A stretch of 64,000 nucleotides of DNA, from contig JAUWGW010000007.1 of the NCBI GenBank assembly GCA_030606215.1, forward strand, positions 1-64,000. Reading direction: 5' to 3'. Within the stretch, counting starts at the first letter, position 1. Each line of letters begins with the position of its first letter. Source of the DNA: a bacterium. Its GTDB lineage: Bacteria; NPL-UPA2; JAUVJM01. Below, in pieces: positions 1 through 64,000 of this stretch. A program made the translations under genes and the position numbers. The notes under the pieces are model-generated. The model was not told the DNA's origin and did no database searches. It saw only the letters and a list, made by a program, of their open reading frames with translations.

Positions 1-2
1 CC

Positions 3-290
3 CGGTTTCGGATCGTGCACCTTGATCTGAAGGGAAACCATCTGGAACTAATCGAATATTTGAGTCCCAGAGGCAAAGAATTGCCACCGCGTCCTTGTGA
101 TGTCGGCAGCGCTCATCTCTGTTTCCTGGTCAAGGATATCCGCGGCGCTTACGAACAACTCTCCAGAGCAGGTGTTCGATTTGTTTCACCGCCGGTCCGC
201 AAGCACGCCGGGCCGTATACTCGTGGATGGGGGGTTTACTTTTTTGACCCCGATGGTATTCCCCTGGAAATGACCGAAAGGAGGAAATAG
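3..290 (+). CDS. VOC-family protein (glyoxalase/bleomycin-resistance fold), 3' part
   Basis: The reading frame is open from the first bases of the window, so the gene begins outside it; the GTG at 15 is probably internal. The visible ~95 residues form one beta-alpha-beta-beta-beta half of the vicinal-oxygen-chelate fold: a strand with 'HLELIEY', then 'HLCFLVKDI', and near the end 'GVYFFDPDGIPLEM', the usual strand carrying the C-terminal metal-ligand Glu. Such proteins include lactoylglutathione lyases, epimerases and ring-cleaving dioxygenases. The substrate cannot be told from this part. It ends 3 bp before the RraA-like gene, so both are probably co-transcribed. Confidence 0.8.
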   Translation, partial: RFRIVHLDLKGNHLELIEYLSPRGKELPPRPCDVGSAHLCFLVKDIRGAYEQLSRAGVRFVSPPVRKHAGPYTRGWGVYFFDPDGIPLEMTERRK

Positions 291-293
291 AAA

Positions 294-971
294 ATGTCTG
301 ATCTCATAAATCGGCTTTGTAAACTGGAAACGGCAAATCTCTCAGATGCACAATCCAAGATTATGGGCGGCACTAACTTCGGCTGCTTCAGCGGCACGGG
401 CATCCGCAATTTAAATCCACAGGCCGGAATTTTATGTGGCTATACCGTCACCTGCACCATCGAGAGTACCGGTCCGGTCAAAGGTCCGCGCATAACTCCT
501 GCCCTGTATGAAAAGATTGAGTCTGGCCAGAACCCGGTGGTCGTTGCGGTTCAGGGTATCGGTCGAGATCCGGAACATACCCTTGTCTTTGGGGGTAGAA
601 TGACTGCCATATCCAGGAAACTTGGCGCTTGCGCAGTGGTGACAAATGCGGGGGTTCGTGATATTGAAGATATTCTCAAAGAAGGATTTGGCTGTTATGC
701 AGCCGGGCTCTGTCCCGGCGCCGGCAACTTCACCATTAAGGATATCAACGTCCCTGTGGAGATAGGTGGCGCTAAGATAAGGCCGGGTGATATTGTGCAC
801 GGCGACAGGGATGGGTTCATTGTTCTTGGCGATGGGCCAATAGAAGAAATAATATCACTTGCCCGAAAGAAACAAAAAAAAGAGCAGTCTTATATTGAAT
901 TTCTTAACAGTCCTGAATTCAGTGTGGCAGAGTTAAAGCGAAGGTTCTATGATGTGGATGAAACGCATTAG
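294..971 (+). CDS. RraA-family protein (HMG/oxaloacetate aldolase-like)
   Basis: A 225-residue protein of the RraA / 4-hydroxy-4-methyl-2-oxoglutarate aldolase family (once called dimethylmenaquinone methyltransferase-like). Signs are the family motif 'TNAGVRD' with Arg122-Asp123, which bind substrate and metal in characterised aldolases, the Gly-rich loop 'FGGRMTA' before it, and the late strand 'GDIVHGDRDGFIVL'. Family members cleave pyruvate-containing hydroxy acids, decarboxylate oxaloacetate, or (E. coli RraA) inhibit RNase E. With a VOC protein upstream and an aldo/keto reductase downstream a catabolic aldolase is likelier. The ATG has an AGGAGG-type site 9 bases upstream. The exact substrate is unknown. 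Confidence 0.88.
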   Translation: MSDLINRLCKLETANLSDAQSKIMGGTNFGCFSGTGIRNLNPQAGILCGYTVTCTIESTGPVKGPRITPALYEKIESGQNPVVVAVQGIGRDPEHTLVFGGRMTAISRKLGACAVVTNAGVRDIEDILKEGFGCYAAGLCPGAGNFTIKDINVPVEIGGAKIRPGDIVHGDRDGFIVLGDGPIEEIISLARKKQKKEQSYIEFLNSPEFSVAELKRRFYDVDETH

Positions 972-982
972 GAGGTGTTCAT

Positions 983-1936
983 ATGCGAAGACGTAAACTG
1001 GGACGAACCGGAATAGAAGTCAGTGAGGTCGGTTTCGGCGCGTGGGCCATCGGCGGCCCGTGGCAGCTTGGTGAAAATGAAGCTGGATGGGGTAAGGTGG
1101 ATGACAGGGAATCCCTTGCTGCGTTGGGGGCAGCGCTGGACGCGGGAATCAACTTCTTCGACACCGCAGATATCTATGGATTGGGGCATAGCGAGGAACT
1201 CATAGGCCGCGCTTTTGCAGGCAAGCGGAACCGCATTGTCATTGTGACCAAGTTCGGGAATCGTGTTATTGACGGAAAGTGGGTCAAAGATTTTTCTTCC
1301 GAACACGCCAGGCGCGCAATTGACGAAAGCCTCAAGCGTCTCAGGACGGATTACGTAGACCTTTTTCAGTTACATAGTCCGGGAGATGATTTTGTTTTCA
1401 CCGATGAACTTTGGAAAACCATGGATGATATCGTGGCGCAAGGCAAGGCCCGGCACTACGGTGTCAGTATCAACCCGTGGGAGCAAGGTTTTGACGTAAT
1501 AGGAGTAGGTAAAGCAGAAACCATTCAAGTGGTCATAAACATGCTGAGCCGTGAGCCAATCGAGGGAGGATTGCTCAAAAAGGCTGGGGGCGCCGGCGTG
1601 GGGATTATCGCCCGGGTGCCTCTTGCAAGCGGATTTCTAACAGGCAAATTCCGCAAGGGCCATACCTTCCCTGACAATGACCATCGCTCGTCCATGTCCC
1701 GCGAAGAAATTGATTCCACTATAGGACGCGTTGAACGCCTGTGGCCCCTCGCCGGCCGACGCGGACAAACCATGGCACAACTGGCGCTTTCCTGGATTTT
1801 GAGCCACACTGAAGTGAGCGTTGTCATTCCCGGCGCAAAAACAGTCCGGCAGGTTCGGGACAACGCTGCCGCGGGTGAGGCGCCGCTCTTGAATGACGAG
1901 GAAATGAGAACTGCTGCCGAAGCAGTTGCCGGATAA
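983..1936 (+). CDS. Aldo/keto reductase
   Basis: A 317-residue NADPH-dependent aldo/keto reductase of the (beta/alpha)8 type. The complete catalytic tetrad is readable: Asp60 and Tyr65 in 'FFDTADIYG', Lys90 in 'VTKFG' and His131 in 'FQLHSPG'. The C-terminal cofactor segment 'VVIPGAKTVRQVRDN' is also present. It belongs to the large YhdN/YajO-like group that reduces sugar aldehydes and ketones. The substrate is not predictable. A GGAGG site sits 7 bases before the ATG. Only 11 bp separate it from the RraA-like gene, so the first three genes form one transcription unit. This stretch is visibly more GC-rich than the next operon. Confidence 0.92.
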   Translation: MRRRKLGRTGIEVSEVGFGAWAIGGPWQLGENEAGWGKVDDRESLAALGAALDAGINFFDTADIYGLGHSEELIGRAFAGKRNRIVIVTKFGNRVIDGKWVKDFSSEHARRAIDESLKRLRTDYVDLFQLHSPGDDFVFTDELWKTMDDIVAQGKARHYGVSINPWEQGFDVIGVGKAETIQVVINMLSREPIEGGLLKKAGGAGVGIIARVPLASGFLTGKFRKGHTFPDNDHRSSMSREEIDSTIGRVERLWPLAGRRGQTMAQLALSWILSHTEVSVVIPGAKTVRQVRDNAAAGEAPLLNDEEMRTAAEAVAG

Positions 1937-2021
1937 ACTGGGTATTACGGATGAGACAAGATGTTAACCAGCTACTTTTCTCCGCTGGTGCGTATGGTAA
2001 AGATACCAGGAGGGTACTACG

Positions 2022-3212
2022 ATGTCTCAACAAATAGGTAAGATTGGAATGGGAGTGATAGGTTGTGGAAGTATTGCAGAGATTGCTCATTTACCATCCA
2101 TTGACAGGACACCAGGTGTGGAGCTTATTGCAACGTGTGATACCGATGAGGCAAGGGCTCGGGAGGCAGCCGAAAAATGGGGTGCACATGCGTGGCATAC
2201 TGATTATGAGAAAATGCTTGATGAACAGCACAATAATCTTGATGCAGTCATCATTGCCTCTCCACCCAATGTGCATTGTGAACAAGGGGTGGCAGTAGCA
2301 GAGGCAAAGTTACATCTAATTGTTGAAAAACCTCTGGCAGTTACTAATCGAGAGGCATGGGATATTGTTGAGGCATGTAAGAAAGCAGGCGTAAAACTAA
2401 TGGTTGGATGCGACCGTCGCTTCTGGCTTCAAAATCAATGGGCAAAACAACTGGTTGAGGATGATGTAATTGGTAAAGTTATGATGGGGCGAGCTACTAT
2501 GCATGAGCATGTTAGATTTTATCAGGACAATTTTGCCAAGACTGACTTTCGCCTCAAACCAGAGATTGTAGGGGGGTCAGCAGTCTCAGATACAGGAGCA
2601 CATGCAATTGATCTCCTGATATGGCTCCTGGGTAGCCGAGTAAAGCGTGTTGTGGGTGTAGCAAAACGGAATGTCCTGCCGGAGAGTTATTCCAAAGCCG
2701 ACGATACAGCAGTTATCATGATGGAGCATGAAAATGGCGCTTTTGGATATGTAAGCTGTAACCGATTTACACCTGCGGTTTCGCAATTCACTGAACTCTA
2801 TGGGGATGAAGGTACTATTATGACAACATCAGATGCAACCAACCCATATCAGACTGCACCGTTGGCTGTTTTTACAAATAGAGATTACGAGCACAATAAG
2901 ATACCGGAGATCATCCGTAAGTACCGATGGCCACAGATATTCTGGGCTGAGGATTTGATGACTCATCCTGTACAGAAACGGTGGGTATCTATCTACCCTC
3001 CACGTGAACCGAACAACTACGACAGGCTATGTCAACATTTTCTTGATTGCCTTATCAATGATAAAAAGCCTCTGGTCAGCGGAGAGGATGGAGCACATGC
3101 TATTGAGGTTATGTGCGGGGTCTTCAAGTCTATGGAAACCGGAGGGTGGGTTGAGTTACCGCTGAAGGAGGAGGTAATACCACCTTTGTATAAGCCACGT
3201 AGAAAAAGATAA
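2022..3212 (+). CDS. Gfo/Idh/MocA-family NAD(P)-dependent oxidoreductase
   Basis: A 396-residue two-domain sugar or cyclitol dehydrogenase. The N-terminal Rossmann fold starts with 'GVIGCGSIAEIAHLP'; the dinucleotide-binding core is followed by 'VEKPLAV', whose Lys is the family catalytic or cofactor lysine, and 'DTGAHAIDLLIW' supplies the Asp/His catalytic pair. Family members oxidise or reduce ring hydroxyls of sugars and inositols (inositol dehydrogenase, glucose-fructose oxidoreductase). It opens the AT-richer operon, 27 bp before a myo-inositol-phosphate synthase, so an inositol- or sugar-phosphate-derived substrate is plausible but not shown. AGGAGG lies 8 bases before the ATG. Confidence 0.9.
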   Translation: MSQQIGKIGMGVIGCGSIAEIAHLPSIDRTPGVELIATCDTDEARAREAAEKWGAHAWHTDYEKMLDEQHNNLDAVIIASPPNVHCEQGVAVAEAKLHLIVEKPLAVTNREAWDIVEACKKAGVKLMVGCDRRFWLQNQWAKQLVEDDVIGKVMMGRATMHEHVRFYQDNFAKTDFRLKPEIVGGSAVSDTGAHAIDLLIWLLGSRVKRVVGVAKRNVLPESYSKADDTAVIMMEHENGAFGYVSCNRFTPAVSQFTELYGDEGTIMTTSDATNPYQTAPLAVFTNRDYEHNKIPEIIRKYRWPQIFWAEDLMTHPVQKRWVSIYPPREPNNYDRLCQHFLDCLINDKKPLVSGEDGAHAIEVMCGVFKSMETGGWVELPLKEEVIPPLYKPRRKR

Positions 3213-3238
3213 CCAATATGATATAAGGAGGTTTTGTT

Positions 3239-4327
3239 ATGGCAGAGATTAGAATTGCGCTTATAGGAGTAGGCAATTGCACAAGTTCATTAGTTCAGGG
3301 AAGCTTTTACTATCAGAATTTTAAGATAAAGGAAGGTGAAATAATACCGGGATTAATGCATCCAGCATTAGGAGGATATAAAGTAAGTGATATAGTTCCT
3401 GTAGTTGCATTTGACGTAGATGCTCGTAAGGTAGGTAAAGACTTATCTGAAGCAATCTGGGCTGCTCCCAATTGCACAGAGAAGTTTTCAGAAGTCCCCA
3501 ATCTTGGAGTAAAGGTTTTAATGGGACCGGTATTGGACGGAGTGACAGAGCACTTAAAAAAGTATGTGGAAGTTTCATCCGAAAAAGAGATTGACGATGT
3601 TGATAAAACAGCGCAGATTTTGAAAGAAGCTAAAGTTGATGTTCTTGTGATTAACCTTCCCACTGCTTCAGAGGAAGCGAGCTGGTTTTATGCTGAGGCT
3701 GCCTTAAAAGCCGGGGCAGGCATTGTTAATGGTATCCCTGTGTTAATTGCCAACAATAAAGAGTTTGCTAAGAAAGCGGAAGAGAATAAAGTCCCCATAG
3801 TAGGAGATGACTATAAGAGCCAACTTGGAGGAACAATCTTAGATAGAGACTTACTCAATCTCTGTATCCAGAGGGGAATAAAGATTGTTAAATCTTATCA
3901 GTTAAATTATACAGGAAATACAGACTGTTGGAATTTAATTGAGTGGGAAAGAGGTAAAACTAAACATGCTTCCAAAAAGAGAGGTGTAGATGCAGTAATG
4001 AAATATGAAGCCCCTTTTGATGTAAATGTTTCCCATTTAAAAGTGTTAAATGATGATAAGATTTGCCGAATAGAGATCTGGGGACAAAACTTTGGCGGGA
4101 CGCCAATAAAATTAGAAGCAAAGCTTCATGTTGTGGATAGTCCAAATTCTGCAGGAGTAATGGTAGATGCTATAAGGTGCTGTAAGTTGGCTCTTGATAG
4201 AGGGATAGGTGGAGTATTGGAGAGTGCATCTTCCTACCTTATGAAAAGCGGACCAACTCAATATCCTTCAGATGAAGAAGCAAGAAAAGCAATGGATGAG
4301 TTTATTGAAAGAAAAAGGGAGCGGTGA
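3239..4327 (+). CDS. Myo-inositol-1-phosphate synthase (inositol-3-phosphate synthase)
   Basis: A 362-residue NAD-dependent synthase that converts glucose 6-phosphate to myo-inositol 3-phosphate. The NAD site 'GVGNCTSSLVQG' is at residues 10-21; the active-site blocks 'GDDYKSQLGGTILDRDL' and 'NYTGNTDCWNL' follow, with a Lys-rich catalytic segment after them. The length matches the compact archaeal/actinobacterial type, not the ~530-residue eukaryotic form. It is followed within 2 bp by a PfkB kinase, so the two are probably translationally coupled. No phosphatidylinositol synthase or inositol monophosphatase is nearby, so the fate of the product in this organism is open. Confidence 0.9.
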   Translation: MAEIRIALIGVGNCTSSLVQGSFYYQNFKIKEGEIIPGLMHPALGGYKVSDIVPVVAFDVDARKVGKDLSEAIWAAPNCTEKFSEVPNLGVKVLMGPVLDGVTEHLKKYVEVSSEKEIDDVDKTAQILKEAKVDVLVINLPTASEEASWFYAEAALKAGAGIVNGIPVLIANNKEFAKKAEENKVPIVGDDYKSQLGGTILDRDLLNLCIQRGIKIVKSYQLNYTGNTDCWNLIEWERGKTKHASKKRGVDAVMKYEAPFDVNVSHLKVLNDDKICRIEIWGQNFGGTPIKLEAKLHVVDSPNSAGVMVDAIRCCKLALDRGIGGVLESASSYLMKSGPTQYPSDEEARKAMDEFIERKRER

Positions 4328-4328
4328 G

Positions 4329-5231
4329 GTGGATTTGATAATTCTTGGACATCTTGTAAAAGAAAAAATTATCTTTTCTGATGGGAGGGAAATGGGTCCG
4401 GTATTGGGTAGTCCGGTAGCATATGGCTCTGTAGCAGCAGCAAAATTGGGACTCAAGGTAGGTATTGTTACCAAAATAGGGAAGGATATGCCTGAAGTGC
4501 TGTTAAAAGTATTTAAAGAGGCAGGAGTTGATACTGAAGGACTTAGAATAGGTGATAATACTTCTACTAACTTCCTGATTTATGAAAAATCGGGAAAGAA
4601 AAGATTGGAGTTTTTGAAAAAAGCAAATGATATTACTTTCAAGGATATACCCGAAAAATATTTAAATTGTCCTGTCTTTCTAATCTGCCCGGTAGATTAT
4701 GAAGTTCCATTTGAGCTTTTGCAAAAATTATCTTTTTTAAAGAAAGAGATGGCAGTCGATTTGGGTGGTTACGGAGGAGCTTCTTCCAGAGCGGATCGTT
4801 TCGCCGAAAAAGAGAAGTTATCATATCTAAAAAAGATAATCCCATTTTTTAAAATGGTTAAGGCAGGGAGAGAAGATTGTCAATGTTTGTTTGAGCAGGA
4901 TTCAATAAATGAGAAAGAGATAGTTACTAAATTTATTGAATGGGGAGCAGAAATAGGTATAATTACCCTTGGCAATCAAGGAGCAATCGTGGCTATCAAG
5001 AGAGGTAGCTTTCAGGTTCCAGCCTTTCAATCTGAAGCTATTGATTGTACTGGTGCTGGTGATGTGTGGCACGCTGGTTTCTTGGTAGAATATTTAAGGA
5101 GTAAAGATGTGGAAAAATCAGCTTTATTTGCTTCTGCTACTGCCTCCTTAGTGATTGAGAAAACTGGTGGTGTATTCGCTTCCAGGATGCCTACTGCTGA
5201 GCAAGTGCATGAAAGGCAGAGACAATTCTAA
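4329..5231 (+). CDS. PfkB-family carbohydrate/cyclitol kinase
   Basis: A 300-residue ribokinase-fold kinase. The PfkB signature 'DCTGAGDVWHAGF' is near the C-terminus, with Asp245 as the expected catalytic base. I chose the GTG at 4329, which gives the normal family start 'DLIILGHLV', has GGGAG upstream and begins 2 bp after the synthase stop. The frame is open further up to an ATG at 4272, but those codons lie wholly inside the preceding gene. PfkB enzymes phosphorylate ribose, fructose, nucleosides and, in some archaea, myo-inositol at position 3. The pairing with an inositol-phosphate synthase makes a cyclitol or sugar substrate attractive, but that is inference. Confidence 0.88.
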   Translation: MDLIILGHLVKEKIIFSDGREMGPVLGSPVAYGSVAAAKLGLKVGIVTKIGKDMPEVLLKVFKEAGVDTEGLRIGDNTSTNFLIYEKSGKKRLEFLKKANDITFKDIPEKYLNCPVFLICPVDYEVPFELLQKLSFLKKEMAVDLGGYGGASSRADRFAEKEKLSYLKKIIPFFKMVKAGREDCQCLFEQDSINEKEIVTKFIEWGAEIGIITLGNQGAIVAIKRGSFQVPAFQSEAIDCTGAGDVWHAGFLVEYLRSKDVEKSALFASATASLVIEKTGGVFASRMPTAEQVHERQRQF

Positions 5232-5280
5232 GAACAATGGAGAGTGATTGGTAAAAACATCTAAGAATTATTAGAATTCT

Positions 5281-6105
5281 ATGGTAAACAGGGCTAAAAT
5301 AATAAAAGACCTTCAGAAAAAAGCCAGGATTATAAGGAGAGACATTATCCAAATGCTTTATGAAGCAGGTTCTGGTCACTGTGGGGGGTGTCTTTCCTCA
5401 ACAGATATAGTAACTGCTCTTTACTTTCATCATCTTTGTTATAAACCAGACAATCCAGATTGGCCAGAGAGAGATAGGTTTATTCTGTCTAAAGGTCACT
5501 GCGTTCCTCTTCTTTATGCAGTATTGGCAGAGGGTGGTTATTTCCCTAAAGGTGAACTGAAAACACTAAGAAAGATTGGCAGTCACTTACAAGGCCATCC
5601 TGATATGAGAAAGACAAAAGGAGTGGAGGCTTCAACAGGCTCCTTAGGGCAAGGTTTATCCATAGCCTGTGGTATAGCTTTGGGTGGAAAAATGGATAAA
5701 AAAAGTTATACTGTATATGCCCTTTTAGGTGATGGAGAGATACAGGAAGGTCAAGTTTGGGAAGCAGCGATGTTTGCTAACCATTATCATTTAGATAATA
5801 TAGTAGCTATCATTGACCGAAATCGACTTCAGGTAGATGGACCAACAAATAAAATAATGACTATAGAGCCATTGGTAGACAAATGGAAGGCTTTCGGATG
5901 GAAGGTAATTACAATTGACGGGCATGATATGAGTCAGATTTTAGATGCTTTAGAGAAAGCTAAAGAAACGAAAGATAGGCCAACTGTTGTAATTGCTAAT
6001 ACTATCAAAGGTAAGGGTGTGTCTTTTATGGAAAATCAAGTAAATTGGCATGGCAAAGCACCTAATAAAGAAGAAGCTGAAAAAGCGCTGTCAGAGTTAA
6101 CTTAG
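5281..6105 (+). CDS. Transketolase, N-terminal (TPP-binding) subunit
   Basis: A 274-residue split-transketolase subunit carrying the pyrophosphate/Mg site of thiamine diphosphate. 'GSGHCGGCLSS' lies near the N-terminus, 'SKGHCVPLLYA' follows, and the motif 'GDGEIQEGQVWEA' (Asp151 onward) leads to the Asn of the TPP motif. The late 'HGKAPN' is also typical. Two-gene transketolases are common in archaea and anaerobic bacteria; the partner is the next gene. Together they move two-carbon ketol units between sugar phosphates. Lying inside this sugar operon, it may be a dedicated copy. The ribosome site is weak. Confidence 0.93.
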   Translation: MVNRAKIIKDLQKKARIIRRDIIQMLYEAGSGHCGGCLSSTDIVTALYFHHLCYKPDNPDWPERDRFILSKGHCVPLLYAVLAEGGYFPKGELKTLRKIGSHLQGHPDMRKTKGVEASTGSLGQGLSIACGIALGGKMDKKSYTVYALLGDGEIQEGQVWEAAMFANHYHLDNIVAIIDRNRLQVDGPTNKIMTIEPLVDKWKAFGWKVITIDGHDMSQILDALEKAKETKDRPTVVIANTIKGKGVSFMENQVNWHGKAPNKEEAEKALSELT

Positions 6106-6127
6106 AAGTTGCTGTGTGGATATTAAA

Positions 6128-7087
6128 ATGAAATCTACAAGGGATGCTTATGGAGAAGCCTTAGTTGAATTGGGCAAGAGCAATAAAAATGTAGTGGTGC
6201 TGGATGCTGATGTATCCAAGGCAACGAGAACAAAGAAATTTGCTGAGCAATTCCCTGGTAGATTTTTCAATTGTGGTTGTGCTGAACAGAATATGATGGG
6301 AGTAGCTGCTGGTCTCTCCCTTACAGGTAAGATCCCATTTGCTTCTACCTTCGCTGTATTTGCTACCTGTCGAGCATTGGATCAAGTGAGAAATACCATT
6401 GCCTATCCTCGGTTGAATGTTAAAATAGTCGCTACCCACGGAGGCATAACAGTCGGGGCCGATGGTCCGTCCCATCAGTCGTTAGAAGATATGGCTATTA
6501 TGAGAGCAATTCCCAATATGATTGTAATAGTCCCTGCTGATGCTATTGAAACAAAAAAGGCTGTTAAGGAATCCGTTAAATATGAGGGGCCTATATACAT
6601 TAGATTGGGAAGAGCAGAAGTACCTATAGTAACAAATAAGGATTCTCCCTTTGCCATTGGGGAGGCTAATGTCATACAAGAAGGAGATGATATTACCATT
6701 ATTGCCTGTGGTATTATGGTAGCTGTATCTTTAGAGGCAGCTCAACTATTAGAGAAAGAGGGAATAAAAGCTAAAGTTGTAAATATGCATACTATAAAAC
6801 CGATTGATGAAGATTTAATTATTAAAGTAGCTAGAGAAACAAAAGCTATAGTTGTAGCAGAAGAACATAATATCATTGGTGGACTTGGTAGTGCTGTTGC
6901 AGAGATATTGTGTAATAAAATCCCCACACCGTTTGAACAGGTAGGAATGAGAGATACCTTTGCAGAATCCGGTAAACCGGAAGAATTACTGGCAAAGCAT
7001 GGGTTAACAGCGAATACGATAGTTGATGTAGCAAGAAAAGTTTTAAAGAGCCTGAAAGGTTGTTTGATTATAGAAAAAAAATCTTAA
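6128..7087 (+). CDS. Transketolase, C-terminal (pyrimidine-binding) subunit
   Basis: The ~319-residue partner of the upstream subunit. It carries the central transketolase domain ('TRDAYGEALVELG', 'FNCGCAEQNMMGVAAGL', where the Glu activates the TPP pyrimidine, and 'THGGITVGADGPSHQSLED') and the C-terminal transketolase domain ('VVAEEHNIIGGLGSAVAE'). I prefer the ATG at 6128 because it gives the usual 'MKSTRDAYG' start; a GTG at 6116 in the same frame is possible. The gap to the N-subunit gene is short. The last dozen residues are unlike the family and run into a degraded stretch, so the extreme C-terminus may be secondarily altered. Confidence 0.92.
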   Translation: MKSTRDAYGEALVELGKSNKNVVVLDADVSKATRTKKFAEQFPGRFFNCGCAEQNMMGVAAGLSLTGKIPFASTFAVFATCRALDQVRNTIAYPRLNVKIVATHGGITVGADGPSHQSLEDMAIMRAIPNMIVIVPADAIETKKAVKESVKYEGPIYIRLGRAEVPIVTNKDSPFAIGEANVIQEGDDITIIACGIMVAVSLEAAQLLEKEGIKAKVVNMHTIKPIDEDLIIKVARETKAIVVAEEHNIIGGLGSAVAEILCNKIPTPFEQVGMRDTFAESGKPEELLAKHGLTANTIVDVARKVLKSLKGCLIIEKKS

Positions 7088-7290
7088 CCTATCGTATATC
7101 ATTACTTAGTAGCAAGGGAAAGATTAATAAAAACTTTGGCTTATTTGATATTATAGGTGCGGATTATAAAAATTTCTCCAAATATTCGTTTATGTATATT
7201 GATATAGATAAAGGTAATCTATGCATGGATATTCCTAAACTTCTACGAGAAATAAGCTTTAATAAAATGAAGATGGGAGATAAAACATAG
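7088..7290 (+). pseudogene. Possible glycosidase C-terminal remnant
   Basis: An open frame (from TTG 7060, overlapping the transketolase end) encodes a peptide including 'FGLFDIIGADYKNFSKYS' and 'YIDIDKG'. This resembles the short linker of trimerisation/glutamine-amidotransferase-like domains in GH42-type and related glycosidases, where 'ALADVFGV.Y' is typical. It has no good ribosome site and stops directly before the ATG of the GH42-like gene. I read it as what is left of a deleted gene, but a small unknown gene cannot be excluded. Confidence 0.3.
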
Positions 7291-9510
7291 ATGAAAGAGA
7301 ATAGAGAAAAAGTATTTCCATATGGGACACATATTTACAGAGTCCCCAATTTACCCATTCCAGAATTAAAGAAAGATATGGTTCTTCTCAAAAGATTAGG
7401 CTTTAATATGGTCAAAATTCAAGAATCGTGGAGCCACGATGAAGTAAAAGAGGGAGAGGTGAACTTATCTGATGTAGAAGAATTGGTAAAAGAGGCAGAA
7501 AAACTTTCTCTTTTTGTTTGCTTAGGAATTACCATGGAGCAAGCACCAGCATGGCTCTGGAGAAAATATCCTGATTGCAGACTTGTTTATAACACTGGAG
7601 AACCACACAATGACCCCACCCAGTATCTTCTCCCTGCAGATGGGAAACCCGGTCCTTGCTGGGACCATCCAGAAGCAAGAAACGCTGGCGAAAAATTTAT
7701 AAAAGAATTGGTAAAGAAACTCGGAAAATACAAAAACATTATTACCTGGAATGTATGGCAGGAAGTTGAATTCCGGCCTATGTATCTCGGTAAATTAGGT
7801 TTCTGTTATTGTCCTCACACTCTGGCTAAATTCAGAAAATGGCTGAGGAAAAAATATGGTTCTTTAGAAAAACTCAATGACACATGGAAAACTTCCTATG
7901 GAGAATGGGAAGAAGTTGAACCACCAAGGTTTCATCCCTATGTCCATTCATGGATTGACTGGCGTTATTTTATGGATGATGTATATTTAGCAACTGCTAT
8001 TAAATGGAAGGTAAGTGCATTTAAAGATAATGACCCACTAAAAAGACCGGTATTTTGCCACGTAGGCTCACCTACTACTGGTAGCGGAAAAGATTGGAGA
8101 TATGCTAAAGAGGTAGATTTCTTCGGTTCTTCCTGTTATCCCGCATGGGACTCTCTGGGCAAATGGGATGCTGGGTTTCCCAGCACAGGTGGGACAATTT
8201 CCAAAGAAAAGGCTCTAAAAGCCGAGATGTGGAATAGCATCTCTTTACGCTTTGATTATATAAGAGGTGTATCTAAAGAGAAAGAGTTCTGGGCCGCAGA
8301 GTTTCAGGGCGGACCGGCAGTTGGTTTTTTACATAAGGGCAGAACACCGACGAAGGAAGATATAAGGAGGTGGGTATTAACTGCTCTTTCAACTGGCATT
8401 TCCGGGCTTTCCTTCTGGAATCACAGAGTAGAAATCTCCTGGCAGGAAGCTTATGGTTTTGGTCTCCTACCATTAGAAGGAAATATAACCGACAGAGCAA
8501 AAGAAGCAGGAGATTTAAGTAAGGCAATAAATAAATATGGTGAGTTTTTTAAAAAAAGTAATGTAGCAGAATCTCAAGCAGCCATCTTTATAAATGAAGA
8601 CCTCTATCACTTCTGCGAAGGCACACCTATTACTTCCTGGGATACCTATAGTCTGACTAACAACCTCTCTTCTCATTTAACTCACACCATCAGAGGAATC
8701 TATAAGATGCTATGGGAAGAAGGAATCCTGGTAGATTTTGTTGAAGAAAAAGAAATTAAAACTGGTGAGATGGAAAAATACAAAGTTATTATTCTTCCCT
8801 TCCCTTTAGCAATATCTGATGAATTGATGGAGAGGCTCAGAGATTATGTTAATAGTGGCGGCGTATTGATTTCAGAAGCTTGTCCAGGTAGGTATGATAA
8901 ACATGGTTTTGCCCGTCCTGGAGAGATAAATAGTGTTGCTGAACAACTTTTCGGAGTACAACATAAGGATGTGATTTTGTGCCAGGAACCAGAAGAAAAT
9001 CATTGGACGCCAACGGAATGGAGCTACGGGGAAATCCTACTGCCAACAAGATTTACTGGAACAGGTGTTTTTAATGGGCATTCAGTCCTGGCGAATCTCT
9101 ATGTAGAAAGTTTTTCTCTGAAGGAAGCAATTCCAATTCTACTGAATGGTGAGGACATAACTGGTGTGGTTAACCGCTATGGTAAAGGAAAAGTATATCT
9201 AATTGGAACATTTCTTGGTCATGCTGGTGCCACTTATGAAGACAAACCCACCCAGAACTTTATAGTGAAATTAATTACCGATGCAGGAGTCAAGCAGGAG
9301 AAATGCGGAAAATTACTTAGACGAAAGCGTATTTTGAATGATAAAGAAGCATGGTTTTTAATTAATCCAACTGCTGATACTATATCTGAAGCCATAGACT
9401 TTAGAGATTTTGCTAAGGTTGAGGACTTATTAGAAAGTTCATTCAATAAAAATAAGTCTGTTGAAGTCCAGCCATTTTCTGTAAGAGTTATTATTCTCGG
9501 AAAAGAGTAA
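7291..9510 (+). CDS. GH42-like beta-galactosidase-family glycosidase
   Basis: A 739-residue protein with the family 42 architecture: a TIM barrel (about 1-390), a trimerisation/amidotransferase-like domain (about 425-650, 'EYGE'-type linker then 'VIILPFPLAISDELMERL') and a C-terminal beta domain. The likely acid/base is Glu158 in 'WNVWQEVE', where the common pattern is Asn-Glu, so the preceding Gln is a departure. The nucleophile is Glu337 in 'FWAAEFQGG'. There is no signal peptide, so it should act on an imported oligosaccharide or glycoside in the cytoplasm. Its place among sugar kinases and dehydrogenases suggests it releases the substrate of this operon. The true linkage specificity is unknown. 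Confidence 0.85.
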   Translation: MKENREKVFPYGTHIYRVPNLPIPELKKDMVLLKRLGFNMVKIQESWSHDEVKEGEVNLSDVEELVKEAEKLSLFVCLGITMEQAPAWLWRKYPDCRLVYNTGEPHNDPTQYLLPADGKPGPCWDHPEARNAGEKFIKELVKKLGKYKNIITWNVWQEVEFRPMYLGKLGFCYCPHTLAKFRKWLRKKYGSLEKLNDTWKTSYGEWEEVEPPRFHPYVHSWIDWRYFMDDVYLATAIKWKVSAFKDNDPLKRPVFCHVGSPTTGSGKDWRYAKEVDFFGSSCYPAWDSLGKWDAGFPSTGGTISKEKALKAEMWNSISLRFDYIRGVSKEKEFWAAEFQGGPAVGFLHKGRTPTKEDIRRWVLTALSTGISGLSFWNHRVEISWQEAYGFGLLPLEGNITDRAKEAGDLSKAINKYGEFFKKSNVAESQAAIFINEDLYHFCEGTPITSWDTYSLTNNLSSHLTHTIRGIYKMLWEEGILVDFVEEKEIKTGEMEKYKVIILPFPLAISDELMERLRDYVNSGGVLISEACPGRYDKHGFARPGEINSVAEQLFGVQHKDVILCQEPEENHWTPTEWSYGEILLPTRFTGTGVFNGHSVLANLYVESFSLKEAIPILLNGEDITGVVNRYGKGKVYLIGTFLGHAGATYEDKPTQNFIVKLITDAGVKQEKCGKLLRRKRILNDKEAWFLINPTADTISEAIDFRDFAKVEDLLESSFNKNKSVEVQPFSVRVIILGKE

Positions 9511-9512
9511 AA

Positions 9513-10628
9513 ATGAAAGATATTCTTTCTAAGAAGGAAAGAGTGGAAAGAACCCTAAATTTTCTTCCTGTGGATAGAATAGCAATTCATGACCAGGTAA
9601 GCTACAATCCCGGTGTTATTTCCTTGTATACTGGTAAGAAAATAGAGGGTTTCAATTATTCTATTGAAGATATATGTGAGGCAATAAGAAAAACCCTGGA
9701 TGCATGCTTTCCCGTTTTTGCACCGCGCGGGAAAGAGAAAGTGACAACCGAAGAGGGCTTTGTTATGCAGATGGATAACTGGACAAGCTGGGTAGTTAAA
9801 CGCCCTTTCAATGATACCAAAGGATTAAAAGAATTTTTCTTAAGGCGAATTGAAAAGATGAAGACTACCAAATTCAATGCTGGAGAAGAAAGGGAAGCTT
9901 ACCGTGAAAAATTTCTGGACATACAGAAGCTGATAGGTGATACAGTGTTTATAGATTGGAGCGAAGTTGGGTTGTGTTCTTGCTGGTCAGCAGGGGGGAT
10001 AGAATTATTTACTTATTTATACTATGATGAGCCGGAGATTATTTCTAACTACATCCAAACATACTTAGAAAGGGAAATTAAAAGGGTCCATGCAATAGCA
10101 GATAGAGAGTTATCTTCAGTTATTTTAATTCCTGATGATTTAGCTTCCAAATCGGGCCCCATATTTAGCCCTGATTTTCTAAGAAAAGAATATTTTCCAA
10201 GATTAACTCATTTAGTGAAAGCCTGGCACAGTCATGGCTTTAAGGTGCTTTATCATAGCGATGGAAACTGGAAGATGCTTATTTCTGATTTTCTGAAATG
10301 TGGAGTAGATGGATTTTATTGTCTTGAGCCTGCTGTTGGTATGGATATCATAGAATTGAAGAAAAAGTATCCAAAAGTAATTTGGGCAGGTGGACTTGAT
10401 GGGGTTGACTTGATGGAAAGAGGAAACCCTCAAGAGGTTAGAAAAGAAGTAAGAAGACAGATTGAGGAAACAGATGCTTTAAATACTGGAGGGCTTTTTC
10501 TTGGTACATCCAGTGAAATTAATCCTCCTATAAAGCCAGAGAATTACCAAGCAATGGTAGAAGAGGCAACTTCAATCTATAATAAGAATTTTTCTGAAGG
10601 AGAAAACGAGAAATGGCAGAAAGATTAG
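9513..10628 (+). CDS. URO-D-fold protein (uroporphyrinogen decarboxylase/corrinoid methyltransferase superfamily)
   Basis: A 371-residue member of the URO-D superfamily. It starts with the typical 'KKERVERTLNFLPVDRIAIH' and has 'YHSDGN' (His248) and 'WAGGLDGVDLM' in the barrel. It is not HemE: the 'RQAGRYL'-type substrate arginines are missing and it sits in a sugar operon. Methyltransferase relatives (MtaA, CmuA) bind zinc through His-X-Cys plus a late Cys. Here the Cys positions read Ser-Asp and 'TSSEI', so the canonical zinc site is incomplete. Such members recur in sugar-catabolism loci of anaerobes with no proven reaction. It starts 2 bp after the glycosidase and overlaps the aminotransferase by 16 bp. 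Confidence 0.8.
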   Translation: MKDILSKKERVERTLNFLPVDRIAIHDQVSYNPGVISLYTGKKIEGFNYSIEDICEAIRKTLDACFPVFAPRGKEKVTTEEGFVMQMDNWTSWVVKRPFNDTKGLKEFFLRRIEKMKTTKFNAGEEREAYREKFLDIQKLIGDTVFIDWSEVGLCSCWSAGGIELFTYLYYDEPEIISNYIQTYLEREIKRVHAIADRELSSVILIPDDLASKSGPIFSPDFLRKEYFPRLTHLVKAWHSHGFKVLYHSDGNWKMLISDFLKCGVDGFYCLEPAVGMDIIELKKKYPKVIWAGGLDGVDLMERGNPQEVRKEVRRQIEETDALNTGGLFLGTSSEINPPIKPENYQAMVEEATSIYNKNFSEGENEKWQKD

Positions 10629-11902
10629 CGATTAATGGTGGAGAAAAGGTTATGCCAGATGATGTTAAGAAGGTTCGCTGGCCGGTAATTACTGATGAAG
10701 ATAAAGAGGCAGTGATGAGGGTATTGGATAGTGGGATTCTATTTGGTCCCTATGCCTCTGAGGTGGTTGCTTTACAGAAAGAGTTCGCAGATTATATTGG
10801 AACAAAATACTGCATTGCCACAAATTCAGGAACAGCAGCTTTACATATGGCTGTGGCGGCAGCAGGTATCGGTCCAGGTGATGAAGTTATAACAAGTGCC
10901 TTTTCTTTCCTTGCATCAGCTACCTGTATCTTGCATCATAATGCTATCCCGGTATTCGTTGATATAGATCCGGCTACTTACAACATTGACGCAGATAAGA
11001 TTGAGGAAAAAATAGCGGAGAGAACAAAGGCAATAATTCCGGTGCATATCCACGGTCTACCTTGTGATATGGATAAGGTACTGGAGGTTGCCAAAAAACA
11101 TAGTTTAGTGGTGATTGAAGATGCCTGTCAATCTCATGGTGCAACTTACAAGGGAAAGAAAACAGGAAATTTTGGAGAGATGGCTACTTTCAGTCTAAAT
11201 TCTACAAAGAATCTTCCAGGAGGAGAAGGAGGTTTGTTTGTTACAAATGATGAAGAGCTAAGAGCCAAAGCAAATATGACAAGGATGTTTGGTGAATATG
11301 TAAAGGAAGGGGAGGGCAGAAGTTATAAAGCCTACACCATGGGATGGATGTATAGAACTCAAGAGATGTCTGCTGCCCTTACAAGAAGTCAATTGAAGAG
11401 ACTTAATCATTATAATGAAATTTCGAGAAAGAATGGAGATTATCTCACACAAGAATTATCAAAAATAAAAGGGCTTATCCCTCCTGTTACACCCCAGGAT
11501 AGAACCAATATCTACCATAAATATAGAGTAAGACTTAACCCGAGAGCGCTCGGTATTAACATAGAATCAGTTAAATTTCGGGATTTGGTAATGAAAGCGC
11601 TAATTGCTGAAGGAGTGGATGTCGTTTTATGGCAGCATCATTCTCTCCCAGCAAATCCTTTATTCCAAGAAAGAGAAGGATATGGAAAAGGATGTCCATG
11701 GAGTTGTCCATATTACGGGAAGGAGATTTCTTATAATGTAGAGAACTATCCGGAGATTAATAAACTCATTGAAAGTTCTCTGGTCGTTTGCTCTGAACCA
11801 TACCCTATTTACTGTCAGAGTTTAGAGCTAATGAAGTATTATGTGGAAGGGTTCAGAAAAGTATTTGAAAATATTGAGGAAGTAATGGAACAAGGAATTT
11901 AG
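10613..11902 (+). CDS. DegT/DnrJ/EryC1/StrS-family PLP aminotransferase
   Basis: A 429-residue sugar/cyclitol aminotransferase. It begins with 'LAINGGEKV' as in the inosose aminotransferase branch, contains 'TNSGTAALHMAV', the PLP-stacking block 'VVIEDACQSHGA', and Lys199 in 'NSTKNLPGGEGG' as the Schiff-base lysine. These enzymes usually transfer an amino group from glutamate or glutamine to keto-sugars or keto-cyclitols (for example scyllo-inosose in streptomycin synthesis). With an inositol-phosphate synthase and two Gfo/Idh dehydrogenases in the operon, an aminocyclitol or amino-sugar product is conceivable. The assignment of class is firm; the substrate is inference. Confidence 0.88.
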   Translation: MAERLAINGGEKVMPDDVKKVRWPVITDEDKEAVMRVLDSGILFGPYASEVVALQKEFADYIGTKYCIATNSGTAALHMAVAAAGIGPGDEVITSAFSFLASATCILHHNAIPVFVDIDPATYNIDADKIEEKIAERTKAIIPVHIHGLPCDMDKVLEVAKKHSLVVIEDACQSHGATYKGKKTGNFGEMATFSLNSTKNLPGGEGGLFVTNDEELRAKANMTRMFGEYVKEGEGRSYKAYTMGWMYRTQEMSAALTRSQLKRLNHYNEISRKNGDYLTQELSKIKGLIPPVTPQDRTNIYHKYRVRLNPRALGINIESVKFRDLVMKALIAEGVDVVLWQHHSLPANPLFQEREGYGKGCPWSCPYYGKEISYNVENYPEINKLIESSLVVCSEPYPIYCQSLELMKYYVEGFRKVFENIEEVMEQGI

Positions 11903-11951
11903 AAATGGTATCCGAAACTATCAGAAAGATTTATTGTAGGGAGGAACTGTG

Positions 11952-13148
11952 ATGAGGGAACATACCTTCACGACGGTAGGAGAGGTAAAACGGAAGAAAG
12001 GAGAGATTCCAGAAATAGGGATTGCAGTAATAGGATTCGGCTTTATGGGGAAGGCTCATCTCAATGCTTATAAGAAAATTCCTTATATCTATTGGCCTCC
12101 GGTGGTAAAGATTAATTTAAAGAAGTTATGCGGAATTCCTGAGGAACAGGTTAAAGAGAATCAGATCAGGTATGGATTTAAAGAATACACCACTGATTGG
12201 AAAGAACTAATTAAAGATGAAGGTATTCAAGTTTTTGATAACTGTGGACCAACAAATCTACATAAAGAACCCTGCATAGAAGCAGCAAAAGCAGGTAAGA
12301 ATATCTTTTGTGAAAAGCCTTTAGGGAGAAATGCAGGAGAAGCTAAGGAAATGCTGGATGCAGTTGAGAAAGTTGGGGTCAAGCATATGTGTGGGTTTAA
12401 TTACCGTTTTGTTCCCGCAATCAGATTGGCGAAAGATCTGATTGAGAAAGGTGAATTAGGCCAGATTTATCATTTTAGAGCCCGTTATTTACAGGAATGG
12501 ATTGCTGACCCTAACTTTCCCTTTGTCTGGCGGTTAAGTAAGAAAGTATCCGGTAGTGGTGCTCTTGGTGATCTGGGAGCTCATTCTATAGATTTAGCAA
12601 GATTTCTCATAGGAGAACCAAAATCAGTTATGGGAATAACCAAAACATTTGTTAAGGAAAGACCAAAAGCAGAAGGTTCAAGAGAAAAGATGCCAGTTGA
12701 TGTTGATGATGCAGTGGCAGTAGCTATTGAATTTGAAAATGGGGCAATAGGGACTTTAGAAGCTTCGCGTTTCTGTCCGGGTAAAAAGAGTCAGAATATA
12801 TTTGAGATTAATGGTTCAAAAGGAAGTCTTTCCTGGGATATGTTACGCTTAAACGAGCTACAGTTCTATTCTACAAAAGATGAGGCTAAAGGTATAGGAG
12901 GAAGTAGAACAATTTCAGTAACAGAATCTTTCCACCCTTTTTATAAAGAATGGTGGCCACATGGTCATATCATTGGCTGGGAGCATACAACTATCCATGA
13001 AATAAAACACTTTTTAGAAGCGGTAGTTAAAGGAGAAGAGATATCTCCTTATGGAGCTACTTTTGAGGATGGTTATAAGTGTGCGGTTATCTGTGATGCT
13101 ATTTTAGAATCAGCAGAAACCGGAAAAAGAATAGAAATCGGATATTGA
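11952..13148 (+). CDS. Gfo/Idh/MocA-family oxidoreductase (second copy)
   Basis: A ~398-residue dehydrogenase only distantly similar to the one at 2022. The Rossmann motif is 'AVIGFGFMGKAHLNAY', the catalytic lysine lies in 'FCEKPLGRN', and 'GDLGAHSIDLARFLIG' holds the Asp/His pair. I prefer the ATG at 11952 (GGAGG with a 7-base spacer); a GTG directly before it is in frame. The N-terminus carries a ~25-residue polar extension before the fold. Two such enzymes in one operon often act in sequence, as oxidation and reduction steps that invert or deoxygenate a ring carbon. The substrate is not known. Its end abuts the second URO-D-like gene. Confidence 0.88.
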   Translation: MREHTFTTVGEVKRKKGEIPEIGIAVIGFGFMGKAHLNAYKKIPYIYWPPVVKINLKKLCGIPEEQVKENQIRYGFKEYTTDWKELIKDEGIQVFDNCGPTNLHKEPCIEAAKAGKNIFCEKPLGRNAGEAKEMLDAVEKVGVKHMCGFNYRFVPAIRLAKDLIEKGELGQIYHFRARYLQEWIADPNFPFVWRLSKKVSGSGALGDLGAHSIDLARFLIGEPKSVMGITKTFVKERPKAEGSREKMPVDVDDAVAVAIEFENGAIGTLEASRFCPGKKSQNIFEINGSKGSLSWDMLRLNELQFYSTKDEAKGIGGSRTISVTESFHPFYKEWWPHGHIIGWEHTTIHEIKHFLEAVVKGEEISPYGATFEDGYKCAVICDAILESAETGKRIEIGY

Positions 13149-13150
13149 GA

Positions 13151-14383
13151 ATGAAATCTGAATTAAGTTCACGGGAGCGGTTATTAGGTACTATCAACAG
13201 AGAAGAAGTGGACCATATTCCTCTTTATTGCTGGTGTTTTGGTTTTACGGCACCTAAACATTTACGCTGGAAGAAAGACGGTAAGGAAGTAGAACATTGG
13301 TATACAATGAGATTGGAACATATCCATGCCCTTCCTCAAGCCTGGGATATTTCTGATGATTTTAAAAGGGTGAAGACGTGGCTGAATTTGGGAATTGATG
13401 ATATACTGGACGTTTCTTTTCCATGGAGTATTCATCCAGAGGTTAAAATAAGAGATTGGAATGAAGAAAATATTCTTTGCAGAATTTATGAGACACCAGA
13501 AGGAGAGATTCTTCAGAAAGTTAAGAAGACAGAAGAGAAAATTCCTCCCGGTTGGGTAATCCAGCCAGATAAGCCAAAATTATTTGAAGATTTCAATCTT
13601 CCGAGAAGTACAAAGTTTCCAGTTACAATGAGAGAAGACCTCTCAAAGCTAAAGTATCTATTATGCAAACCAGGTAAAAAGCAGATTGAGGATTATAAAG
13701 AAAGAATATCCCTGGTTAAAAAGTTTGCAGAAAAGAACGGAGTTTTTGTCCAGGGATGGAGTGCTTTTGGGATGGATGCTGTTATATGGCTTATGGGAGT
13801 AGAAAATGCAATTATGGCTGCAATGACAAAACCAGAGTTTTTTCAGGAATTAGTAGATACTATTTATGATTTTGACCTGATGCGAACAGAAATGATGCTT
13901 GATTTCGGGGAAGTTGATATGATTGTACAGAGGGGATGGTATAGCTCTACTGATTTCTGGTCTCCGGAATTATTCAAAAAATATGTTCTTCCTAACTTGA
14001 AGAAACTTGTAAAACTGGTGCATGAGAAAGGTTTAAAATTTGGTTATGTAATGACTACAGGAGTTATGGATATGCTTGAGGATTTATCTGAATCCGGAAT
14101 TGATCTCTTATATTTTGTTGATCCTGAACAGGATAAACTTGATTTGAAGATCTTCAAAGAAAAATTGAATGGTAGGTTTGCAGTAGCTGGTGGCATAAAT
14201 AGCAGTATTACCTTAGGTAGAGGGGAAAAAGAAGAAATAGAGAGCAAGGTGAAAGGTGCAATGGAAATTTTTGGTAAAAAAGGGTTCATTCTTTCTCCTG
14301 TAGATGCGCTTTTCCCGGATACTCCCTCGGAAAAAGTAAAGGTTATGATTGATACATGGAGAGAAATAAATGATTTCCAATGA
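13151..14383 (+). CDS. URO-D-fold protein, strongly divergent
   Basis: A ~410-residue protein with the URO-D superfamily start 'SSRERLLGTINREEVDHIPL' and barrel strands 'GVFVQGWSAFGMDAVIW' and 'RFAVAGGINSS'. In place of the His-containing segment it has 'GYVMTTGVMDML', so neither the porphyrin arginines of HemE nor the His-X-Cys zinc site of corrinoid methyltransferases can be seen. It may have lost metal chemistry or do something new. The start is ATG 13151, although a TTG overlapping the previous stop is possible. It overlaps the downstream isomerase-like gene by 14 bp, consistent with one operon. Confidence 0.75.
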   Translation: MKSELSSRERLLGTINREEVDHIPLYCWCFGFTAPKHLRWKKDGKEVEHWYTMRLEHIHALPQAWDISDDFKRVKTWLNLGIDDILDVSFPWSIHPEVKIRDWNEENILCRIYETPEGEILQKVKKTEEKIPPGWVIQPDKPKLFEDFNLPRSTKFPVTMREDLSKLKYLLCKPGKKQIEDYKERISLVKKFAEKNGVFVQGWSAFGMDAVIWLMGVENAIMAAMTKPEFFQELVDTIYDFDLMRTEMMLDFGEVDMIVQRGWYSSTDFWSPELFKKYVLPNLKKLVKLVHEKGLKFGYVMTTGVMDMLEDLSESGIDLLYFVDPEQDKLDLKIFKEKLNGRFAVAGGINSSITLGRGEKEEIESKVKGAMEIFGKKGFILSPVDALFPDTPSEKVKVMIDTWREINDFQ

Positions 14384-15821
14384 AAGACCAAAGGTTGGGC
14401 TCCTTTTACTCACTGCTGAATGGTTCACCCAGATAGGAGCAAGCAAAGGTTATTATAAGGAACTTCCCAAATTGATTGATGAGGATGCTATTAAAATAAA
14501 TAAAATCCTGAAAGAAGAGCTAAACATAGTTAATCCAGGAATAGTAAACTCCAGGGAAAAGGTTAAGAAAGCGACAGAACTTTTTAAGAGAGAAAATATT
14601 GACCTGTTAATCATCTGCTATCTTACCTGGGGAGAGGATAGATTAATAATTGAAGTCATAGAAAAACTCTCAGGAATCCCTATTCTTCTCTGGTGTTATT
14701 CTCCTTTTCAAAAACTTCCTGAAACAATGAATATGCTTGACCTTTTCAGGAGTAGTGGACCTGTTGGAACAGTCCAGGCAAGTGGACCTTTAAAAAGGAT
14801 GGGAAAAAGTTTCGGTTTTGCTTTTGGCTCATACAAAAACAAAGAGACTATTAGAAAAATAGTTGATTATAGCAAAGCAGCAAAATTAGCAAAAGACCTC
14901 AAGAAAGTAACTGTTGGGCTCCTGCCTTATAGATGTGATGCAATGACAGGGACGTATGTTGATGAATTCAGATTGAAGAAAGAGATTGGGCCAGAGATAA
15001 GATATATTTCAGTTAAGGAGTATTATTCAATCAGTCAGGAAATTCCCGCGAAAAAAATAGAAGAATATGTAAAAGAGCTAAAAGAGAATTACAAGATCTC
15101 TGGAGTAAATGACAGAGCTCTATTTAAAGGTGCAAGAGCCTCATTGGGATTGGCTGAAGTTGTAAATAGATTCGGATTGGATGCTTTAGCTATTCAGGAT
15201 TTAGCAGAGGAACTTCATAAAACAATTGGTCTCAGGCCTTGTCTCTATGTACCTTCTCTGTTTGAAAAAGCAGTAGTAAGTATGGAAGCAGAAATAGGAG
15301 GAGCAGTTGCCCTTTTAATCTTAAAGAAACTGACTGATAAGCCACCTATGTATACAGAAATCTTTACATTTGACGAAGAAGAGAATACCATTTTAGCAGG
15401 TCATGCTGGCATCCATGATGTAAATTTAGCGGAGAAAAGAGCTGATATAGCAATTACGCCTGATGCCGAATATATGGAAACAGAGCTTGAGACATGCTGG
15501 ATGCAGTTCAGAGCTAAAGGGGGAGAAGTAACTTTACTCAGCCTATTCTGTGATGTAGATAAATTCAAAATGGTAATTTCTTCGGGAAATGCTCTGAGTG
15601 GTAAGGAAAAACTCCACGGCTCGCCTCATATCTATATTAAACTAAAAACCCCCTTAAAAGAATTTTTTGAAAAAATAGTCAAAACTGGAATGACACAGCA
15701 CTGGGCAATTGTCCATGAAAATGTGGTTAATCAATTAGAATACTTAGCTGATATCCTTAACCTGGATAAACTTATTATAGAAGAGTGGAACCTATTGAGA
15801 TATCCTGGTTCAAATAGATAA
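14370..15821 (+). CDS. L-fucose/L-arabinose isomerase-family protein
   Basis: A 483-residue member of the L-fucose/L-arabinose isomerase superfamily. The N-terminal Rossmann-like domain opens 'PKVGLLLLTAEWF' and has 'IDLLIICYLTWGED'. The catalytic domain has 'MEAEIGGAVALL' (Glu as Mn ligand and acid/base), 'LAGHAGIHD' and a late 'QHWAIVHENVV' whose His is the expected metal ligand. True members interconvert aldoses and ketoses, using Mn2+. Sequence alone does not pick a sugar, and many divergent members in anaerobes are uncharacterised. It closes the operon; 100 bp of non-coding DNA with a new promoter follows. Confidence 0.82.
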   Translation: MISNERPKVGLLLLTAEWFTQIGASKGYYKELPKLIDEDAIKINKILKEELNIVNPGIVNSREKVKKATELFKRENIDLLIICYLTWGEDRLIIEVIEKLSGIPILLWCYSPFQKLPETMNMLDLFRSSGPVGTVQASGPLKRMGKSFGFAFGSYKNKETIRKIVDYSKAAKLAKDLKKVTVGLLPYRCDAMTGTYVDEFRLKKEIGPEIRYISVKEYYSISQEIPAKKIEEYVKELKENYKISGVNDRALFKGARASLGLAEVVNRFGLDALAIQDLAEELHKTIGLRPCLYVPSLFEKAVVSMEAEIGGAVALLILKKLTDKPPMYTEIFTFDEEENTILAGHAGIHDVNLAEKRADIAITPDAEYMETELETCWMQFRAKGGEVTLLSLFCDVDKFKMVISSGNALSGKEKLHGSPHIYIKLKTPLKEFFEKIVKTGMTQHWAIVHENVVNQLEYLADILNLDKLIIEEWNLLRYPGSNR

Positions 15822-15883
15822 CACACAACTAAAAATTGTAACTGAGATGAAAAGTAAAAAAGGAGTAAAAAAGGAGTTTGTAA

Positions 15884-15917
15884 TTGACATATGTATAATT
15901 AGGTGTATAATTTATAC
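15884..15917 (+). promoter_or_regulatory. Sigma70-type promoter and palindromic operator of the mazEF-type pair
   Basis: TTGACA at 15884-15889 and TATAAT at 15906-15911 are separated by 16 bp. A second TATAAT lies at 15894. A perfect inverted repeat GTATAA-T-TTATAC covers 15905-15917 and includes the -10 box, the expected place for autorepression by the antitoxin. AGGAGG follows at 15918. Confidence 0.7.
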
Positions 15918-15931
15918 AGGAGGTGTTGTGC

Positions 15932-16153
15932 ATGAAAAGGCTTAATATAACTATACCTAATACTTTAGCTGAAAGAATGAAGGACGTTCCTAATAAGAGC
16001 GGTCTTATTACTGAGGCTTTACAGGAAAAACTCCGGAGGATTGAGAAGGAAAAGTTAGATAGACTTTTAGTAGAAGGATATAGAGCAACGAGAAAGGAAG
16101 ATAAAGCGATGGATGAGGGATGGGAGAAAATAACTCTTGAAGGATGGAAATAG
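15932..16153 (+). CDS. MazE/CopG-like antitoxin
   Basis: A 73-residue basic-acidic protein directly upstream of a MazF-like toxin. The N-terminus 'KRLNITIPNTLAERMKD' is a ribbon-helix-helix DNA-binding strand and helix; the charged C-terminal half would bind and neutralise the toxin. I chose ATG 15932 over the upstream GTG 15923 because AGGAGG at 15918 then has a 7-base spacer. It ends one base before the toxin ATG, the usual coupled arrangement. Autoregulation is suggested by the palindrome over its promoter. Confidence 0.8.
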   Translation: MKRLNITIPNTLAERMKDVPNKSGLITEALQEKLRRIEKEKLDRLLVEGYRATRKEDKAMDEGWEKITLEGWK

Positions 16154-16498
16154 ATGGATTTTCCTGAAAGGGGTGAAATCTACCTTGTTTCCATGGAACC
16201 TGTGATTGGTTCAGAGACAGGTAAGACCAGACCCGCCTTGGTAATCTCCAATAATAGAAATAATGAGTTTGCTGATACAGTTACCGTTCTTCCCATTACT
16301 TCCAAAACGGCAAAAGTCTATCCATTTGAGGTGCTTCTGCATAAGGAAGAATCAGGACTGCACAAAGATTCCAAAATCAAATGCAATCAGATTAGGACAT
16401 TGGATAATAAGAGACTTATCAAATGTTTAGGCTATCTGACGAATTCGAAATTAATGGAGGCAGAAAAAGCTCTTTTGATTCATTTAGAGATTGGCTAA
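16154..16498 (+). CDS. MazF/PemK-family mRNA endoribonuclease toxin
   Basis: A 114-residue MazF-fold toxin that cuts single-stranded mRNA at short sequence motifs. 'RGEIYLVSMEPVIGSE' and 'KTRPALVISNN' give the conserved first strands with the catalytic Arg, 'VTVLPITSK' the next, and 'IKCNQIRTLDNKRL' holds the second catalytic region (Gln-Ile-Arg-Thr). The length is normal and the gene looks intact. It directly follows its antitoxin. The last codons overlap a possible TTG start of thiE, though an ATG just downstream is likelier. Confidence 0.92.
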   Translation: MDFPERGEIYLVSMEPVIGSETGKTRPALVISNNRNNEFADTVTVLPITSKTAKVYPFEVLLHKEESGLHKDSKIKCNQIRTLDNKRLIKCLGYLTNSKLMEAEKALLIHLEIG

Positions 16499-16508
16499 TT
16501 ATTTACTT

Positions 16509-17123
16509 ATGATTCATGGTATCTACGCTATAATTGATTTGAAACTTGTTCGAGGAGACCTTTGTGAGGTAACAGGAGATATTATTGAGGGGGGGGCAGG
16601 TATTATTCAACTTCGGGCGAAGGAAGCTTCTACAAAAGAATTTTTGGAAGCAGGGGCTGAGGTGAAGAAACTCTGTGAAGGGGAAGTGCTCTTTATCATA
16701 AATGACAGGGTGGACGTTGCACTTGCGCTTGATTCAGATGGGGTGCATCTCGGGCAGGATGATATGCCTGCAAATGTTGCAAGGGATATTCTCGGTAGTG
16801 GAAAGATAATCGGGTGTTCAGTTCATTCTATTGAAGAAGCAAGAATGGCGAATGAGGAAAGTCCAGATTATATCGGAGTAGGTTCTGTATTTTTCACAAG
16901 CACGAAAACAGGTGTTTCTCCCGTTGGAATAGAGCTGATTAGAAAAATAAAAGAGGAGATTGATATACCTGTTGTCGCGATAGGCGGGATAAATGAAGGG
17001 AATATTGCTGAGGTTATTTCTGCGGGAGCTGACGCAGTAGCTGTTTGCTCTGCAATCCTCTCTTCGGATGATGTTAGAGCGGCAACAGAGGGACTTGTAT
17101 CAATTTTTAAGAAAGCCTCATAA
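16509..17123 (+). CDS. thiE: Thiamine-phosphate synthase
   Basis: A ~204-residue TIM-barrel enzyme that joins HMP diphosphate and thiazole phosphate to thiamine phosphate. All family blocks are present: 'IIQLRAK', 'FIINDRVDVAL', 'DGVHLGQDDMP', 'DYIGVGSVFFTSTK' for phosphate binding, 'VVAIGGI' and 'GADAVAVCSAIL'. I chose ATG 16509; a TTG at 16491, inside the toxin end, is in frame. The ribosome site is weak. The pairing with thiC gives two pyrimidine-branch/joining steps; thiD and thiazole genes are not in the window. Thiamine diphosphate is the cofactor of the split transketolase upstream. Confidence 0.93.
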   Translation: MIHGIYAIIDLKLVRGDLCEVTGDIIEGGAGIIQLRAKEASTKEFLEAGAEVKKLCEGEVLFIINDRVDVALALDSDGVHLGQDDMPANVARDILGSGKIIGCSVHSIEEARMANEESPDYIGVGSVFFTSTKTGVSPVGIELIRKIKEEIDIPVVAIGGINEGNIAEVISAGADAVAVCSAILSSDDVRAATEGLVSIFKKAS

Positions 17124-17174
17124 ATGAGGCGACTACATCTTAATAACGTTCTGTAGTTGCTCGATTTATCGAGC
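17115..17174 (+). promoter_or_regulatory. Three stem-loops in the thiE-thiC gap
   Basis: The gap contains GCCTCAT-AA-ATGAGGC (17115-17130), ACTACA (17132-17137) pairing with TGTAGT (17152-17157), and GCTCGAT-TT-ATCGAGC (17159-17174). No T-tract follows any of them and the CTGAGA core of a TPP riboswitch is absent. They may stabilise or process the thiE-thiC transcript. The function is unknown. Confidence 0.4.
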
Positions 17175-17199
17175 TAAGGAGTTTATACTTGGAGAAGAA

Positions 17200-18507
17200 A
17201 TGACTCAGATTCTTTCTGCAAGACGCGGCAATATAACCCGGGAAATGAAGCGGGTGGCAAAGAATGAGAAGGCGGCACTTGATAAAATTATCCAGGGGTT
17301 AACAGATGGGACTTTAATCATACTTGCTAATAGAAACCATAAAGGAGTTACTCCCATTGGAATTGGAAAGGGGCTCAGAACCAAGGTAAATACAAATATA
17401 GGGACATCGCAGGATAAGGTTTCTCTCAGAGAAGAACTTAAAAAGTTAAAGGTTGCAATAAAAGCGGGAACTGATACTGTGATGGACCTGAGCACAGGTG
17501 GAAATCTTGATAGAATCAGGAGAAAAATTCTTGAGAATTGCTCTCTTCCGCTTGGAACGGTTCCGGTTTACCAAGCTGCAGTGGAGGCTGCGAGGAAGAA
17601 GAAAGCATTGGCAAATATGGAGAAAGACGATATATTTTCTGTTATAGAGAAGCAGGTATCTGAAGGTGTAGATTTTGTAACTGTTCACTGCGGGTTGACA
17701 AGGGATGCTCTTGAACGAATAAGGAGGGAAGGCAGGATTACGAATGTTGTAAGTCGTGGCGGGGCATTCCTCATTGAGTGGATGATATACAGGGACAAGG
17801 AAAACCCGCTTTATGAGGATTATGACCGCCTGCTTGAAATAGCAAAGAAGTACGATGCTGTCTTGAGTCTTGGCGATGGTATGAGACCCGGGTGTATTGC
17901 TGATGCTACTGACAGAGCCCAGGTTCAGGAGTTAATCCTTCTCGGTGAACTTGCCGGGATGGCACTTGAAGCGGGAGTTCAGGTAATGATTGAGGGCCCC
18001 GGGCATATACCAGTTCATGAAATCCAGGCAAATGTCCTCCTTGAAAAATCACTCTGTCACGGCGCACCATTTTATGTGCTGGGTCCTCTTGTAACTGATA
18101 TCGCACCTGGATACGACCATATAACTTCAGCTATAGGTGGAGCAATTGCCGCGTCCAGCGGGGCTGATTTCCTCTGCTATGTAACTCCTTCGGAGCATCT
18201 TAGACTGCCAACAACAGAAGATGTTAGGGAAGGGGTAATTGCAACGAGAATTGCCGCACATGCGGCTGATATTGCAAAAGGAGTTCCCGGAGCATTTCAA
18301 AAGGACCTTGAACTTTCAAGAATGCGCGAGAAGAGAAACTGGAGCAAACAATTAAAATTTGCTATTGACCCTGTGAGAGCACGGAGGTACAGAAGAGAGG
18401 ATTTGCCTCACAACGGAGATGTCTGCACAATGTGCGGACAGTACTGCGCTATCAAGAAAGTGGAAGCTTTCTTCCGGCAGCATAAACGAAGGAGAGTAAA
18501 GTCATAG
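17200..18507 (+). CDS. thiC: Phosphomethylpyrimidine synthase
   Basis: A 435-residue radical SAM enzyme that rearranges aminoimidazole ribotide to HMP phosphate. Motifs include 'AGTDTVMDLSTGG', 'VTVHCGLT', 'SLGDGMRPGC', 'IEGPGHIP' and 'YVTPSEHLRLP'. The C-terminal [4Fe-4S] site reads Cys409-X2-Cys412-X3-Cys416, one residue shorter than the CX2CX4C of E. coli ThiC. The short overall length fits ThiC of anaerobes, where I believe this spacing also occurs. GGAG with a 5-base spacer precedes ATG 17200. The last 56 bp overlap the end of the convergent lnt gene. Confidence 0.95.
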   Translation: MTQILSARRGNITREMKRVAKNEKAALDKIIQGLTDGTLIILANRNHKGVTPIGIGKGLRTKVNTNIGTSQDKVSLREELKKLKVAIKAGTDTVMDLSTGGNLDRIRRKILENCSLPLGTVPVYQAAVEAARKKKALANMEKDDIFSVIEKQVSEGVDFVTVHCGLTRDALERIRREGRITNVVSRGGAFLIEWMIYRDKENPLYEDYDRLLEIAKKYDAVLSLGDGMRPGCIADATDRAQVQELILLGELAGMALEAGVQVMIEGPGHIPVHEIQANVLLEKSLCHGAPFYVLGPLVTDIAPGYDHITSAIGGAIAASSGADFLCYVTPSEHLRLPTTEDVREGVIATRIAAHAADIAKGVPGAFQKDLELSRMREKRNWSKQLKFAIDPVRARRYRREDLPHNGDVCTMCGQYCAIKKVEAFFRQHKRRRVKS

Positions 18508-19966
18508 CAAGTATCAGCTTGGCAAAGATATCTCCGTAGCGTGTATAGAATGTTTTTCTTGATGCGGGGGAAAGTTCTCCAATTAGAACACCAACTCTGT
18601 TATAGTCCAGATTTTTTTCTATCGTGCCTATCGGATTGATTACCCGGGACACTCCTGAATTACCTACTCTTACAAAATAGGTATGGTTCTCCACTGCGCG
18701 AAAAGTTGCAATGCTTGCATGCTGGTAGTGGGAGGTTTTACTGTGAGACCAGGCATCGTTTGTTATATTGACGAGGAAATCTGCTCCCTCATTAACAAAT
18801 CTGCGTGTTAAATCTCCGAATATTCCTTCAAAACAGATTAAAACGGAAAACTTTGCGCTTTTGCGAAAATTCCCTCTTCCGGGGATTTCAAAAATTGTAT
18901 ACTTTTCTCCAGGTGTAAAATCTCCTGCCTCTTGAAGCAAATATTCAAGTAGTTTGCTGTGCCTCCAGAATGGGAAATATTCTCCGGCGGGGACAAGATG
19001 GATTTTATCGTACCTGCCCAGTAGTTTACTGGATGGCGAGATAAGAAAAGCGCTGTTGTAGTCTTTCCCATCACTGCTATATGGAGCACCTGTAAGTAGA
19101 TACGCGTCAGTTTCCTTCAAAACCTGTTGAATCTTTCTTCTGAGCCGCTTGTCTCCCTCCTTAATCCTCCCCCCAACTGCAGTCTCGGGCCAGATTATCA
19201 AATCAGGATTTTCAAGTCCTGCTTCGAAACTGAGTGTAGTTAACTTTTCCATTATCATTGAAGAATTTTCATACCATTGGCAATCTGTGCTAAAGTTTGG
19301 CTGGATAAGAGCTACTCTTATGGGTTCCCTATCTGTCTGAAGGGGTCTTTTTATCATCAGACTACCGTAGGAAATGCACAACCCTAATGCAATCCCAACT
19401 ACTACCATGATTCTCAAAGCGCTCTTGGGTCTGTGGAAAGATTTGAAGGCGAGAGCAATGCCAGTGTTGACAAATACAATCAGGAAACTCACGCCGAATA
19501 CTCCTGTGAATTCTGCCGTCTGGATAACAGGGAGAAACTTATATTGCGAGTAGCCGAGACTATTCCATGGAAATCCGAGAAAACCGAGAGACCGAATATA
19601 CTCAAGAGAAGTCCACAAGAGTGGTGCAATCCACATCAAAGCTAACGGATTTCTTCCCTTAAGAAATTTGTTTAATCCTAAACAGAAAAAAGCAGGGTAG
19701 AAAGAAAGGAGGAAAACAACAAGTGGCAAAGCCAGTGGATGGTATACGTGCGTCCAGTAGAGCGAGCCGATATTCCAGATAATTCCACATAGGTACCCGA
19801 GGAGAAAAGAGTTTCGCGGGGTTTCTCCTGCAACTCCAAGAAGTAGAGGCACAAGACAAAACCACGCGACTACTTCAAGGTTCAAAAGAGGAAAGGGAAG
19901 TATGAGAAGGATTCCTGAAAACAAAAAGGGGACGGTATAGAACCGTCCCTTTTTTTCACTCCGCAT
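18452..19966 (-). CDS. lnt: Apolipoprotein N-acyltransferase
   Basis: A ~504-residue inner-membrane enzyme that adds the third acyl chain to lipoproteins. The N-terminal half has about six membrane segments ('FLFSGILLILPFPLLNL' first). The C-terminal nitrilase domain has the Glu-Lys-Cys triad in 'WPETAVG', 'YDKIHLVPAGEYFPF' and 'CFEGIFGDLTR'. It is last in the minus-strand run after lgt and the L,D-transpeptidase. The start is uncertain: ATG 19966 overlaps the upstream stop, but the first codons then encode a terminator-like hairpin. A TTG at 19924 just past it would also give a complete protein. Confidence 0.92.
   Translation of the reverse strand: MRSEKKGRFYTVPFLFSGILLILPFPLLNLEVVAWFCLVPLLLGVAGETPRNSFLLGYLCGIIWNIGSLYWTHVYHPLALPLVVFLLSFYPAFFCLGLNKFLKGRNPLALMWIAPLLWTSLEYIRSLGFLGFPWNSLGYSQYKFLPVIQTAEFTGVFGVSFLIVFVNTGIALAFKSFHRPKSALRIMVVVGIALGLCISYGSLMIKRPLQTDREPIRVALIQPNFSTDCQWYENSSMIMEKLTTLSFEAGLENPDLIIWPETAVGGRIKEGDKRLRRKIQQVLKETDAYLLTGAPYSSDGKDYNSAFLISPSSKLLGRYDKIHLVPAGEYFPFWRHSKLLEYLLQEAGDFTPGEKYTIFEIPGRGNFRKSAKFSVLICFEGIFGDLTRRFVNEGADFLVNITNDAWSHSKTSHYQHASIATFRAVENHTYFVRVGNSGVSRVINPIGTIEKNLDYNRVGVLIGELSPASRKTFYTRYGDIFAKLILAMTLLSFVYAAGRKLPLS
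19924..19950 (-). terminator. Intrinsic terminator/attenuator between the L,D-transpeptidase gene and lnt
   Basis: Read on the minus strand, GGGACGGT and ACCGTCCC form a perfect 8-bp GC-rich stem with a 5-base loop, followed by CTTTTTGTTTT. It begins about 6 bases after the L,D-transpeptidase stop codon. On the plus strand the same hairpin is followed by seven T, so it may also stop thiC-direction transcripts. Confidence 0.7.
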
Positions 19967-21143
19967 CCGCTGAAGTTGTCCCGGTGATGGTGACAGGTGT
20001 GCCAACAGGTACGAGCTTATATAACTCTTCTACATCTCTGTTGTACAATCGGATACAACCGCGCGAGGAATGTTCCCCAACAGTCTCCGGTTGTGTTGTT
20101 CCATGAATCCCGTAGCCAAGTTTATCCAGTCCCATCCAGCATACTCCAAGTATGTTCTTTGGGTGTCCATAAGGATAAATACCATCTTCAGCGTACCATA
20201 CAGGTTTCAACTGTTTGTTGACAATCTTGAATGTGCCGGTTGGTGTGCTTCCGAATTTACCTGTTCCGATGGGATATTCTTTGAAGAATCTCCCATTCAA
20301 CTTAAGAGTCAGTTTATTTGAATCCGCATCCACATAAATTTCAAAATTCCCGGGAGTAATTTTCAATCTTTTCCCAAATGAGAGTATTACCCCTTTAAGC
20401 CTGTTCGCTTGTTTTATGAGAGCAACGGTGGTGTTAAACTCTTTAGCAATTTTCTCAAGTGTATCACCTTTTTTCACTTCATATATTATGCTGTCTCCTG
20501 TGGTTATAGGTGAGAAAATCAGTTTTATGTCCATAGCTCCAAGTTTTTCTTTTGCTTTTTCAACAATCGGATTTTCTGGATAGGACAGAAGCACTTCTTC
20601 ATACCTTTTCCTTGCATCCTCCCATTTTTTGAGTTGCTGGAGGCAGTTCCCGGAACTTACCAGGACTTCAGGAATTACATCAGAATCTCCAAATTCAGAT
20701 AGTATCCTGTTGTAGGAACTAATAGCTTTATCATACTCTCCCGCAATTTCTTCTAAGTGTGTGAGCTCATATAAACTTGCAGGATAATATTCACTGTCAG
20801 GTTTACCACTGATGACTTTCTTCCACAAAACCTTTGCTTTTGAAGGAGCCCCGAGATTATTCAAACAGACTCCACGCAGATAGGCAATCGTCCTCTTGTG
20901 AAAACGTGGGTATTCTTTTGAGGTTTTTTCAAAAATATCGAGTGCGTCTTCAAATTTCTTTTCAGAATAGAGGGATTTCCCTTTTTCAAATCTCTCTTCA
21001 ACTTTCCTCCCAATGGCAATCCTGAGAAAGCTCCCTGCCACAATACCAGCAACAATTAAAAGAACCAGTATTCGTTCCGCCCTTCTGCCTGTGGTGCGTT
21101 TTTTCACTTGTTGTTTAGTAGATTTACCCTTTCTCTTTGCCAA
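19956..21143 (-). CDS. L,D-transpeptidase with TPR and LysM domains
   Basis: A 395-residue envelope protein. A basic N-terminus and one membrane segment (about 25-44) are followed by tetratricopeptide-like repeats (about 50-185), a LysM domain ('IYEVKKGDTLEKIAKEF', about 222-265) that binds peptidoglycan, and a YkuD catalytic domain (about 268-385) with 'GIHGT' and 'SSRGCIRL', whose Cys is the nucleophile. Such enzymes make 3-3 crosslinks or attach proteins to peptidoglycan. The start is a TTG with GGAGG 7 bases upstream. It overlaps lgt by 20 bp, so lgt, this gene and lnt are coupled envelope genes. TPR, LysM and YkuD in one chain is a less usual combination. Confidence 0.92.
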   Translation of the reverse strand: MAKRKGKSTKQQVKKRTTGRRAERILVLLIVAGIVAGSFLRIAIGRKVEERFEKGKSLYSEKKFEDALDIFEKTSKEYPRFHKRTIAYLRGVCLNNLGAPSKAKVLWKKVISGKPDSEYYPASLYELTHLEEIAGEYDKAISSYNRILSEFGDSDVIPEVLVSSGNCLQQLKKWEDARKRYEEVLLSYPENPIVEKAKEKLGAMDIKLIFSPITTGDSIIYEVKKGDTLEKIAKEFNTTVALIKQANRLKGVILSFGKRLKITPGNFEIYVDADSNKLTLKLNGRFFKEYPIGTGKFGSTPTGTFKIVNKQLKPVWYAEDGIYPYGHPKNILGVCWMGLDKLGYGIHGTTQPETVGEHSSRGCIRLYNRDVEELYKLVPVGTPVTITGTTSADAE

Positions 21144-21897
21144 TTTGCCTCCTCCTTATAGCGTAAATGCACACGCAACTGAATACTATGGTGGCACCTG
21201 CCACAACCTGTGTCCATGGCATTTTCATATTCCATAAATACATGGAATCTGCCCGGAAAAATTCTATTCCAGACCTGAGTACTGAATACATAATAGCATA
21301 CAGCAAAAAAATGGAGCCGTCAGCCATTTTTTTCATTCTCAGTCTGTAAAGCAGAAGGAAGATTGAGAGATTTCCCACTATTTCATAAAGCTGTGTTGGG
21401 TGTAAAGGGACATTTACCGGAGCCATTGATTGAGGATTTCTGAATATGACTGCCCACGGAAGAGTGGTTTCCTTCCCGAAACAACAACCATTAAGAAAAC
21501 ATCCAACTCTCCCTATAGCTTGTGCCAGGATGATGGCAGGGGCTCCTGCATCAGCAAATTTCCAGAAGGGAATACCCCTCCTCTTTGTAAACCATATTCC
21601 TGCGAGGAATCCTCCAAGAATTCCTCCATGAAAAGCGAGCCCTCCCTGCCATATTTTAACAATATCCAGGGGATGTTCCAGGAAACAATCAATGTGCAGA
21701 ATTACATAATATAATCTGGCTCCGAGAATGCCGCTTATGATTGCAAGAGAAGCAAAATCAATCATACATTCAGAACCGAGTCCTTTCCTCCTGGTTTCAT
21801 TCTTTGCCAGATAAATAGCGATGAGGAAAGCAGTCGCTATCATCACGCCATAGAGGCGAATTGTAATTGGACCAAGTTTAAGAAGAACTGGATACAT
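21124..21897 (-). CDS. lgt: Prolipoprotein diacylglyceryl transferase
   Basis: A 257-residue integral membrane enzyme that transfers diacylglycerol from phosphatidylglycerol to the lipobox Cys of prolipoproteins. The family blocks are clear: 'LKLGPITIRLYGVMI' at the start, 'LAFHGGILGG', and the signature 'GRVGCFLNGCCFGKET' with the essential Arg, then 'PTQLYE' and late membrane helices. It precedes the L,D-transpeptidase and lnt, which performs the final lipoprotein acylation. lspA is not in the window. It overlaps the rnfB end by 20 bp. Confidence 0.95.
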   Translation of the reverse strand: MYPVLLKLGPITIRLYGVMIATAFLIAIYLAKNETRRKGLGSECMIDFASLAIISGILGARLYYVILHIDCFLEHPLDIVKIWQGGLAFHGGILGGFLAGIWFTKRRGIPFWKFADAGAPAIILAQAIGRVGCFLNGCCFGKETTLPWAVIFRNPQSMAPVNVPLHPTQLYEIVGNLSIFLLLYRLRMKKMADGSIFLLYAIMYSVLRSGIEFFRADSMYLWNMKMPWTQVVAGATIVFSCVCIYAIRRRQIGKEKG

Positions 21898-22684
21898 TTT
21901 CTCTCACAATGAGAACTTTTGCAGGGCATTTCTCCACTGCTTTTGCAATCTTCTCCATATTATCTGAATGGATATGCGGGAGATTACCATCCATTGTAAT
22001 TGCCTGAGGTGCGACCTTTGCACATATCCCACAGCCGAAACAACCGACATTACAGATTTCCCTCACATCTTTCCCTCTATCTTTTGAAACGCATGCCACA
22101 TACGCTTTTGTCTCTCTTGGAATAAGCTGAATGATATTTCCTGGACATACTTTCACGCAGAGCCCACATCCCGTGCATGCATCCTCATCCACGACAGGCA
22201 AGCAATTCTCATCCATTTTAAGCGCACCAAAAGGGCAGGCATCAACACATGACCCAAACCCTAAACATCCATATGGACATCTCTTACCGCCACCCTGGAG
22301 GAGAGAGGCGGCAAGACAATTATTAATCCCTTGATAGATAAATTTTTCTTCTACTTTGTTCTTTCCTCCTCTGCAGCAGACTACAGCTACCTGTGGCACG
22401 GATTCTTCCAATTCGGCTCCCATTACTTCGGCTAATTTCATGTTGACCTCATTCCCGCCGGCAATACAGGCGTTTACAGGCGCTTTCCCGCTCACTACTG
22501 CAGCTGCATAAGCCTGACATCCCGGAAATCCACATGCGCCACAATTTGTTCCGGGAAGTACTTGCATCACTTCTTCTTCATGTCTGTCCACTGCGACGCC
22601 AAACTTCTTCGCTGCAATACCAAGACCTATCCCGAGAATTAACCCGATACCCGCAAGACTTAGAATTGCCAGAAATGCAGTCAT
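21878..22684 (-). CDS. rnfB: Electron transport complex subunit RnfB
   Basis: A ~268-residue iron-sulfur subunit of the Rnf ferredoxin:NAD+ oxidoreductase. There is an N-terminal membrane anchor, then the RnfB [Fe-S] motif 'LPGTNCGACGFPGCQAYA', a cysteine patch, and paired [4Fe-4S] ferredoxin motifs ('CVDACPFGAL', 'CTGCGLCVKVCP', and a further 'CFGCGICAKVAP'). In the last motif the final Cys is replaced by Ala, so that cluster may be incomplete or ligated differently. RnfB passes electrons from ferredoxin to the membrane subunits. The start is ATG 22684 with GAGGG upstream. It is separated from rnfDGEA by three unrelated genes. Confidence 0.93.
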   Translation of the reverse strand: MTAFLAILSLAGIGLILGIGLGIAAKKFGVAVDRHEEEVMQVLPGTNCGACGFPGCQAYAAAVVSGKAPVNACIAGGNEVNMKLAEVMGAELEESVPQVAVVCCRGGKNKVEEKFIYQGINNCLAASLLQGGGKRCPYGCLGFGSCVDACPFGALKMDENCLPVVDEDACTGCGLCVKVCPGNIIQLIPRETKAYVACVSKDRGKDVREICNVGCFGCGICAKVAPQAITMDGNLPHIHSDNMEKIAKAVEKCPAKVLIVRENVSSSS

Positions 22685-23361
22685 CTTTCCCTCAGTAGTT
22701 TGGCACATATAGTTACCATATGAACCCAGAGACTGCTTCTATTAGTAATCAGTCTGGCAGAATGCAGGTTTCGTAGAAATTCTTGAGGAGTATTGAAACT
22801 GTTTAGCTCCACATATGCCCTTCCTACCTCAGAGTTTAAATGAGCATCACTTCCTACCACCATGGCAAATCCATTCTCTCGTGCTAAGCTCAATGCTTTT
22901 TGGTTGTCTTTTACATATATATTTCTTGAGTTAAATACTTCTATAATATCTACTCTTTTTACCTCGTCCTTGTGCGCAAGAGCGGGGTTTATGAGCCTCT
23001 CCAGAGCATCCTTCTTTATCTTAGATTTCCTAAAAGAGCCAAAAGGATGAGGGATTCCAACCAGCCCCCCTTGAACTTTTATCCGCTCAATAGTTTCCTC
23101 CAGAGGCAGTTGCGGAGGGATTGCCTCCTCCAGGAAATAACCCATAATTTCCCCTTCCTGAGTGTCAATTTCTTCCCCTACAATCACCTTGAAATCAGGA
23201 GGAGCTAATTTCTTTAATGCCAGAGCTCCCTCAATAGTATTATGGTCGGTAATGGCTACTCCGGTCAGCCCTCTTTTAGCACAAGTTGAAATTATGGCTT
23301 TTTCTGACAGGAGACTATCCGGGGAATAACGAGTATGGACATGCATATCTATCTTAAGCAT
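22681..23361 (-). CDS. PHP-domain phosphoesterase-like protein
   Basis: A ~226-residue PHP-domain metalloprotein. The metal ligands are visible in 'DMHVHTRYSPDS' (His-X-His), 'ITDHNTIEG', 'VGEEIDTQEGEIMGYF', 'IPHPFG' and 'GSDAHLNSEVG'. Stand-alone members of this length hydrolyse phosphate esters such as 3',5'-nucleoside bisphosphate, 5'-nucleotides or histidinol phosphate; the exact substrate is not evident. I chose ATG 23361, which starts the domain directly; an upstream in-frame start would overlap the UbiA-like gene. It overlaps the rnfB start by 4 bp and lies in the middle of the split rnf locus. Confidence 0.85.
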   Translation of the reverse strand: MLKIDMHVHTRYSPDSLLSEKAIISTCAKRGLTGVAITDHNTIEGALALKKLAPPDFKVIVGEEIDTQEGEIMGYFLEEAIPPQLPLEETIERIKVQGGLVGIPHPFGSFRKSKIKKDALERLINPALAHKDEVKRVDIIEVFNSRNIYVKDNQKALSLARENGFAMVVGSDAHLNSEVGRAYVELNSFNTPQEFLRNLHSARLITNRSSLWVHMVTICAKLLRER

Positions 23362-23372
23362 AAGTTGTACTT

Positions 23373-24251
23373 TCACCAATATAATATTATCCCTGCTGTT
23401 ATCGCCCACAAAATGATATCAATCATCAAAGGCTTATCTGTAACTAAAATATCTTCCGGCTTTCCGCCTGTTCCCTTTTGGTGAATGAGATACAGGTATC
23501 TGAAAATGCCATACAGGACAAAAGGAACGGTAAACACAAGGTTCCTGGTGCCAAACTTTCCTATTGTTTTTTCAGACATGGTATACAGGGCATAAGCCAC
23601 CACAGTTGAAGCAGTAACTACTGAGATCATCTGATCTAACAGATAAGAACTATATTCCGCCAGAACCTGTCTATGATTTTGTGCTCCCCCCTCCAGCTCT
23701 ACCACTTCATATCTTCTCTTACTCAATCCTAAGAAGAGAGAGAGAAGAATTGTGCAGATTATTAGCCAGGAGGAAATCTCTACATTAATGACCACTGCGC
23801 CAGCCACAACCCTGAGTACAAAACCACAGGCAATAGTGAAAACATCTAAAATGACTATGCGCTTCAGTAGAAAAGAGTAGGCTAATTGGAGTAGGAAATA
23901 AGCCAGAGTAACCAGGAAAAAAGACGGGCTTAAGTAATAGGACGCTGCTAACAAAGGAGGTATTAAAATTGTCAGAGTGAGCACAGCATGGGAAATTTTA
24001 AGCCTTCCTGAAGCAATTGGTCTATGAGATTTATCCGGATGGCGTCTGTCCTGTTTTAAATCAGAAAGGTCGTTGAGAATGTAGATTGAGCCGGAAAGAA
24101 GGCAGAAAATAAAAAATGCAAATGTTACTTTGAAGAGCAAGGGGAAATTGAAAATGTTTTGAGAAAACAAAATTCCGGCGAAGATGAAGAGGTTCTTCGT
24201 CCACTGTTTAGGACGAAGGCTTTCCCATACACAGACAAGAAAATTCATCAT
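23373..24251 (-). CDS. UbiA-superfamily prenyltransferase, DPPR-synthase-like
   Basis: A 292-residue polytopic membrane protein resembling decaprenyl-phosphate phosphoribosyltransferase. It opens with 'SLRPKQWTKNLFIFAG' and carries the first Asp-rich motif 'NDLSDLKQDRRHPDKSHRP', then 'PIASGRL', plus 'LGLSKRRYEV' further on, all marks of that subgroup, with about eight membrane helices. Such enzymes make polyprenyl-phosphoryl-ribose 5-phosphate, a donor of pentose for envelope glycans; the PHP phosphatase next door and the epimerase upstream could act on the product. That link is inference. A UbiA menaquinone-type enzyme is less likely given the motifs. Confidence 0.82.
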   Translation of the reverse strand: MMNFLVCVWESLRPKQWTKNLFIFAGILFSQNIFNFPLLFKVTFAFFIFCLLSGSIYILNDLSDLKQDRRHPDKSHRPIASGRLKISHAVLTLTILIPPLLAASYYLSPSFFLVTLAYFLLQLAYSFLLKRIVILDVFTIACGFVLRVVAGAVVINVEISSWLIICTILLSLFLGLSKRRYEVVELEGGAQNHRQVLAEYSSYLLDQMISVVTASTVVAYALYTMSEKTIGKFGTRNLVFTVPFVLYGIFRYLYLIHQKGTGGKPEDILVTDKPLMIDIILWAITAGIILYW

Positions 24252-24280
24252 TCTCTCCTAATGTAAACCAGTGAACCGTG

Positions 24281-24309
24281 TGTCATTCTGAACGAAGTGA
24301 AGAATCTCA
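24281..24309 (+). repeat. Dispersed short repeat (TGTCATTCTGA family), half element
   Basis: TGTCATTCTGA followed by a GAAGTGAAGAATCTC end matches the left half of the palindromic element at 51081. Both copies are preceded by GTAAAC and CCGTG. It lies between the UbiA-like and epimerase genes. Confidence 0.6.
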
Positions 24310-25341
24310 TAGGAATTTTTTAAACAATGTCAGTATCCCCTGTTTCCATGGGACGCGATGTGTAACACCTGACCCCGTAATCTCATGAGTGTGCTCAAGA
24401 TAGTGTCTATACGATCTTATCAAAGATTCTGCATTGCTATACCGTGGTGTCCAGCCGAGTATTCTTTCAGCTTTCTCTATTGAAACAAAGGAATCCTTAT
24501 CTGCGGTTCCATAAACCCATTTATAGAGGGGCGAAACTCTAATTATCCAGAACAGTTCAAGTAAAGGCTTTACGACCCAGGAAGGCACAGGAAAAACATG
24601 AGCGCCGGTTTTAGCATAGTCACACAACGCTCCAACATCTTCCAATACAGTACCAAATTCTTTAGCTCCTGCATTGAAGGTATCGTTAACCTTTTCTTCC
24701 GGCAGTGTCATCATTAAATAAACCGCATCCACTAAATCGTCAACCTCCAACAATTGATAGCGATTTTTCCCACTCCCTATAATCGGAATTTTTTTCCCAC
24801 TCCTGACCCAATCATACAGAATCTGGAATACACCGAGCCTGCCCATCCCGATGAAAGTTTTTGGCCGAACTACAGGGATGCACAACCCCTTCTGCCTGTA
24901 TTCTTCGCATATCTTTTCCGCCTCAATCTTACTTTCTCCGTATGGGCCTACCCCAACAAGCGGGTCATTTTCGTAAATAGGGTGTTTCTCAGGGACGCCG
25001 TATACAGCAGTTGAAGATATAAGAACAACTCTCTTTATACCATTCTTTACAGCAGATTCAAAGACACATCTTGTGCCTCCGACATTTGTGCTGAAGATGT
25101 CTTTTTTCTTCCACAATGGTAAAGCTGCTGCAGTATGTATAACAACATCTGCATTTGCAAGTATTTTATCCAGAGATTCAAAGTCCCGAACATCAGTGTT
25201 GAAATACTTAATATTATCAGGATATTCCGCAGGGTCTATTGGCGCAATATCAATAACAAGAATCTCATCAAACTTCTCAGCAAACCTGTTACACAGGTGA
25301 AAACCTAAAAATCCTGCTCCTCCAGTTACAGCAAGCTTCAA
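24307..25341 (-). CDS. NAD(P)-dependent sugar epimerase/dehydratase
   Basis: A 344-residue extended short-chain dehydrogenase. The NAD site is 'VTGGAGFLGFHL', the Ser/Thr of the triad lies in 'LISSTAVYG', and the Tyr-X3-Lys pair is 'YGESKIEAEK'. The C-terminal half carries a sugar-nucleotide-type domain and a ~60-residue tail. The substrate is not deducible; relatives act on UDP-sugars or sterol-like and polyprenol-linked substrates. It lies between rnfA and the UbiA-like gene, 21 bp from rnfA, so it shares the rnf transcript. Confidence 0.88.
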   Translation of the reverse strand: MKLAVTGGAGFLGFHLCNRFAEKFDEILVIDIAPIDPAEYPDNIKYFNTDVRDFESLDKILANADVVIHTAAALPLWKKKDIFSTNVGGTRCVFESAVKNGIKRVVLISSTAVYGVPEKHPIYENDPLVGVGPYGESKIEAEKICEEYRQKGLCIPVVRPKTFIGMGRLGVFQILYDWVRSGKKIPIIGSGKNRYQLLEVDDLVDAVYLMMTLPEEKVNDTFNAGAKEFGTVLEDVGALCDYAKTGAHVFPVPSWVVKPLLELFWIIRVSPLYKWVYGTADKDSFVSIEKAERILGWTPRYSNAESLIRSYRHYLEHTHEITGSGVTHRVPWKQGILTLFKKFL

Positions 25342-25362
25342 GATAAATCCTCCTCATGATTT

Positions 25363-25965
25363 TTAATGTGGCACAATGCCTGCAAATCCGAAGAATGCCA
25401 TGGACATAAGTCCTGCAGTTATGAAAGCGATTGCTGCCCCCTTAAAACTTTCAGGAACATTGGCAAGTTCAAGTCTTTCCCTGATACCTGACATTAGGAG
25501 CATTGCAATTGTAAATCCAACCCCTGCTCCAAACCCGTGAACAACACTTTTCAGGAAGCTTAGCTCGGCCACCTCTCCGTTGTGGAAGAACATATTTATA
25601 TTTAAAACAGCAACGCCCAGGACCGCACAGTTTGTTGTAATAAGCGGCAGGTAGATTCCAAGCGCTCTGTAAAGCGCAGGACTCAGTTTCTGAATTACAA
25701 TCTCTACAAACTGAACGAAACTTGCTATTACAAGGATAAATGCAATGGTCCTCAAGAATTCAAGATTGTATGGAAGAAGAATATAACGGTATACAAGCCA
25801 TGTTACAGAAGATGCAAGAGTCATTACAAATATGACAGCCATCCCCATACCGATTGCCGGCTCAGTCCTTTTTGATACACCAATATATGGACAGAGTCCC
25901 AGGAATCTTGAAAGGACGAAATTGTTGACGAAAACTGCGCTGACAAATATTAAGACAATCTCCAT
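25363..25965 (-). CDS. rnfA: Electron transport complex subunit RnfA
   Basis: A 200-residue membrane subunit with six helices. '[19 protein letters not shown]' at the N-terminus contains the conserved Cys of the RnfA/NqrE family that helps hold the intramembrane [2Fe-2S] cluster with RnfE, and '[11 protein letters not shown]' is the second conserved Cys block. The C-terminus has '[17 protein letters not shown]'. Length and sequence are canonical. It follows rnfE with 20 bp between them. Together they form the half-channel of the Na+- or H+-pumping Rnf complex. Confidence 0.96.
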
Positions 25966-25985
25966 CCTATCTCCTTCGCTGGCAT

Positions 25986-26570
25986 TTATCTCTTTCTCTT
26001 CATCTGTTTAAGTGCAAGAATAAACCCTATTGTGAGAAAAGCTCCTGGAGGAAGGAGCATAAGAGCAACCGGCTCAAATTCGGTTGATATGCTCACCCCA
26101 AAAATCTTCCCCGAGCCCAGTGCTTCCCTTATAATTGAAATAATGAGCAAGCCTGCCGTAAATCCAAAACCCATACCCAGCCCGTCCACAACTGCTCTCG
26201 CAGGAGAATTTCTTGAAGCAAATGCTTCTGCCCTTCCAAGAATTATGCAGTTAACGACAATCAGCGGGATGAATATACCAAGCTGCCTGTTTAGCTCTGG
26301 TAAATAGGCAGAAAGTATACGTTCCACAATTACTACAAATGTGGCGATGATGATAATGAAACACGGAATCCTCATTCTTTGAGGGAAAAGTTTCCTCGTG
26401 ATAGAGATTGTCAGGTTTGATGAAACAAGCACAAAGGTTGTTGCAATTCCCATCCCGAGACCATTCGCGAATGAAGTTGAAACAGCCAATGTCGGACACA
26501 AGCCAAGCATCAGCACAAATACAGGATTTTCTTTGAATAGCCCTTTTAAAAATTCTCTCAACATATTCAT
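25986..26570 (-). CDS. rnfE: Electron transport complex subunit RnfE
   Basis: A ~194-residue six-helix homologue of RnfA/NqrD. It has '[17 protein letters not shown]' with the conserved Cys, '[15 protein letters not shown]' with the second Cys, and ends in a basic tail. I place the start at ATG 26570. The frame continues open upstream to 26618, but those 16 codons are read from a dispersed DNA repeat and have no counterpart in the family. The true ribosome site is weak. It pairs with RnfA around the membrane iron-sulfur centre. Confidence 0.95.
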
Positions 26571-26581
26571 AACACCGTATT

Positions 26582-26618
26582 TGTCATTGCGAGGAGTGGA
26601 GCGACGAAGCAATCTCAT
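26582..26618 (+). repeat. Dispersed repeat (TGTCATTGCGAGG...CAATCTCAT) at the rnfE/rnfG junction
   Basis: A 37-bp copy of the widespread 'TCATTGCGAGG...CGACGAAGCAATCTC' type. On the minus strand it encodes the last 11 residues and the stop codon of RnfG. Confidence 0.65.
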
Positions 26619-27192
26619 CTATTTTCTCTCTCACAGAATCAATAACAGCCTTTGAGGAAATTGTTGCGCCGGTAATTGCCTCCATCTTCTCTGTGTGCAG
26701 GTCCTCTGACTTTTTCCCGGCAAATTGTTTTTGGAACCATGGTTTTTTATCCACTCTTACTTTCTTCACATCTCTCCGGAAAATATCCCTGATGGTTTTG
26801 CCTGAAGGAACTTCCTCAATTCTTGCTCCAAGACCTGGGGTTTCCTGCTGGCTCAGGATTTTAAGTCCTGTAATTTCCCCCTCGGGAGTTATACCGACCA
26901 TAGTCCTTATAGTACTGCTGTAACCTTTCCCCTCAGCAATAAAGGCTATTCCCACTATCTTTTCTCTATCTCCGGATTCATACCCGATGTAATAAAAGAT
27001 GTCCCGCTTTTTCACAGGCTCAAAGACTTTTGCAGTCGGAAGAACCTCAAGCAGGGCTTTCTGCTTTTCCTCCTCCAGGACTTTCTTCCTTCTCTCCTCA
27101 GTAACATTATAAACAATGGCAAGTGAACCTGCTGAAAATGCCGCTACAACCATCAATATAATTCCAAACCTCACTATGTCACGCATTTCCAT
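26584..27192 (-). CDS. rnfG: Electron transport complex subunit RnfG
   Basis: A ~202-residue subunit with an N-terminal membrane helix and a periplasmic FMN-binding domain. The covalent FMN attachment site is 'ITGATISSKAV', where the Thr before the final Ser pair carries the flavin by a phosphoester bond; 'QQETPGLGARI' is a second family mark. The start is ATG 27192, with ATG 27186 an alternative; both lie inside the rnfD end. The last 11 residues ('EIASSLHSSQ') derive from a dispersed repeat, not from family sequence, so the original terminus has been replaced. Confidence 0.93.
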   Translation of the reverse strand: MEMRDIVRFGIILMVVAAFSAGSLAIVYNVTEERRKKVLEEEKQKALLEVLPTAKVFEPVKKRDIFYYIGYESGDREKIVGIAFIAEGKGYSSTIRTMVGITPEGEITGLKILSQQETPGLGARIEEVPSGKTIRDIFRRDVKKVRVDKKPWFQKQFAGKKSEDLHTEKMEAITGATISSKAVIDSVREKIDEIASSLHSSQ

Positions 27193-28213
27193 ATCTTCTC
27201 GGCTTGGCATACCTATCAATCATAGGAGTAGCCGCATTCATCAGAAGAATTGCAAATGAAACTCCTTCAGGATAACCTGCATACAGACGGATTATAGCGG
27301 TGAGGAACCCGCATCCGAGTCCGAAGATAATTTTCCCTTCGCCAGTCATTGGGGATGTTACCATATCAGTAGCCATGAAAAATGCTCCGAGAATTGCTCC
27401 TCCTGAAAAAATGTGAAAAAGAACATTTCCGTGGAAAGGTTTGCTTGCTCCAGGAATCCAGAGGAGCCATGCAAAAACTGCTAAACTCCCGAGGAAACTT
27501 AAAGGAATATGCCAGCTAATTATACCCTTTACGAGGAGAAAGATTGCTCCAATAATGAGGAGCAAAGCGGCAGTTTCTCCAATGCATCCCCCAATATTAC
27601 CTGTAAATAGTCTAAGTAAAGTATCCGAAGAATGCAAATCATTGAGGTGCTGAGAAGCTAATACTTTTACATTTTCCGCTGCATTTGGGTCAGAAAGCGT
27701 ACGGTTTGCATCAAGCCATGCGGTTAGAGGAGTTGCTGACGTAATTCCATCTATTGAAATAATTCCAGCTCTCGGGGTTGCCCATCCTGTCGTCATATAT
27801 CTACTGTAGGAAAGAAGAAGAAAAACCCGTCCACCGAGTGCAGGATTGAATATATTATGCCCAAGCCCTCCAAATGTCTGTTTCACAACACTGATAGCAA
27901 AGGCTGAGCCAAGAGCAGGCAGCCATAACGGTATATCCTGCGGTAGATTCAACGCAAGGAGTAAACCTGTAAGAAAAGCGCTCCCATCAGAAATTGCAAC
28001 TGGCTTCTTCCTTAACCATAAAATAATTGCTTCGGTGATGATAGCTGAAAGTATACTTACGCCGATAATTTGAAGCACCTTAACTCCAAAGAAATAAACT
28101 GCTCCGACTATAGCCGGAAGGAGTGCCAGAGACACTGACCACATAATCTTATTAACTGTTACCCCGGAACTCAAATGCGGGGCAGGGGATACAATGAACT
28201 TCTGCTCTCTCAC
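27179..28213 (-). CDS. rnfD: Electron transport complex subunit RnfD
   Basis: A 344-residue polytopic membrane subunit. 'ITSATPLTAW' is the covalent FMN site, 'GGLGHNIFNPALGGRVFLL' is the conserved central block, and 'AGYPEGVSFAILLMNAATPMID' the C-terminal one. The start is GTG 28213 with AAGGAG 7 bases upstream and a good promoter before that. In most genomes rnfC directly precedes rnfD. Here the divergent radical SAM gene takes that place. Confidence 0.95.
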   Translation of the reverse strand: MREQKFIVSPAPHLSSGVTVNKIMWSVSLALLPAIVGAVYFFGVKVLQIIGVSILSAIITEAIILWLRKKPVAISDGSAFLTGLLLALNLPQDIPLWLPALGSAFAISVVKQTFGGLGHNIFNPALGGRVFLLLSYSRYMTTGWATPRAGIISIDGITSATPLTAWLDANRTLSDPNAAENVKVLASQHLNDLHSSDTLLRLFTGNIGGCIGETAALLLIIGAIFLLVKGIISWHIPLSFLGSLAVFAWLLWIPGASKPFHGNVLFHIFSGGAILGAFFMATDMVTSPMTGEGKIIFGLGCGFLTAIIRLYAGYPEGVSFAILLMNAATPMIDRYAKPRRYGNA

Positions 28214-28260
28214 AGGAGACTCCTTATTCGGCAGAATAAGCTTTGGAATTCTAATATAGT

Positions 28261-28289
28261 AGAATATACTCTCCTGCCAGCCTGGTCAA
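28261..28289 (-). promoter_or_regulatory. Promoter of the rnfDGEA run
   Basis: On the minus strand TTGACC (28289-28284), a 17-bp spacer and TATTCT (28266-28261) stand about 48 bases before the rnfD GTG. The gap is divergent, shared with the radical SAM gene at 28336. Confidence 0.55.
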
Positions 28290-28335
28290 GACAAAAAAGG
28301 TTGCATTGGATGAGGGGAAGTTGTAATCTACCAAT

Positions 28336-29355
28336 ATGAATAAACTGAGGCATATAACATCACTCTCCAGAGTTTTTCTAAACTATAAAAGAGGGAAAAC
28401 TTGCCTCCGCTCACTTCCAATCAGACTCTGGATAGAAACATCAAGTATCTGCAACTTGAGGTGTGTTATGTGTTTGAACAGAGCTCTTCCCAAGAGTGAG
28501 AAAGGACTTATGGATTTTGGTTTATTCAGAAAAATTATAGATGAGGCAAAATCTTATGTCTATGACGTTTACCTGCATCATCGCGGCGAATCGTTAATTC
28601 ATCCGGAGTTTCCAGAGATGATTGAGTATGCTAAGAAATCAGGTCTCAGAGTGAAGTTCCACACAAATGGAACACTTATGACCCCGGAGCTTTCGCTAAA
28701 AATACTTGAGGCAGGTCCTGACCTTGTTTCCTTCTCAGTAGATGGATTTACGAAGGAAGTTTATGAAAAGATCAGAGTGGGTGCAAATTTTGTTGGAACA
28801 GTTAATAATATTTCTTATTTTCTAAAATTAAAAAGGGAGAAGGGTTTAAATAAACCATATACGATAATTGAGGAGATTGAGTTTCCTGAGGTTATTGCTT
28901 CTTCTTATGAAGATAGGAAGAAGTTTACGGAATATTTCAGGAAACTGGGGCTTGATGAAATAATCTTTAAAAAACTTTACAACTGGGCAGGTTACCTTGG
29001 CGAACCGAGTGGTGAGAGAACATATACAACGTGCACATTTTTGTGGTATTCCTGCGTGATTTTCTGGGATGGAACTGTTTCACCATGCCCGCAGGATTAT
29101 TACGGGAAGATAAAGCTCGGGAATATCAAACATAATTCTCTGAGAGAGATATGGAATGGTACAGAGTATGTATCGCTCAGAAAACAGATGCTGAGGGATG
29201 TTGAAAAGCTTATCCCCTGTAATAAATGCGACAGACTCTGCAGGAAGAAAATAGCAGGCATCCCTTTCCAATATCTTATCTCCTACCTGAATGATAACAT
29301 CATTGGTTACGGGAAACTGAGGAAAATATTCGGCTCCTATGAGAGAAATGAGTAG
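28336..29355 (+). CDS. Radical SAM/SPASM-domain protein
   Basis: A 339-residue radical SAM enzyme. The SAM cluster motif is 'CNLRCVMC' (CX3CX2C). The C-terminal region has a Cys series ('CTFLWYSCVIFWDGTVSPC', then 'CNKCDRLC') of SPASM type that binds an auxiliary [4Fe-4S] cluster. Such proteins in envelope loci modify sugars or act on peptides; no precursor peptide gene is seen nearby. The next gene, a methyltransferase, overlaps it by 17 bp, so both likely work on the same molecule. Reaction unknown. Confidence 0.88.
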   Translation: MNKLRHITSLSRVFLNYKRGKTCLRSLPIRLWIETSSICNLRCVMCLNRALPKSEKGLMDFGLFRKIIDEAKSYVYDVYLHHRGESLIHPEFPEMIEYAKKSGLRVKFHTNGTLMTPELSLKILEAGPDLVSFSVDGFTKEVYEKIRVGANFVGTVNNISYFLKLKREKGLNKPYTIIEEIEFPEVIASSYEDRKKFTEYFRKLGLDEIIFKKLYNWAGYLGEPSGERTYTTCTFLWYSCVIFWDGTVSPCPQDYYGKIKLGNIKHNSLREIWNGTEYVSLRKQMLRDVEKLIPCNKCDRLCRKKIAGIPFQYLISYLNDNIIGYGKLRKIFGSYERNE

Positions 29356-30067
29356 AAAAGTTAAATCAGTGTTGAAACAGCAGAAGATAAAAATGATTCT
29401 TTCATACATCGGCGATACTTCAGAAAAAAAATGTCTTGATATCGGAAGTGGCAGTGGAATTATCAGTCTTATCCTTCGGGAGAATGGTGGTGATTGGGCA
29501 AGCGCTGAGACGGAAGGAGAAGGCATGGATTCTATCAGGAAGGCAGTTGGAGAAAATGTTTATAAAATAGATGGTCAGTCTACTCCTTTTGGAGAAAGAA
29601 GTTTTGATATAGTTGTAATAGTTGATTTTCTTGAACACATTGATACTGATAGAGAATTTGTCGTAGAACTTTACCGGATAATGAAATATGGAGGGATTCT
29701 CATCATAAATGTGCCGCATCTCAGGAGATGTGCGCCCATCCCGGCGCTTCGTAATCTGATAGGACTAACCGATGAGAAACATGGGCATGTGCGCCCGGGG
29801 TATACACTTACGATGCTAAAGAATTTGCTTGGTAAGGAATTTGAGATAGTGAGACACTCAGTGTATGTAAAGTTTTTTTCTGAACTCATTGAAACTGTAA
29901 TTAATTTTGCGGGTAAAGGTGAGAAGAGGGAAGAGGTAACTGAAAAAGGACTTACGTTCAGGCTATATTCAATAATATATCCTTTCCTTTGCTTAATTTC
30001 AAAACTTGATTATCTCTTTTTTTTCACAAGAGGCGCGCGTTTGATTGTAGAAGCAAGGAAATGCTAG
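29339..30067 (+). CDS. Class I SAM-dependent methyltransferase
   Basis: A 242-residue Rossmann-fold methyltransferase. Motif I is 'CLDIGSGSGIISLIL', followed by the acidic strand end and 'FDIVVIVDFLEHID' as motif IV, then 'GGILIINVPH'. It belongs to the Methyltransf_11/UbiE-like group. The substrate is unknown; it partners with the overlapping radical SAM gene. The gene ends 4 bp into the convergent epimerase gene, with no terminator between them. Confidence 0.87.
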   Translation: MREMSRKVKSVLKQQKIKMILSYIGDTSEKKCLDIGSGSGIISLILRENGGDWASAETEGEGMDSIRKAVGENVYKIDGQSTPFGERSFDIVVIVDFLEHIDTDREFVVELYRIMKYGGILIINVPHLRRCAPIPALRNLIGLTDEKHGHVRPGYTLTMLKNLLGKEFEIVRHSVYVKFFSELIETVINFAGKGEKREEVTEKGLTFRLYSIIYPFLCLISKLDYLFFFTRGARLIVEARKC

Positions 30068-30993
30068 CCCTTTTTCTTATAATACATTACTGTTTTTTCA
30101 AATCCTTCTTCAAGTGTATGGTCTGGCTTCCAGTTAATTTCTTGCCCGGCTTTTCCCGCATCGAGTGATATGCGTTCTACTTCTCCCGTTTTTGCATCTG
30201 CATACAGAGGTGGTTTATTGAAACCGATAATCCTTTTCAGCAATTTAAAAAGTTCAACGACTGAAGTTTCTCTACCGGTACCGAGATTGTAAATTTCCCC
30301 GTTTCCTTTTTCCATACAGAGGATATTTGCAGAAGCCACGTCTTCTACATACACATAATCCCTTGTTTGTTTTCCTGTGCCAAATATTGTAGGGGATTCC
30401 CCCTGGAGCATTTTACCGGTAAAGATAGCTACTACACCTGCTTCACCATGTGGATTTTGTCTTGGACCGTAGACATTTGCGTAGCGCAGGACTGTATATT
30501 TCAATCCTGCGTTATGCGAGTAAAGGTAGAGATAATGTTCCACAGCATGTTTTGAAACTCCGTAAGGCGATAGTGGATTAACGGGATATGTTTCATCTAC
30601 AGGGAGAGAGTCCGGCTCTCCATAAATTGCTCCTCCAGTAGATATATAGATAAATTTTTTCACCCCATTTGCTAAAGCTTCTTCTATCAGGTTTATACTG
30701 CCGATGACATTTGACTTCAGGTCAAAAATTGGGTTACTTACTGATTTGCGGACATCAATTTGAGCGGCATGATGACTTACATAATCAGGTTTTTCGACCT
30801 CAAAAATTTCCTTCACTTTTTCTCTATCACAGATATCTGCAAGATAGAATTTTGCATCCGGATTGATGTTCTCCTTGAGTCCTGTTGAAAGGTTATCCAA
30901 GACCACCACACTGTACCCTTCCTTCAAAAGTCTGTCTACAACATTTGAACCTATGAAACCTGCTCCGCCTGTCACCAGCACCTTTTTAGTCAT
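30064..30993 (-). CDS. UDP-glucose 4-epimerase-like sugar-nucleotide epimerase
   Basis: A 309-residue extended SDR. 'VTGGAGFIGSNVVDRLL' is the NAD site, 'YISTGGAIYGEPD' holds the Ser/Thr and 'YGVSKHAVEHYL' the Tyr-X3-Lys pair; 'RYANVYGPRQNP' is also typical of GalE-like enzymes. It would make a UDP-hexose epimer for the polysaccharide built by the genes upstream. The exact sugar (Gal, GalNAc, uronate) cannot be told. It is the last gene of a 19-gene minus-strand run. Confidence 0.9.
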   Translation of the reverse strand: MTKKVLVTGGAGFIGSNVVDRLLKEGYSVVVLDNLSTGLKENINPDAKFYLADICDREKVKEIFEVEKPDYVSHHAAQIDVRKSVSNPIFDLKSNVIGSINLIEEALANGVKKFIYISTGGAIYGEPDSLPVDETYPVNPLSPYGVSKHAVEHYLYLYSHNAGLKYTVLRYANVYGPRQNPHGEAGVVAIFTGKMLQGESPTIFGTGKQTRDYVYVEDVASANILCMEKGNGEIYNLGTGRETSVVELFKLLKRIIGFNKPPLYADAKTGEVERISLDAGKAGQEINWKPDHTLEEGFEKTVMYYKKKG

Positions 30994-31006
30994 AATTTTT
31001 CCCTCC

Positions 31007-32077
31007 TCATAACCATGGGCTGAGGTAAGATTTTAGCCTTTCTTCCATCTTTTCTTTACTGAAGTATTTCAGTCTTTTTCCCTGTTTCCTGATAACTTTT
31101 TCCCTCAAGTTTTTTCCATTGAGCAGTAAATCTGCCATCTCTGCAATTTCTGCAAAATTTTTCTTTTTAACAAGAATTCCAGCATCTCCGAGAGTTTGAG
31201 GAACAGCAGCCCCTTTATATGCCATAATCGGTATTTCAAAATGCATTGCTTCAAGAAGTGGGAGACAAAAACCTTCATGCTCACTCATACAAATGAAAAT
31301 ATCAGCCAGACTATAATAGGCTATTAAATCGTCAAAGTTAACATGCCCGAGTAGATATACAGTCTTCAAACCGAGCTGAAGTGTAAGAGACCTCAAATAA
31401 TCAAAATACATTTCTGTGCCTGCGTATGAGCCGATGAGAAACAGTCTTGAATCAGGGTTGATAAACTTGTTGTAATAGTTGAAGACAAGAATTACATCCT
31501 CAAACTTCTTGTTCGGGACGAAACGACCTACGAATATAAAATGCTTGATATGAGACTGGTTATATACTGCTGTTGTATATGGATTTGGGCGCCTGGCGAA
31601 GAGTTGCCTGTCCATGGTTAACGGAAGAACATCTGTATTCTCAAAACCCATGTCAACCAGCTCCTGGCGATTGTAGTCTGAATCTGCGAGGGAGAGCTCT
31701 GGAATATGGGCAAAAGAACGCAATTCCTTCCTTCCTTCTTCCAGTTCCTGTGCAATTCTATCATTTACCACCCTTAGATATCTTGCGGGGGTGATGTTGT
31801 GGTAGATAAGGATTTTTCTATCCGGAATAGAGCAAAAATACTCATTTACGGGTGAAGCTGTTGAGAAATGGAGTATTGTCAGATTCTCCTTTGAACTGCG
31901 CTCCTTGTGAAGGTGAAAATCGAAGCATTCTCTTCTCACTCGTGGATTTATATGTCTTGAGACTGAGTAGATTTCCGATGTAAAGCCCCAGGACCTGAGA
32001 ATTTTCTGAATCAATTTTGCCTGGATGCTGATTGCATCCCCGTAACTCATACCTGCAACAAGCTGATGTATTTCCAT
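31007..32077 (-). CDS. Glycosyltransferase family 4
   Basis: A ~356-residue GT-B glycosyltransferase. 'HFIFVGRFVPNKKFEDVI' opens the C-terminal nucleotide-sugar domain and 'CMSEHEGFCLPLLEAM' is the GT4 E-X7-E donor motif. I start it at ATG 32077, which directly overlaps the stop of the upstream glycosyltransferase (TAAAATG); a longer frame into that gene has no family match. It likely adds a sugar to the O-polysaccharide exported by Wzm/Wzt. Confidence 0.9.
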   Translation of the reverse strand: MEIHQLVAGMSYGDAISIQAKLIQKILRSWGFTSEIYSVSRHINPRVRRECFDFHLHKERSSKENLTILHFSTASPVNEYFCSIPDRKILIYHNITPARYLRVVNDRIAQELEEGRKELRSFAHIPELSLADSDYNRQELVDMGFENTDVLPLTMDRQLFARRPNPYTTAVYNQSHIKHFIFVGRFVPNKKFEDVILVFNYYNKFINPDSRLFLIGSYAGTEMYFDYLRSLTLQLGLKTVYLLGHVNFDDLIAYYSLADIFICMSEHEGFCLPLLEAMHFEIPIMAYKGAAVPQTLGDAGILVKKKNFAEIAEMADLLLNGKNLREKVIRKQGKRLKYFSKEKMEERLKSYLSPWL

Positions 32078-32078
32078 T

Positions 32079-33245
32079 TTAAAACTTTTCCAGTGCGTTC
32101 TTGAACCTTTCAATAACTTTTTCCCAGCTATAATTTTCCTTAACATATTTTTTCCCATTGATGCCCATTTTAAGTCTCGCATCAGGATTATTGAGAAAAA
32201 AGTTTATACATTCCTCAAACTCAAAATAGGTATCAAAATAAAGACCTCCATTACTTTTCTGGCAGTGGAATTGTGTAACGGCACAGCTTGCATTGACAAG
32301 AACAGGGACTCCGGCAAGCCATGATTCCATTATTGTAATTGAAAGGCTTTCATTAACTGAAGGTTGACACAGAAAAGTTGCAGAGGCATGTGCGGCGTAT
32401 TTGTCCTCTATTGAAACATAACCCAGATCTATTATATCCTGAGAATCTCCTGAGATTGCCACATCTCCGCTCCCGATAAGGACAAGCTTAAGTTTATTTC
32501 TGTTATATCTTTTATACATATTGAAGTAGTTGATAAGAAGCGGCGTATTTTTTCCTCCTTCTCTTCTCCCGGCATATAGACAGAAATCATCTTTAATATC
32601 ATACCTCCTTCTGAACCGTTCAGCCGAAGCGTCTTTCCTTTCGTCAAAACCAAGAGCAACGATTGCAATTTTTCTCTCGCTGAGATTATATAACTTTTTC
32701 CCCAGTTCTCTCTCAGGAGGGGTGCTGAACATAATACCTCTGAATCTTTGAAACATATCTTTGAAAATTTCAAGGTAAGCATATACTTCATCGTGAAGGG
32801 TTGGTATTAGGAGAGATTTTTCAGGGCACACTTTTGAACCATTGATTGTAGTCCCGAACATGTATGGTATGAAGATAAAATAGTCATAATCACCACAATT
32901 TCTTTCAATGTACGAATACATAGAACTGCTATTAACACTTTCCTTCGCCCAGGTCAACTGGTCTTCATATGAAACTTTCTCCTTGGCAATAATCCTGTTC
33001 TGTATCTTGAGGAATGTGATTGTATTTCGCTCATCAACTTTAAATCTTCTTACCGTTATACTGTTAATCTCTTCCTTGCCCGGAGGATAGTAGTTTTCCC
33101 AGCCAAAATGGTCCCTTGCGCATGTTGTGAGAATCTCAACGGAAAAGTTTGCCTCTTTCAAACGCTCTGCAAGCCATTCAATATGAATTGCGGCTCCCCC
33201 TGCCGCATCAATTCCGTACCTCGGACATATGAAAGCAATTCTCAC
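32079..33245 (-). CDS. Glycosyltransferase family 4
   Basis: A 388-residue GT-B enzyme. The N-terminus 'RIAFICPRYGIDAAGGAAIH' is the acceptor-side Rossmann fold; 'CLYAGRREGGKNTPLLI' and 'CQPSVNESLSITIMESW' form the donor site with the E-X7-E-like pair. Its stop overlaps the start of the next glycosyltransferase and its start overlaps the small coiled-coil gene by 4 bp. Donor and acceptor sugars are unknown; context suggests O-antigen chain assembly. Confidence 0.9.
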   Translation of the reverse strand: MRIAFICPRYGIDAAGGAAIHIEWLAERLKEANFSVEILTTCARDHFGWENYYPPGKEEINSITVRRFKVDERNTITFLKIQNRIIAKEKVSYEDQLTWAKESVNSSSMYSYIERNCGDYDYFIFIPYMFGTTINGSKVCPEKSLLIPTLHDEVYAYLEIFKDMFQRFRGIMFSTPPERELGKKLYNLSERKIAIVALGFDERKDASAERFRRRYDIKDDFCLYAGRREGGKNTPLLINYFNMYKRYNRNKLKLVLIGSGDVAISGDSQDIIDLGYVSIEDKYAAHASATFLCQPSVNESLSITIMESWLAGVPVLVNASCAVTQFHCQKSNGGLYFDTYFEFEECINFFLNNPDARLKMGINGKKYVKENYSWEKVIERFKNALEKF

Positions 33246-33688
33246 TGCCTTTCCTTTCGCTTCAAAATAGAAATTTCTTTCTCAAGCTCCACTATCCTGT
33301 CATATAATCCTTTGACAAGTTGGACGATATGTCTGTTGAAATCAATCTGTTGGTTGAAAACACCCCTCGTATGAAACCTCAGAAACCGCCTGATAAATTC
33401 TTTCACTGCGAGCACAATATGTCCGAGTATGGGACGGTTCAGGAACGGTGGGATACCGAATTTATAATGTTCTATATCTATGTTGCAGAGGACCTCGGCT
33501 GTCTTGATATAGTGTCTCGTGAAATCTGCGTGTTCAGGTGTATCACCAATTTTCAGTTTCTCTGCTTCGGCAAGTTTTTCGCTGGATAGAATTCCTTCTC
33601 TTTTCTTCTTTTCAATATTCGCGCGAATTTCCTCCATTAACTCCTCAACATTTATGTCAGTATCCTTTATCTCAAAGGTCTCTTCCAT
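33242..33688 (-). CDS. Small O-antigen-cluster protein with C-terminal coiled coil
   Basis: A ~148-residue protein of unknown function. The N-terminus 'IKDTDINVEELMEEIRANI' and the middle 'LNRPILGHIVLAVKEFIR' resemble the front domain that in many O-antigen clusters is fused to glycosyltransferases or methyltransferases. The end ('RIVELEKEISILKRKE') is a coiled coil. Here it stands alone. The start is ATG 33688 with GGAGGT 9 bases upstream, after the Wzt end. It may tether the neighbouring glycosyltransferases to the membrane or to Wzt, but this is a guess from context. Confidence 0.75.
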   Translation of the reverse strand: MEETFEIKDTDINVEELMEEIRANIEKKKREGILSSEKLAEAEKLKIGDTPEHADFTRHYIKTAEVLCNIDIEHYKFGIPPFLNRPILGHIVLAVKEFIRRFLRFHTRGVFNQQIDFNRHIVQLVKGLYDRIVELEKEISILKRKERQ

Positions 33689-33693
33689 CGTAT

Positions 33694-34875
33694 TTATACC
33701 TCCAATTCCCATCTGCATGGTAATTTAAGAAAACCATCTTCCTCGCGGAGATTTTCCACTTCTATCTGATGTGTGAAATCAAGGTGGTGATACTGTATTC
33801 TGTGGTCCTGTGAGTGGAGAGAAAAATTGAAGAAGAAAGCCCCTTTGAAAAGGGTAAGGCGCTCGATTGTAAGTTTTATTTTTCCCTCACCCTCAATGTG
33901 GTCTATAGGATAGTTTTCAAGTTTGGTGTTCGTCCCGAAGAAGTTTTTGCCATCCTGGCCATGGATAGAAATGCCAAAGACCGGGGAATCAACTCGCTTG
34001 GGTGCGAGGTAACTTATCTCCATAATCACAGGCTGCCCTGTGAAAAAGCGTTTTTCTTCTTTGCCGCCGCTTCTTAGAAAACGCACACCTGTAATAAAAG
34101 CTTCTTTTGTTCCCCATTCTCTTGGTCTTAAACGTTCATCTCTCTCCTGAACCATTTTCCTGTACAATCTCAGAACGTCTCTTGGTCTGCCTTCCTCCCT
34201 GACATGTCCCTGCTCAAGAAGAATTACGCGACTGCAGACTTCTTCAACAAGTTCAAGAGCGTGTGACACGAAGAGGATTGTTTTTCCTCTTTTCTGAAAA
34301 TCTTCTATCCTTCTGAGACATTTCTTCTGAAAATGTTCGTCTCCGACAGCAAGCACTTCATCAATCAATAATATGTCGGGGTCAACTTCAACTGCAATTG
34401 CAAAGCCAAGCCTGACATACATACCGGAAGAGAAATGTTTCACAGGCATGTTTATAAACTTTTCAAGCTCGGAAAATTCGACTATTGCCTTATACCTTTC
34501 ATCCATCTCTTTTTTCGAAAAACCGAGTATTGACCCGTTGAGATAGATATTCTCCCGCCCGCTCAAATCTCCGTGAAAACCAGCTCCGAGTTCAAGGAGT
34601 GTTGCAACGGAACCCTGGACTTTTACCTCTCCTGAGGTCGGTTTCAATATCCCGGCGATAATTCCAAGCAGTGTGCTTTTGCCCGAACCATTCTCTCCTA
34701 TAACGCCGACAGTTTCTCCCTTCTGAATTTCAAAACTGACATCCTCAAGAGCGTGAAAGGCTTTGAAAGGTTCCCTCCTTTTCAGCCAGTCCATTATTGC
34801 CCCTTTGAAAGTTGGTTCTTTCCCCCGCTGAATAAGATAGTTTTTTGAAACGCCTTTAATACTTATAACGATCAT
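33694..34875 (-). CDS. wzt: O-antigen/polysaccharide ABC transporter ATP-binding protein, Wzt type
   Basis: A 393-residue nucleotide-binding subunit. Walker A is 'GENGSGKSTLLGIIAG', the signature region is 'FSSGMYVRLGFAIAV', Walker B 'DILLIDEVLAVGDEHF', and the switch His is in 'LFVSHALE'. After about residue 245 comes a ~145-residue beta-sandwich of the Wzt C-terminal type, which in known systems recognises the finished, capped O-polysaccharide. It pairs with the permease directly upstream and exports lipid-linked glycan across the inner membrane. Confidence 0.93.
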   Translation of the reverse strand: MIVISIKGVSKNYLIQRGKEPTFKGAIMDWLKRREPFKAFHALEDVSFEIQKGETVGVIGENGSGKSTLLGIIAGILKPTSGEVKVQGSVATLLELGAGFHGDLSGRENIYLNGSILGFSKKEMDERYKAIVEFSELEKFINMPVKHFSSGMYVRLGFAIAVEVDPDILLIDEVLAVGDEHFQKKCLRRIEDFQKRGKTILFVSHALELVEEVCSRVILLEQGHVREEGRPRDVLRLYRKMVQERDERLRPREWGTKEAFITGVRFLRSGGKEEKRFFTGQPVIMEISYLAPKRVDSPVFGISIHGQDGKNFFGTNTKLENYPIDHIEGEGKIKLTIERLTLFKGAFFFNFSLHSQDHRIQYHHLDFTHQIEVENLREEDGFLKLPCRWELEV

Positions 34876-34893
34876 TATTCTGCGCTCCGCATT

Positions 34894-35703
34894 TCAAAGT
34901 TGATCCACAATTATTCCTTCCACCTTAATCAAAAAGCGATATCCAGCTATAAGTACTGCTATTGAGATTACAAGTGGTATATATATAAGTTGAGGGGGAG
35001 GGAAGTTACCGTGATAAAGAATGCTTTGATAACTTACAATTATACATGCCATCGGATTAAGGAAATACAGTAAACGCAGATGCTCCGGGACAACAAGTGT
35101 GTATGGATAGATGACAGGCGTGAGGAAAAAGCCGGCGAACAGAATAACCTGCAGCATATGTTCCACATCACGGAATAGGACATTCAAGGAGCTGATAAAG
35201 AAGGATAACCCGCATGCAAGCATAAGTTCGATAAGAATCAGAAGCGGGAGCATTAGGAGACAGATTCCGGAGGGATTTTCCCATCCGGAAGGGATTTTCC
35301 ACATTATGAGCAGAGTGAAAACCACTACAAGTGAAAGGATAAAGTTCACGAGGTTAGTCAGCACGGCTGAGACTGGCAAAATAATTCTTGGGAAATAAAC
35401 TTTCTTTACGAGACTGACATTCCCTACGAAGGAAGTTGCCGAGTCGCTGATTGAGCCGGCAAAGAAGTTCCATGAAAAAAGACCAACTACCAAATATGCT
35501 GCGTAATTCTCTATACCTGCCTTCCGCCATCCTGTGAAAACACTTGAGAAGACAGCCCAGTAAACCAGGGTCATAAGAAGTGGATTGAGAAGCGACCAGA
35601 GAAAGCCCAGGGAAGAACTTTTGTATCTGACCTTGAGATGTCTTGTAACAAGATTTTTTACAAGTTCACGCCGCTTTAATAATTCATGCCACTGTCCAGG
35701 CAT
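34894..35703 (-). CDS. wzm: O-antigen/polysaccharide ABC transporter permease, Wzm type
   Basis: A 269-residue ABC-2 permease with six membrane segments. 'LVTRHLKVRYKSSSLGFLWSLLNPL' is the cytoplasmic entry helix typical of Wzm/TagG proteins, and 'FFISSLNVLFRDVEHMLQVIL' the conserved coupling segment before 'LTPVIYP'. It partners with the Wzt gene 18 bp downstream. It overlaps the heptosyltransferase gene by 28 bp. Confidence 0.93.
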   Translation of the reverse strand: MPGQWHELLKRRELVKNLVTRHLKVRYKSSSLGFLWSLLNPLLMTLVYWAVFSSVFTGWRKAGIENYAAYLVVGLFSWNFFAGSISDSATSFVGNVSLVKKVYFPRIILPVSAVLTNLVNFILSLVVVFTLLIMWKIPSGWENPSGICLLMLPLLILIELMLACGLSFFISSLNVLFRDVEHMLQVILFAGFFLTPVIYPYTLVVPEHLRLLYFLNPMACIIVSYQSILYHGNFPPPQLIYIPLVISIAVLIAGYRFLIKVEGIIVDQL

Positions 35704-36695
35704 ATTTCCACCTTTTCCATAACTTCAGATACTCCAATCTCTTTCATACATTTGATACTCTTGCATTTTTTTCGCCAGCAGCCGGAGCATGGCATTTTCT
35801 TCCATACCACAAAATTTCTCTCCCCATAGGGACCGTTACGCGCGGGGTCCGTTGGGCCATATAATCCTATTACCCTTTTACCGAGAGCAGCTGCCAGATG
35901 TAAGGGGCCTGTATCTGAACCGATAAAAAGTTCACATTTGTCAAGTAAAGCAATCAGTTGAGAAAGGTTCATACCGTTTGCAATGACTATATCTTCTCTG
36001 CGGAATTTCTCCGCAGGTTTCTCTTCACCAGGTCCTGCAGTAATCACAATCGTAGTATCAGCAAACTTCTTAACGATTTCCCGGGAAAGGTGTGCATAAT
36101 TCTCAATCGGCCATTTCTTCGTCTCCCACGTGACACCTGGATGCATTATTACTATTCTCTTATTATAAACATTTCTTGATTTCAGGAAATCATCTATATA
36201 TCTTTTTGCAGACTCCTCAACCGGGACCTTAAATAATATATCCCCTGCATCTGCTTCCAGCTCCCTGGCAAAGCCCAGGTTTCGTTCAATGATGTGAGAG
36301 CCCTCTTCGGTAACCTTCCGGTTTGTGAAAAATGTGCTTATTGCCTCAACCCTGAAACTTCCTCTTTTGAAACCCATCCGCCATCGGCAGCCGCTGAGAA
36401 ATGTGACAATACCCCCCTTGAGATTTCCCTGTAAATCAATAATTATATCATACTTCTTACTTCTTATTTTTCCAATGAATTTTATGAAGGAAAGAAAGTT
36501 TTTGAAAACCCCTTCTCTTTCAAAGACAATTATTTCATCCACAGAAGGATGATTCTTAATTAAACCTGAAAATCTTTTCTCAATCGCCCAGCCAATATGA
36601 GTATCCGGATATTTTCTCCGCAATATATTCACAAGTGGCAGAGTATGGATAACATCTCCCAGAGAACTAAGCTTTAATATAAGAATGCTCTTCAC
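35676..36695 (-). CDS. Heptosyltransferase, GT9 family (WaaC/WaaF-like)
   Basis: A 339-residue GT-B enzyme of family 9. 'LILKLSSLGDVIHTLPLVNIL' is the acceptor-side start typical of heptosyltransferase I, and 'IGSDTGPLHLAAALGKRVIGLYG' followed by 'GPTDPARNGPYG' forms the ADP-heptose site. The C-terminus has a Cys cluster ('CSGCWRKKCKSIKC') often seen in deep-branching members. It transfers heptose to the Kdo2 or heptosyl inner core of LPS. It overlaps the O-antigen ligase by 4 bp. Confidence 0.9.
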   Translation of the reverse strand: MKSILILKLSSLGDVIHTLPLVNILRRKYPDTHIGWAIEKRFSGLIKNHPSVDEIIVFEREGVFKNFLSFIKFIGKIRSKKYDIIIDLQGNLKGGIVTFLSGCRWRMGFKRGSFRVEAISTFFTNRKVTEEGSHIIERNLGFARELEADAGDILFKVPVEESAKRYIDDFLKSRNVYNKRIVIMHPGVTWETKKWPIENYAHLSREIVKKFADTTIVITAGPGEEKPAEKFRREDIVIANGMNLSQLIALLDKCELFIGSDTGPLHLAAALGKRVIGLYGPTDPARNGPYGERNFVVWKKMPCSGCWRKKCKSIKCMKEIGVSEVMEKVEICLDSGMNY

Positions 36696-37849
36696 TGAAT
36701 ATTTGCCTTCAAATTCTTGTTTATAAGAAGTGCGAGCCCCATCATAATATATACCATCATCACTACTTCAGAATCCCCGAAGTTAAATTCAACAAGGCCA
36801 TTTATGAGAAAACCGATAAATGCGGAGAAAATACCAAGCATGAGAGCTTTCTCATAAGAATTTTTATCTTTAATCCTGTGAAACGTGTGGAATGATAATT
36901 TGATAAAGACAATCATCCACCAGAGAAATGCTATAAACCCGATAGGTCCCATCTCTGCAAGTATTTGCAGAGGTGTACTGTGGAGGTGATCACGCCTGTG
37001 TTCAATCCCAGAGTTATAGTGATACATAACACTGCCAACATTATCTATCCCAACTCCCATTGGATGGTCTCTCAATATTGATGGTGTAATCTCCCACATT
37101 GCAAGTCTCCCACCCCGCACCGGTGAAAACTCATCCTTCAGATTCATAAGCCTGTCTTTCGCTGGCTGGAAAAGCGCGAGAATTGCCACTGCGGCACAAA
37201 TTACAGTTAAAATCATTTTCCTGGACCTAATCCATCCCTGAATACCGAGTACAAACATGAGTGATATCCAGGAACCGCGTTTGAAATTGAGGATTTCAGC
37301 GGCAATCATAAGCATGAGAGCAATTGACAGGAGCACTTTTATCTTCCTTTCTTCCCGGTAAAGCAGGATTGCCGTTGTAATTCCAATAATAATGAGAAGC
37401 TGGCCTGCCTCACTCATACTTCCAGCCAGCACAGGGTCAGAGCCCTGGGTGATTTTTGATAGGCGGTTAACTATCGTGAAAAGTGATAAAATTGAAGTCC
37501 CGCAAATAAGAGTTCTCACAAGCGTCCTGATTTTGTGAGATGCTACATTATTCAGAATGAGGTAGATAATGAGAATAAGACCATAAGTCCTGAAACCAAT
37601 CAGACTGTTTTTAACATCTACGCCCCAGAATGAACTAAGAAAAGCAACCACTACAAAAGCTAAAACCGGCAGATCCAACGGGGTTTTCTGCCAGTGAAAT
37701 TCTTTACCTAAAATCATCTTCACAATCCACCCAATTAAGCCAAGAACAAATACTCCCTCTGAAACAGCTATTGATAGAGGCAAAGTAAAAGCAAACAGGA
37801 TGAGCGATATATATATATAATTGTCAAAGTGTCTTGTCAATCTTTTCAT
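36692..37849 (-). CDS. O-antigen ligase-family membrane protein (WaaL/RfaL)
   Basis: A 385-residue protein with about ten membrane helices and the large periplasmic loop of the Wzy_C domain ('RGGRLAMWEITPSILRDHPMG' region, then 'EHRRDHLHSTPLQILAEMG'), where conserved Arg and His residues act. It joins the O-polysaccharide exported by Wzm/Wzt to lipid A-core, or is a Wzy polymerase. Next to an ABC-type exporter the ligase role is more likely. It overlaps both neighbours. Confidence 0.87.
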   Translation of the reverse strand: MKRLTRHFDNYIYISLILFAFTLPLSIAVSEGVFVLGLIGWIVKMILGKEFHWQKTPLDLPVLAFVVVAFLSSFWGVDVKNSLIGFRTYGLILIIYLILNNVASHKIRTLVRTLICGTSILSLFTIVNRLSKITQGSDPVLAGSMSEAGQLLIIIGITTAILLYREERKIKVLLSIALMLMIAAEILNFKRGSWISLMFVLGIQGWIRSRKMILTVICAAVAILALFQPAKDRLMNLKDEFSPVRGGRLAMWEITPSILRDHPMGVGIDNVGSVMYHYNSGIEHRRDHLHSTPLQILAEMGPIGFIAFLWWMIVFIKLSFHTFHRIKDKNSYEKALMLGIFSAFIGFLINGLVEFNFGDSEVVMMVYIMMGLALLINKNLKANIQ

Positions 37850-38618
37850 TACTTAATCCTGTCTTTTGTAGTTCCCACAGCTTGGAATATTTCAAGAAAA
37901 CATAAAATGAAGAAGCGGCTGCAATTATCAATCCCGGGATACCATCTTTGAATCCACCCCTGATTGCATATCCTGTGATAAACCTTATAATAGGGCGAAG
38001 GAGAATCTGGAAGGGATGAAATACTTTTCCATGTTTTGCCATTTCCTCCGCTGAGATTGAAGAAAATTTATTCAGAGTTTGCAACTGGTCAAAAATGTTC
38101 TCATAGGTAAAATGCCACAGGTCTTGCTCCAAATATTTAACCCGCCCTCCGGATACCTCAACTTTCTCATGCGGTTCAACACCTCCTATACGCCCTTTCA
38201 CCCTTCTGAACAGGCGAAGTTTGTAGTCAGGATACCATTCACCATGCTTGATCCATCTTCCGAGATAATAGACGAGCCTTGGGAAATAAAATCCGTCATA
38301 CTCTCCGCTATCTTCAGAGAGTCCCTTTTTTATTTCCTCAATCAATCCGGGCGACAACCTTTCATCAGCATCAATCAATAAGACCCAGTCATATTTTGTA
38401 CTGCTTAGCGCAAAACTTTTCTGGTCAATCTGTCCTTTCCACTCTCGCTGCATTATCTTATCAGTGAATTCTCTGCATATGTTTACGGTCTTATCACTGC
38501 TGAATGAATCCACAATAATGATTTCATCAACCCATGCAACTGATTTGAGACAGTCACGGATATTTTTCTCCTCATTATATGTAACAATACATACTGAAAC
38601 GGAGAATTTACCTGCCAT
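37824..38618 (-). CDS. Family 2 glycosyltransferase, WaaE/KdtX-like LPS-core enzyme
   Basis: A 264-residue GT-A enzyme. 'SVCIVTYNEEKNIRDCL' opens the nucleotide-binding fold, 'VDEIIIVDSFSSDKT' follows and 'DWVLLIDADERLSP' holds the metal-binding DXD-type Asp residues. The C-terminal 'GYAIRGGFKDGIPGLIIA' is characteristic of the WaaE (beta-1,4-glucosyltransferase to heptose I) group. It lies between the ligase and WaaF-like gene with short overlaps, in keeping with core assembly. Confidence 0.9.
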   Translation of the reverse strand: MAGKFSVSVCIVTYNEEKNIRDCLKSVAWVDEIIIVDSFSSDKTVNICREFTDKIMQREWKGQIDQKSFALSSTKYDWVLLIDADERLSPGLIEEIKKGLSEDSGEYDGFYFPRLVYYLGRWIKHGEWYPDYKLRLFRRVKGRIGGVEPHEKVEVSGGRVKYLEQDLWHFTYENIFDQLQTLNKFSSISAEEMAKHGKVFHPFQILLRPIIRFITGYAIRGGFKDGIPGLIIAAASSFYVFLKYSKLWELQKTGLSNEKIDKTL

Positions 38619-39654
38619 CTCTTAATTTTTCCTCCGCTGAGAGAAGAACCTCTTCCACCTGAATTTCTTTAAAACACCTGTAATCTCCGCGCGGGCATTT
38701 TCTGGAAAAACATGGACTGCAATCAACTCTCTTGTAGAAAACAGTATGCTCTTCACCTCGTGGACCTGTTCTTGCAGGGTCAGTGGAGCCAAATATTGCC
38801 ACAACAGGGGTTTTAACTGCAGTAGCTATGTGCATAGTCCCGCTGTCATTTGTAATGAGAAGTTTGCACATACTGAGTAATGCTCCGAGCTGACGCAGGC
38901 TTGTCTTTCCCGCAAGATTGACACACTTCTCTTTCATATATCTACAAATCTCATCTGTGATTTTCTCTTCCTTAGATGTCCCAAAAAGTAAAATTTTTAC
39001 AGATTGTTTTTTAATCAGTTCATCTCCCACATCTGCAAAATTTCTCGGGAACCATCTTTTCGCAGGTCCGAATGTTGCCCCTGGATTAATTCCAATCAAT
39101 CTGTCAACGCTTTTGATTTTGTTTTCTTCAAGAAGTCTCTTAGCTTCTTCCTTTTCTTGTTGAGTTACAACCCATACAAGTTCATGATTTACGGATTCCC
39201 TTTTTGAATCATGAAAGTCCTCAATAAGATGAAGGTAGTAGTTTACCTGATGTTCCCTGAGTAACTTCCTGGTAGGTTCCAGAGCGCAAGTCAACAGGAA
39301 TCCTCTTGCATCTCTTCTATAGCCGAGAGTTTCTTCCGCTCCTGAAATGCGAAAAAAAAGGGCCGATGAAAAGGAATTTGGAAAAAGGATTGCCCTGTCA
39401 TATTTGTCTTTTCTGAGCTTAAAAGCTTTTAACCAGTAGAATAAATTATTCTTCTCGGGTAATATGATTATTTCATCAACAGCAGGATTGTGGAGGAAAC
39501 AATCACTCACGCTCCTTCTGGCGAGAAGTGAGATATGTGCTCCGGGATACTTTTCTCTCAACGCAGTCAGCGCAGGAGTTGAGAGAACAGCATCTCCAAT
39601 CCAGTTAGGCGCTCTTACAATTATCTTATTTTCTATCTTTGAATTGCATCTCAT
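38608..39654 (-). CDS. waaF: Lipopolysaccharide heptosyltransferase II
   Basis: A 348-residue GT9 enzyme. 'VRAPNWIGDAVLSTPALTALR' is the WaaF signature start, 'GINPGATFGPAKRWFP' the second conserved block, and 'ITNDSGTMHIATAVKTPVVAI' with 'GSTDPARTGP' the ADP-heptose site. It adds the second heptose to the LPS inner core. The C-terminal Cys-rich stretch resembles that of the other GT9 enzyme here. It starts 29 bp inside the end of msbA. Confidence 0.93.
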   Translation of the reverse strand: MRCNSKIENKIIVRAPNWIGDAVLSTPALTALREKYPGAHISLLARRSVSDCFLHNPAVDEIIILPEKNNLFYWLKAFKLRKDKYDRAILFPNSFSSALFFRISGAEETLGYRRDARGFLLTCALEPTRKLLREHQVNYYLHLIEDFHDSKRESVNHELVWVVTQQEKEEAKRLLEENKIKSVDRLIGINPGATFGPAKRWFPRNFADVGDELIKKQSVKILLFGTSKEEKITDEICRYMKEKCVNLAGKTSLRQLGALLSMCKLLITNDSGTMHIATAVKTPVVAIFGSTDPARTGPRGEEHTVFYKRVDCSPCFSRKCPRGDYRCFKEIQVEEVLLSAEEKLRDGR

Positions 39655-41401
39655 ATAGCCGCTTGTACACTTCCCCTCGTTTAATCAACTCTTCATGAAT
39701 GCCAGATTCCACAATTCTGTCCTTGTCAAGGACTATGATTTTGTTTGCATGCTTTATGGTGGAAAGTCTGTGCGCAATTACAAATACTGTTCTATCCTTC
39801 ATAAGATTATTTATTGCTCCCTGTATCATCTCTTCAGATTCGGAATCCAGCGATGATGTTGCCTCATCAAGTATCAAAATCGCAGGGTCTTTAAGCACAG
39901 CTCGCGCAATAGTAATTCTCTGTCGTTCGCCTCCAGAGAGGAGAACGCCACGGTCTCCGATGACTGTATCATATCCGTTTGACAGGTTCATTACAAAGCT
40001 ATGGGCATTTGCCGCTTTAGCTGCTCGGATAATTTCTTCCTCTGAAATATTCGCATTCCCGTAGCAGATATTGTTTGCCACAGTGTCATTGAATAAAATG
40101 ACCTCTTGAGTCACTATGCCAATCTGAGCTCTCAGGGATTTGATTGTTACCTCTTTTATGTCCTTCCCGTCAATAGTTATTGAGCCCGAGAGACAATCGT
40201 AGAATCGTGGAATGAGATTCACGAGAGTTGTTTTCCCAACACCACTTGTCCCAACGATGGCTATAATCTCTCCTACTCTGGCTTTGAGGTTTATGTCAGT
40301 AAGCACATTTCTCCCTTTTGTATATGCAAAAGATACATTGTCGAAGCTTATTTCCCCTCCTAATCGTGGAACATCCAAAGCCCCTTCACATTCTACGACC
40401 TCAGGTTGAATATCAAGTATTTCAAAAATCCTCATTGATGCGGCTTTTGCCTGCTGCATCATATTGTTAACTCTGGTCAGATTCTTGCAAGGTGCATACA
40501 GGCAGAAAACTGCCCCGAGGAATGTGACGAAGTCACCAGATGTCATAGAACCAGCTCCTGGCATGACCCTGTAGCCGGCATAGAGCAGTATGGCTGCTAT
40601 TCCAACTGCGGCTAAAAATTCCATCACCGGGGATGAAACTAAATAAATACGCGCAGACTTCATCGTTATCTGGAAGAATTTCTTAGTTTCCCCAAAGAAT
40701 CTCTTCCTCTCATACTCTTCCATCCCGAAAGCCTGAACAACCCTGATTCCTGAAAGAGTTTCCTGAAGTATAGAAGTGATATCGGCAATTCTCACCTGAG
40801 CTTCTCCGGTAAATTTTCTTACCTTCTCACCAAGTTTCTTAATCAAAACTGCAACTGGTGGGAATATGACCAGAGACACAATCGCAAGACCGGTATTTAG
40901 ATAGAAAATAAAAATGAGAAATCCTAAGATTGTTACAGGTTCACGAATAAGACTTGCCAAGGATTCTGTTATGCTCTGCTGAATGACATTGATATCGTTG
41001 GTGAATCTTGATATTAACTCCCCGGTTTTTCGTCGTGTGAAGAAACCGGGGCTCAAACCTGTAACATTGTGGTATAGGTCATTCCGCAGGTCATTTACCA
41101 CTTTCTGTGCAACGAAGTGCATGAGATAAGTCTGCCCGTACCCTGCAAGCCCTTTCATGGAGACTATTGCCAAAACGAAAATTGCAAGGAATTTGACGCA
41201 AACAGTCCTTTCAGCTGTGAACTCTGCTTTCAGGAATGGGATTTCAACAGTGACTATTTTCTCTGGAGTGAATATCCTGTCGATAATAGGTTTCAGCGTC
41301 CATATTGAAATGACTGAAAAGAGAGCGAAGAAAATCATACAGATGAAAGCAAAAGCTAATTGCCGTTTATAACGACTTATATAACTGAAAAGCCTTTTCA
41401 A
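39626..41401 (-). CDS. msbA: Lipid A flippase ABC transporter MsbA
   Basis: A 591-residue half-transporter with an N-terminal six-helix membrane domain (about 1-320) fused to an ATPase. Walker A is 'GTSGVGKTTLVNLIPRFYD', Q-loop 'IGIVTQEVILFNDTV', signature 'LLSGGERQRITIARAVL', Walker B 'ILILDEATSSLDSES' and the switch His 'FVIAHRLSTIKHA'. As a homodimer it flips lipid A-core to the periplasmic face. Its place between lipid A and core genes supports MsbA over a general multidrug exporter. Confidence 0.92.
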   Translation of the reverse strand: MKRLFSYISRYKRQLAFAFICMIFFALFSVISIWTLKPIIDRIFTPEKIVTVEIPFLKAEFTAERTVCVKFLAIFVLAIVSMKGLAGYGQTYLMHFVAQKVVNDLRNDLYHNVTGLSPGFFTRRKTGELISRFTNDINVIQQSITESLASLIREPVTILGFLIFIFYLNTGLAIVSLVIFPPVAVLIKKLGEKVRKFTGEAQVRIADITSILQETLSGIRVVQAFGMEEYERKRFFGETKKFFQITMKSARIYLVSSPVMEFLAAVGIAAILLYAGYRVMPGAGSMTSGDFVTFLGAVFCLYAPCKNLTRVNNMMQQAKAASMRIFEILDIQPEVVECEGALDVPRLGGEISFDNVSFAYTKGRNVLTDINLKARVGEIIAIVGTSGVGKTTLVNLIPRFYDCLSGSITIDGKDIKEVTIKSLRAQIGIVTQEVILFNDTVANNICYGNANISEEEIIRAAKAANAHSFVMNLSNGYDTVIGDRGVLLSGGERQRITIARAVLKDPAILILDEATSSLDSESEEMIQGAINNLMKDRTVFVIAHRLSTIKHANKIIVLDKDRIVESGIHEELIKRGEVYKRLYEMQFKDRK

Positions 41402-41424
41402 CTTTATTTCCCCGTGTCTTTCCC

Positions 41425-42318
41425 TCAGGCAGAGCAGAATTTACAAATCGGCACTTTGTCAAACTCTCCTCTCAGGTGAAACTGTCTTATTTCTTTTAGA
41501 CACTTCCCCTTCCATACATCTGCGATTGTGTTCTCACAGACATTCCCTAAAACGATCTGGCCATCATAATCGACACAGCATAAGGCGACTTCACCGTTCC
41601 AGAGAATTGTCAGCTTTGACCATAGACGAAAACATGGTAGTTTCCTAACAGCAGGAGATTTTTTGAAGTTGCGTAGATTTCCCCAATTATGGACTTTTCC
41701 TATTGAAACATTATCAACCCTTCTTCTCCAGTAATGAAGAAATTTATTTTTTGCCTTGGTATCACTACTAAGATCTAAGCAGGAAATTGAAACTTGCGGC
41801 TTTTTAAAATGTTTCTTTTGTCTCATTTCCATGAATTCATTTATGTTTCTTTGTACTTCATCAAAGCTTAACCCACGCCGTGTAGTTTCATACAGGTTCT
41901 TGTCAATTCCGTCAAAGCTAATTTTCAACTTATCAAGTCCACTATTCAGAATTCTTTCAGCCATATCACCGGTTAGCAAAGATCCGTTCGTAAATATCTT
42001 GACCTCTGCGATACCGAGCCTTTTGGCATGTTTTATCCGATCTGGCAGGTCATCTACAAGGAGCGCCTCACCAAAATTATGGAGATGAACTGAGTGAACT
42101 TTGTGCTTTGCGCATTCGTTAACCACTTTTTCAAACAGTTCCCAGCTCATAATTCCTATTTTTCGTGTCATCCTGTCTCTTGTGCACATTGTGCAGTTCG
42201 AGTTGCATGCATTAGTTGTTTCAATCTCAACAGTGCGAGGGAATTTCCATATAGCGCTTGCCACTCCACCTGAAACAGTAAAAAACGTTTTTTCTAATAG
42301 AGGAAACTTATTATGCAT
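41425..42318 (-). CDS. Radical SAM/SPASM-domain protein
   Basis: A 297-residue enzyme. The SAM cluster motif is 'CNSNCTMC' (CX3CX2C); a Cys series near the end ('CFRLWSKLTILWNGEVALCC', 'CKFCSA') should bind an auxiliary cluster as in SPASM proteins. It lies in the LPS run between msbA and a methyltransferase, much as the radical SAM/methyltransferase pair at 28336-30067 does at the edge of the same cluster. The substrate may be a sugar or lipid, but is unknown. Confidence 0.87.
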   Translation of the reverse strand: MHNKFPLLEKTFFTVSGGVASAIWKFPRTVEIETTNACNSNCTMCTRDRMTRKIGIMSWELFEKVVNECAKHKVHSVHLHNFGEALLVDDLPDRIKHAKRLGIAEVKIFTNGSLLTGDMAERILNSGLDKLKISFDGIDKNLYETTRRGLSFDEVQRNINEFMEMRQKKHFKKPQVSISCLDLSSDTKAKNKFLHYWRRRVDNVSIGKVHNWGNLRNFKKSPAVRKLPCFRLWSKLTILWNGEVALCCVDYDGQIVLGNVCENTIADVWKGKCLKEIRQFHLRGEFDKVPICKFCSA

Positions 42319-42336
42319 ATTGTATATGATTCCGCG

Positions 42337-43164
42337 TTATTTCCCAAGTACAAACAGCATTTTATTGCCAAATTTCGTTTTGTCATAAAGAAAAGTCAGT
42401 AAGGGGTTGGGACTTCGGCTTAGAGTAGTCCAATACAGGATTTGCAGTCCTGCTGATGCTGCAAGTCTTCTGAAAGTCGCAGAGTTAAATTCATACAGAT
42501 GTTCAGGCATTGAAAAATGGCACCAGGGATGCTTTTTTAGACGGTATCTGCTCAAAAAATTCTTAACTCTAATATCTATCCCTGCAACATTTGGCAGTTC
42601 CACAAAGATATATCCGTTACTTTTTATGAGACGGTAGAGGTAACGGAGTGTTCCCAGTGGGTCTGGCATGTGCTCAAGAACATGCCACAGAGTAACAATG
42701 TCAAACTGTCCAGCATGAAAATTCATTTCTTCCAGTTTGCCTGCTCTGACATCTATATGCAGGGTTTCCTGCGCCCACTTTATTGTTTTCTGCGATATAT
42801 CTATGCCTGTGGCTGAGAAACCAAGCCCGGCTGCTTCCTGGACAAAGAAGCCTAACCCGCACCCGACATCAAGCAGATTGCCCGAGGATTTATATCGCTG
42901 GACATATTTTAACCTGCGCTGGATTTGAAAGTACTGGTTGGTTTTCTTAAAACGGGTGAAGTCAAACTGAGCAAGGTCAAATTCCTTATACCATGCGTAG
43001 TCAAGATCGTTGTTTAGTTTCTCATAATCTTCCGGTGCTGGCGCCGGGTGGCGATAGAGCAGACCACAGTTACGGCATTGCATAAGGTTATTTATTTCCT
43101 GCCTGGCTATTTGAATTGTATCACTTACCTTGCAAAGCGGGCACCGCCCAATGAGCTGGGTCAT
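42337..43164 (-). CDS. SAM methyltransferase with N-terminal zinc ribbon
   Basis: A ~275-residue protein. The N-terminus has a zinc ribbon ('CPLCK' and 'CRNCG' pairs), then a class I methyltransferase domain with motif I 'LLDVGCGLGFFVQEA', 'FDIVTLWHVLEHMPDP' and 'NGYIFVELPN'. This is the Methyltransf_23-type architecture common in O-antigen clusters. The start is ATG 43164, which overlaps the acyltransferase stop by 4 bp. It probably methylates a glycan or lipid intermediate; specificity is unknown. Confidence 0.88.
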   Translation of the reverse strand: MTQLIGRCPLCKVSDTIQIARQEINNLMQCRNCGLLYRHPAPAPEDYEKLNNDLDYAWYKEFDLAQFDFTRFKKTNQYFQIQRRLKYVQRYKSSGNLLDVGCGLGFFVQEAAGLGFSATGIDISQKTIKWAQETLHIDVRAGKLEEMNFHAGQFDIVTLWHVLEHMPDPLGTLRYLYRLIKSNGYIFVELPNVAGIDIRVKNFLSRYRLKKHPWCHFSMPEHLYEFNSATFRRLAASAGLQILYWTTLSRSPNPLLTFLYDKTKFGNKMLFVLGK

Positions 43165-44051
43165 ATCAGTTTCCAGCGTTGATGGAGCCAGAACCACTGT
43201 GCAGGGAAGCGCCTGACATAGCTCTCGATAATCCTGGTTAGCCTGGCTGTATTCATATATATGTCTTCTTCTCTGTTGCCTGTAGAGGAAAGTTCAAGTA
43301 CGGGTTCAATTATCACCGCATGCTTATCACCCGGCTCCCGCAGTGAAAACATCGGGACAATGCCTGCTCCCGTCCTCATGGCAAGAACTACAGGACCTGT
43401 TGCAGTTCCTGCAGGATGATTGAAGAAGTCTACGAATACACCTCCCCGAAGTTCTCGCTGGTCACCGAGCATACACACAATTTCATTCTGTCGCAAGCGC
43501 TTTAATAATTCAGTTGTCGCTTTTTTTCTTGGTAGAGCGGGGACGACACCTATGCCGAGATGTTCAAGACAGGAATGGAAAATTTCAGCAATCTGTTCAA
43601 CTTCAGGGTCACGCATAATGAAACTGAAAGGGTATCCCTCAGCCGCAAGTCTTGCCCCTAACAAACCGAAATTCCCTAAATGAGCGCTAAAACCGATGAC
43701 ACCTTTACCCTTCTTCAGAGCAGATTCAAGATTTTCTTTCCCTTCCAATCTTATAAGCTTTCTTATCTCGCGGCGAGAGAATCGGATAGAACTTGTTGCC
43801 TCACATAATCCCTTCCCGAGATTTATATAAGTCTCGCGGGCAATTGCTGCGAGTTCTGACTGATTCATCCTGTTACCGAATGCAAGTTTCAAGTTATCCA
43901 GTGTAATTTTATGATACCTTCCGGAAAGGAAATACGCGAGCTGCCCCAAAGATTTACCGGAGAGCTGTACTCCTCTCCATGGTAGGAGACCTATAATTTT
44001 CATCACGGAATGCATAGCAAGAATTGAGGCGAGACGGTCAATTTTTCTCAT
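43161..44051 (-). CDS. Lipid A biosynthesis acyltransferase, LpxL/HtrB-like
   Basis: A 296-residue membrane-anchored acyltransferase. 'SAHLGNFGLLGARLA' is the catalytic His block of the LpxL family, with 'FSFIMRDPE' following and 'VCMLGDQRELRGGVFVDFF' as the second conserved block. It adds secondary acyl chains to Kdo2-lipid IVA. It lies between lpxK and a methyltransferase and overlaps lpxK by 4 bp. Confidence 0.9.
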   Translation of the reverse strand: MRKIDRLASILAMHSVMKIIGLLPWRGVQLSGKSLGQLAYFLSGRYHKITLDNLKLAFGNRMNQSELAAIARETYINLGKGLCEATSSIRFSRREIRKLIRLEGKENLESALKKGKGVIGFSAHLGNFGLLGARLAAEGYPFSFIMRDPEVEQIAEIFHSCLEHLGIGVVPALPRKKATTELLKRLRQNEIVCMLGDQRELRGGVFVDFFNHPAGTATGPVVLAMRTGAGIVPMFSLREPGDKHAVIIEPVLELSSTGNREEDIYMNTARLTRIIESYVRRFPAQWFWLHQRWKLI

Positions 44052-45118
44052 CGTTCACACTTCCATCTTTTAAGAATTTCTTTTCCACGAATAATTTTCA
44101 ACTCAATAATAAGAGCGAGAATATTCCCATCGCAGATTCCTTCCAGCCGCATGGCGTCTTTCTGGGTGGTGATAATTGTTTCTACTCCTTTTTGCTGTGC
44201 GAGACGGCGGATTTTATCAATTTCCCTGAGTGAATATCTGTGATGGTCGAGGAAGCGAAAAGAATCCCGCACATTAGCTCCGAGCTCCTTTAATGTTTTC
44301 TCAAAAGATTGTGGATTTCCAATGCTGGAGAGAGCAAAAATATCCTTACCTGTAAGAAAATTCAATTCAAGATGTTTCCCTGTTGCAATATCCTGGAGGC
44401 GCACAGGGGAATGTATGCTCTCTATAATTGGAGCGGTTGGATTGATTGCTCTTAGTTCCTGCTTTAAGTTTTCAAGGTTGTTAGACTCGTCAGTATGTGT
44501 AAGCAGGAAAAGATTTGCCCGCTTCAGTTTGTTCTTTGGTTCCCTGAGAGTCCCTCTCGGTAGAAGATGACCATTCCCGAAAGGGCAGATTGCATTGATA
44601 ACTGCTATATTTAGGTCTCTCTTCAAAGCTAAATATTGATACCCATCATCAAGAATAATCGCATCACAACCGTACTTATTTATAGCGAGGTTTCCTGTGA
44701 GAAAACGGTTTTTCCCAACGAGCACAGCTACTCCTGGCAGATTCTTTGCGAGTAACTGTGGTTCATCTCCTCCTTCTTCACTCCCGAGCAGAATTGTCTT
44801 ACCATCCGAAACAACGCCGAAACTGGCCGTCCTTTTTGTAGGTTTTCTCCTGTAACCTCTGCTCAGGATAGCTACCCTGCACCCCCGGGTTGTAAGTATC
44901 TTAGCGAGCATTTCTACCGCAGGAGTTTTTCCTGTTCCTCCAAGCACAATATTGCCTACACTTATCACAGGGCGCTGTAATCCTTTTTTTCTCCTCGTGA
45001 AATGCCGTACAGTAATAGCGAAAAGGTAGATTTTTGAGAGGGCCCATAGTGATATGTGAAAAATTCGGTTTTCACTTATGCGCAACAGAAACTGTGAAGA
45101 TTTCTCACAAATATTCAT
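44048..45118 (-). CDS. lpxK: Tetraacyldisaccharide 4'-kinase
   Basis: A 356-residue inner-membrane-associated kinase that phosphorylates the 4' position of the lipid A disaccharide. The Walker A block is 'VGNIVLGGTGKTPAVEML'; further marks are 'RGYRRKP', 'GDEPQLLAKNLPGVAVLVG' and 'ILDDGYQYLALKRDLNIAVI'. The N-terminal segment anchors it to the membrane. It starts a lipid A group (lpxK, lpxL-like, then msbA) just after map. Confidence 0.95.
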   Translation of the reverse strand: MNICEKSSQFLLRISENRIFHISLWALSKIYLFAITVRHFTRRKKGLQRPVISVGNIVLGGTGKTPAVEMLAKILTTRGCRVAILSRGYRRKPTKRTASFGVVSDGKTILLGSEEGGDEPQLLAKNLPGVAVLVGKNRFLTGNLAINKYGCDAIILDDGYQYLALKRDLNIAVINAICPFGNGHLLPRGTLREPKNKLKRANLFLLTHTDESNNLENLKQELRAINPTAPIIESIHSPVRLQDIATGKHLELNFLTGKDIFALSSIGNPQSFEKTLKELGANVRDSFRFLDHHRYSLREIDKIRRLAQQKGVETIITTQKDAMRLEGICDGNILALIIELKIIRGKEILKRWKCER

Positions 45119-45122
45119 TTAT

Positions 45123-45866
45123 CTACATTGTGATAATTTCAGGTTCTCCATCTGTAACAATAATTGTATGCTCAAAATGTGCTGATGGTTGTCCGTCGCG
45201 GGTAACCGCCGTCCAGTTATCCTCTTGGACTTCAACTTCAAAAGTCCCCATATTGACCATCGGTTCAATAGCGAGAACCATACCAGGTTTCAGCCTTGGC
45301 CCTTGCTTTGGCTTACCAAAATTTGGAATCTGTGGTTCTTCATGGAGGTTGCTTCCGATACCATGTCCAACAAAGTCGCGTACCACTGAGAATCCATTCT
45401 TTTCCACATGGGATTGGACGGCATGTGATATATCTGATAGTCTATTACCTGCCCTGACTTTTTCTATACCTTTGAATAGAGCTTCCCTGGTAACTCTTAG
45501 TAGTTTATGAATATCTGAGCTTATTTCTCCGACAGCTACTGTGATTGCTGAGTCACCAAAGAAACCTTTATACTCAACGCCAATATCCACGCTTATAATA
45601 TCTCCTTCTTTTACAACTCTGAATCCAGGGATTCCATGAACAATTTCTTCATTGATAGACGCGCAGATTGTTGCTGGAAAACCTTTATACCCCTTAAAAG
45701 CTGGAGTTCCTCCTCTTTTCCTGATCATTTCCTCTGCAATTTTGTCAAGTTCCGCAGTCGTTACACCCGGCTTTATAAGTTTTGTTAGTTTCTTAAGAAC
45801 TTCAGCTACAATTCTGCTACTGGCACGTATTAACTTAAGTTCTTCCTCAGAATGGATGATAATCAT
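45123..45866 (-). CDS. map: Methionine aminopeptidase, type I
   Basis: A ~247-residue metalloprotease of the M24A family that removes the N-terminal Met of new proteins. Metal ligands are seen in 'ISVDIGVEYKGFFGDSA' (two Asp), 'GHGIGSNLHEEP' (His), 'LAIEPMV' (Glu) and 'AHFEHTIIVTDGEP' (Glu). I chose ATG 45866, 3 bases past the stop of the ferredoxin gene. Here map is embedded between homocysteine synthesis and lipid A genes, away from its usual ribosomal-protein neighbours. Confidence 0.95.
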   Translation of the reverse strand: MIIIHSEEELKLIRASSRIVAEVLKKLTKLIKPGVTTAELDKIAEEMIRKRGGTPAFKGYKGFPATICASINEEIVHGIPGFRVVKEGDIISVDIGVEYKGFFGDSAITVAVGEISSDIHKLLRVTREALFKGIEKVRAGNRLSDISHAVQSHVEKNGFSVVRDFVGHGIGSNLHEEPQIPNFGKPKQGPRLKPGMVLAIEPMVNMGTFEVEVQEDNWTAVTRDGQPSAHFEHTIIVTDGEPEIITM

Positions 45867-45868
45867 GG

Positions 45869-46276
45869 TTAAAAGAGGATTTCGATTGCTTTGTAGGGAC
45901 ATGCTCTGACACAAAGCCCGCAGGCAATGCATCGCTCTTTCTCAAAGGAGATAAGATGTTTTTCTCTGTCAAGTACGAAAGCGCCTGCAGGGCAGAGCGG
46001 GATACAAGCTGTGCAGTGTATACATTTATCCTGGTGCCAGAGGACATCTTGTGCAAGAGGTTGCATTCCAACCCCGAGTTGAGAGAGGTAGTTGAGACCT
46101 TTTTCTAAAGCTTTTCTCTCCCCGCTTATCTCCACCACAAGTCTTCCTTCCTCACGCGGGGTTACTGTAGCCTGAAGTATATTAATCATCAAATCATAAT
46201 CTCTTATCAACTGGTATGTTATAGGTTGTTCTACTAACTCTGGAGGAAAACGCAGGACAAGTCTTTTTTTCGTCAT
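45869..46276 (-). CDS. NIL-domain 4Fe-4S ferredoxin for homocysteine synthesis
   Basis: A 135-residue protein. Residues 1-75 form a NIL (ACT-like) domain ('VLRFPPELVEQPITYQLI'), and residues 80-135 two [4Fe-4S] motifs ('CIHCTACIPLCPAGAF' and 'CIACGLCVRACPYKAI'). Proteins of this build work with the DUF39 enzyme in the O-acetylhomoserine-independent route that turns aspartate semialdehyde and sulfide into homocysteine, known from methanogens and sulfate reducers. It overlaps the DUF39 gene by 4 bp. Confidence 0.92.
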   Translation of the reverse strand: MTKKRLVLRFPPELVEQPITYQLIRDYDLMINILQATVTPREEGRLVVEISGERKALEKGLNYLSQLGVGMQPLAQDVLWHQDKCIHCTACIPLCPAGAFVLDREKHLISFEKERCIACGLCVRACPYKAIEILF

Positions 46277-47433
46277 CGTTCTGCCCCCGGGAGAAATGCA
46301 ACAGGTTCACTCAGCAAGAATTCTCCCTTTTCTATCCATTGTTTCAGAATATCTGCGATATCCCTTGCCCGCGCATAACTTGAAAGTCCGCCGGCAGGGA
46401 TTTCCTTCCCTTCAATAGTTATTTTCCCTTCCCTGAGCTCGTGATAATTCACTGTGCCAAGGATTTTGTCTTTGCCCTGCGGATAATCTTTGCTATAGTC
46501 TACAACCTGTGCATGAATATCCTCATCACTCACAGCAGTATACTCAGCCATTTTTTCATCAAGAATTGGTATTGCTACTCCTATACCTAAAGTCAATGTT
46601 ACTCCATAGCCTGTAAAACTTGCGCCGCGTATCCATTCAAGCGACATTTCTTTAAGATTCCCCGTAACTGCGAGCGTCCCTGCTGGAGCCCGGGGGAGAC
46701 CATTTTTGTCACGGGGAACGTCCGGATTGTGTTGAGTTCCTGCTCCCCAGACATAACCCTGCGCTCCACCAAGGAATATTCGTGTTCCAACACCGATGGT
46801 TCTGTAGAGAGGGTCATTCAAAAGAGGGCTTAATTGACCGGCGCTACAGTAATTGGCATTTCCCATACGAGGTTGAAGAATTCCCATATATGTGTAAATC
46901 ACTCTATCTGATTTGTTGACAGCTACATTATAGTTCTGATAAGCATTTCTGGGATTTGTAAGAATTGCCTGCGGAATGTCCCGTATCGTGATAGTTTTTT
47001 CAATTTCGCGGTTTGGATAACAGTTAGTGCCGTAGGCGAGACCTTTCAGCTTCACAGGTCTACCTGCAACAAGGTCTTCAATTACATGACCTCCGCCGTA
47101 GCGAAATTCGCCGGGGAAAACTTTGTTCTCAGGGTCATCTTCAGAAAGTTCTGTCGCTCCGAGGTAGACATCTACAGCTGCCAGTCCTGTATACGCCGGG
47201 ACATTGTTCAGCCACACTTTGCGAAATTTGATTCTCGGTTTTGAGTGCCCGAGGTTCAGAAAAACACCTGAGGAACACATCGGACCAAAAGTCCCGGTTG
47301 TAACAACATCCACTTCCCGAGAAGCTTTTTTTACACCTTTAGTCTTTACAATTTCAATCATCTCTTCGGCAGTTACAACTACAACCTCACCCATGGCTAT
47401 TTTCTGATTAATTTGTGAATATGTCTTTGGCAT
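46273..47433 (-). CDS. DUF39-family homocysteine biosynthesis protein (L-aspartate semialdehyde sulfurtransferase)
   Basis: A 386-residue protein of the COG1900/DUF39 family. The N-terminus has 'SQINQKIAMGEVVVVTAEEM'; 'TTGTFGPMCSSGVF' and 'YGTNCYPNRE' carry conserved cysteines thought to take part in sulfur transfer; 'GTRIFLGGAQGYVWG' is also conserved. With the NIL ferredoxin it forms homocysteine from aspartate semialdehyde and reduced sulfur in anaerobes, as described for Methanosarcina and sulfate reducers. The COG2122 gene that belongs to the same functional set lies directly upstream, so the cassette is complete here. Confidence 0.92.
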   Translation of the reverse strand: MPKTYSQINQKIAMGEVVVVTAEEMIEIVKTKGVKKASREVDVVTTGTFGPMCSSGVFLNLGHSKPRIKFRKVWLNNVPAYTGLAAVDVYLGATELSEDDPENKVFPGEFRYGGGHVIEDLVAGRPVKLKGLAYGTNCYPNREIEKTITIRDIPQAILTNPRNAYQNYNVAVNKSDRVIYTYMGILQPRMGNANYCSAGQLSPLLNDPLYRTIGVGTRIFLGGAQGYVWGAGTQHNPDVPRDKNGLPRAPAGTLAVTGNLKEMSLEWIRGASFTGYGVTLTLGIGVAIPILDEKMAEYTAVSDEDIHAQVVDYSKDYPQGKDKILGTVNYHELREGKITIEGKEIPAGGLSSYARARDIADILKQWIEKGEFLLSEPVAFLPGAER

Positions 47434-48198
47434 TTAGCGCTCCTTCAGTCTTATCTTTCCCCATATTCCAAGTTTATCCCCGAAAATGATGACAACACCT
47501 CTCACACCATTTATTGAGCGGGCAAAATCTACGGCTTTTTCAATGTCAGAATGGCTCTTCACAAGATTGCAGGTAGCGGTTGCTGCAGCATCAGCAAGGA
47601 TTGCTGAAGGAGAATAAATTACTACTGCGTCAGCGTTGCCAAAACTTAAAGAATGACCAACTGTTCCAGAAGAAGTGCATATGCCCAGAGGAGTCTCATC
47701 AGGTTCTATTTCCAGAGCTATCTGTTGGGTGAATATTGAATCTCCTGCATATATTGCTACAACCCTCCTGCAGTGAGATTTAAGGAAAATGTCTCCACCG
47801 TTTTCCACAATAATTTCACTGGATTCAGAAAGTAAATTTTCACCTACATATTGTGCAATTGCTCCTGCGACAGTTGCCATCGGACCAACACCCGCTTTAC
47901 ATGATTCAGAAATCATATCCTTAATAATGCGAGGAGCTCCTTCCTCGATATCTACCGGAGACAGACTCTTCAAAAATTCCCCCCTCTTTCTTATATAGCT
48001 TTCAATCTCCTGTCTATAGCGTATGACAGATGTAAGTGCCTGTTTCTTTAAATTTTCGAAGTTTTGTGGGAGACATCCCCGCCTCGCCGGCGGGCGGGTC
48101 CTGATGTCGAGTGAAATCAGGAGGTCAGTTTCTTTTTCACATATGGTGAAAGTTCCCAATCCCCCTGTCCCAACCCAGCTTCTATAAGTCTTATTCAT
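47434..48198 (-). CDS. UPF0280/COG2122 (ApbE-like) protein of the homocysteine cassette
   Basis: A 254-residue UPF0280 protein. Typical blocks are 'KETDLLISLDIR', 'MATVAGAIAQYVGE', 'VENGGDIFLKS' and 'CTSSGTVGHSLSFGNADAVV', recalling the FMN-transferase ApbE. Genetic work in Methanosarcina tied COG2122 to homocysteine formation with the DUF39/NIL pair. Seven residues near the N-terminus ('TRPPARR') are encoded by a GC-rich palindrome that looks inserted. The start, ATG 48198, lies only 11 bases after the -10 box, so the transcript may be almost leaderless. It is the first gene of a 19-gene minus-strand run. Confidence 0.88.
   Translation of the reverse strand: MNKTYRSWVGTGGLGTFTICEKETDLLISLDIRTRPPARRGCLPQNFENLKKQALTSVIRYRQEIESYIRKRGEFLKSLSPVDIEEGAPRIIKDMISESCKAGVGPMATVAGAIAQYVGENLLSESSEIIVENGGDIFLKSHCRRVVAIYAGDSIFTQQIALEIEPDETPLGICTSSGTVGHSLSFGNADAVVIYSPSAILADAAATATCNLVKSHSDIEKAVDFARSINGVRGVVIIFGDKLGIWGKIRLKER
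48078..48098 (+). repeat. GC-rich palindromic insert in the UPF0280 gene
   Basis: CCCGCCTCGCCGGC followed by GGGCGGG forms an imperfect palindrome in otherwise AT-rich DNA. It is a 21-bp, in-frame insert in the coding region. Similar 'CCCGCC..GGCGGG' units occur as dispersed repeats in other uncultured bacteria. Confidence 0.5.
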
Positions 48199-48238
48199 CC
48201 TTAACGATAATGGTATGTCAAAGTTGAGAGTTAGTCAA
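48176..48238. repeat. Direct repeat copy 1 flanking the accessory island
   Basis: 63 bp matching 50915-50976 with about ten differences. It contains the first eight codons of the UPF0280 gene and its promoter. Confidence 0.8.
48210..48238 (-). promoter_or_regulatory. Promoter of the homocysteine-LPS run
   Basis: On the minus strand TTGACT (48238-48233), 17 bp and TACCAT (48215-48210). Only 11 bases separate the -10 box from ATG 48198, so translation may be leaderless. The second repeat copy has a better -10 (TATTAT). Confidence 0.5.
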
Positions 48239-48293
48239 TAGAAAAGGCGGTGATTGTGGATAGTTATGGATAATTAAAAGGAGCAACAAACAA

Positions 48294-48322
48294 TTGACAC
48301 CATACTCCCAAAGCGGTATTAT
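48294..48322 (+). promoter_or_regulatory. Promoter of the YgiT-type gene
   Basis: TTGACA at 48294-48299, a 17-bp spacer and TATTAT at 48317-48322. The ATG at 48332 is 9 bases past the -10 box, so the mRNA would start almost at the start codon. Confidence 0.55.
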
Positions 48323-48331
48323 TGAGCAGAG

Positions 48332-48559
48332 ATGAAATGTAGTATTGAAGGATGCCCAGGTGAGTACGAGGGACGAAAGATTGTACATACTGTGCGGTTT
48401 CAAGGAAAGGTGGTTGTTATTGACCATGTCCCAGCAAAAGTCTGCTCAGTATGTGGGGATACACTGCTGAATCTAAAAACTACGCAGCGAATCGAGGGGA
48501 TGTTACAGAAAACAACCAAGCCGGAGGCAGAAGTTCCACTCTACGAATATGCTAAATAG
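48332..48559 (+). CDS. YgiT-type zinc finger protein (MqsA-like antitoxin domain)
   Basis: A 75-residue protein. The zinc site is formed by 'CSIEGCPGEY' and 'CSVCGDT'; 'IVHTVRFQGKVVVIDHVPAKV' is the usual middle strand pair. YgiT-type proteins are the zinc-binding half of MqsA antitoxins and usually follow a small DUF4258 toxin gene. No such toxin frame is found upstream here, so this is an orphan antitoxin. It has no Shine-Dalgarno site and a promoter nearly on top of its ATG. The end holds no helix-turn-helix. Confidence 0.82.
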   Translation: MKCSIEGCPGEYEGRKIVHTVRFQGKVVVIDHVPAKVCSVCGDTLLNLKTTQRIEGMLQKTTKPEAEVPLYEYAK

Positions 48560-48694
48560 GGATGACCTTGGCCATTTCGCCTTTTTGGGCTCCAGAAGCG
48601 AAGTTTTTGGCTAGAATAAGCCATGGCAAACTCAGAGCAAAATTTGACGATTCAAAGAATTTCTTTAAGTAGATGGTTGGAGGGGCAGAGCGTC

Positions 48695-49027
48695 ATGAAA
48701 ACACGCGGTTTTCTAATTATTGTTTGTTTCGTTTTTCTCTTGGCCTCCTGCGGACCGAAGCCGGAAAAAACTATAATCGGTAAATGGGAGAGAATAGGAG
48801 ATTCCAAGACTATCGAGTTCTTTAAAGATGGCACCGTAAGCATTGTTAAAGGGGAAATGTGTGCGGGTGGAGACTACAAGTTCATTAGTGCCAAGCGAAT
48901 AAGGCTTGAGTTGGGTGGTGTATGGGCGTTGATTGGCCCTATCATCTACAACGTCTCTATCGTCCAAGACAAACTCATTTTGACCACTGCTGACGGGGAG
49001 TCTTCTGAATATCAAAAAGTCAAATGA
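48695..49027 (+). CDS. Small lipoprotein with lipocalin-like beta domain
   Basis: A 110-residue protein. The hydrophobic signal 'FLIIVCFVFLLASCG' ends in a lipobox (Leu-Ala-Ser-Cys19). The mature part starts 'KTIIGKWERIGDSKTIEFF' and continues with 'KDGTVSIVKG', the pattern of small beta-barrel 'GxW' lipocalin-like domains. I place the start at ATG 48695; the frame is open upstream to 48623 without a signal-peptide-like sequence. It overlaps the GIY-YIG gene by 4 bp, so they are co-expressed. Function unknown. Confidence 0.78.
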   Translation: MKTRGFLIIVCFVFLLASCGPKPEKTIIGKWERIGDSKTIEFFKDGTVSIVKGEMCAGGDYKFISAKRIRLELGGVWALIGPIIYNVSIVQDKLILTTADGESSEYQKVK

Positions 49028-49467
49028 ACCTATTTAAGAATTTACTTTCCGAGCTCGAAGGCAAGCTCAAAAATCACGGCTCATTTATCCTTCTTCCTGG
49101 GGAATCTATTAATGACATCGTTAATCGGTTCGGTGTTTCTTCTGAACCTGGAGTTTATATAATCTACGGTTGTGCTTCTAAGAAAGAGAAAGTTATTTAT
49201 ATCGGTAGTAGTGGACGTATAAAACAAGACGGGTCATTTGGGAAACAAACACTCAAAAAGCGTCTTACAATGAAGCAATGCGGAGAATATCGAAGAAAAT
49301 TCTTCGGAAACATTCTTGCAAAGGGGAAATATTCCAAACTTCTTTTTAAGTGGTTCATTACTTTCGATTCATGCAATAAATTGCTCCCAGCTAACATTGA
49401 AGGCGATTTAATGCAAGCTTATTATGATGATTTTAAATGTCTTCCGGAATACAACAAATCATATTGA
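49024..49467 (+). CDS. GIY-YIG nuclease-fold protein
   Basis: A 147-residue stand-alone GIY-YIG domain. 'PGVYIIYG' (about 42-49) and 'VIYIGSSG' (about 57-64) are the two strands of the name motif; an Arg lies in 'KRLTMKQCGEYRR', and the catalytic Glu and final Asn probably sit in 'NIEGDLMQAYY' and 'EYNKS'. It may cut DNA, for defence, repair or element mobility, but small single-domain members are mostly uncharacterised. It shares a transcript with the lipoprotein upstream, an unusual pair, inside the repeat-flanked island. Confidence 0.8.
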   Translation: MNLFKNLLSELEGKLKNHGSFILLPGESINDIVNRFGVSSEPGVYIIYGCASKKEKVIYIGSSGRIKQDGSFGKQTLKKRLTMKQCGEYRRKFFGNILAKGKYSKLLFKWFITFDSCNKLLPANIEGDLMQAYYDDFKCLPEYNKSY

Positions 49468-49553
49468 GTAAAGTTTATTGGCCTAACTGGCCCACCCAAC
49501 ATCCTGTGAAAAAGAGCTTGTGGCGCAACTTATAAAAATTTCTCATTTTATCC

Positions 49554-49581
49554 TTGACAAAAACGCTGTGCGGTGTATAAT
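49554..49581 (+). promoter_or_regulatory. Promoter of the VapBC pair
   Basis: TTGACA at 49554-49559, a 16-bp spacer and TATAAT at 49576-49581. TGTATAA occurs twice (49575 and 49589), a possible operator. GGTGTATAAT (49572-49581) is identical to the -10 region of the MazEF-type promoter at 15902-15911. Confidence 0.65.
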
Positions 49582-49608
49582 GTAGGATGTATAAAGGAGG
49601 TGAGAACC

Positions 49609-49866
49609 ATGGGTAATTTACATCGGACTCAAATCTACATTGAGGAAGATCAAATGCACCAGCTCAAACTTGAAGCAGAGAGAGAACACCTCGCTGTGTC
49701 TAAATTAATCCGCCATGCGATCGACCGGCTCTTAAAAACAAGGGCCAACAATATTGACTGGGACAGGGACCCTCTCACCAAAGCCATTGGCAAGATTAAA
49801 CTCACGGTAACTAACGCCGCTGTGGATCACGACCACTATTTATACGGGCGGAGAAAAAGGAGATGA
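49609..49866 (+). CDS. VapB-type antitoxin (ribbon-helix-helix)
   Basis: An 85-residue protein. 'HRTQIYIEEDQMHQLKLEAE' is the ribbon and first helix, 'LAVSKLIRHAIDRLL' the second helix, giving a CopG/RHH DNA-binding dimer. The tail ends with 'AAVDHDHYLYG', a sequence commonly found where such antitoxins bind PIN-domain toxins. The start is ATG 49609 with AGGAGG 9 bases upstream; the frame is open to 49573. It ends 3 bp before the VapC start. Confidence 0.85.
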   Translation: MGNLHRTQIYIEEDQMHQLKLEAEREHLAVSKLIRHAIDRLLKTRANNIDWDRDPLTKAIGKIKLTVTNAAVDHDHYLYGRRKRR

Positions 49867-49869
49867 TTT

Positions 49870-50277
49870 ATGGAAAAGGTATTTGTAGACACCAGTGGTT
49901 GGGTAGCCCTCTTTGTAGCAAATGATAAAGATCATAAAAAGGCAGCTCCCATTTTTGATGACCTTAAGCGGTTAAAGGTGCTCATTTATACCTCGGACTA
50001 TGTCATTGATGAAACCATTACAACCATTTTGGCAAGAGGAAACCACAAACAATCTGTCTTTGCAGGCAAAGTTCTCCTCACAAGTGAAATCATCAAGATA
50101 GTGCATATTTTCCCAGACTATTTTCAAAGTGCCTGGAAACTTTACCAAAAGTACAAGGATAAAAATTTTAGTTTCACAGATGTTACCTCCTTCACAGTAA
50201 TGAAGGATCTCAATATCAACAGGGCTTTTGCTTTCGATAGAGAATTTATACAGGCGGGAATCGAACTGATAGGATAA
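49870..50277 (+). CDS. VapC-type PIN-domain ribonuclease toxin
   Basis: A 135-residue PIN-domain protein. The acidic metal site is complete: Asp7 in 'VFVDTSGW', Glu48 in 'YVIDETITTI', Asp104 in 'FSFTDVTS' and Asp123 in 'AFDREF'. VapC enzymes cut tRNA or rRNA at single sites. It looks intact. A further short ORF on the same strand follows 5 bp later. Confidence 0.92.
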   Translation: MEKVFVDTSGWVALFVANDKDHKKAAPIFDDLKRLKVLIYTSDYVIDETITTILARGNHKQSVFAGKVLLTSEIIKIVHIFPDYFQSAWKLYQKYKDKNFSFTDVTSFTVMKDLNINRAFAFDREFIQAGIELIG

Positions 50278-50282
50278 TCTCT

Positions 50283-50627
50283 ATGAGCTTTTGGAACTAT
50301 TTTGTCGGAGAAGCATACTGTCTCTACGACGCTTGCAAGGATAAAAAGATAAAAGTCTGTACGGCTAATTCTCTGAAAGAATTTTTCAAAGATCTGAAAA
50401 AGACCAAACGCATTAAGTGGCAAATAATAAAGAATCCTTCCTACATAAACAGTAAACCTTTTTGCAAGAGCCCTGGCAGGATGACATGGAAGAAATTTTC
50501 GAAATGTATTGGGGAGGGGCACCAGAAACGCTGCCCATTTTTGGGATATGTATTAGCAGATAAAGAAGAATTTATTGCTGCAGTAAAGGCAATAGAAAAT
50601 AGCCCAAGAGAAAAAAAGACCCGATAA
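50283..50627 (+). CDS. Hypothetical small protein after VapC
   Basis: A 114-residue protein without a family I recognise. It is basic and has six Cys spread along it ('AYCLYDAC', 'KVCTANS', 'PFCKSP', 'SKCIGEG', 'KRCPFLG'). It starts 5 bp past the VapC stop. There are no membrane segments or obvious active-site motif. It may be a third element of the TA operon or a passenger gene of the island. The ribosome site is not clear. Confidence 0.55.
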   Translation: MSFWNYFVGEAYCLYDACKDKKIKVCTANSLKEFFKDLKKTKRIKWQIIKNPSYINSKPFCKSPGRMTWKKFSKCIGEGHQKRCPFLGYVLADKEEFIAAVKAIENSPREKKTR

Positions 50628-50914
50628 ACTCACATATTTAGCCTTATTCAGAATTTTGCTCCACCCCGATGATAAAAACCCGCCTCTTCGGAGGGTCACC
50701 GATGAGGCGACCCTTTCAAATTTGCCATACACAGCCATTTCTCGACCCTGTTAGACCAGAGTATGTAGGTAAACTCTCTCCTGAAAGTGCAGACCCCCTC
50801 TCAGAGCCCGAATTTTTATCACCATAAATTCCCCTTCTAACTCTATTTTTGCCAGTTTTGCATAGAGAAGTTGGAGCAAATGGTATTCTAATATGGAAAG
50901 GGAATTAGGAAGAC

Positions 50915-50976
50915 CAGTTTCTATAAGTTTTATTCATGATAACGATAATAATATGTCAAAATTGAGGGTTGGTCAA
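50915..50976. repeat. Direct repeat copy 2 flanking the accessory island
   Basis: 62 bp matching 48176-48238. On the minus strand it contains a promoter (TTGACC, 17 bp, TATTAT) and an ATG followed by the codons MNKTYRNW, then a stop three codons later: a severed copy of the UPF0280 gene start. Confidence 0.8.
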
Positions 50977-50994
50977 GCGGGTAATAAAAATTTC

Positions 50995-51023
50995 TTGCAA
51001 TTCAAGTAAAACCACTCTAAAAT
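50995..51023 (+). promoter_or_regulatory. Possible carAB promoter
   Basis: TTGCAA at 50995-51000, a 17-bp spacer and TAAAAT at 51018-51023. The leader would be about 165 bases and would contain the palindromic element. Weak evidence. Confidence 0.3.
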
Positions 51024-51080
51024 CAGAATTTAGAATTCGGTCTTCGGGTTTCGGTAAAGGTAGATACCCAGTAAACGCCG

Positions 51081-51152
51081 TGTCATTCTGACCCTGAGTG
51101 AAGGGGAAGAATCTACAAGAGATTCTTTGTCGCGTTGCTCCTCAGAATGACA
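51081..51152. repeat. Palindromic MITE/REP-like element
   Basis: TGTCATTCTGA (51081-51091) and TCAGAATGACA (51142-51152) are perfect 11-bp terminal inverted repeats. Inside, AAGAATCT-ACAAG-AGATTCTT (51107-51127) forms a second hairpin. It is related to single-ended copies at 24281, 26582 and 60726. Confidence 0.75.
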
Positions 51153-51196
51153 GATTGGGACGCATTTGCTGAATGTTTACGTGAGGGTTTATTCAG

Positions 51197-52315
51197 ATGA
51201 AAGCAGTATTGGTGTTAGAAGATGGCAGCACATTTCACGGTCTCTCAGCAGGAGTAGTCGGAGAGAAGGTAGGAGAGGTTATTTTAAATACTGCTGTTGT
51301 TGGGTATCAGGAGATTATGACAGATCCGGCAAATGCCGGTAAGATTTTGGTTTTGACATATCCCTTGATAGGTAATTATGGTGTAGCCAAAAAATTTTCC
51401 GAGTCCGGGAAATGCTGGTTATCTGCACTGGTTATAAAAGAAAACAGCAACATGTATTCCAATTGGCAAGCAGAGGATACTTTTAGCAATTTCTTGAAGA
51501 AAGAAGGTCTTGTTGCAATGAGTGAAGTTGATACAAGGACATTAACTGTTAAGATCAGGGATAGCGGTCAGATGCTTGGAATAGTTTCAAGTCAAGAGGT
51601 AAAGAAAAGTGCCCTGCTTAAGAAACTGAAAGACTATAAAAGAGAAATGAAAAGAGATTTTATAAAAGATATCTCTGTAAAAAGGATTAAACAAATTAAG
51701 GGGAATCCTTCAGGCCCAAGAATAGCCATACTAAATTTGGGAATCTTGAATAGTTTTCTTGAACAATTAAGGGAGCTTGGATGCAATCTTACATTGTTAC
51801 CCTATAACACTGATGCAGACAAAATTCTTGGATTGAATCCCGACGGTTTAATTATTTCTAATGGGCCGGAGGAAGATGAGGCAATTTCTAAAATTGTAGT
51901 GGTAGTTCAGAAACTCCTCGGGAAAATTCCCATTTTAGGTATTTCTACCGGATGTGAAATTATTTATCTTGCTTTGGGAGGAAAGCTTAAAAAGATGAAG
52001 ATAGGTCACCATGGCTTAAATTATCCGGTGCGCTCACCCGAATCATATAAAGGTGATATCACAGTTCAGAACCATTCATATGCTTTAGATGAGAATTCTT
52101 ACCCATACCTATCTCTTCCCCAAATCCCCCTACCCCCTTTACAAAAGGGGGAGAAAGGGATTAAAATTACCCTGCGGAATGTCAATGATAACTCTATTGA
52201 GGAGATAGAGAGTCTACCGTTAAAGTTTATCTCCGCCCAGTACTATCCGGTAAGTCCCGGGTCTGGAGAGGTGAATGAATTATTCATAAGGTTTTTGAAG
52301 TATGCCAAAGCGTAA
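51197..52315 (+). CDS. carA: Carbamoyl-phosphate synthase small subunit, glutaminase triad lost
   Basis: A 372-residue CarA by its N-terminal domain ('[15 protein letters not shown]', 'TYPLIGNYG', '[13 protein letters not shown]') and position before carB. In the class I amidotransferase domain the nucleophile motif, normally Gly-Ile-Cys-Leu-Gly-His, reads 'GISTGC' with Ser250 at the Cys position. The His-Pro-Glu motif reads 'QYYPV' (Tyr350, Val352). The 'NGPGDP' loop is 'NGPEED'. It should not release ammonia from glutamine. About 18 residues after '[12 protein letters not shown]' are read from a palindromic repeat. The frame is otherwise intact, so it is probably kept as a structural partner of CarB. 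GAGGG precedes the ATG. Confidence 0.88.
52120..52163 (+). repeat. Palindromic repeat inside carA
   Basis: CCCCCTTT-ACA-AAAGGGGG (52133-52151) is the core, flanked by AATCCCCC on the left and AAGGGATT on the right. It is translated in frame as '[13 protein letters not shown]', a peptide often produced where this type of dispersed repeat has entered genes. Confidence 0.65.
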
Positions 52316-55300
52316 AGATATAAAGAAGATTTTAATGATAGGCTCTGGTCCTATTATTATAGGACAGGCTTGTGAATTTGATTATTCTGGTTCTCAAGCC
52401 TGTAAGGCTTTAAGAGAAGAAGGTTACTTTACAATCCTTATAAATAGTAATCCGGCTACCATTATGACAGACCCTGACATGGCAGATGTGACATATGTTG
52501 AGCCGCTTACAGTAGAAGTTATTACTGAGATAATAAAAAAGGAGAGACCTGATGCCATTCTACCTACATTGGGTGGTCAGACAGGGTTGAACCTTGCCTA
52601 TTTTTTGATGAGGGAAGGTATTCTAAAAAAGTATGGGGTAGAGTCTATAGGGGCCAGTGTTGAGGCTATCTCAAGAGCTGAAGATAGAGAACTATTCAAA
52701 AAGGCAATGCGAGAGATAAACATAGACACTCCAAAAAGCGGCATTGCTACAAATCTAAGTTCCGGTGTAAAGATTGGACTTGAAATAGGGTTCCCATTAA
52801 TTTTGAGGCCTGCGTACTGTTTGGGAGGAAGCGGTGGTTCTACTGCTTATAATAAGGAGGAATTGGAGGAGTTTTTGGTAAAGGGACTTGAGATAAGCCC
52901 GGTCCATCAGGTGTTGGTTGAACAATCTGTATTAGGGTGGAAAGAAATAGAGTACGAGGTAATGAGAGACTGTGTTGATAATGTTATTATGATTACTTCT
53001 ATGGAGAATGTTGATCCAATGGGGGTGCATACCGGTGATAGTATTGTAGTTGCGCCATCCCAGAGTGTAAGCATGAATGAGTACTCAAATTTTGTGAATC
53101 TATCCAGAAGGATTATAAGGAAGATCGGTGTAGCGGGAGGGGGTGCAAATATTCAATTTGGCCAGAATCCGGATAATGGACACATTGTGATTATAGAGGT
53201 TAATCCGAGACTTTCAAGGAGTTCAGCCTTGGCGTCCAAAGCTACGGGTTTCCCTATTGCAAGGGTTGCTACAAAGTTGGCTGTTGGCTTGACTCTCCCT
53301 GAAGTTCTAAATCAGATTACGGGAAAGACAACATCGTTCTTTGAGCCGACGGTTGATTACTGCGTATTTAAGATCTGTAGATTTACTTTTGAAAAATTTC
53401 CTCAGGCTCAAAGGGTTTTAAACACATCTATGAAGGCAGTTGGTGAGGCAATGTCTATTGGCAGGAATTTCAGGGAAGCGCTTCAGAAGGGAATAAGGTC
53501 TACTGAAACAGGTAGGTCTGGACTGGGTTCAGACGGAAAAGACAAAATTACGGATGAGGTGTTAGAATCAGCATCAGAGGATTTGATTGAGGAAATAAAG
53601 AAAAAAATAAGGATTCCCAGCGATGAGAGGTTATTTTATATCAGGTATGGTATTAAACTTGGATTAACAGTTGATGAGATTTATGAGCTCTCAAAAATTG
53701 ACAGGTGGTTTATAAATAATATGAGGCAGATTGTAGAATTGGAGGAAGAGATAAAAAAGTTCAGGATTAAGGATTCAGGATCCCGAATCCCACCGGAGTT
53801 GCTCAGGAGGGCGAAGATGAACGGTTTCTCAGATGCACAGCTTGCTTATCTGCTAAATTCAACGGAGAGAAAAGTTCGTTCCTTACGAAAAAAGCACAAT
53901 ATAGAGGCAGTTTATAAATTGGTAGATACATGTGGAGGGGAATTTAAAGCGAGCAAACCTTACTATTATTCTACATATGAGACCAGGAACGAGAGTGAGC
54001 CCTCTCAAAATAAGAAAGTTCTTATCCTCGGAGGTGGACCTAATAGAATAGGGCAGGGGATAGAATTTGATTATTGTTGTTGCCATGCTTCCTTTGCTTT
54101 GAAGGAAGAAGGAGTTGAAAGCATTATGGTAAATTGCAATCCGGAGACTGTCTCTACAGATTATGATACTTCAGACAAGTTGTATTTTGAACCTTTGACA
54201 GTTGAGGATGTATTAAATATTGTAGACATTGAAAAACCTTTCGGTGTAATAGTTCAATTCGGAGGTCAGACTCCTTTGAACATATCCGGGGAACTCGCGA
54301 AGGCGGGAGTGAAAATCTTGGGGACCAGCCCTGATTCTATAGACAGAGCAGAGAATAGAAAAAGATTTCAACGGACGCTCAAACAATTGCAACTCATTCA
54401 GCCTGATAATGGGATAGCAGGCTCGTTCGAAGGAGCAAGGAAGATTGCTGGAAGAATAGGATATCCGGTAGTGGTAAGACCTTCTTATGTCCTCGGTGGT
54501 AGAGCTATGGAGATAGTCTATGATGACGAGGACTTAAATGGTTTCATGGAGAAGGCTGTAGAGGCATCTCCTGAGCGTCCAATTCTTATTGACAAGTTTT
54601 TGGAGGATGCGATTGAGGTCGATGTGGACGCAATTGCAGATGGCAGGAAGTGCGTGATAGGCGGGATTATGGAGCACATTGAGGAGGCAGGAATACATTC
54701 TGGCGACAGTGCAATGGTCATTCCTCCATATACGCTGGGTAAAGATATAATAGAAGTTATAAGGGATAATACATACTTGCTTGCAAAGGAATTGAATGTA
54801 AAGGGATTTTTGAATATCCAGTATGCTGTCAAGAATAATGTAGTCTATGTCTTAGAAGTGAATCCAAGAGCAAGCAGAACAATCCCGTTTGTGAGTAAGG
54901 CAATAGGAGTTCCTCTGGCAAAGTTAGCAACCAAGATAATGCTCGGGAGGACACTCGAAGAATTGGGTTTTATGAAGGAAAAGGAAATAGAGCACGTGGC
55001 GGTGAAAGAATCCGTATTTCCTTTTATAAGGTTTCCTGGTGTAGACGCAGTTCTCGGACCGGAGATGAAATCGACGGGGGAGGTCATGGGAATTGATTCT
55101 ACATTCGGTGTAGCTTATGCGAAGAGCCAGATAGCTGCCGGGCAAAAGTTGCCGAAGAAAGGAAATGTATTTGTAAGCGTGAAAAACCAGGATAAGAGAA
55201 GTATAGTTTTCATTGCTAAGAAGCTTGTTGATCTTGGCTTCAGGATTATGGCGACTTCGGGTACGGCAGATGTCCTTAAGAAGAATGATATAGAAACAAA

Positions 55301-55571
55301 AGTCCTTCCTAAACTTCATGAAGGGAGACCCAATATCATTGATTTAATAAAAGATGGCAAGGTAGAACTTATGATAAACACTCCTGCGGGAAAAGCAACT
55401 AAGGAAGATGAAACAAAGATAAGGTCTCATGCGATTCTCTATGGTGTTCCTCTTATAACCACGATTGCTGGTGCTGAGGCTACTGTCAACGGAATTGAGA
55501 ATCTGGTTAACAGGAAAAAGATGGGTGTGAAATCGTTACAGAAATATCATGAGCCAGTGAAAAATTCTTGA
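52302..55571 (+). CDS. carB: Carbamoyl-phosphate synthase large subunit
   Basis: A 1089-residue synthetase that makes carbamoyl phosphate from bicarbonate, ammonia and two ATP. It has the duplicated ATP-grasp build: N-half '[17 protein letters not shown]' with '[10 protein letters not shown]', oligomerisation region, C-half '[17 protein letters not shown]' with '[11 protein letters not shown]', and a C-terminal MGS-like allosteric domain (about 940-1080, '[13 protein letters not shown]'). All seems intact, in contrast to its CarA partner. It overlaps carA by 14 bp. Carbamoyl phosphate feeds pyrimidine and arginine synthesis. Confidence 0.97.
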
Positions 55572-55596
55572 CATAAAACTGACTGTGTGGTATTTT
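55568..55596 (+). promoter_or_regulatory. Promoter of the 54-residue basic protein gene
   Basis: TTGACA at 55568-55573, overlapping the carB stop codon, a 17-bp spacer and TATTTT at 55591-55596. AGGAGG follows at 55626, before the small gene. Confidence 0.55.
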
Positions 55597-55638
55597 TTAA
55601 GACGGGGAATGAAGGTTTTTGAAAAGGAGGTGAGATAG

Positions 55639-55803
55639 ATGGCGCAGAAGGTAGCAAGAGTTAGGATTAAAAAAGAGCCGGGCTACCTGTATTTTGTCGA
55701 CAAAGACGGGGATATTTCCAGGGCAAAGATGGCTCGGGGTGGACGGAAGAAGAAAAAGAAAGTTGTAAAGAAAGCGAAGAAGGCGAAAAAGAGAAGAAGA
55801 TAA
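55639..55803 (+). CDS. Small Lys/Arg-rich protein (54 residues)
   Basis: ATG 55639 has a strong AAGGAGG site 8-9 bases upstream and its own promoter overlapping the carB stop, and the frame ends before a strong terminator, so this is a true small gene. The N-terminal half has 'KEPGYLYFVDKDGDIS' and 'KMARGG', a short beta-hairpin-like unit I believe is shared by small proteins of other uncultured microbes. The C-terminal 20 residues are almost all Lys, Arg, Ala and Val, like a histone-tail or ribosomal-protein extension. It probably binds nucleic acid. Function unknown. Confidence 0.8.
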   Translation: MAQKVARVRIKKEPGYLYFVDKDGDISRAKMARGGRKKKKKVVKKAKKAKKRRR

Positions 55804-55810
55804 ATCATTT

Positions 55811-55854
55811 TTAGAGGCAGTTAGGAAAGGTGTCCAACTGCCTCTAATTTTTTT
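55811..55854 (+). terminator. Rho-independent terminator
   Basis: TTAGAGGCAGTT (55811-55822) and AACTGCCTCTAA (55836-55847) form a perfect 12-bp stem, followed by seven T. It ends the small basic gene and may also stop the convergent comEA-like transcript. Confidence 0.9.
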
Positions 55855-55868
55855 GCAATTTCAGTGGA

Positions 55869-56408
55869 TTATTTTACCACGACTAGATCCTTCAACCGCT
55901 TAAAGGTTTCTTCTCCTATACCGGGGACATTTTTCAATTCTTCCACAGATGTGAATGGACCATGTGTATTTCTATAATTGATGATATCGCTGGAGCGAAC
56001 TTCCCCGATATGGGGGAGTGTCCTCAACTCTTCCCCGGTTGCTTTATTTATATTTATCTTTCTCTGATAGCTTCTGGATGCAGAACTGCCTTTAACCGAA
56101 ACAACAATCTTCTGACCATCTTTGAGAAAGGCAGCTCTGTTAATAGCGTCTAAATCTGCATCTGGTCTCAGCATGGCTCTCACCAGGACATCTTCAACGC
56201 GCGCTCCCTTCTCCAGTTTATAGACGCCAGGTTTCCAGACCGCACCACTTACATCAACACAGATAATCTCACTTTCCTCCAGAGATTCACCTATAACCTG
56301 TGGTGTTACAGGAGGTGTTGTGAAGCTGCGGTGATATAAGACCACAAGACCACAGATTGATGCACCTATCAGAAAGAGAACAATCCCTCTTTCCTGCTTT
56401 GTCAGCAT
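55869..56408 (-). CDS. ComEA-like helix-hairpin-helix protein
   Basis: A 179-residue envelope protein. A membrane helix at about 9-28 is followed by an SLBB domain ('CVDVSGAVWKPGVYKLEKG', about 48-105) and, after a linker, two helix-hairpin-helix units ('ININKATGEELRTLPHIG' and 'EELKNVPGIGEETFKRL'). This is the ComEA receptor layout that binds double-stranded DNA outside the membrane during transformation. No comEC or pilus gene is in the window. It follows the tiny zinc-finger-like gene with 16 bp between them. Confidence 0.9.
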   Translation of the reverse strand: MLTKQERGIVLFLIGASICGLVVLYHRSFTTPPVTPQVIGESLEESEIICVDVSGAVWKPGVYKLEKGARVEDVLVRAMLRPDADLDAINRAAFLKDGQKIVVSVKGSSASRSYQRKININKATGEELRTLPHIGEVRSSDIINYRNTHGPFTSVEELKNVPGIGEETFKRLKDLVVVK

Positions 56409-56424
56409 ATCATCAATTTATGTT

Positions 56425-56523
56425 TTATCTTTTCTTCTTGTGAGCAGCACAAAATTTGGATTTGCCAGATGCTTTATTCTTACATCTCTTTCCTGCTGCA
56501 GTTTTTGCGGCACATCTTGCCAT
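56425..56523 (-). CDS. Tiny Cys/His basic protein (32 residues)
   Basis: ATG 56523 has a very strong GGGAGGTGA site 5 bases upstream and a promoter-like TTGCAT/TACACT pair before it. The product starts 'MARCAAKTAAGKRCKNKA' and ends 'KFCAAHKKKR', matching the pattern C-X-A-X-T-X-X-G-X-X-C...C-X-X-H of small zinc-knuckle proteins (DUF5763-like). It is likely a zinc-binding, nucleic-acid-associated peptide. It is too short for routine gene callers. The role is unknown. Confidence 0.75.
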   Translation of the reverse strand: MARCAAKTAAGKRCKNKASGKSKFCAAHKKKR

Positions 56524-56547
56524 TCAACTCACCTCCCTTTTTTTAAA

Positions 56548-56576
56548 AGTGTAACACACCACTCCATCAGATGCAA
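56548..56576 (-). promoter_or_regulatory. Promoter of the 32-residue gene and comEA-like gene
   Basis: On the minus strand TTGCAT (56576-56571), 17 bp and TACACT (56553-56548). It lies in the gap after the flavoprotein stop. Confidence 0.45.
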
Positions 56577-56592
56577 ACAAAATTATCTCATG

Positions 56593-58167
56593 TCAAACAT
56601 CATTTCCTTTTTCTTCAAGGTATTCTTCTTCGATGTTGACAGCCCAAATATTGTCCTTAGTTTTAATATCATTGATGGTATTCTCTACAGCTACCATTGC
56701 GGAGAGCATAGAGTGGTCCTGATTGTTGTATCTATGCATGCCATTCCTGCCGATCAGGAACAGGTTTTCAAATTTATTCAAGTAATTTTGCAAAACATCA
56801 AAGTTGTCGTAACTTCCGGAATAGACCGGATAAGTTTTTGGAGTTCTGATTACTACGCTATCCAGCGCATCTTTTTTTTCAATCATATCTATCTTTTCCA
56901 GTTCATCTATCGCAAATTTTGTAAACTCTTCATCCGGCATGCTCCATAATTCATCACCTTCATTGCAGATATATTCAAGCCCTATCCATACCTTGCTATT
57001 GTCTTTAACCAGGTATGGTGACCAGTTACTGTAAATTTGGATCCTGGCAAGCTTAACATCACTTTCTTGTACATAGATCCAGTTATCTGGAATCATACCT
57101 CCTATTGTCTTTGTTTTGGATTTGTTTTTTATCTTTAGCTTGTTGAGTAGAAGTCCTACTGTAATGAAGTCTCTGTACGTTAAACCATTGGCAACTTCCT
57201 TAACATTCTGCGGCACATCACCAAAGGAATTTATTAGATCTCTAATTGGCATCGTCGAAAATAAATAATCTACTGTCATGCTTTTTGTCTCGCCGCTTTT
57301 TCCATCCATAACCCTTACATCAATCACTTTATTATTTCTGTGCTCGACTCCTACCACCTTATGTCTTAGACATATTTCGCCATCCTTTTTCATTATTAAA
57401 TTTGCCACCTCTTCCCACAACTGCCCTGGTCCATATTTAGGATAAAGAAATTGTCTGATTAGAGATGTTTCGACTTTCTTCTGAGAGACATCTTCGGCCT
57501 TCACAAATAATCCTCTAATTGAATCTTGAATTGCCCTGCTTATGGATAAACCTTTAATGCGCTGCTTCCCCCATTTTGGGTCTATCCTGCTGCAGGGGAT
57601 TCCCCATACCTTCTCCGTGTAATTTTCGAAGAAAACCGAATACAATTTCTTACCGAAGCGATTTATAAAGAAATCCTCCAATGTTTTCTCTTCTCTGATA
57701 GGGAAAACCCTTGCCTTGACATAGCTCATTGCTATTTCCAGAACATTAACTATTCCAAGATTCAAAAGGGTATTCATATTTAATGAAATGGGATAATCAA
57801 AGAATTTTCTGGAAAAGAAAATCCTGGAAATTCTTCCGCGAAGTAACATTACGTTGTCTTCCTTTTCCGGGTCCGGCCCATTTTCGGCTAACGGTATCTT
57901 TCTATTAAGAATTAAATCATCTCTGGATGGTTTCCCTTGTAATGGAAATATATTTTGCCACCACATCATAACCCTGTCTGATTTGGAAAAAAATCTATGC
58001 CCACCGATATCAATTCTATTTCCCCTGTGATTTACTGTCTTAGATATGCCGCCGATACTATCTGTCATCTCATATATTATCGGCTTAATATCAGTTTTAG
58101 CCAGCAGCTCATAGGCTGCTGTCAATCCGGCCGGTCCAGCACCAATAATTACGGCTATCCTTTCCAT
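56593..58167 (-). CDS. FAD-dependent UDP-galactopyranose-mutase-like oxidoreductase
   Basis: A ~524-residue flavoprotein. The FAD site is '[17 protein letters not shown]', and '[14 protein letters not shown]' is a conserved second block of the UGM/protoporphyrinogen-oxidase-like group. '[22 protein letters not shown]' and the C-terminal '[20 protein letters not shown]' are also marks of this branch, which accompanies glycosyltransferases in polysaccharide loci. It may isomerise a UDP-sugar ring or saturate a polyprenyl lipid; neither is shown. The start is ATG 58167 with GGAG upstream; GTG 58179 is an alternative. Divergent from the DUF2079 gene. Confidence 0.85.
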
Positions 58168-58289
58168 GTTTTTCTCCACGGGGTTATATTACAGGCTGAA
58201 ACCTGCCAATGCAAGAATTTTACCAATTCTGATTGACATGCTCGGCGGAGGTAGGATATACTTCTCGTCATACTGTGGAGAGAGAGCCT

Positions 58290-60716
58290 GTGACCAAATC
58301 GTCCAGAATAGTCATTCACCTTCTGATAACAATTCTAACAGGGATATTGTTGGGATTATTTTTCTGGAGCTGCAAATATAATGAATATCCTTCCTTTATT
58401 GAGATTTGCAGAAAGCTTGCTGAAGTTGGGGGAGTTCAAAGAGCCGCCATTCGGGGCATTTTCTCTCTTGGTGTGTTGTGGCTGTTTGCGTCATCGCTGC
58501 TAAGATACTTGAGGAGAGAAACCTTCTATGTTACATCAGGTAAAGTAGTCAAATCGTTCTTTCCGTTTTTCCTGCTCTTTCTGCTTTTCATAAAGCGATG
58601 GCCTGGTGTTCATTCCGACTTTATAATAATTGCTTTTATCTTTTCCTTTTCTTTGGCTGCGGGATTTCTGGCATCTCTATTCATACAGTTTGGAAGGTTT
58701 CACCTGCATGACAAGGTTTTCAAGATTATACTACTGTTTCTAATAGTTCTGGCGTCTACCTGGTTTATACATATTGTCCTTATCGCTTTTAATGACTTTA
58801 GATTTATATGTGAAGATTTTGCGGTATTTGATACCTCAATACATAGCGTACTGCGCGGCCAATGCCTCCGCTCATCTCTCCATCTTTACAAATCGCAATT
58901 GGGTTGCCACTTCTCCCCCATATTATTTCTCATTGCGCCATTTTATCTTATCTATAATAATCCAAGGACATTGATTTTCTTCCAGGTTGTTCCTGTATTA
59001 TCAGCGGCTTTCATTGTCTATCTCATTGCGAAGGAAAGATTGAGAAATCCCTTGCTTGCATTCTGCTTCGGAACCGGGTATCTTTTGCTGCCGCATGTCC
59101 ATGCAGTAGCTTTTAACGAATTTCATGCCGCCAACATGATTCCTCCATTTGTCCTGTTGACATTCTATTTTCTCATGAGAAGAAATTTCAAAGCCTACTG
59201 GCTTTCTCTTCTCTTGATGATTTCCTGCAGGGAAGAGCTCTTCTTTACCGGAGCAACCATTGGAATCATAGCTTTCTTCTTCCCGTGGAAAACTGCTCAT
59301 GAGAGAGCACAGAACAGACGTATTGGGTTAGTCACTTTTTTTGTATGTTCTATTCTGGGTATAATAGCTGTGAAATATCTCATCCCATTTTATGCCGGCA
59401 ATTTAGGAAAGGGGCATCCAAATTACCCTCTGTTTGACTGGCTTGGGAAAACACCAAAAGAGATGGTTGCCACTTTATTCTGCCATCCTGGTGAAATTCT
59501 CAAGTTTCTCTTCTTTGATGAGAGGTGGGGACTTTACAGGTGGAGAAGTCTGTGTTTTGCATTCCTTCCGATGATATTACTTCCTTTCTTTGGCAGGATG
59601 ACGTTCTTACTGCCACTTGTATCCGTCGGAGTGCTTCTGATGAGTCAGAGCCACTACTTATTCCGTCTTTCCATGCACTATTCCGCAGGTGTTTCACCTT
59701 CTGTTGCCATCTCAGCTATTTTTGGTGCAGGCTGCCTCATTAGTTTCTCAAAAGGTTCATCAAAACTTAAGAGGAAGATAGTTGGGTTTTTGGGACCGGG
59801 GTCGGCAATGTCAATGATTGGAATTGGGTTGCTCGCTTCCTGTCTTATGTATAGCTGCTTTTTCGGCTATCTTCCTTTTTCCAGGGATTTTGATGAAAGG
59901 GGAAATGTTTTCTATGGACCGGTGGAAAGGCCTTTTAGGAAGAATCTAAAAATAAGTGATGAGTCAAGAGTTGTGTTGGACTGTATAAAGATGATTCCTA
60001 AGGATGCTTCAGTATGCACACAATTGAGAATTGGTCACCATCTTGGCCACCATCCAAACTTCCAGCGCTTCTGGGGATATAATGAACATGTGTCCGGTCC
60101 TGATAGACGCGACTATGTTCTACTGAATACCCGGTGGAAAGTCAGGTCATCGGACCTGATACAACTTCTGCATGCGGGAGAATATGGAGTCCTTAGATAT
60201 AAAGACGGGGTATTGCTTCTCAAATCAAACTATCCTACAGAGAAAAATGAATGGGCCTACAGGGAGATATTTCTCACCTATGATGGTCATCTTCTCATTT
60301 CAACAGGATGTCCTGAGGTTCCTGACTCTGAGGCAATTGATGGCAGAGCCAGGTTTGCGTCGCCGGGGAAGGATGAGTTCAAGTATGTCGCCCTGAGCAG
60401 GTACAGGGAATGTTTTAAGGGTAACTACAGAATTGATTTTTTCGCGAAAACTGACGTTTTAACTCCTGAGACGATAGCCAGGATAGATTGCATAAGGAAA
60501 AAGGGAGTTATCACTGTTACTGGACGGGATATTAAAGGTACAGATTTTAAGGAGGTGGGAAAATACAAACGTTTCAGTCTGTCTTTCGAGTTGCCACTAA
60601 CTACAGTATTGCAGTTCCGCGTCAGGTATTTGGGGGGAGCCAATCTATGGGTGGACCGAATTCAGTTTGAATCGGATGCCATGAGCCTTGAGCGAGCATA
60701 CAGGCGGCTTAAATGA
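58290..60716 (+). CDS. DUF2079 membrane protein with extended C-terminal domain
   Basis: A ~808-residue protein. The first ~520 residues hold around eleven membrane helices and the DUF2079 marks 'CEDFAVFDTSIHSVLRG', 'LGCHFSPILFLIAPFYLIY', 'AFNEFHAANMIPPF' and 'CREELFFTGATIGI'. DUF2079 proteins resemble GT-C glycosyltransferases that use lipid-linked sugars. About 280 residues follow outside the membrane, ending in a beta-sandwich, carbohydrate-binding-like domain ('NYRIDFFAKTDVL', 'LWVDRIQFE'). I chose GTG 58290 (GGAGAGAG upstream); TTG 58233 is possible. It probably transfers a sugar during envelope glycan assembly. Confidence 0.83.
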   Translation: MTKSSRIVIHLLITILTGILLGLFFWSCKYNEYPSFIEICRKLAEVGGVQRAAIRGIFSLGVLWLFASSLLRYLRRETFYVTSGKVVKSFFPFFLLFLLFIKRWPGVHSDFIIIAFIFSFSLAAGFLASLFIQFGRFHLHDKVFKIILLFLIVLASTWFIHIVLIAFNDFRFICEDFAVFDTSIHSVLRGQCLRSSLHLYKSQLGCHFSPILFLIAPFYLIYNNPRTLIFFQVVPVLSAAFIVYLIAKERLRNPLLAFCFGTGYLLLPHVHAVAFNEFHAANMIPPFVLLTFYFLMRRNFKAYWLSLLLMISCREELFFTGATIGIIAFFFPWKTAHERAQNRRIGLVTFFVCSILGIIAVKYLIPFYAGNLGKGHPNYPLFDWLGKTPKEMVATLFCHPGEILKFLFFDERWGLYRWRSLCFAFLPMILLPFFGRMTFLLPLVSVGVLLMSQSHYLFRLSMHYSAGVSPSVAISAIFGAGCLISFSKGSSKLKRKIVGFLGPGSAMSMIGIGLLASCLMYSCFFGYLPFSRDFDERGNVFYGPVERPFRKNLKISDESRVVLDCIKMIPKDASVCTQLRIGHHLGHHPNFQRFWGYNEHVSGPDRRDYVLLNTRWKVRSSDLIQLLHAGEYGVLRYKDGVLLLKSNYPTEKNEWAYREIFLTYDGHLLISTGCPEVPDSEAIDGRARFASPGKDEFKYVALSRYRECFKGNYRIDFFAKTDVLTPETIARIDCIRKKGVITVTGRDIKGTDFKEVGKYKRFSLSFELPLTTVLQFRVRYLGGANLWVDRIQFESDAMSLERAYRRLK

Positions 60717-60725
60717 CAGCTTTGT

Positions 60726-60756
60726 TGTCATTGTGAATGAAGTGAATCAATCTTAG
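60726..60756 (+). repeat. Dispersed short repeat (TGTCATTGTGA type)
   Basis: TGTCATTGTGAATGAAGTG followed by AATCAATCTTAG, a variant of the half element at 24281, lies in the gap before the gene at 60771. Confidence 0.5.
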
Positions 60757-60770
60757 AGGAGGGAAAAATT

Positions 60771-61187
60771 ATGGCAGAAGAAATTTCTCAGGAAAAAGAA
60801 AAACCCAGGATGCATGGTTGTTTGAAGGGATGTTTAATCTTTCTGGGAGTATGTGTATTGGCATTCGTTGTAATGGTGGGTGTTGTCTATTACAAAGGGG
60901 AAGCCATTAAGACGTGGGCTGTTGAAAGGACGTTTGATACAATAGAGACAAGGTTTATGGATAATCTCCCGGAAGGTGTTGACAAAGAAGAAGTCAAGGA
61001 AACGCTGGAGCGTTTAAAAATAGTGGTCATTGAGGGGGAACTTTCAAGGAACGAAGTGAAAAAAATGCTGTCTGAATTTGAACGAGCGATGGAAGATGAG
61101 AAACTGGATGCTGATGAAATCAATCATCTCCTTGAGGTAATTAATGAAGCTATAGAGCAAGGTTTCCCTGAAACAAGTTCAATATAG
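60771..61187 (+). CDS. Hypothetical single-pass membrane protein
   Basis: A 138-residue protein. After a short charged N-terminus comes a hydrophobic stretch 'GCLIFLGVCVLAFVVMVGVVYY' (about 20-42, one membrane helix), then a helical acidic domain with 'EGVDKEEVKETLERLKIVV' and 'KLDADEINHLLEVINEAI'. Two short EF-hand-like or helix-loop repeats are suggested but no calcium loop is complete. AGAGGAGGG precedes the ATG. It sits between the DUF2079 and GT2 genes; function unknown. Confidence 0.75.
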   Translation: MAEEISQEKEKPRMHGCLKGCLIFLGVCVLAFVVMVGVVYYKGEAIKTWAVERTFDTIETRFMDNLPEGVDKEEVKETLERLKIVVIEGELSRNEVKKMLSEFERAMEDEKLDADEINHLLEVINEAIEQGFPETSSI

Positions 61188-61203
61188 TATGGAGGTTGGT
61201 GAA

Positions 61204-62067
61204 ATGGAAGATACGATAACTGCTGTAGTGCCTGTGTATAATGAAGAGGAGGCATTACGAGAAGTAATTGAAAAATTAAAGGTTGTGTTAAGCCAGGGCC
61301 AGTTCAAGTATGAAATTATTGTAGTTGATGACGGTTCCAGTGATGGGACTTCCGAGATCTTAAGCAAGATTGATGGGATTCAGGTAGTTACTCACCCAAC
61401 CAACTCGGGATATGGTAAAGCGTTGAAAACAGGTATAAGTCGTGCGAAAGGAAATTGGATCCTCATCATTGATGCTGATGGAAGCTATGAGGCAGGAGAT
61501 GTGCCTGAGTTATTGGAACGCAGGAAGGAATGCGACATGGTGATTGGTTTAAGAAGAGGGAGAAAAACTTATGATTCACTTCTGAGAAAGCCGGCAAAGT
61601 GGTTTCTTAATAAACTTGCAGGTTATCTCGCTGGAATAAACATTCCTGATTTGAATTCAGGATTGAGGGTGTTTAGAAAAGACCTCGCTCTCAAGTTCTG
61701 GCATCTTTTCCCGGACCGTTTCTCTTTTACTACTACATTGACAATGTGTTTTTTAGCCAGCGGCCATACTATAGAATATGTAAACATAAATTACCTGAAG
61801 AGAATTGGCAAATCAAAGATCATGCCATCTAACTTTTTACAGTTCATAAACCTTGTGATTAGACTTGTGATCTATTTTGAACCGCTGAAAATTTTTGTTC
61901 CGGTGAGTCTTATTATTTTCCTGCTCGGGGTCTTTTTTGCGCTTTATAGTTTTTTCTATCTTGATAGAATCATGGATGTTACGGTGGTAGTGCTTCTCCT
62001 TACATCCTTACAGATCTTTTTCTTCGGGCTGCTTGCTGAACTAATAGTTAAAAGGTCGAGCAAATAG
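61204..62067 (+). CDS. Family 2 glycosyltransferase, dolichol-phosphate-mannose-synthase-like
   Basis: A ~287-residue GT-A enzyme with a membrane tail. 'ITAVVPVYNEEEALREVI' starts the domain, 'IIVVDDGSSDGTSEIL' follows, and 'WILIIDADGSYEAGDVPELL' holds the metal-binding DXD. Late helices ('FVPVSLIIFLLGVFFALYSFF' and 'VVVLLLTSLQIFFFGLLAELIV') anchor it. It should make a polyprenyl-phosphate sugar, which would feed GT-C enzymes such as the DUF2079 protein. The start is ATG 61204 (GGAGG 8 bases upstream); an ATG at 61189 is in frame. Its last base overlaps the next start. Confidence 0.92.
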   Translation: MEDTITAVVPVYNEEEALREVIEKLKVVLSQGQFKYEIIVVDDGSSDGTSEILSKIDGIQVVTHPTNSGYGKALKTGISRAKGNWILIIDADGSYEAGDVPELLERRKECDMVIGLRRGRKTYDSLLRKPAKWFLNKLAGYLAGINIPDLNSGLRVFRKDLALKFWHLFPDRFSFTTTLTMCFLASGHTIEYVNINYLKRIGKSKIMPSNFLQFINLVIRLVIYFEPLKIFVPVSLIIFLLGVFFALYSFFYLDRIMDVTVVVLLLTSLQIFFFGLLAELIVKRSSK

Positions 62068-63764
62068 TGGGATATAATTCCGAGCTACGCAATGTATATG
62101 CCATAAAGGCTCTGTCTCAGATAAATCGCCTCCTTGGTCTTCAGGACCGAAATTCGTTTTCTCCTACCTACGGATGTTTTCATCGTGACTACTGGTTGTA
62201 TAAAACCTCTGATTTTCCAGATGCTGTGCGGCAGTTTGGTGTTCATGCATTAGCCATGGTTTACAAATATGACTTTCCAGAGAACATTTACAGAGGGAAT
62301 CAAAGAGTGAGGGATTGGGCGATTGCAGGACTTAGCTTCTGGACAAATATCCAGCATAAAGACGGCTCTTTTGATGAATTTTATCCTTATGAGCGGGGTT
62401 GGGTTGGACCAACAGCGTTTACTACCTTTGCATGTATTGAAGCTTATCAGATATTAAAGGATGAAATTCCAAAAGATGCGAGCAGAAACATAATTTCAGC
62501 TATCCGTCGAGCAGCCTGTTTCATAGCTCGGGGTGAGGCAGAAAAGGATGACCTTGCCAACCACCACGCTATGGCTTGCCTGGCACTATGGAAAGCATAT
62601 GAGCTTCTGTCAGATGACAATCTGAGAATTGGTTTTGATAAGGCGTGGAAGAATTTCCTTTCTTATCACAATAGTGAAGAGGGATGGTCACGGGAATATG
62701 ATGGAGTTGACCCGGGCTATCTTTCAGCTACCGTCTCATTCCTTGGCAAGATTTATCAGACAAATCCTGCCACGGAAATACTTGATGTGCTTCACCAGTC
62801 AGTTAAATTCTGCAGTTTTTTTCTTTACCCGGATGGTTTTTATGGCGGAAGTCTCGGCAGCCGTAACACGCTGCATTTTTATCCTCATGGTTTTGAAATT
62901 CTGGCGGGTAAGATTCCGCTGGCAGCGTCAATTGCGGAAGCAGGGCTGCGCGCATTGGCTGAAGGGAAATTGGTGCCGCCTGAGATTATGTCCGACAGAT
63001 ATGTTTTTTATCGTGTGCCTGAATTTTTGCAAGCTTATCTGGATTATTCACCAAGACCGGTTGAATTGTCTCCTTTACCTTACGAAGAAACTTCTTTTGT
63101 TCATTATTTTCCTGGGGCAGGCATCTTCGTCGCTGCCAGAGACAAAAATTATATAGTTGCCAACCTTTCTAAGGGAGGCGTGGTCAAAATCTTTGACCGT
63201 GAGCGTAAAAAGATACTCCTTAATGATTGTGGGATAATTGGGTGTTTATCCAACGGTAAAGCTGTGACATCGCAGTGGATAGACTTAGGATACTCACGCA
63301 GTGTGGATGGTATGAGTTGGGAGGTAACCGGTTATATGAATGAGGTGCCATCAAATAAACTGTTGACTCCCTTAAAGAATATAGTTTTCAGGATGGTGCT
63401 GGTAGCTTTAGGGTGGAATCCTCGTCTATCCCACATACTTAAAGGCAGGATTCGCAGTGCACTCATTCTTGGCTGCCGTAGAGCGCCGGTTTGGTTCAAG
63501 CGCTCTTTCTCCATGAATGGTAATGGGGTGGTAATAACAAATGAATTGAATCTGGAGGGTAATGCGCGGTTTCAAACATTATCGATAGGTGGAGAATTCT
63601 CTGTGCGTTATGTTCCACAAAGCAGGTATTTTCAAAGTCAGGAACTTTGTTCTCCAAACGGGGAGCTGAACCGGGAAGAGATAGATAGATTTAACAGAAG
63701 TAAGACAATAAAGGTAAATTGTGTGCTGGCACCTGATACTACTTTGCATTGGACAATTAGATGA
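62067..63764 (+). CDS. Large (alpha/alpha)-toroid protein, polysaccharide-modifying or structural
   Basis: A 565-residue soluble protein with no signal peptide. The first ~330 residues look like an (alpha/alpha)n toroid with repeating helical hairpins: 'DWAIAGLSFWTNIQHKDGSF', 'ANHHAMACLALWKAY', 'GYLSATVSFLGKIY'. The rest is beta-rich ('GAGIFVAARDKNYIVANLS', 'GVVITNELNLEG'), like the beta domain behind heparinase II/III-type lyases. No lyase catalytic Tyr/His set can be placed with certainty. It may epimerise, cleave or otherwise modify a polysaccharide or lipid-linked intermediate. It is coupled to GT2 by a one-base overlap, and to the next gene by 4 bp. Confidence 0.7.
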   Translation: MGYNSELRNVYAIKALSQINRLLGLQDRNSFSPTYGCFHRDYWLYKTSDFPDAVRQFGVHALAMVYKYDFPENIYRGNQRVRDWAIAGLSFWTNIQHKDGSFDEFYPYERGWVGPTAFTTFACIEAYQILKDEIPKDASRNIISAIRRAACFIARGEAEKDDLANHHAMACLALWKAYELLSDDNLRIGFDKAWKNFLSYHNSEEGWSREYDGVDPGYLSATVSFLGKIYQTNPATEILDVLHQSVKFCSFFLYPDGFYGGSLGSRNTLHFYPHGFEILAGKIPLAASIAEAGLRALAEGKLVPPEIMSDRYVFYRVPEFLQAYLDYSPRPVELSPLPYEETSFVHYFPGAGIFVAARDKNYIVANLSKGGVVKIFDRERKKILLNDCGIIGCLSNGKAVTSQWIDLGYSRSVDGMSWEVTGYMNEVPSNKLLTPLKNIVFRMVLVALGWNPRLSHILKGRIRSALILGCRRAPVWFKRSFSMNGNGVVITNELNLEGNARFQTLSIGGEFSVRYVPQSRYFQSQELCSPNGELNREEIDRFNRSKTIKVNCVLAPDTTLHWTIR

Positions 63765-64000
63765 TGGAGTTATCAAAACTTAGCGGGTGGAGACAGCGTA
63801 AAACGGTAGTGCGTGGCATAGTGCTATTTGCACTAACAGCCGGGATATTCCTTTTGTTGTTCAGGCGAATTAATCTGAGGTTGGTTCTTTCAACACTGAA
63901 AGAAATTTCGCCTGTTTACCTTGGATTGGCAACATTACTTACTTTATCTTTTCCTGTAATATCAGCACTGCGTTGGCAGATGATTCTAAGAACTATGGGA
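63761..64000 (+). CDS. Flippase-like membrane protein (UPF0104/YbhN family), 5' part
   Basis: ATG 63761 overlaps the preceding stop and the frame runs past the window end, with 80 codons visible. The first helix is 'GIVLFALTAGIFLLLFRRI', then 'LRLVLSTLKEISPVYLGLAT', and 'ALRWQMILR' is a conserved feature of the lysylphosphatidylglycerol synthase TM / AglD-like family. These proteins move polyprenyl- or lipid-linked molecules or help glycosylation. It continues the envelope operon with GT2 and the toroid protein. Confidence 0.75.
   Translation, partial: MMELSKLSGWRQRKTVVRGIVLFALTAGIFLLLFRRINLRLVLSTLKEISPVYLGLATLLTLSFPVISALRWQMILRTMG

Follow-up and report, generated by a model that had tools for sequence, protein, structure and literature searches.

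A bacterial carbamoyl-phosphate synthetase whose small subunit has lost the glutaminase triad and which probably no longer uses glutamine

The stretch of 64,000 nucleotides analysed here (the window) carries, at positions 51197-55571, a carA-carB gene pair that probably encodes a two-subunit carbamoyl-phosphate synthetase (CPS) no longer using glutamine. The glutaminase triad is absent from its small subunit, and the same lesions recur in a clade of proteins from uncultured bacteria. Because the triad-less CarA is the sole CarA in 16 of the 46 genomes that encode it and lies in pyrimidine operons in about 20 loci, carbamoyl-phosphate synthesis from ammonia only would be the best reading of this enzyme. 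The features on which this reading rests are collected in Table 1.

Table 1. Features of the carA-carB pair, in window coordinates (Ec, residue numbering of the E. coli protein).
Feature	Position	Strand	Basis
carA-like gene, 372 aa (D-type CarA, without the glutaminase triad)	51197..52315	+	Pfam PF00988 and PF00117; alignment
N-domain loop: Ec Met36 to Val34, Ser47 to Ala45 (glutamine contact), Tyr48 to Asn46	51296..51334	+	alignment; clade counts
NGPEED in place of NGPGDP; Ec Gly243 to Glu225	51860..51877	+	sequence; clade alignment
Ser250 (codon TCT) at the nucleophile position, Ec Cys269; motif LGISTGC	51944..51946	+	direct reading
Insert of about 14 residues (303-316), window only, disordered in the model	52103..52144	+	model; relatives
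Tyr350-Pro351-Val352 against His-Pro-Glu of CarA; Glu column deleted	52244..52252	+	alignment
carB, 1089 aa	52302..55571 (52302-55568 plus stop)	+	both ATP-grasp halves, oligomerisation (D3) and MGS (allosteric) domains complete

As the first-pass annotation of this DNA had stated, the carA frame is open and CarB is complete. The end of carA is overlapped by the start of carB, and CarB has all of the catalytic residues checked. Direct reading also bears out the letters that it had reported, namely Ser250 in GISTGC, Tyr350 (TAT, 52244-52246) and NGPEED. Compared with E. coli CarA (NC_000913), Cys269 has become Ser, His353 has become Tyr and Glu355 is deleted (QYYP-VS vs QFHPEAS); the Glu is thus lost as first described, but not through replacement by Val352 (GTA, 52250-52252), since every one of the 51 clade members lacks a residue in its alignment column. 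The glutamine pocket has also been altered, with Ec Ser47 changed to Ala45, Gly243 to Glu225, Leu270 to Thr251 and Gly313 to Ser294. With 329.9 bits, the window CarA exceeds the curated cut-off (307.35) of TIGR01368, the model for the glutamine-hydrolysing CPS small subunit, so automatic annotation would name it glutamine-hydrolysing; the Cys-His-Glu triad and the Ser47/Gly243/Gly313 pocket of the protein that this model describes are both missing. An AlphaFold2 model of the window CarA has a pLDDT of 91.1, and its best PDB matches in Foldseek are E. coli CarA chains (TM 0.86-0.88), followed by the N-terminal part of human CPS1. The occurrence of E. coli CarA point mutants among the best matches was given no meaning beyond the common fold.

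Two local features of the window may be recorded here. A near-palindrome, CCCCCTTTACAAAAGGGGG, lies within carA at 52133-52151 and overlaps the in-frame insert of about 14 residues that relatives lack; it resembles a small dispersed repeat, and no other copy was found in the window or in the loci of other genomes. Shortly upstream of carA, at 49573-50277, inspection by eye showed two ORFs, the first small and DNA-binding-like, the second PIN-domain-like, which together read like a VapBC toxin-antitoxin pair.

Profile and collection searches recovered at least 51 distinct proteins of the triad-less clade, mainly from Candidatus Omnitrophota, with others from Ratteibacteria, RBG_13_61_14 and other MAGs. 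No triad residue is left in 50 of these 51 CarAs, the nucleophile position in each being occupied by a residue other than Cys; the remaining protein (L111:6213-7283) is the sole member with the nucleophile Cys and is likewise devoid of the His and Glu. The full triad is kept in 33 of 33 CarAs from the half-CarB set described below and in 45 of 46 other CarAs. Gly243 is replaced by Glu throughout the clade (51/51) and is Gly in all 79 ordinary CarAs, while the tunnel position Ec 293 is Val in 43 of the 51. In the N-domain loop, Val is found at Ec Met36 in 51/51, Ala at Ec Ser47 in 44/51 and Asn at Ec Tyr48 in 49/51, these counts coming in part from a collection scan whose pattern favoured NTAVVGYQ. 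At 13 alignment columns, the triad-less clade and the other CarAs are fixed for different residues.

In the CarA tree the triad-less proteins form a single clade (SH-aLRT 100), and their cognate CarBs likewise form one fully supported clade. Nine close pairs of clade CarAs gave dN/dS values of 0.06-0.18; the triad-less CarA is therefore not decaying, and is a folded protein under purifying selection. About 50 independent assemblies show the same lesions, as do RBG_13_61_14 and a relative from the same family (G001, CarA 76% identical). This recurrence answers the concern about sequencing error raised in the first-pass annotation and, together with the dN/dS values, rules out error, chance or a pseudogene as the origin of the lesions.

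The large subunit has remained intact. Wherever the contig goes on, carB directly follows the triad-less carA; all listed catalytic residues of both CarB halves are invariant where covered, full-length copies keep every one checked, and most of the UMP/IMP and ornithine residues are retained, the roles of all these residues being those of the E. coli enzyme. In one locus (L201, G318:C78) the partner carB has an in-frame TGA close to where its two halves meet, which reflects either a split gene or an error. In Omnitrophota, the pyr-operon loci repeat the order pyrR-pyrB-pyrC-x-x-carA-carB-fpg-x-pyrK-pyrD-pyrF, in some cases cut short by a contig end; Pfam confirmed it in locus L131.

From these observations, we infer that CarA and CarB form a complex in which ammonia is used without a glutamine stage. 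CarA would be a pseudo-glutaminase, retaining the CarA fold, docking CarB and shaping the way into the first ATP-grasp site, and incapable of binding or splitting glutamine. Free ammonia would go in directly, the N-half of CarB would form carboxyphosphate and carbamate, and the C-half would phosphorylate the carbamate. The resulting carbamoyl phosphate would pass to ATCase, and to OTCase as well in genomes with no CPS but the triad-less pair. For wild-type E. coli CPS to use ammonia, concentrations must be very high and are likely unphysiological (PMC6245113). This counts against the ammonia reading, which predicts that a true ammonia enzyme should have a better Km for ammonia.

The genomes in which no second CarA was found (MAGs, in which incompleteness could hide some carA) carry no half-CarB either, with the exception of a fragment in G408, and 12 of the 16 have two matches to the ATCase/OTCase family. 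The same picture is given by G215, which is 96% complete and has one CarA (E<=1e-60) and one CarB. Given that it is accompanied by no other CarA in these genomes, and in 12 of them by two transcarbamylase genes, the triad-less pair very probably serves as their CPS, with free ammonia as the nitrogen source. If the pair made no carbamoyl phosphate, the CPS genes searched would offer these cells no visible way of obtaining it.

The genome to which the window belongs (1.52 Mb, 34 contigs, 92.9% complete) presents a different arrangement, in that domain searches found two CPSase small chains. The second CarA (contig C30, 18011-19249, minus strand, 412 aa) has NGPGDP, GICLGHQ and HPEA and is followed by a CarB of 546 aa. 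This CarB ends in ...YYYSTYEAEDESRM, and its alignment to E. coli CarB covers residues 1-553, which comprise the N-half plus the oligomerisation domain. This CarA and half-CarB (L017:16340-19249) are followed by guaA, hisH, hisF, pyrG and purF, and two glutamine synthetase genes are also located on C30. The first-pass annotation had said that its reading would be refuted by another intact carA in this genome; one is present, yet it stands beside an N-half CarB only and is not part of an ordinary CarAB. Since the intact CarA coexists with the triad-less one, the ammonia-only claim is well supported by sequence for the enzyme and is not supported for the whole cell. The original proposal of an ammonia-only, two-subunit CPS with a structural CarA accordingly stands for the enzyme, in view of purifying selection, the complete CarB, the genomes with a sole CarA and the pyr-operon setting, but not for the organism, with its intact CarA and glutamine synthetase genes. 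Further points against the ammonia-only reading are that no Amt transporter gene was found in this 92.9% complete assembly and that the window carAB lies outside the pyr operon, which is located elsewhere (pyrRBCKDFE) and contains no car genes. The missing Amt gene would also fit, weakly at this completeness, the ammonia-rich anaerobic life suggested in the first-pass annotation.

In 31 genomes, the window genome included, the gene after an intact carA encodes just the N-half of CarB (about 550 aa), and a second CarA is present in about two thirds of the 46 genomes with a triad-less CarA. The usual neighbours of the half-CarB are pyrG, gltB/gltD, guaA, purF/purL/purQ, glmS or hisHF, and all of its active-site residues are kept. 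No separate gene for the C-half of CarB was found in the window genome assembly; within the half-CarB set such a gene is present in G318 alone, in the pyr operon directly after pyrC, and outside the set it also occurs in G150. In G182, pyrR-pyrB-pyrC stands beside the same neighbouring gene as in G318 and the position after pyrC is empty, and this comparison suggests that the C-half has been lost. The sequences thus suggest that an Aquifex-like split enzyme lost its C-half where a full CarB took over. Searches showed that the half-CarB genomes also carry a C-half-bearing protein, which is fragmentary in a few. The CarA and half-CarB of C30 may constitute a small homodimeric CPS or may help the full CarB. 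It is possible, and is put forward only tentatively, that such cells have two enzymes for carbamoyl-phosphate synthesis, the one an ammonia-only, allosterically regulated full CarAB that has a pseudo-glutaminase and serves the pyrimidine pathway, the other a minimal CPS fed by glutamine, in which CarA is joined by a CarB N-half doubled for both ATP-grasp steps; the glutamine-free type would also have arisen separately in gut bacteria.

The presence of both CarAs in the window genome and about 30 relatives, and the fact that the intact CarA has just half a CarB as its own partner, would also fit an exchange of subunits, in which the intact C30 CarA docks the full window CarB and feeds it glutamine-derived ammonia while the triad-less CarA acts as a competing or regulatory subunit. 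This is unlikely, however, as the triad-less pair is kept where no intact CarA was found, its carA is placed directly before its carB wherever the contig goes on, and the CarA and CarB clades match. It is equally doubtful that a dedicated ammonia source, such as another glutaminase or a glutamate dehydrogenase, docks the pseudo-glutaminase and feeds the tunnel with no bulk ammonia being used. A glutamate dehydrogenase gene does lie directly downstream of the triad-less carAB in G001, and glutamate dehydrogenase-like genes directly precede two full-length CarBs that have no adjoining CarA (L217 and L224), but no such gene is constant next to the clade and none is found in the pyr-operon loci. 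A third reading, in which the pair decays or has a different product and carbamoyl phosphate is left to the CarA and half-CarB, has in its favour the second CarA set of the window genome and the ability of half-synthetase dimers to make carbamoyl phosphate in other organisms (PMC6022934), but is very improbable given the strong purifying selection, the complete CarB sites, the pyr-operon position, the C-half-bearing protein of the half-CarB genomes and the persistence of the pair without a half-CarB in the single-CarA genomes.

The criteria that define CPS I include N-acetylglutamate as an activator. The window enzyme appears to work like a CPS I without being a member of that class, as its two subunits and its link to pyrimidine genes indicate. 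It resembles vertebrate CPS1 in the change of Cys to Ser, the GISTG motif, a pseudo-glutaminase kept as structure, a changed residue at Ec 293 and, presumably, ammonia as the donor, and differs from it in having separate subunits encoded by two overlapping genes in place of one fused chain, in also lacking the His and Glu, in its association with pyrimidine genes instead of the urea cycle, and in mostly keeping the bacterial UMP/IMP and ornithine residues of CarB. Human CPS1, an ammonia-only enzyme with a Cys to Ser change (Ser294, Thr295), is described as having lost the Cys alone (PMC4655335), and the first-pass annotation was thus right that the change in the window goes further. The tunnel of human CPS1 is blocked by Gln318, which corresponds to Ec Gly293, and in E. 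coli CPS blocking or perforating the tunnel leaves the activity on external ammonia normal (PMC4655335). At Ec Pro360/His361 the clade has Phe and Asp/Asn; a perforation of the tunnel there was considered as an ammonia entry but given no weight, because the alignment beside the deleted Glu is loose.

With E. coli CarAB, a CPS II, the window type shares the carA-carB gene pair, the fold, the domain order and all CarB catalytic residues, and it is distinguished by the missing triad and the rebuilt glutamine pocket. The C30 CarA with its free CarB N-half is more akin to the split CPS of Aquifex aeolicus (GLN, CPS.A, CPS.B) and the small CPS of Methanobrevibacter smithii; unlike in Aquifex, it is not accompanied by a separate C-half gene in the window genome. 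Isolated synthetase halves of Aquifex can carry out both partial reactions, and the 41-kDa CPS of M. smithii works as a dimer (PMC6022934).

CarAs without Cys269 also occur in the ruminant gut (L138-L153, L159, L160, L166 and L167), with Gly, Ser or Asp in its place, in Clostridia, Oscillospiraceae, Rikenellaceae/Alistipes, Erysipelotrichaceae and Acholeplasmatales. These proteins of Bacillota, Bacteroidota and Mycoplasmatota, which were picked by pattern and may be under-sampled, form a fully supported clade of their own, separate from that of the window, and sit in pyr operons of the order pyrB-pyrC-carA-carB-pyrK-pyrD-pyrF. The M36 to V change that they have in common with the window clade was not counted as separate support, since NTAVVGYQ was itself a selection pattern of the collection scan. 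Two further lineages have Gly at the Cys269 position with no carB recognised alongside, one in Akkermansia (L155-L157) and one in Thermoguttaceae and an uncultured planctomycete (L162, L163 and L165).

No earlier report of a CPS from Omnitrophota or of a glutaminase-dead bacterial CarA was found in the open-licence PMC literature. Glutamine has been described as the physiological donor for bacterial CPSases generally in a recent review (PMC6245113), and as being used by every CPS type but CPS1 in the paper on the human CPS1 structure (PMC4655335); more than 50 bacterial enzymes without a glutaminase site, many of them encoded in pyrimidine operons, would by their sequence contradict both statements. 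NCBI's current model would label the triad-less CarA as glutamine-hydrolysing. Through the coexistence of this CarA with a CarA and half-CarB, the nature of the minimal synthetase becomes open to test, and the triad-less pair itself offers a two-subunit system for direct testing of the step to CPS I, in which glutamine use is lost and the glutaminase is kept as a scaffold. For the organisms themselves, the findings suggest that dozens of uncultured bacteria start pyrimidine synthesis from free ammonia, a use of ammonia so far described only for the urea-cycle enzyme of animals.
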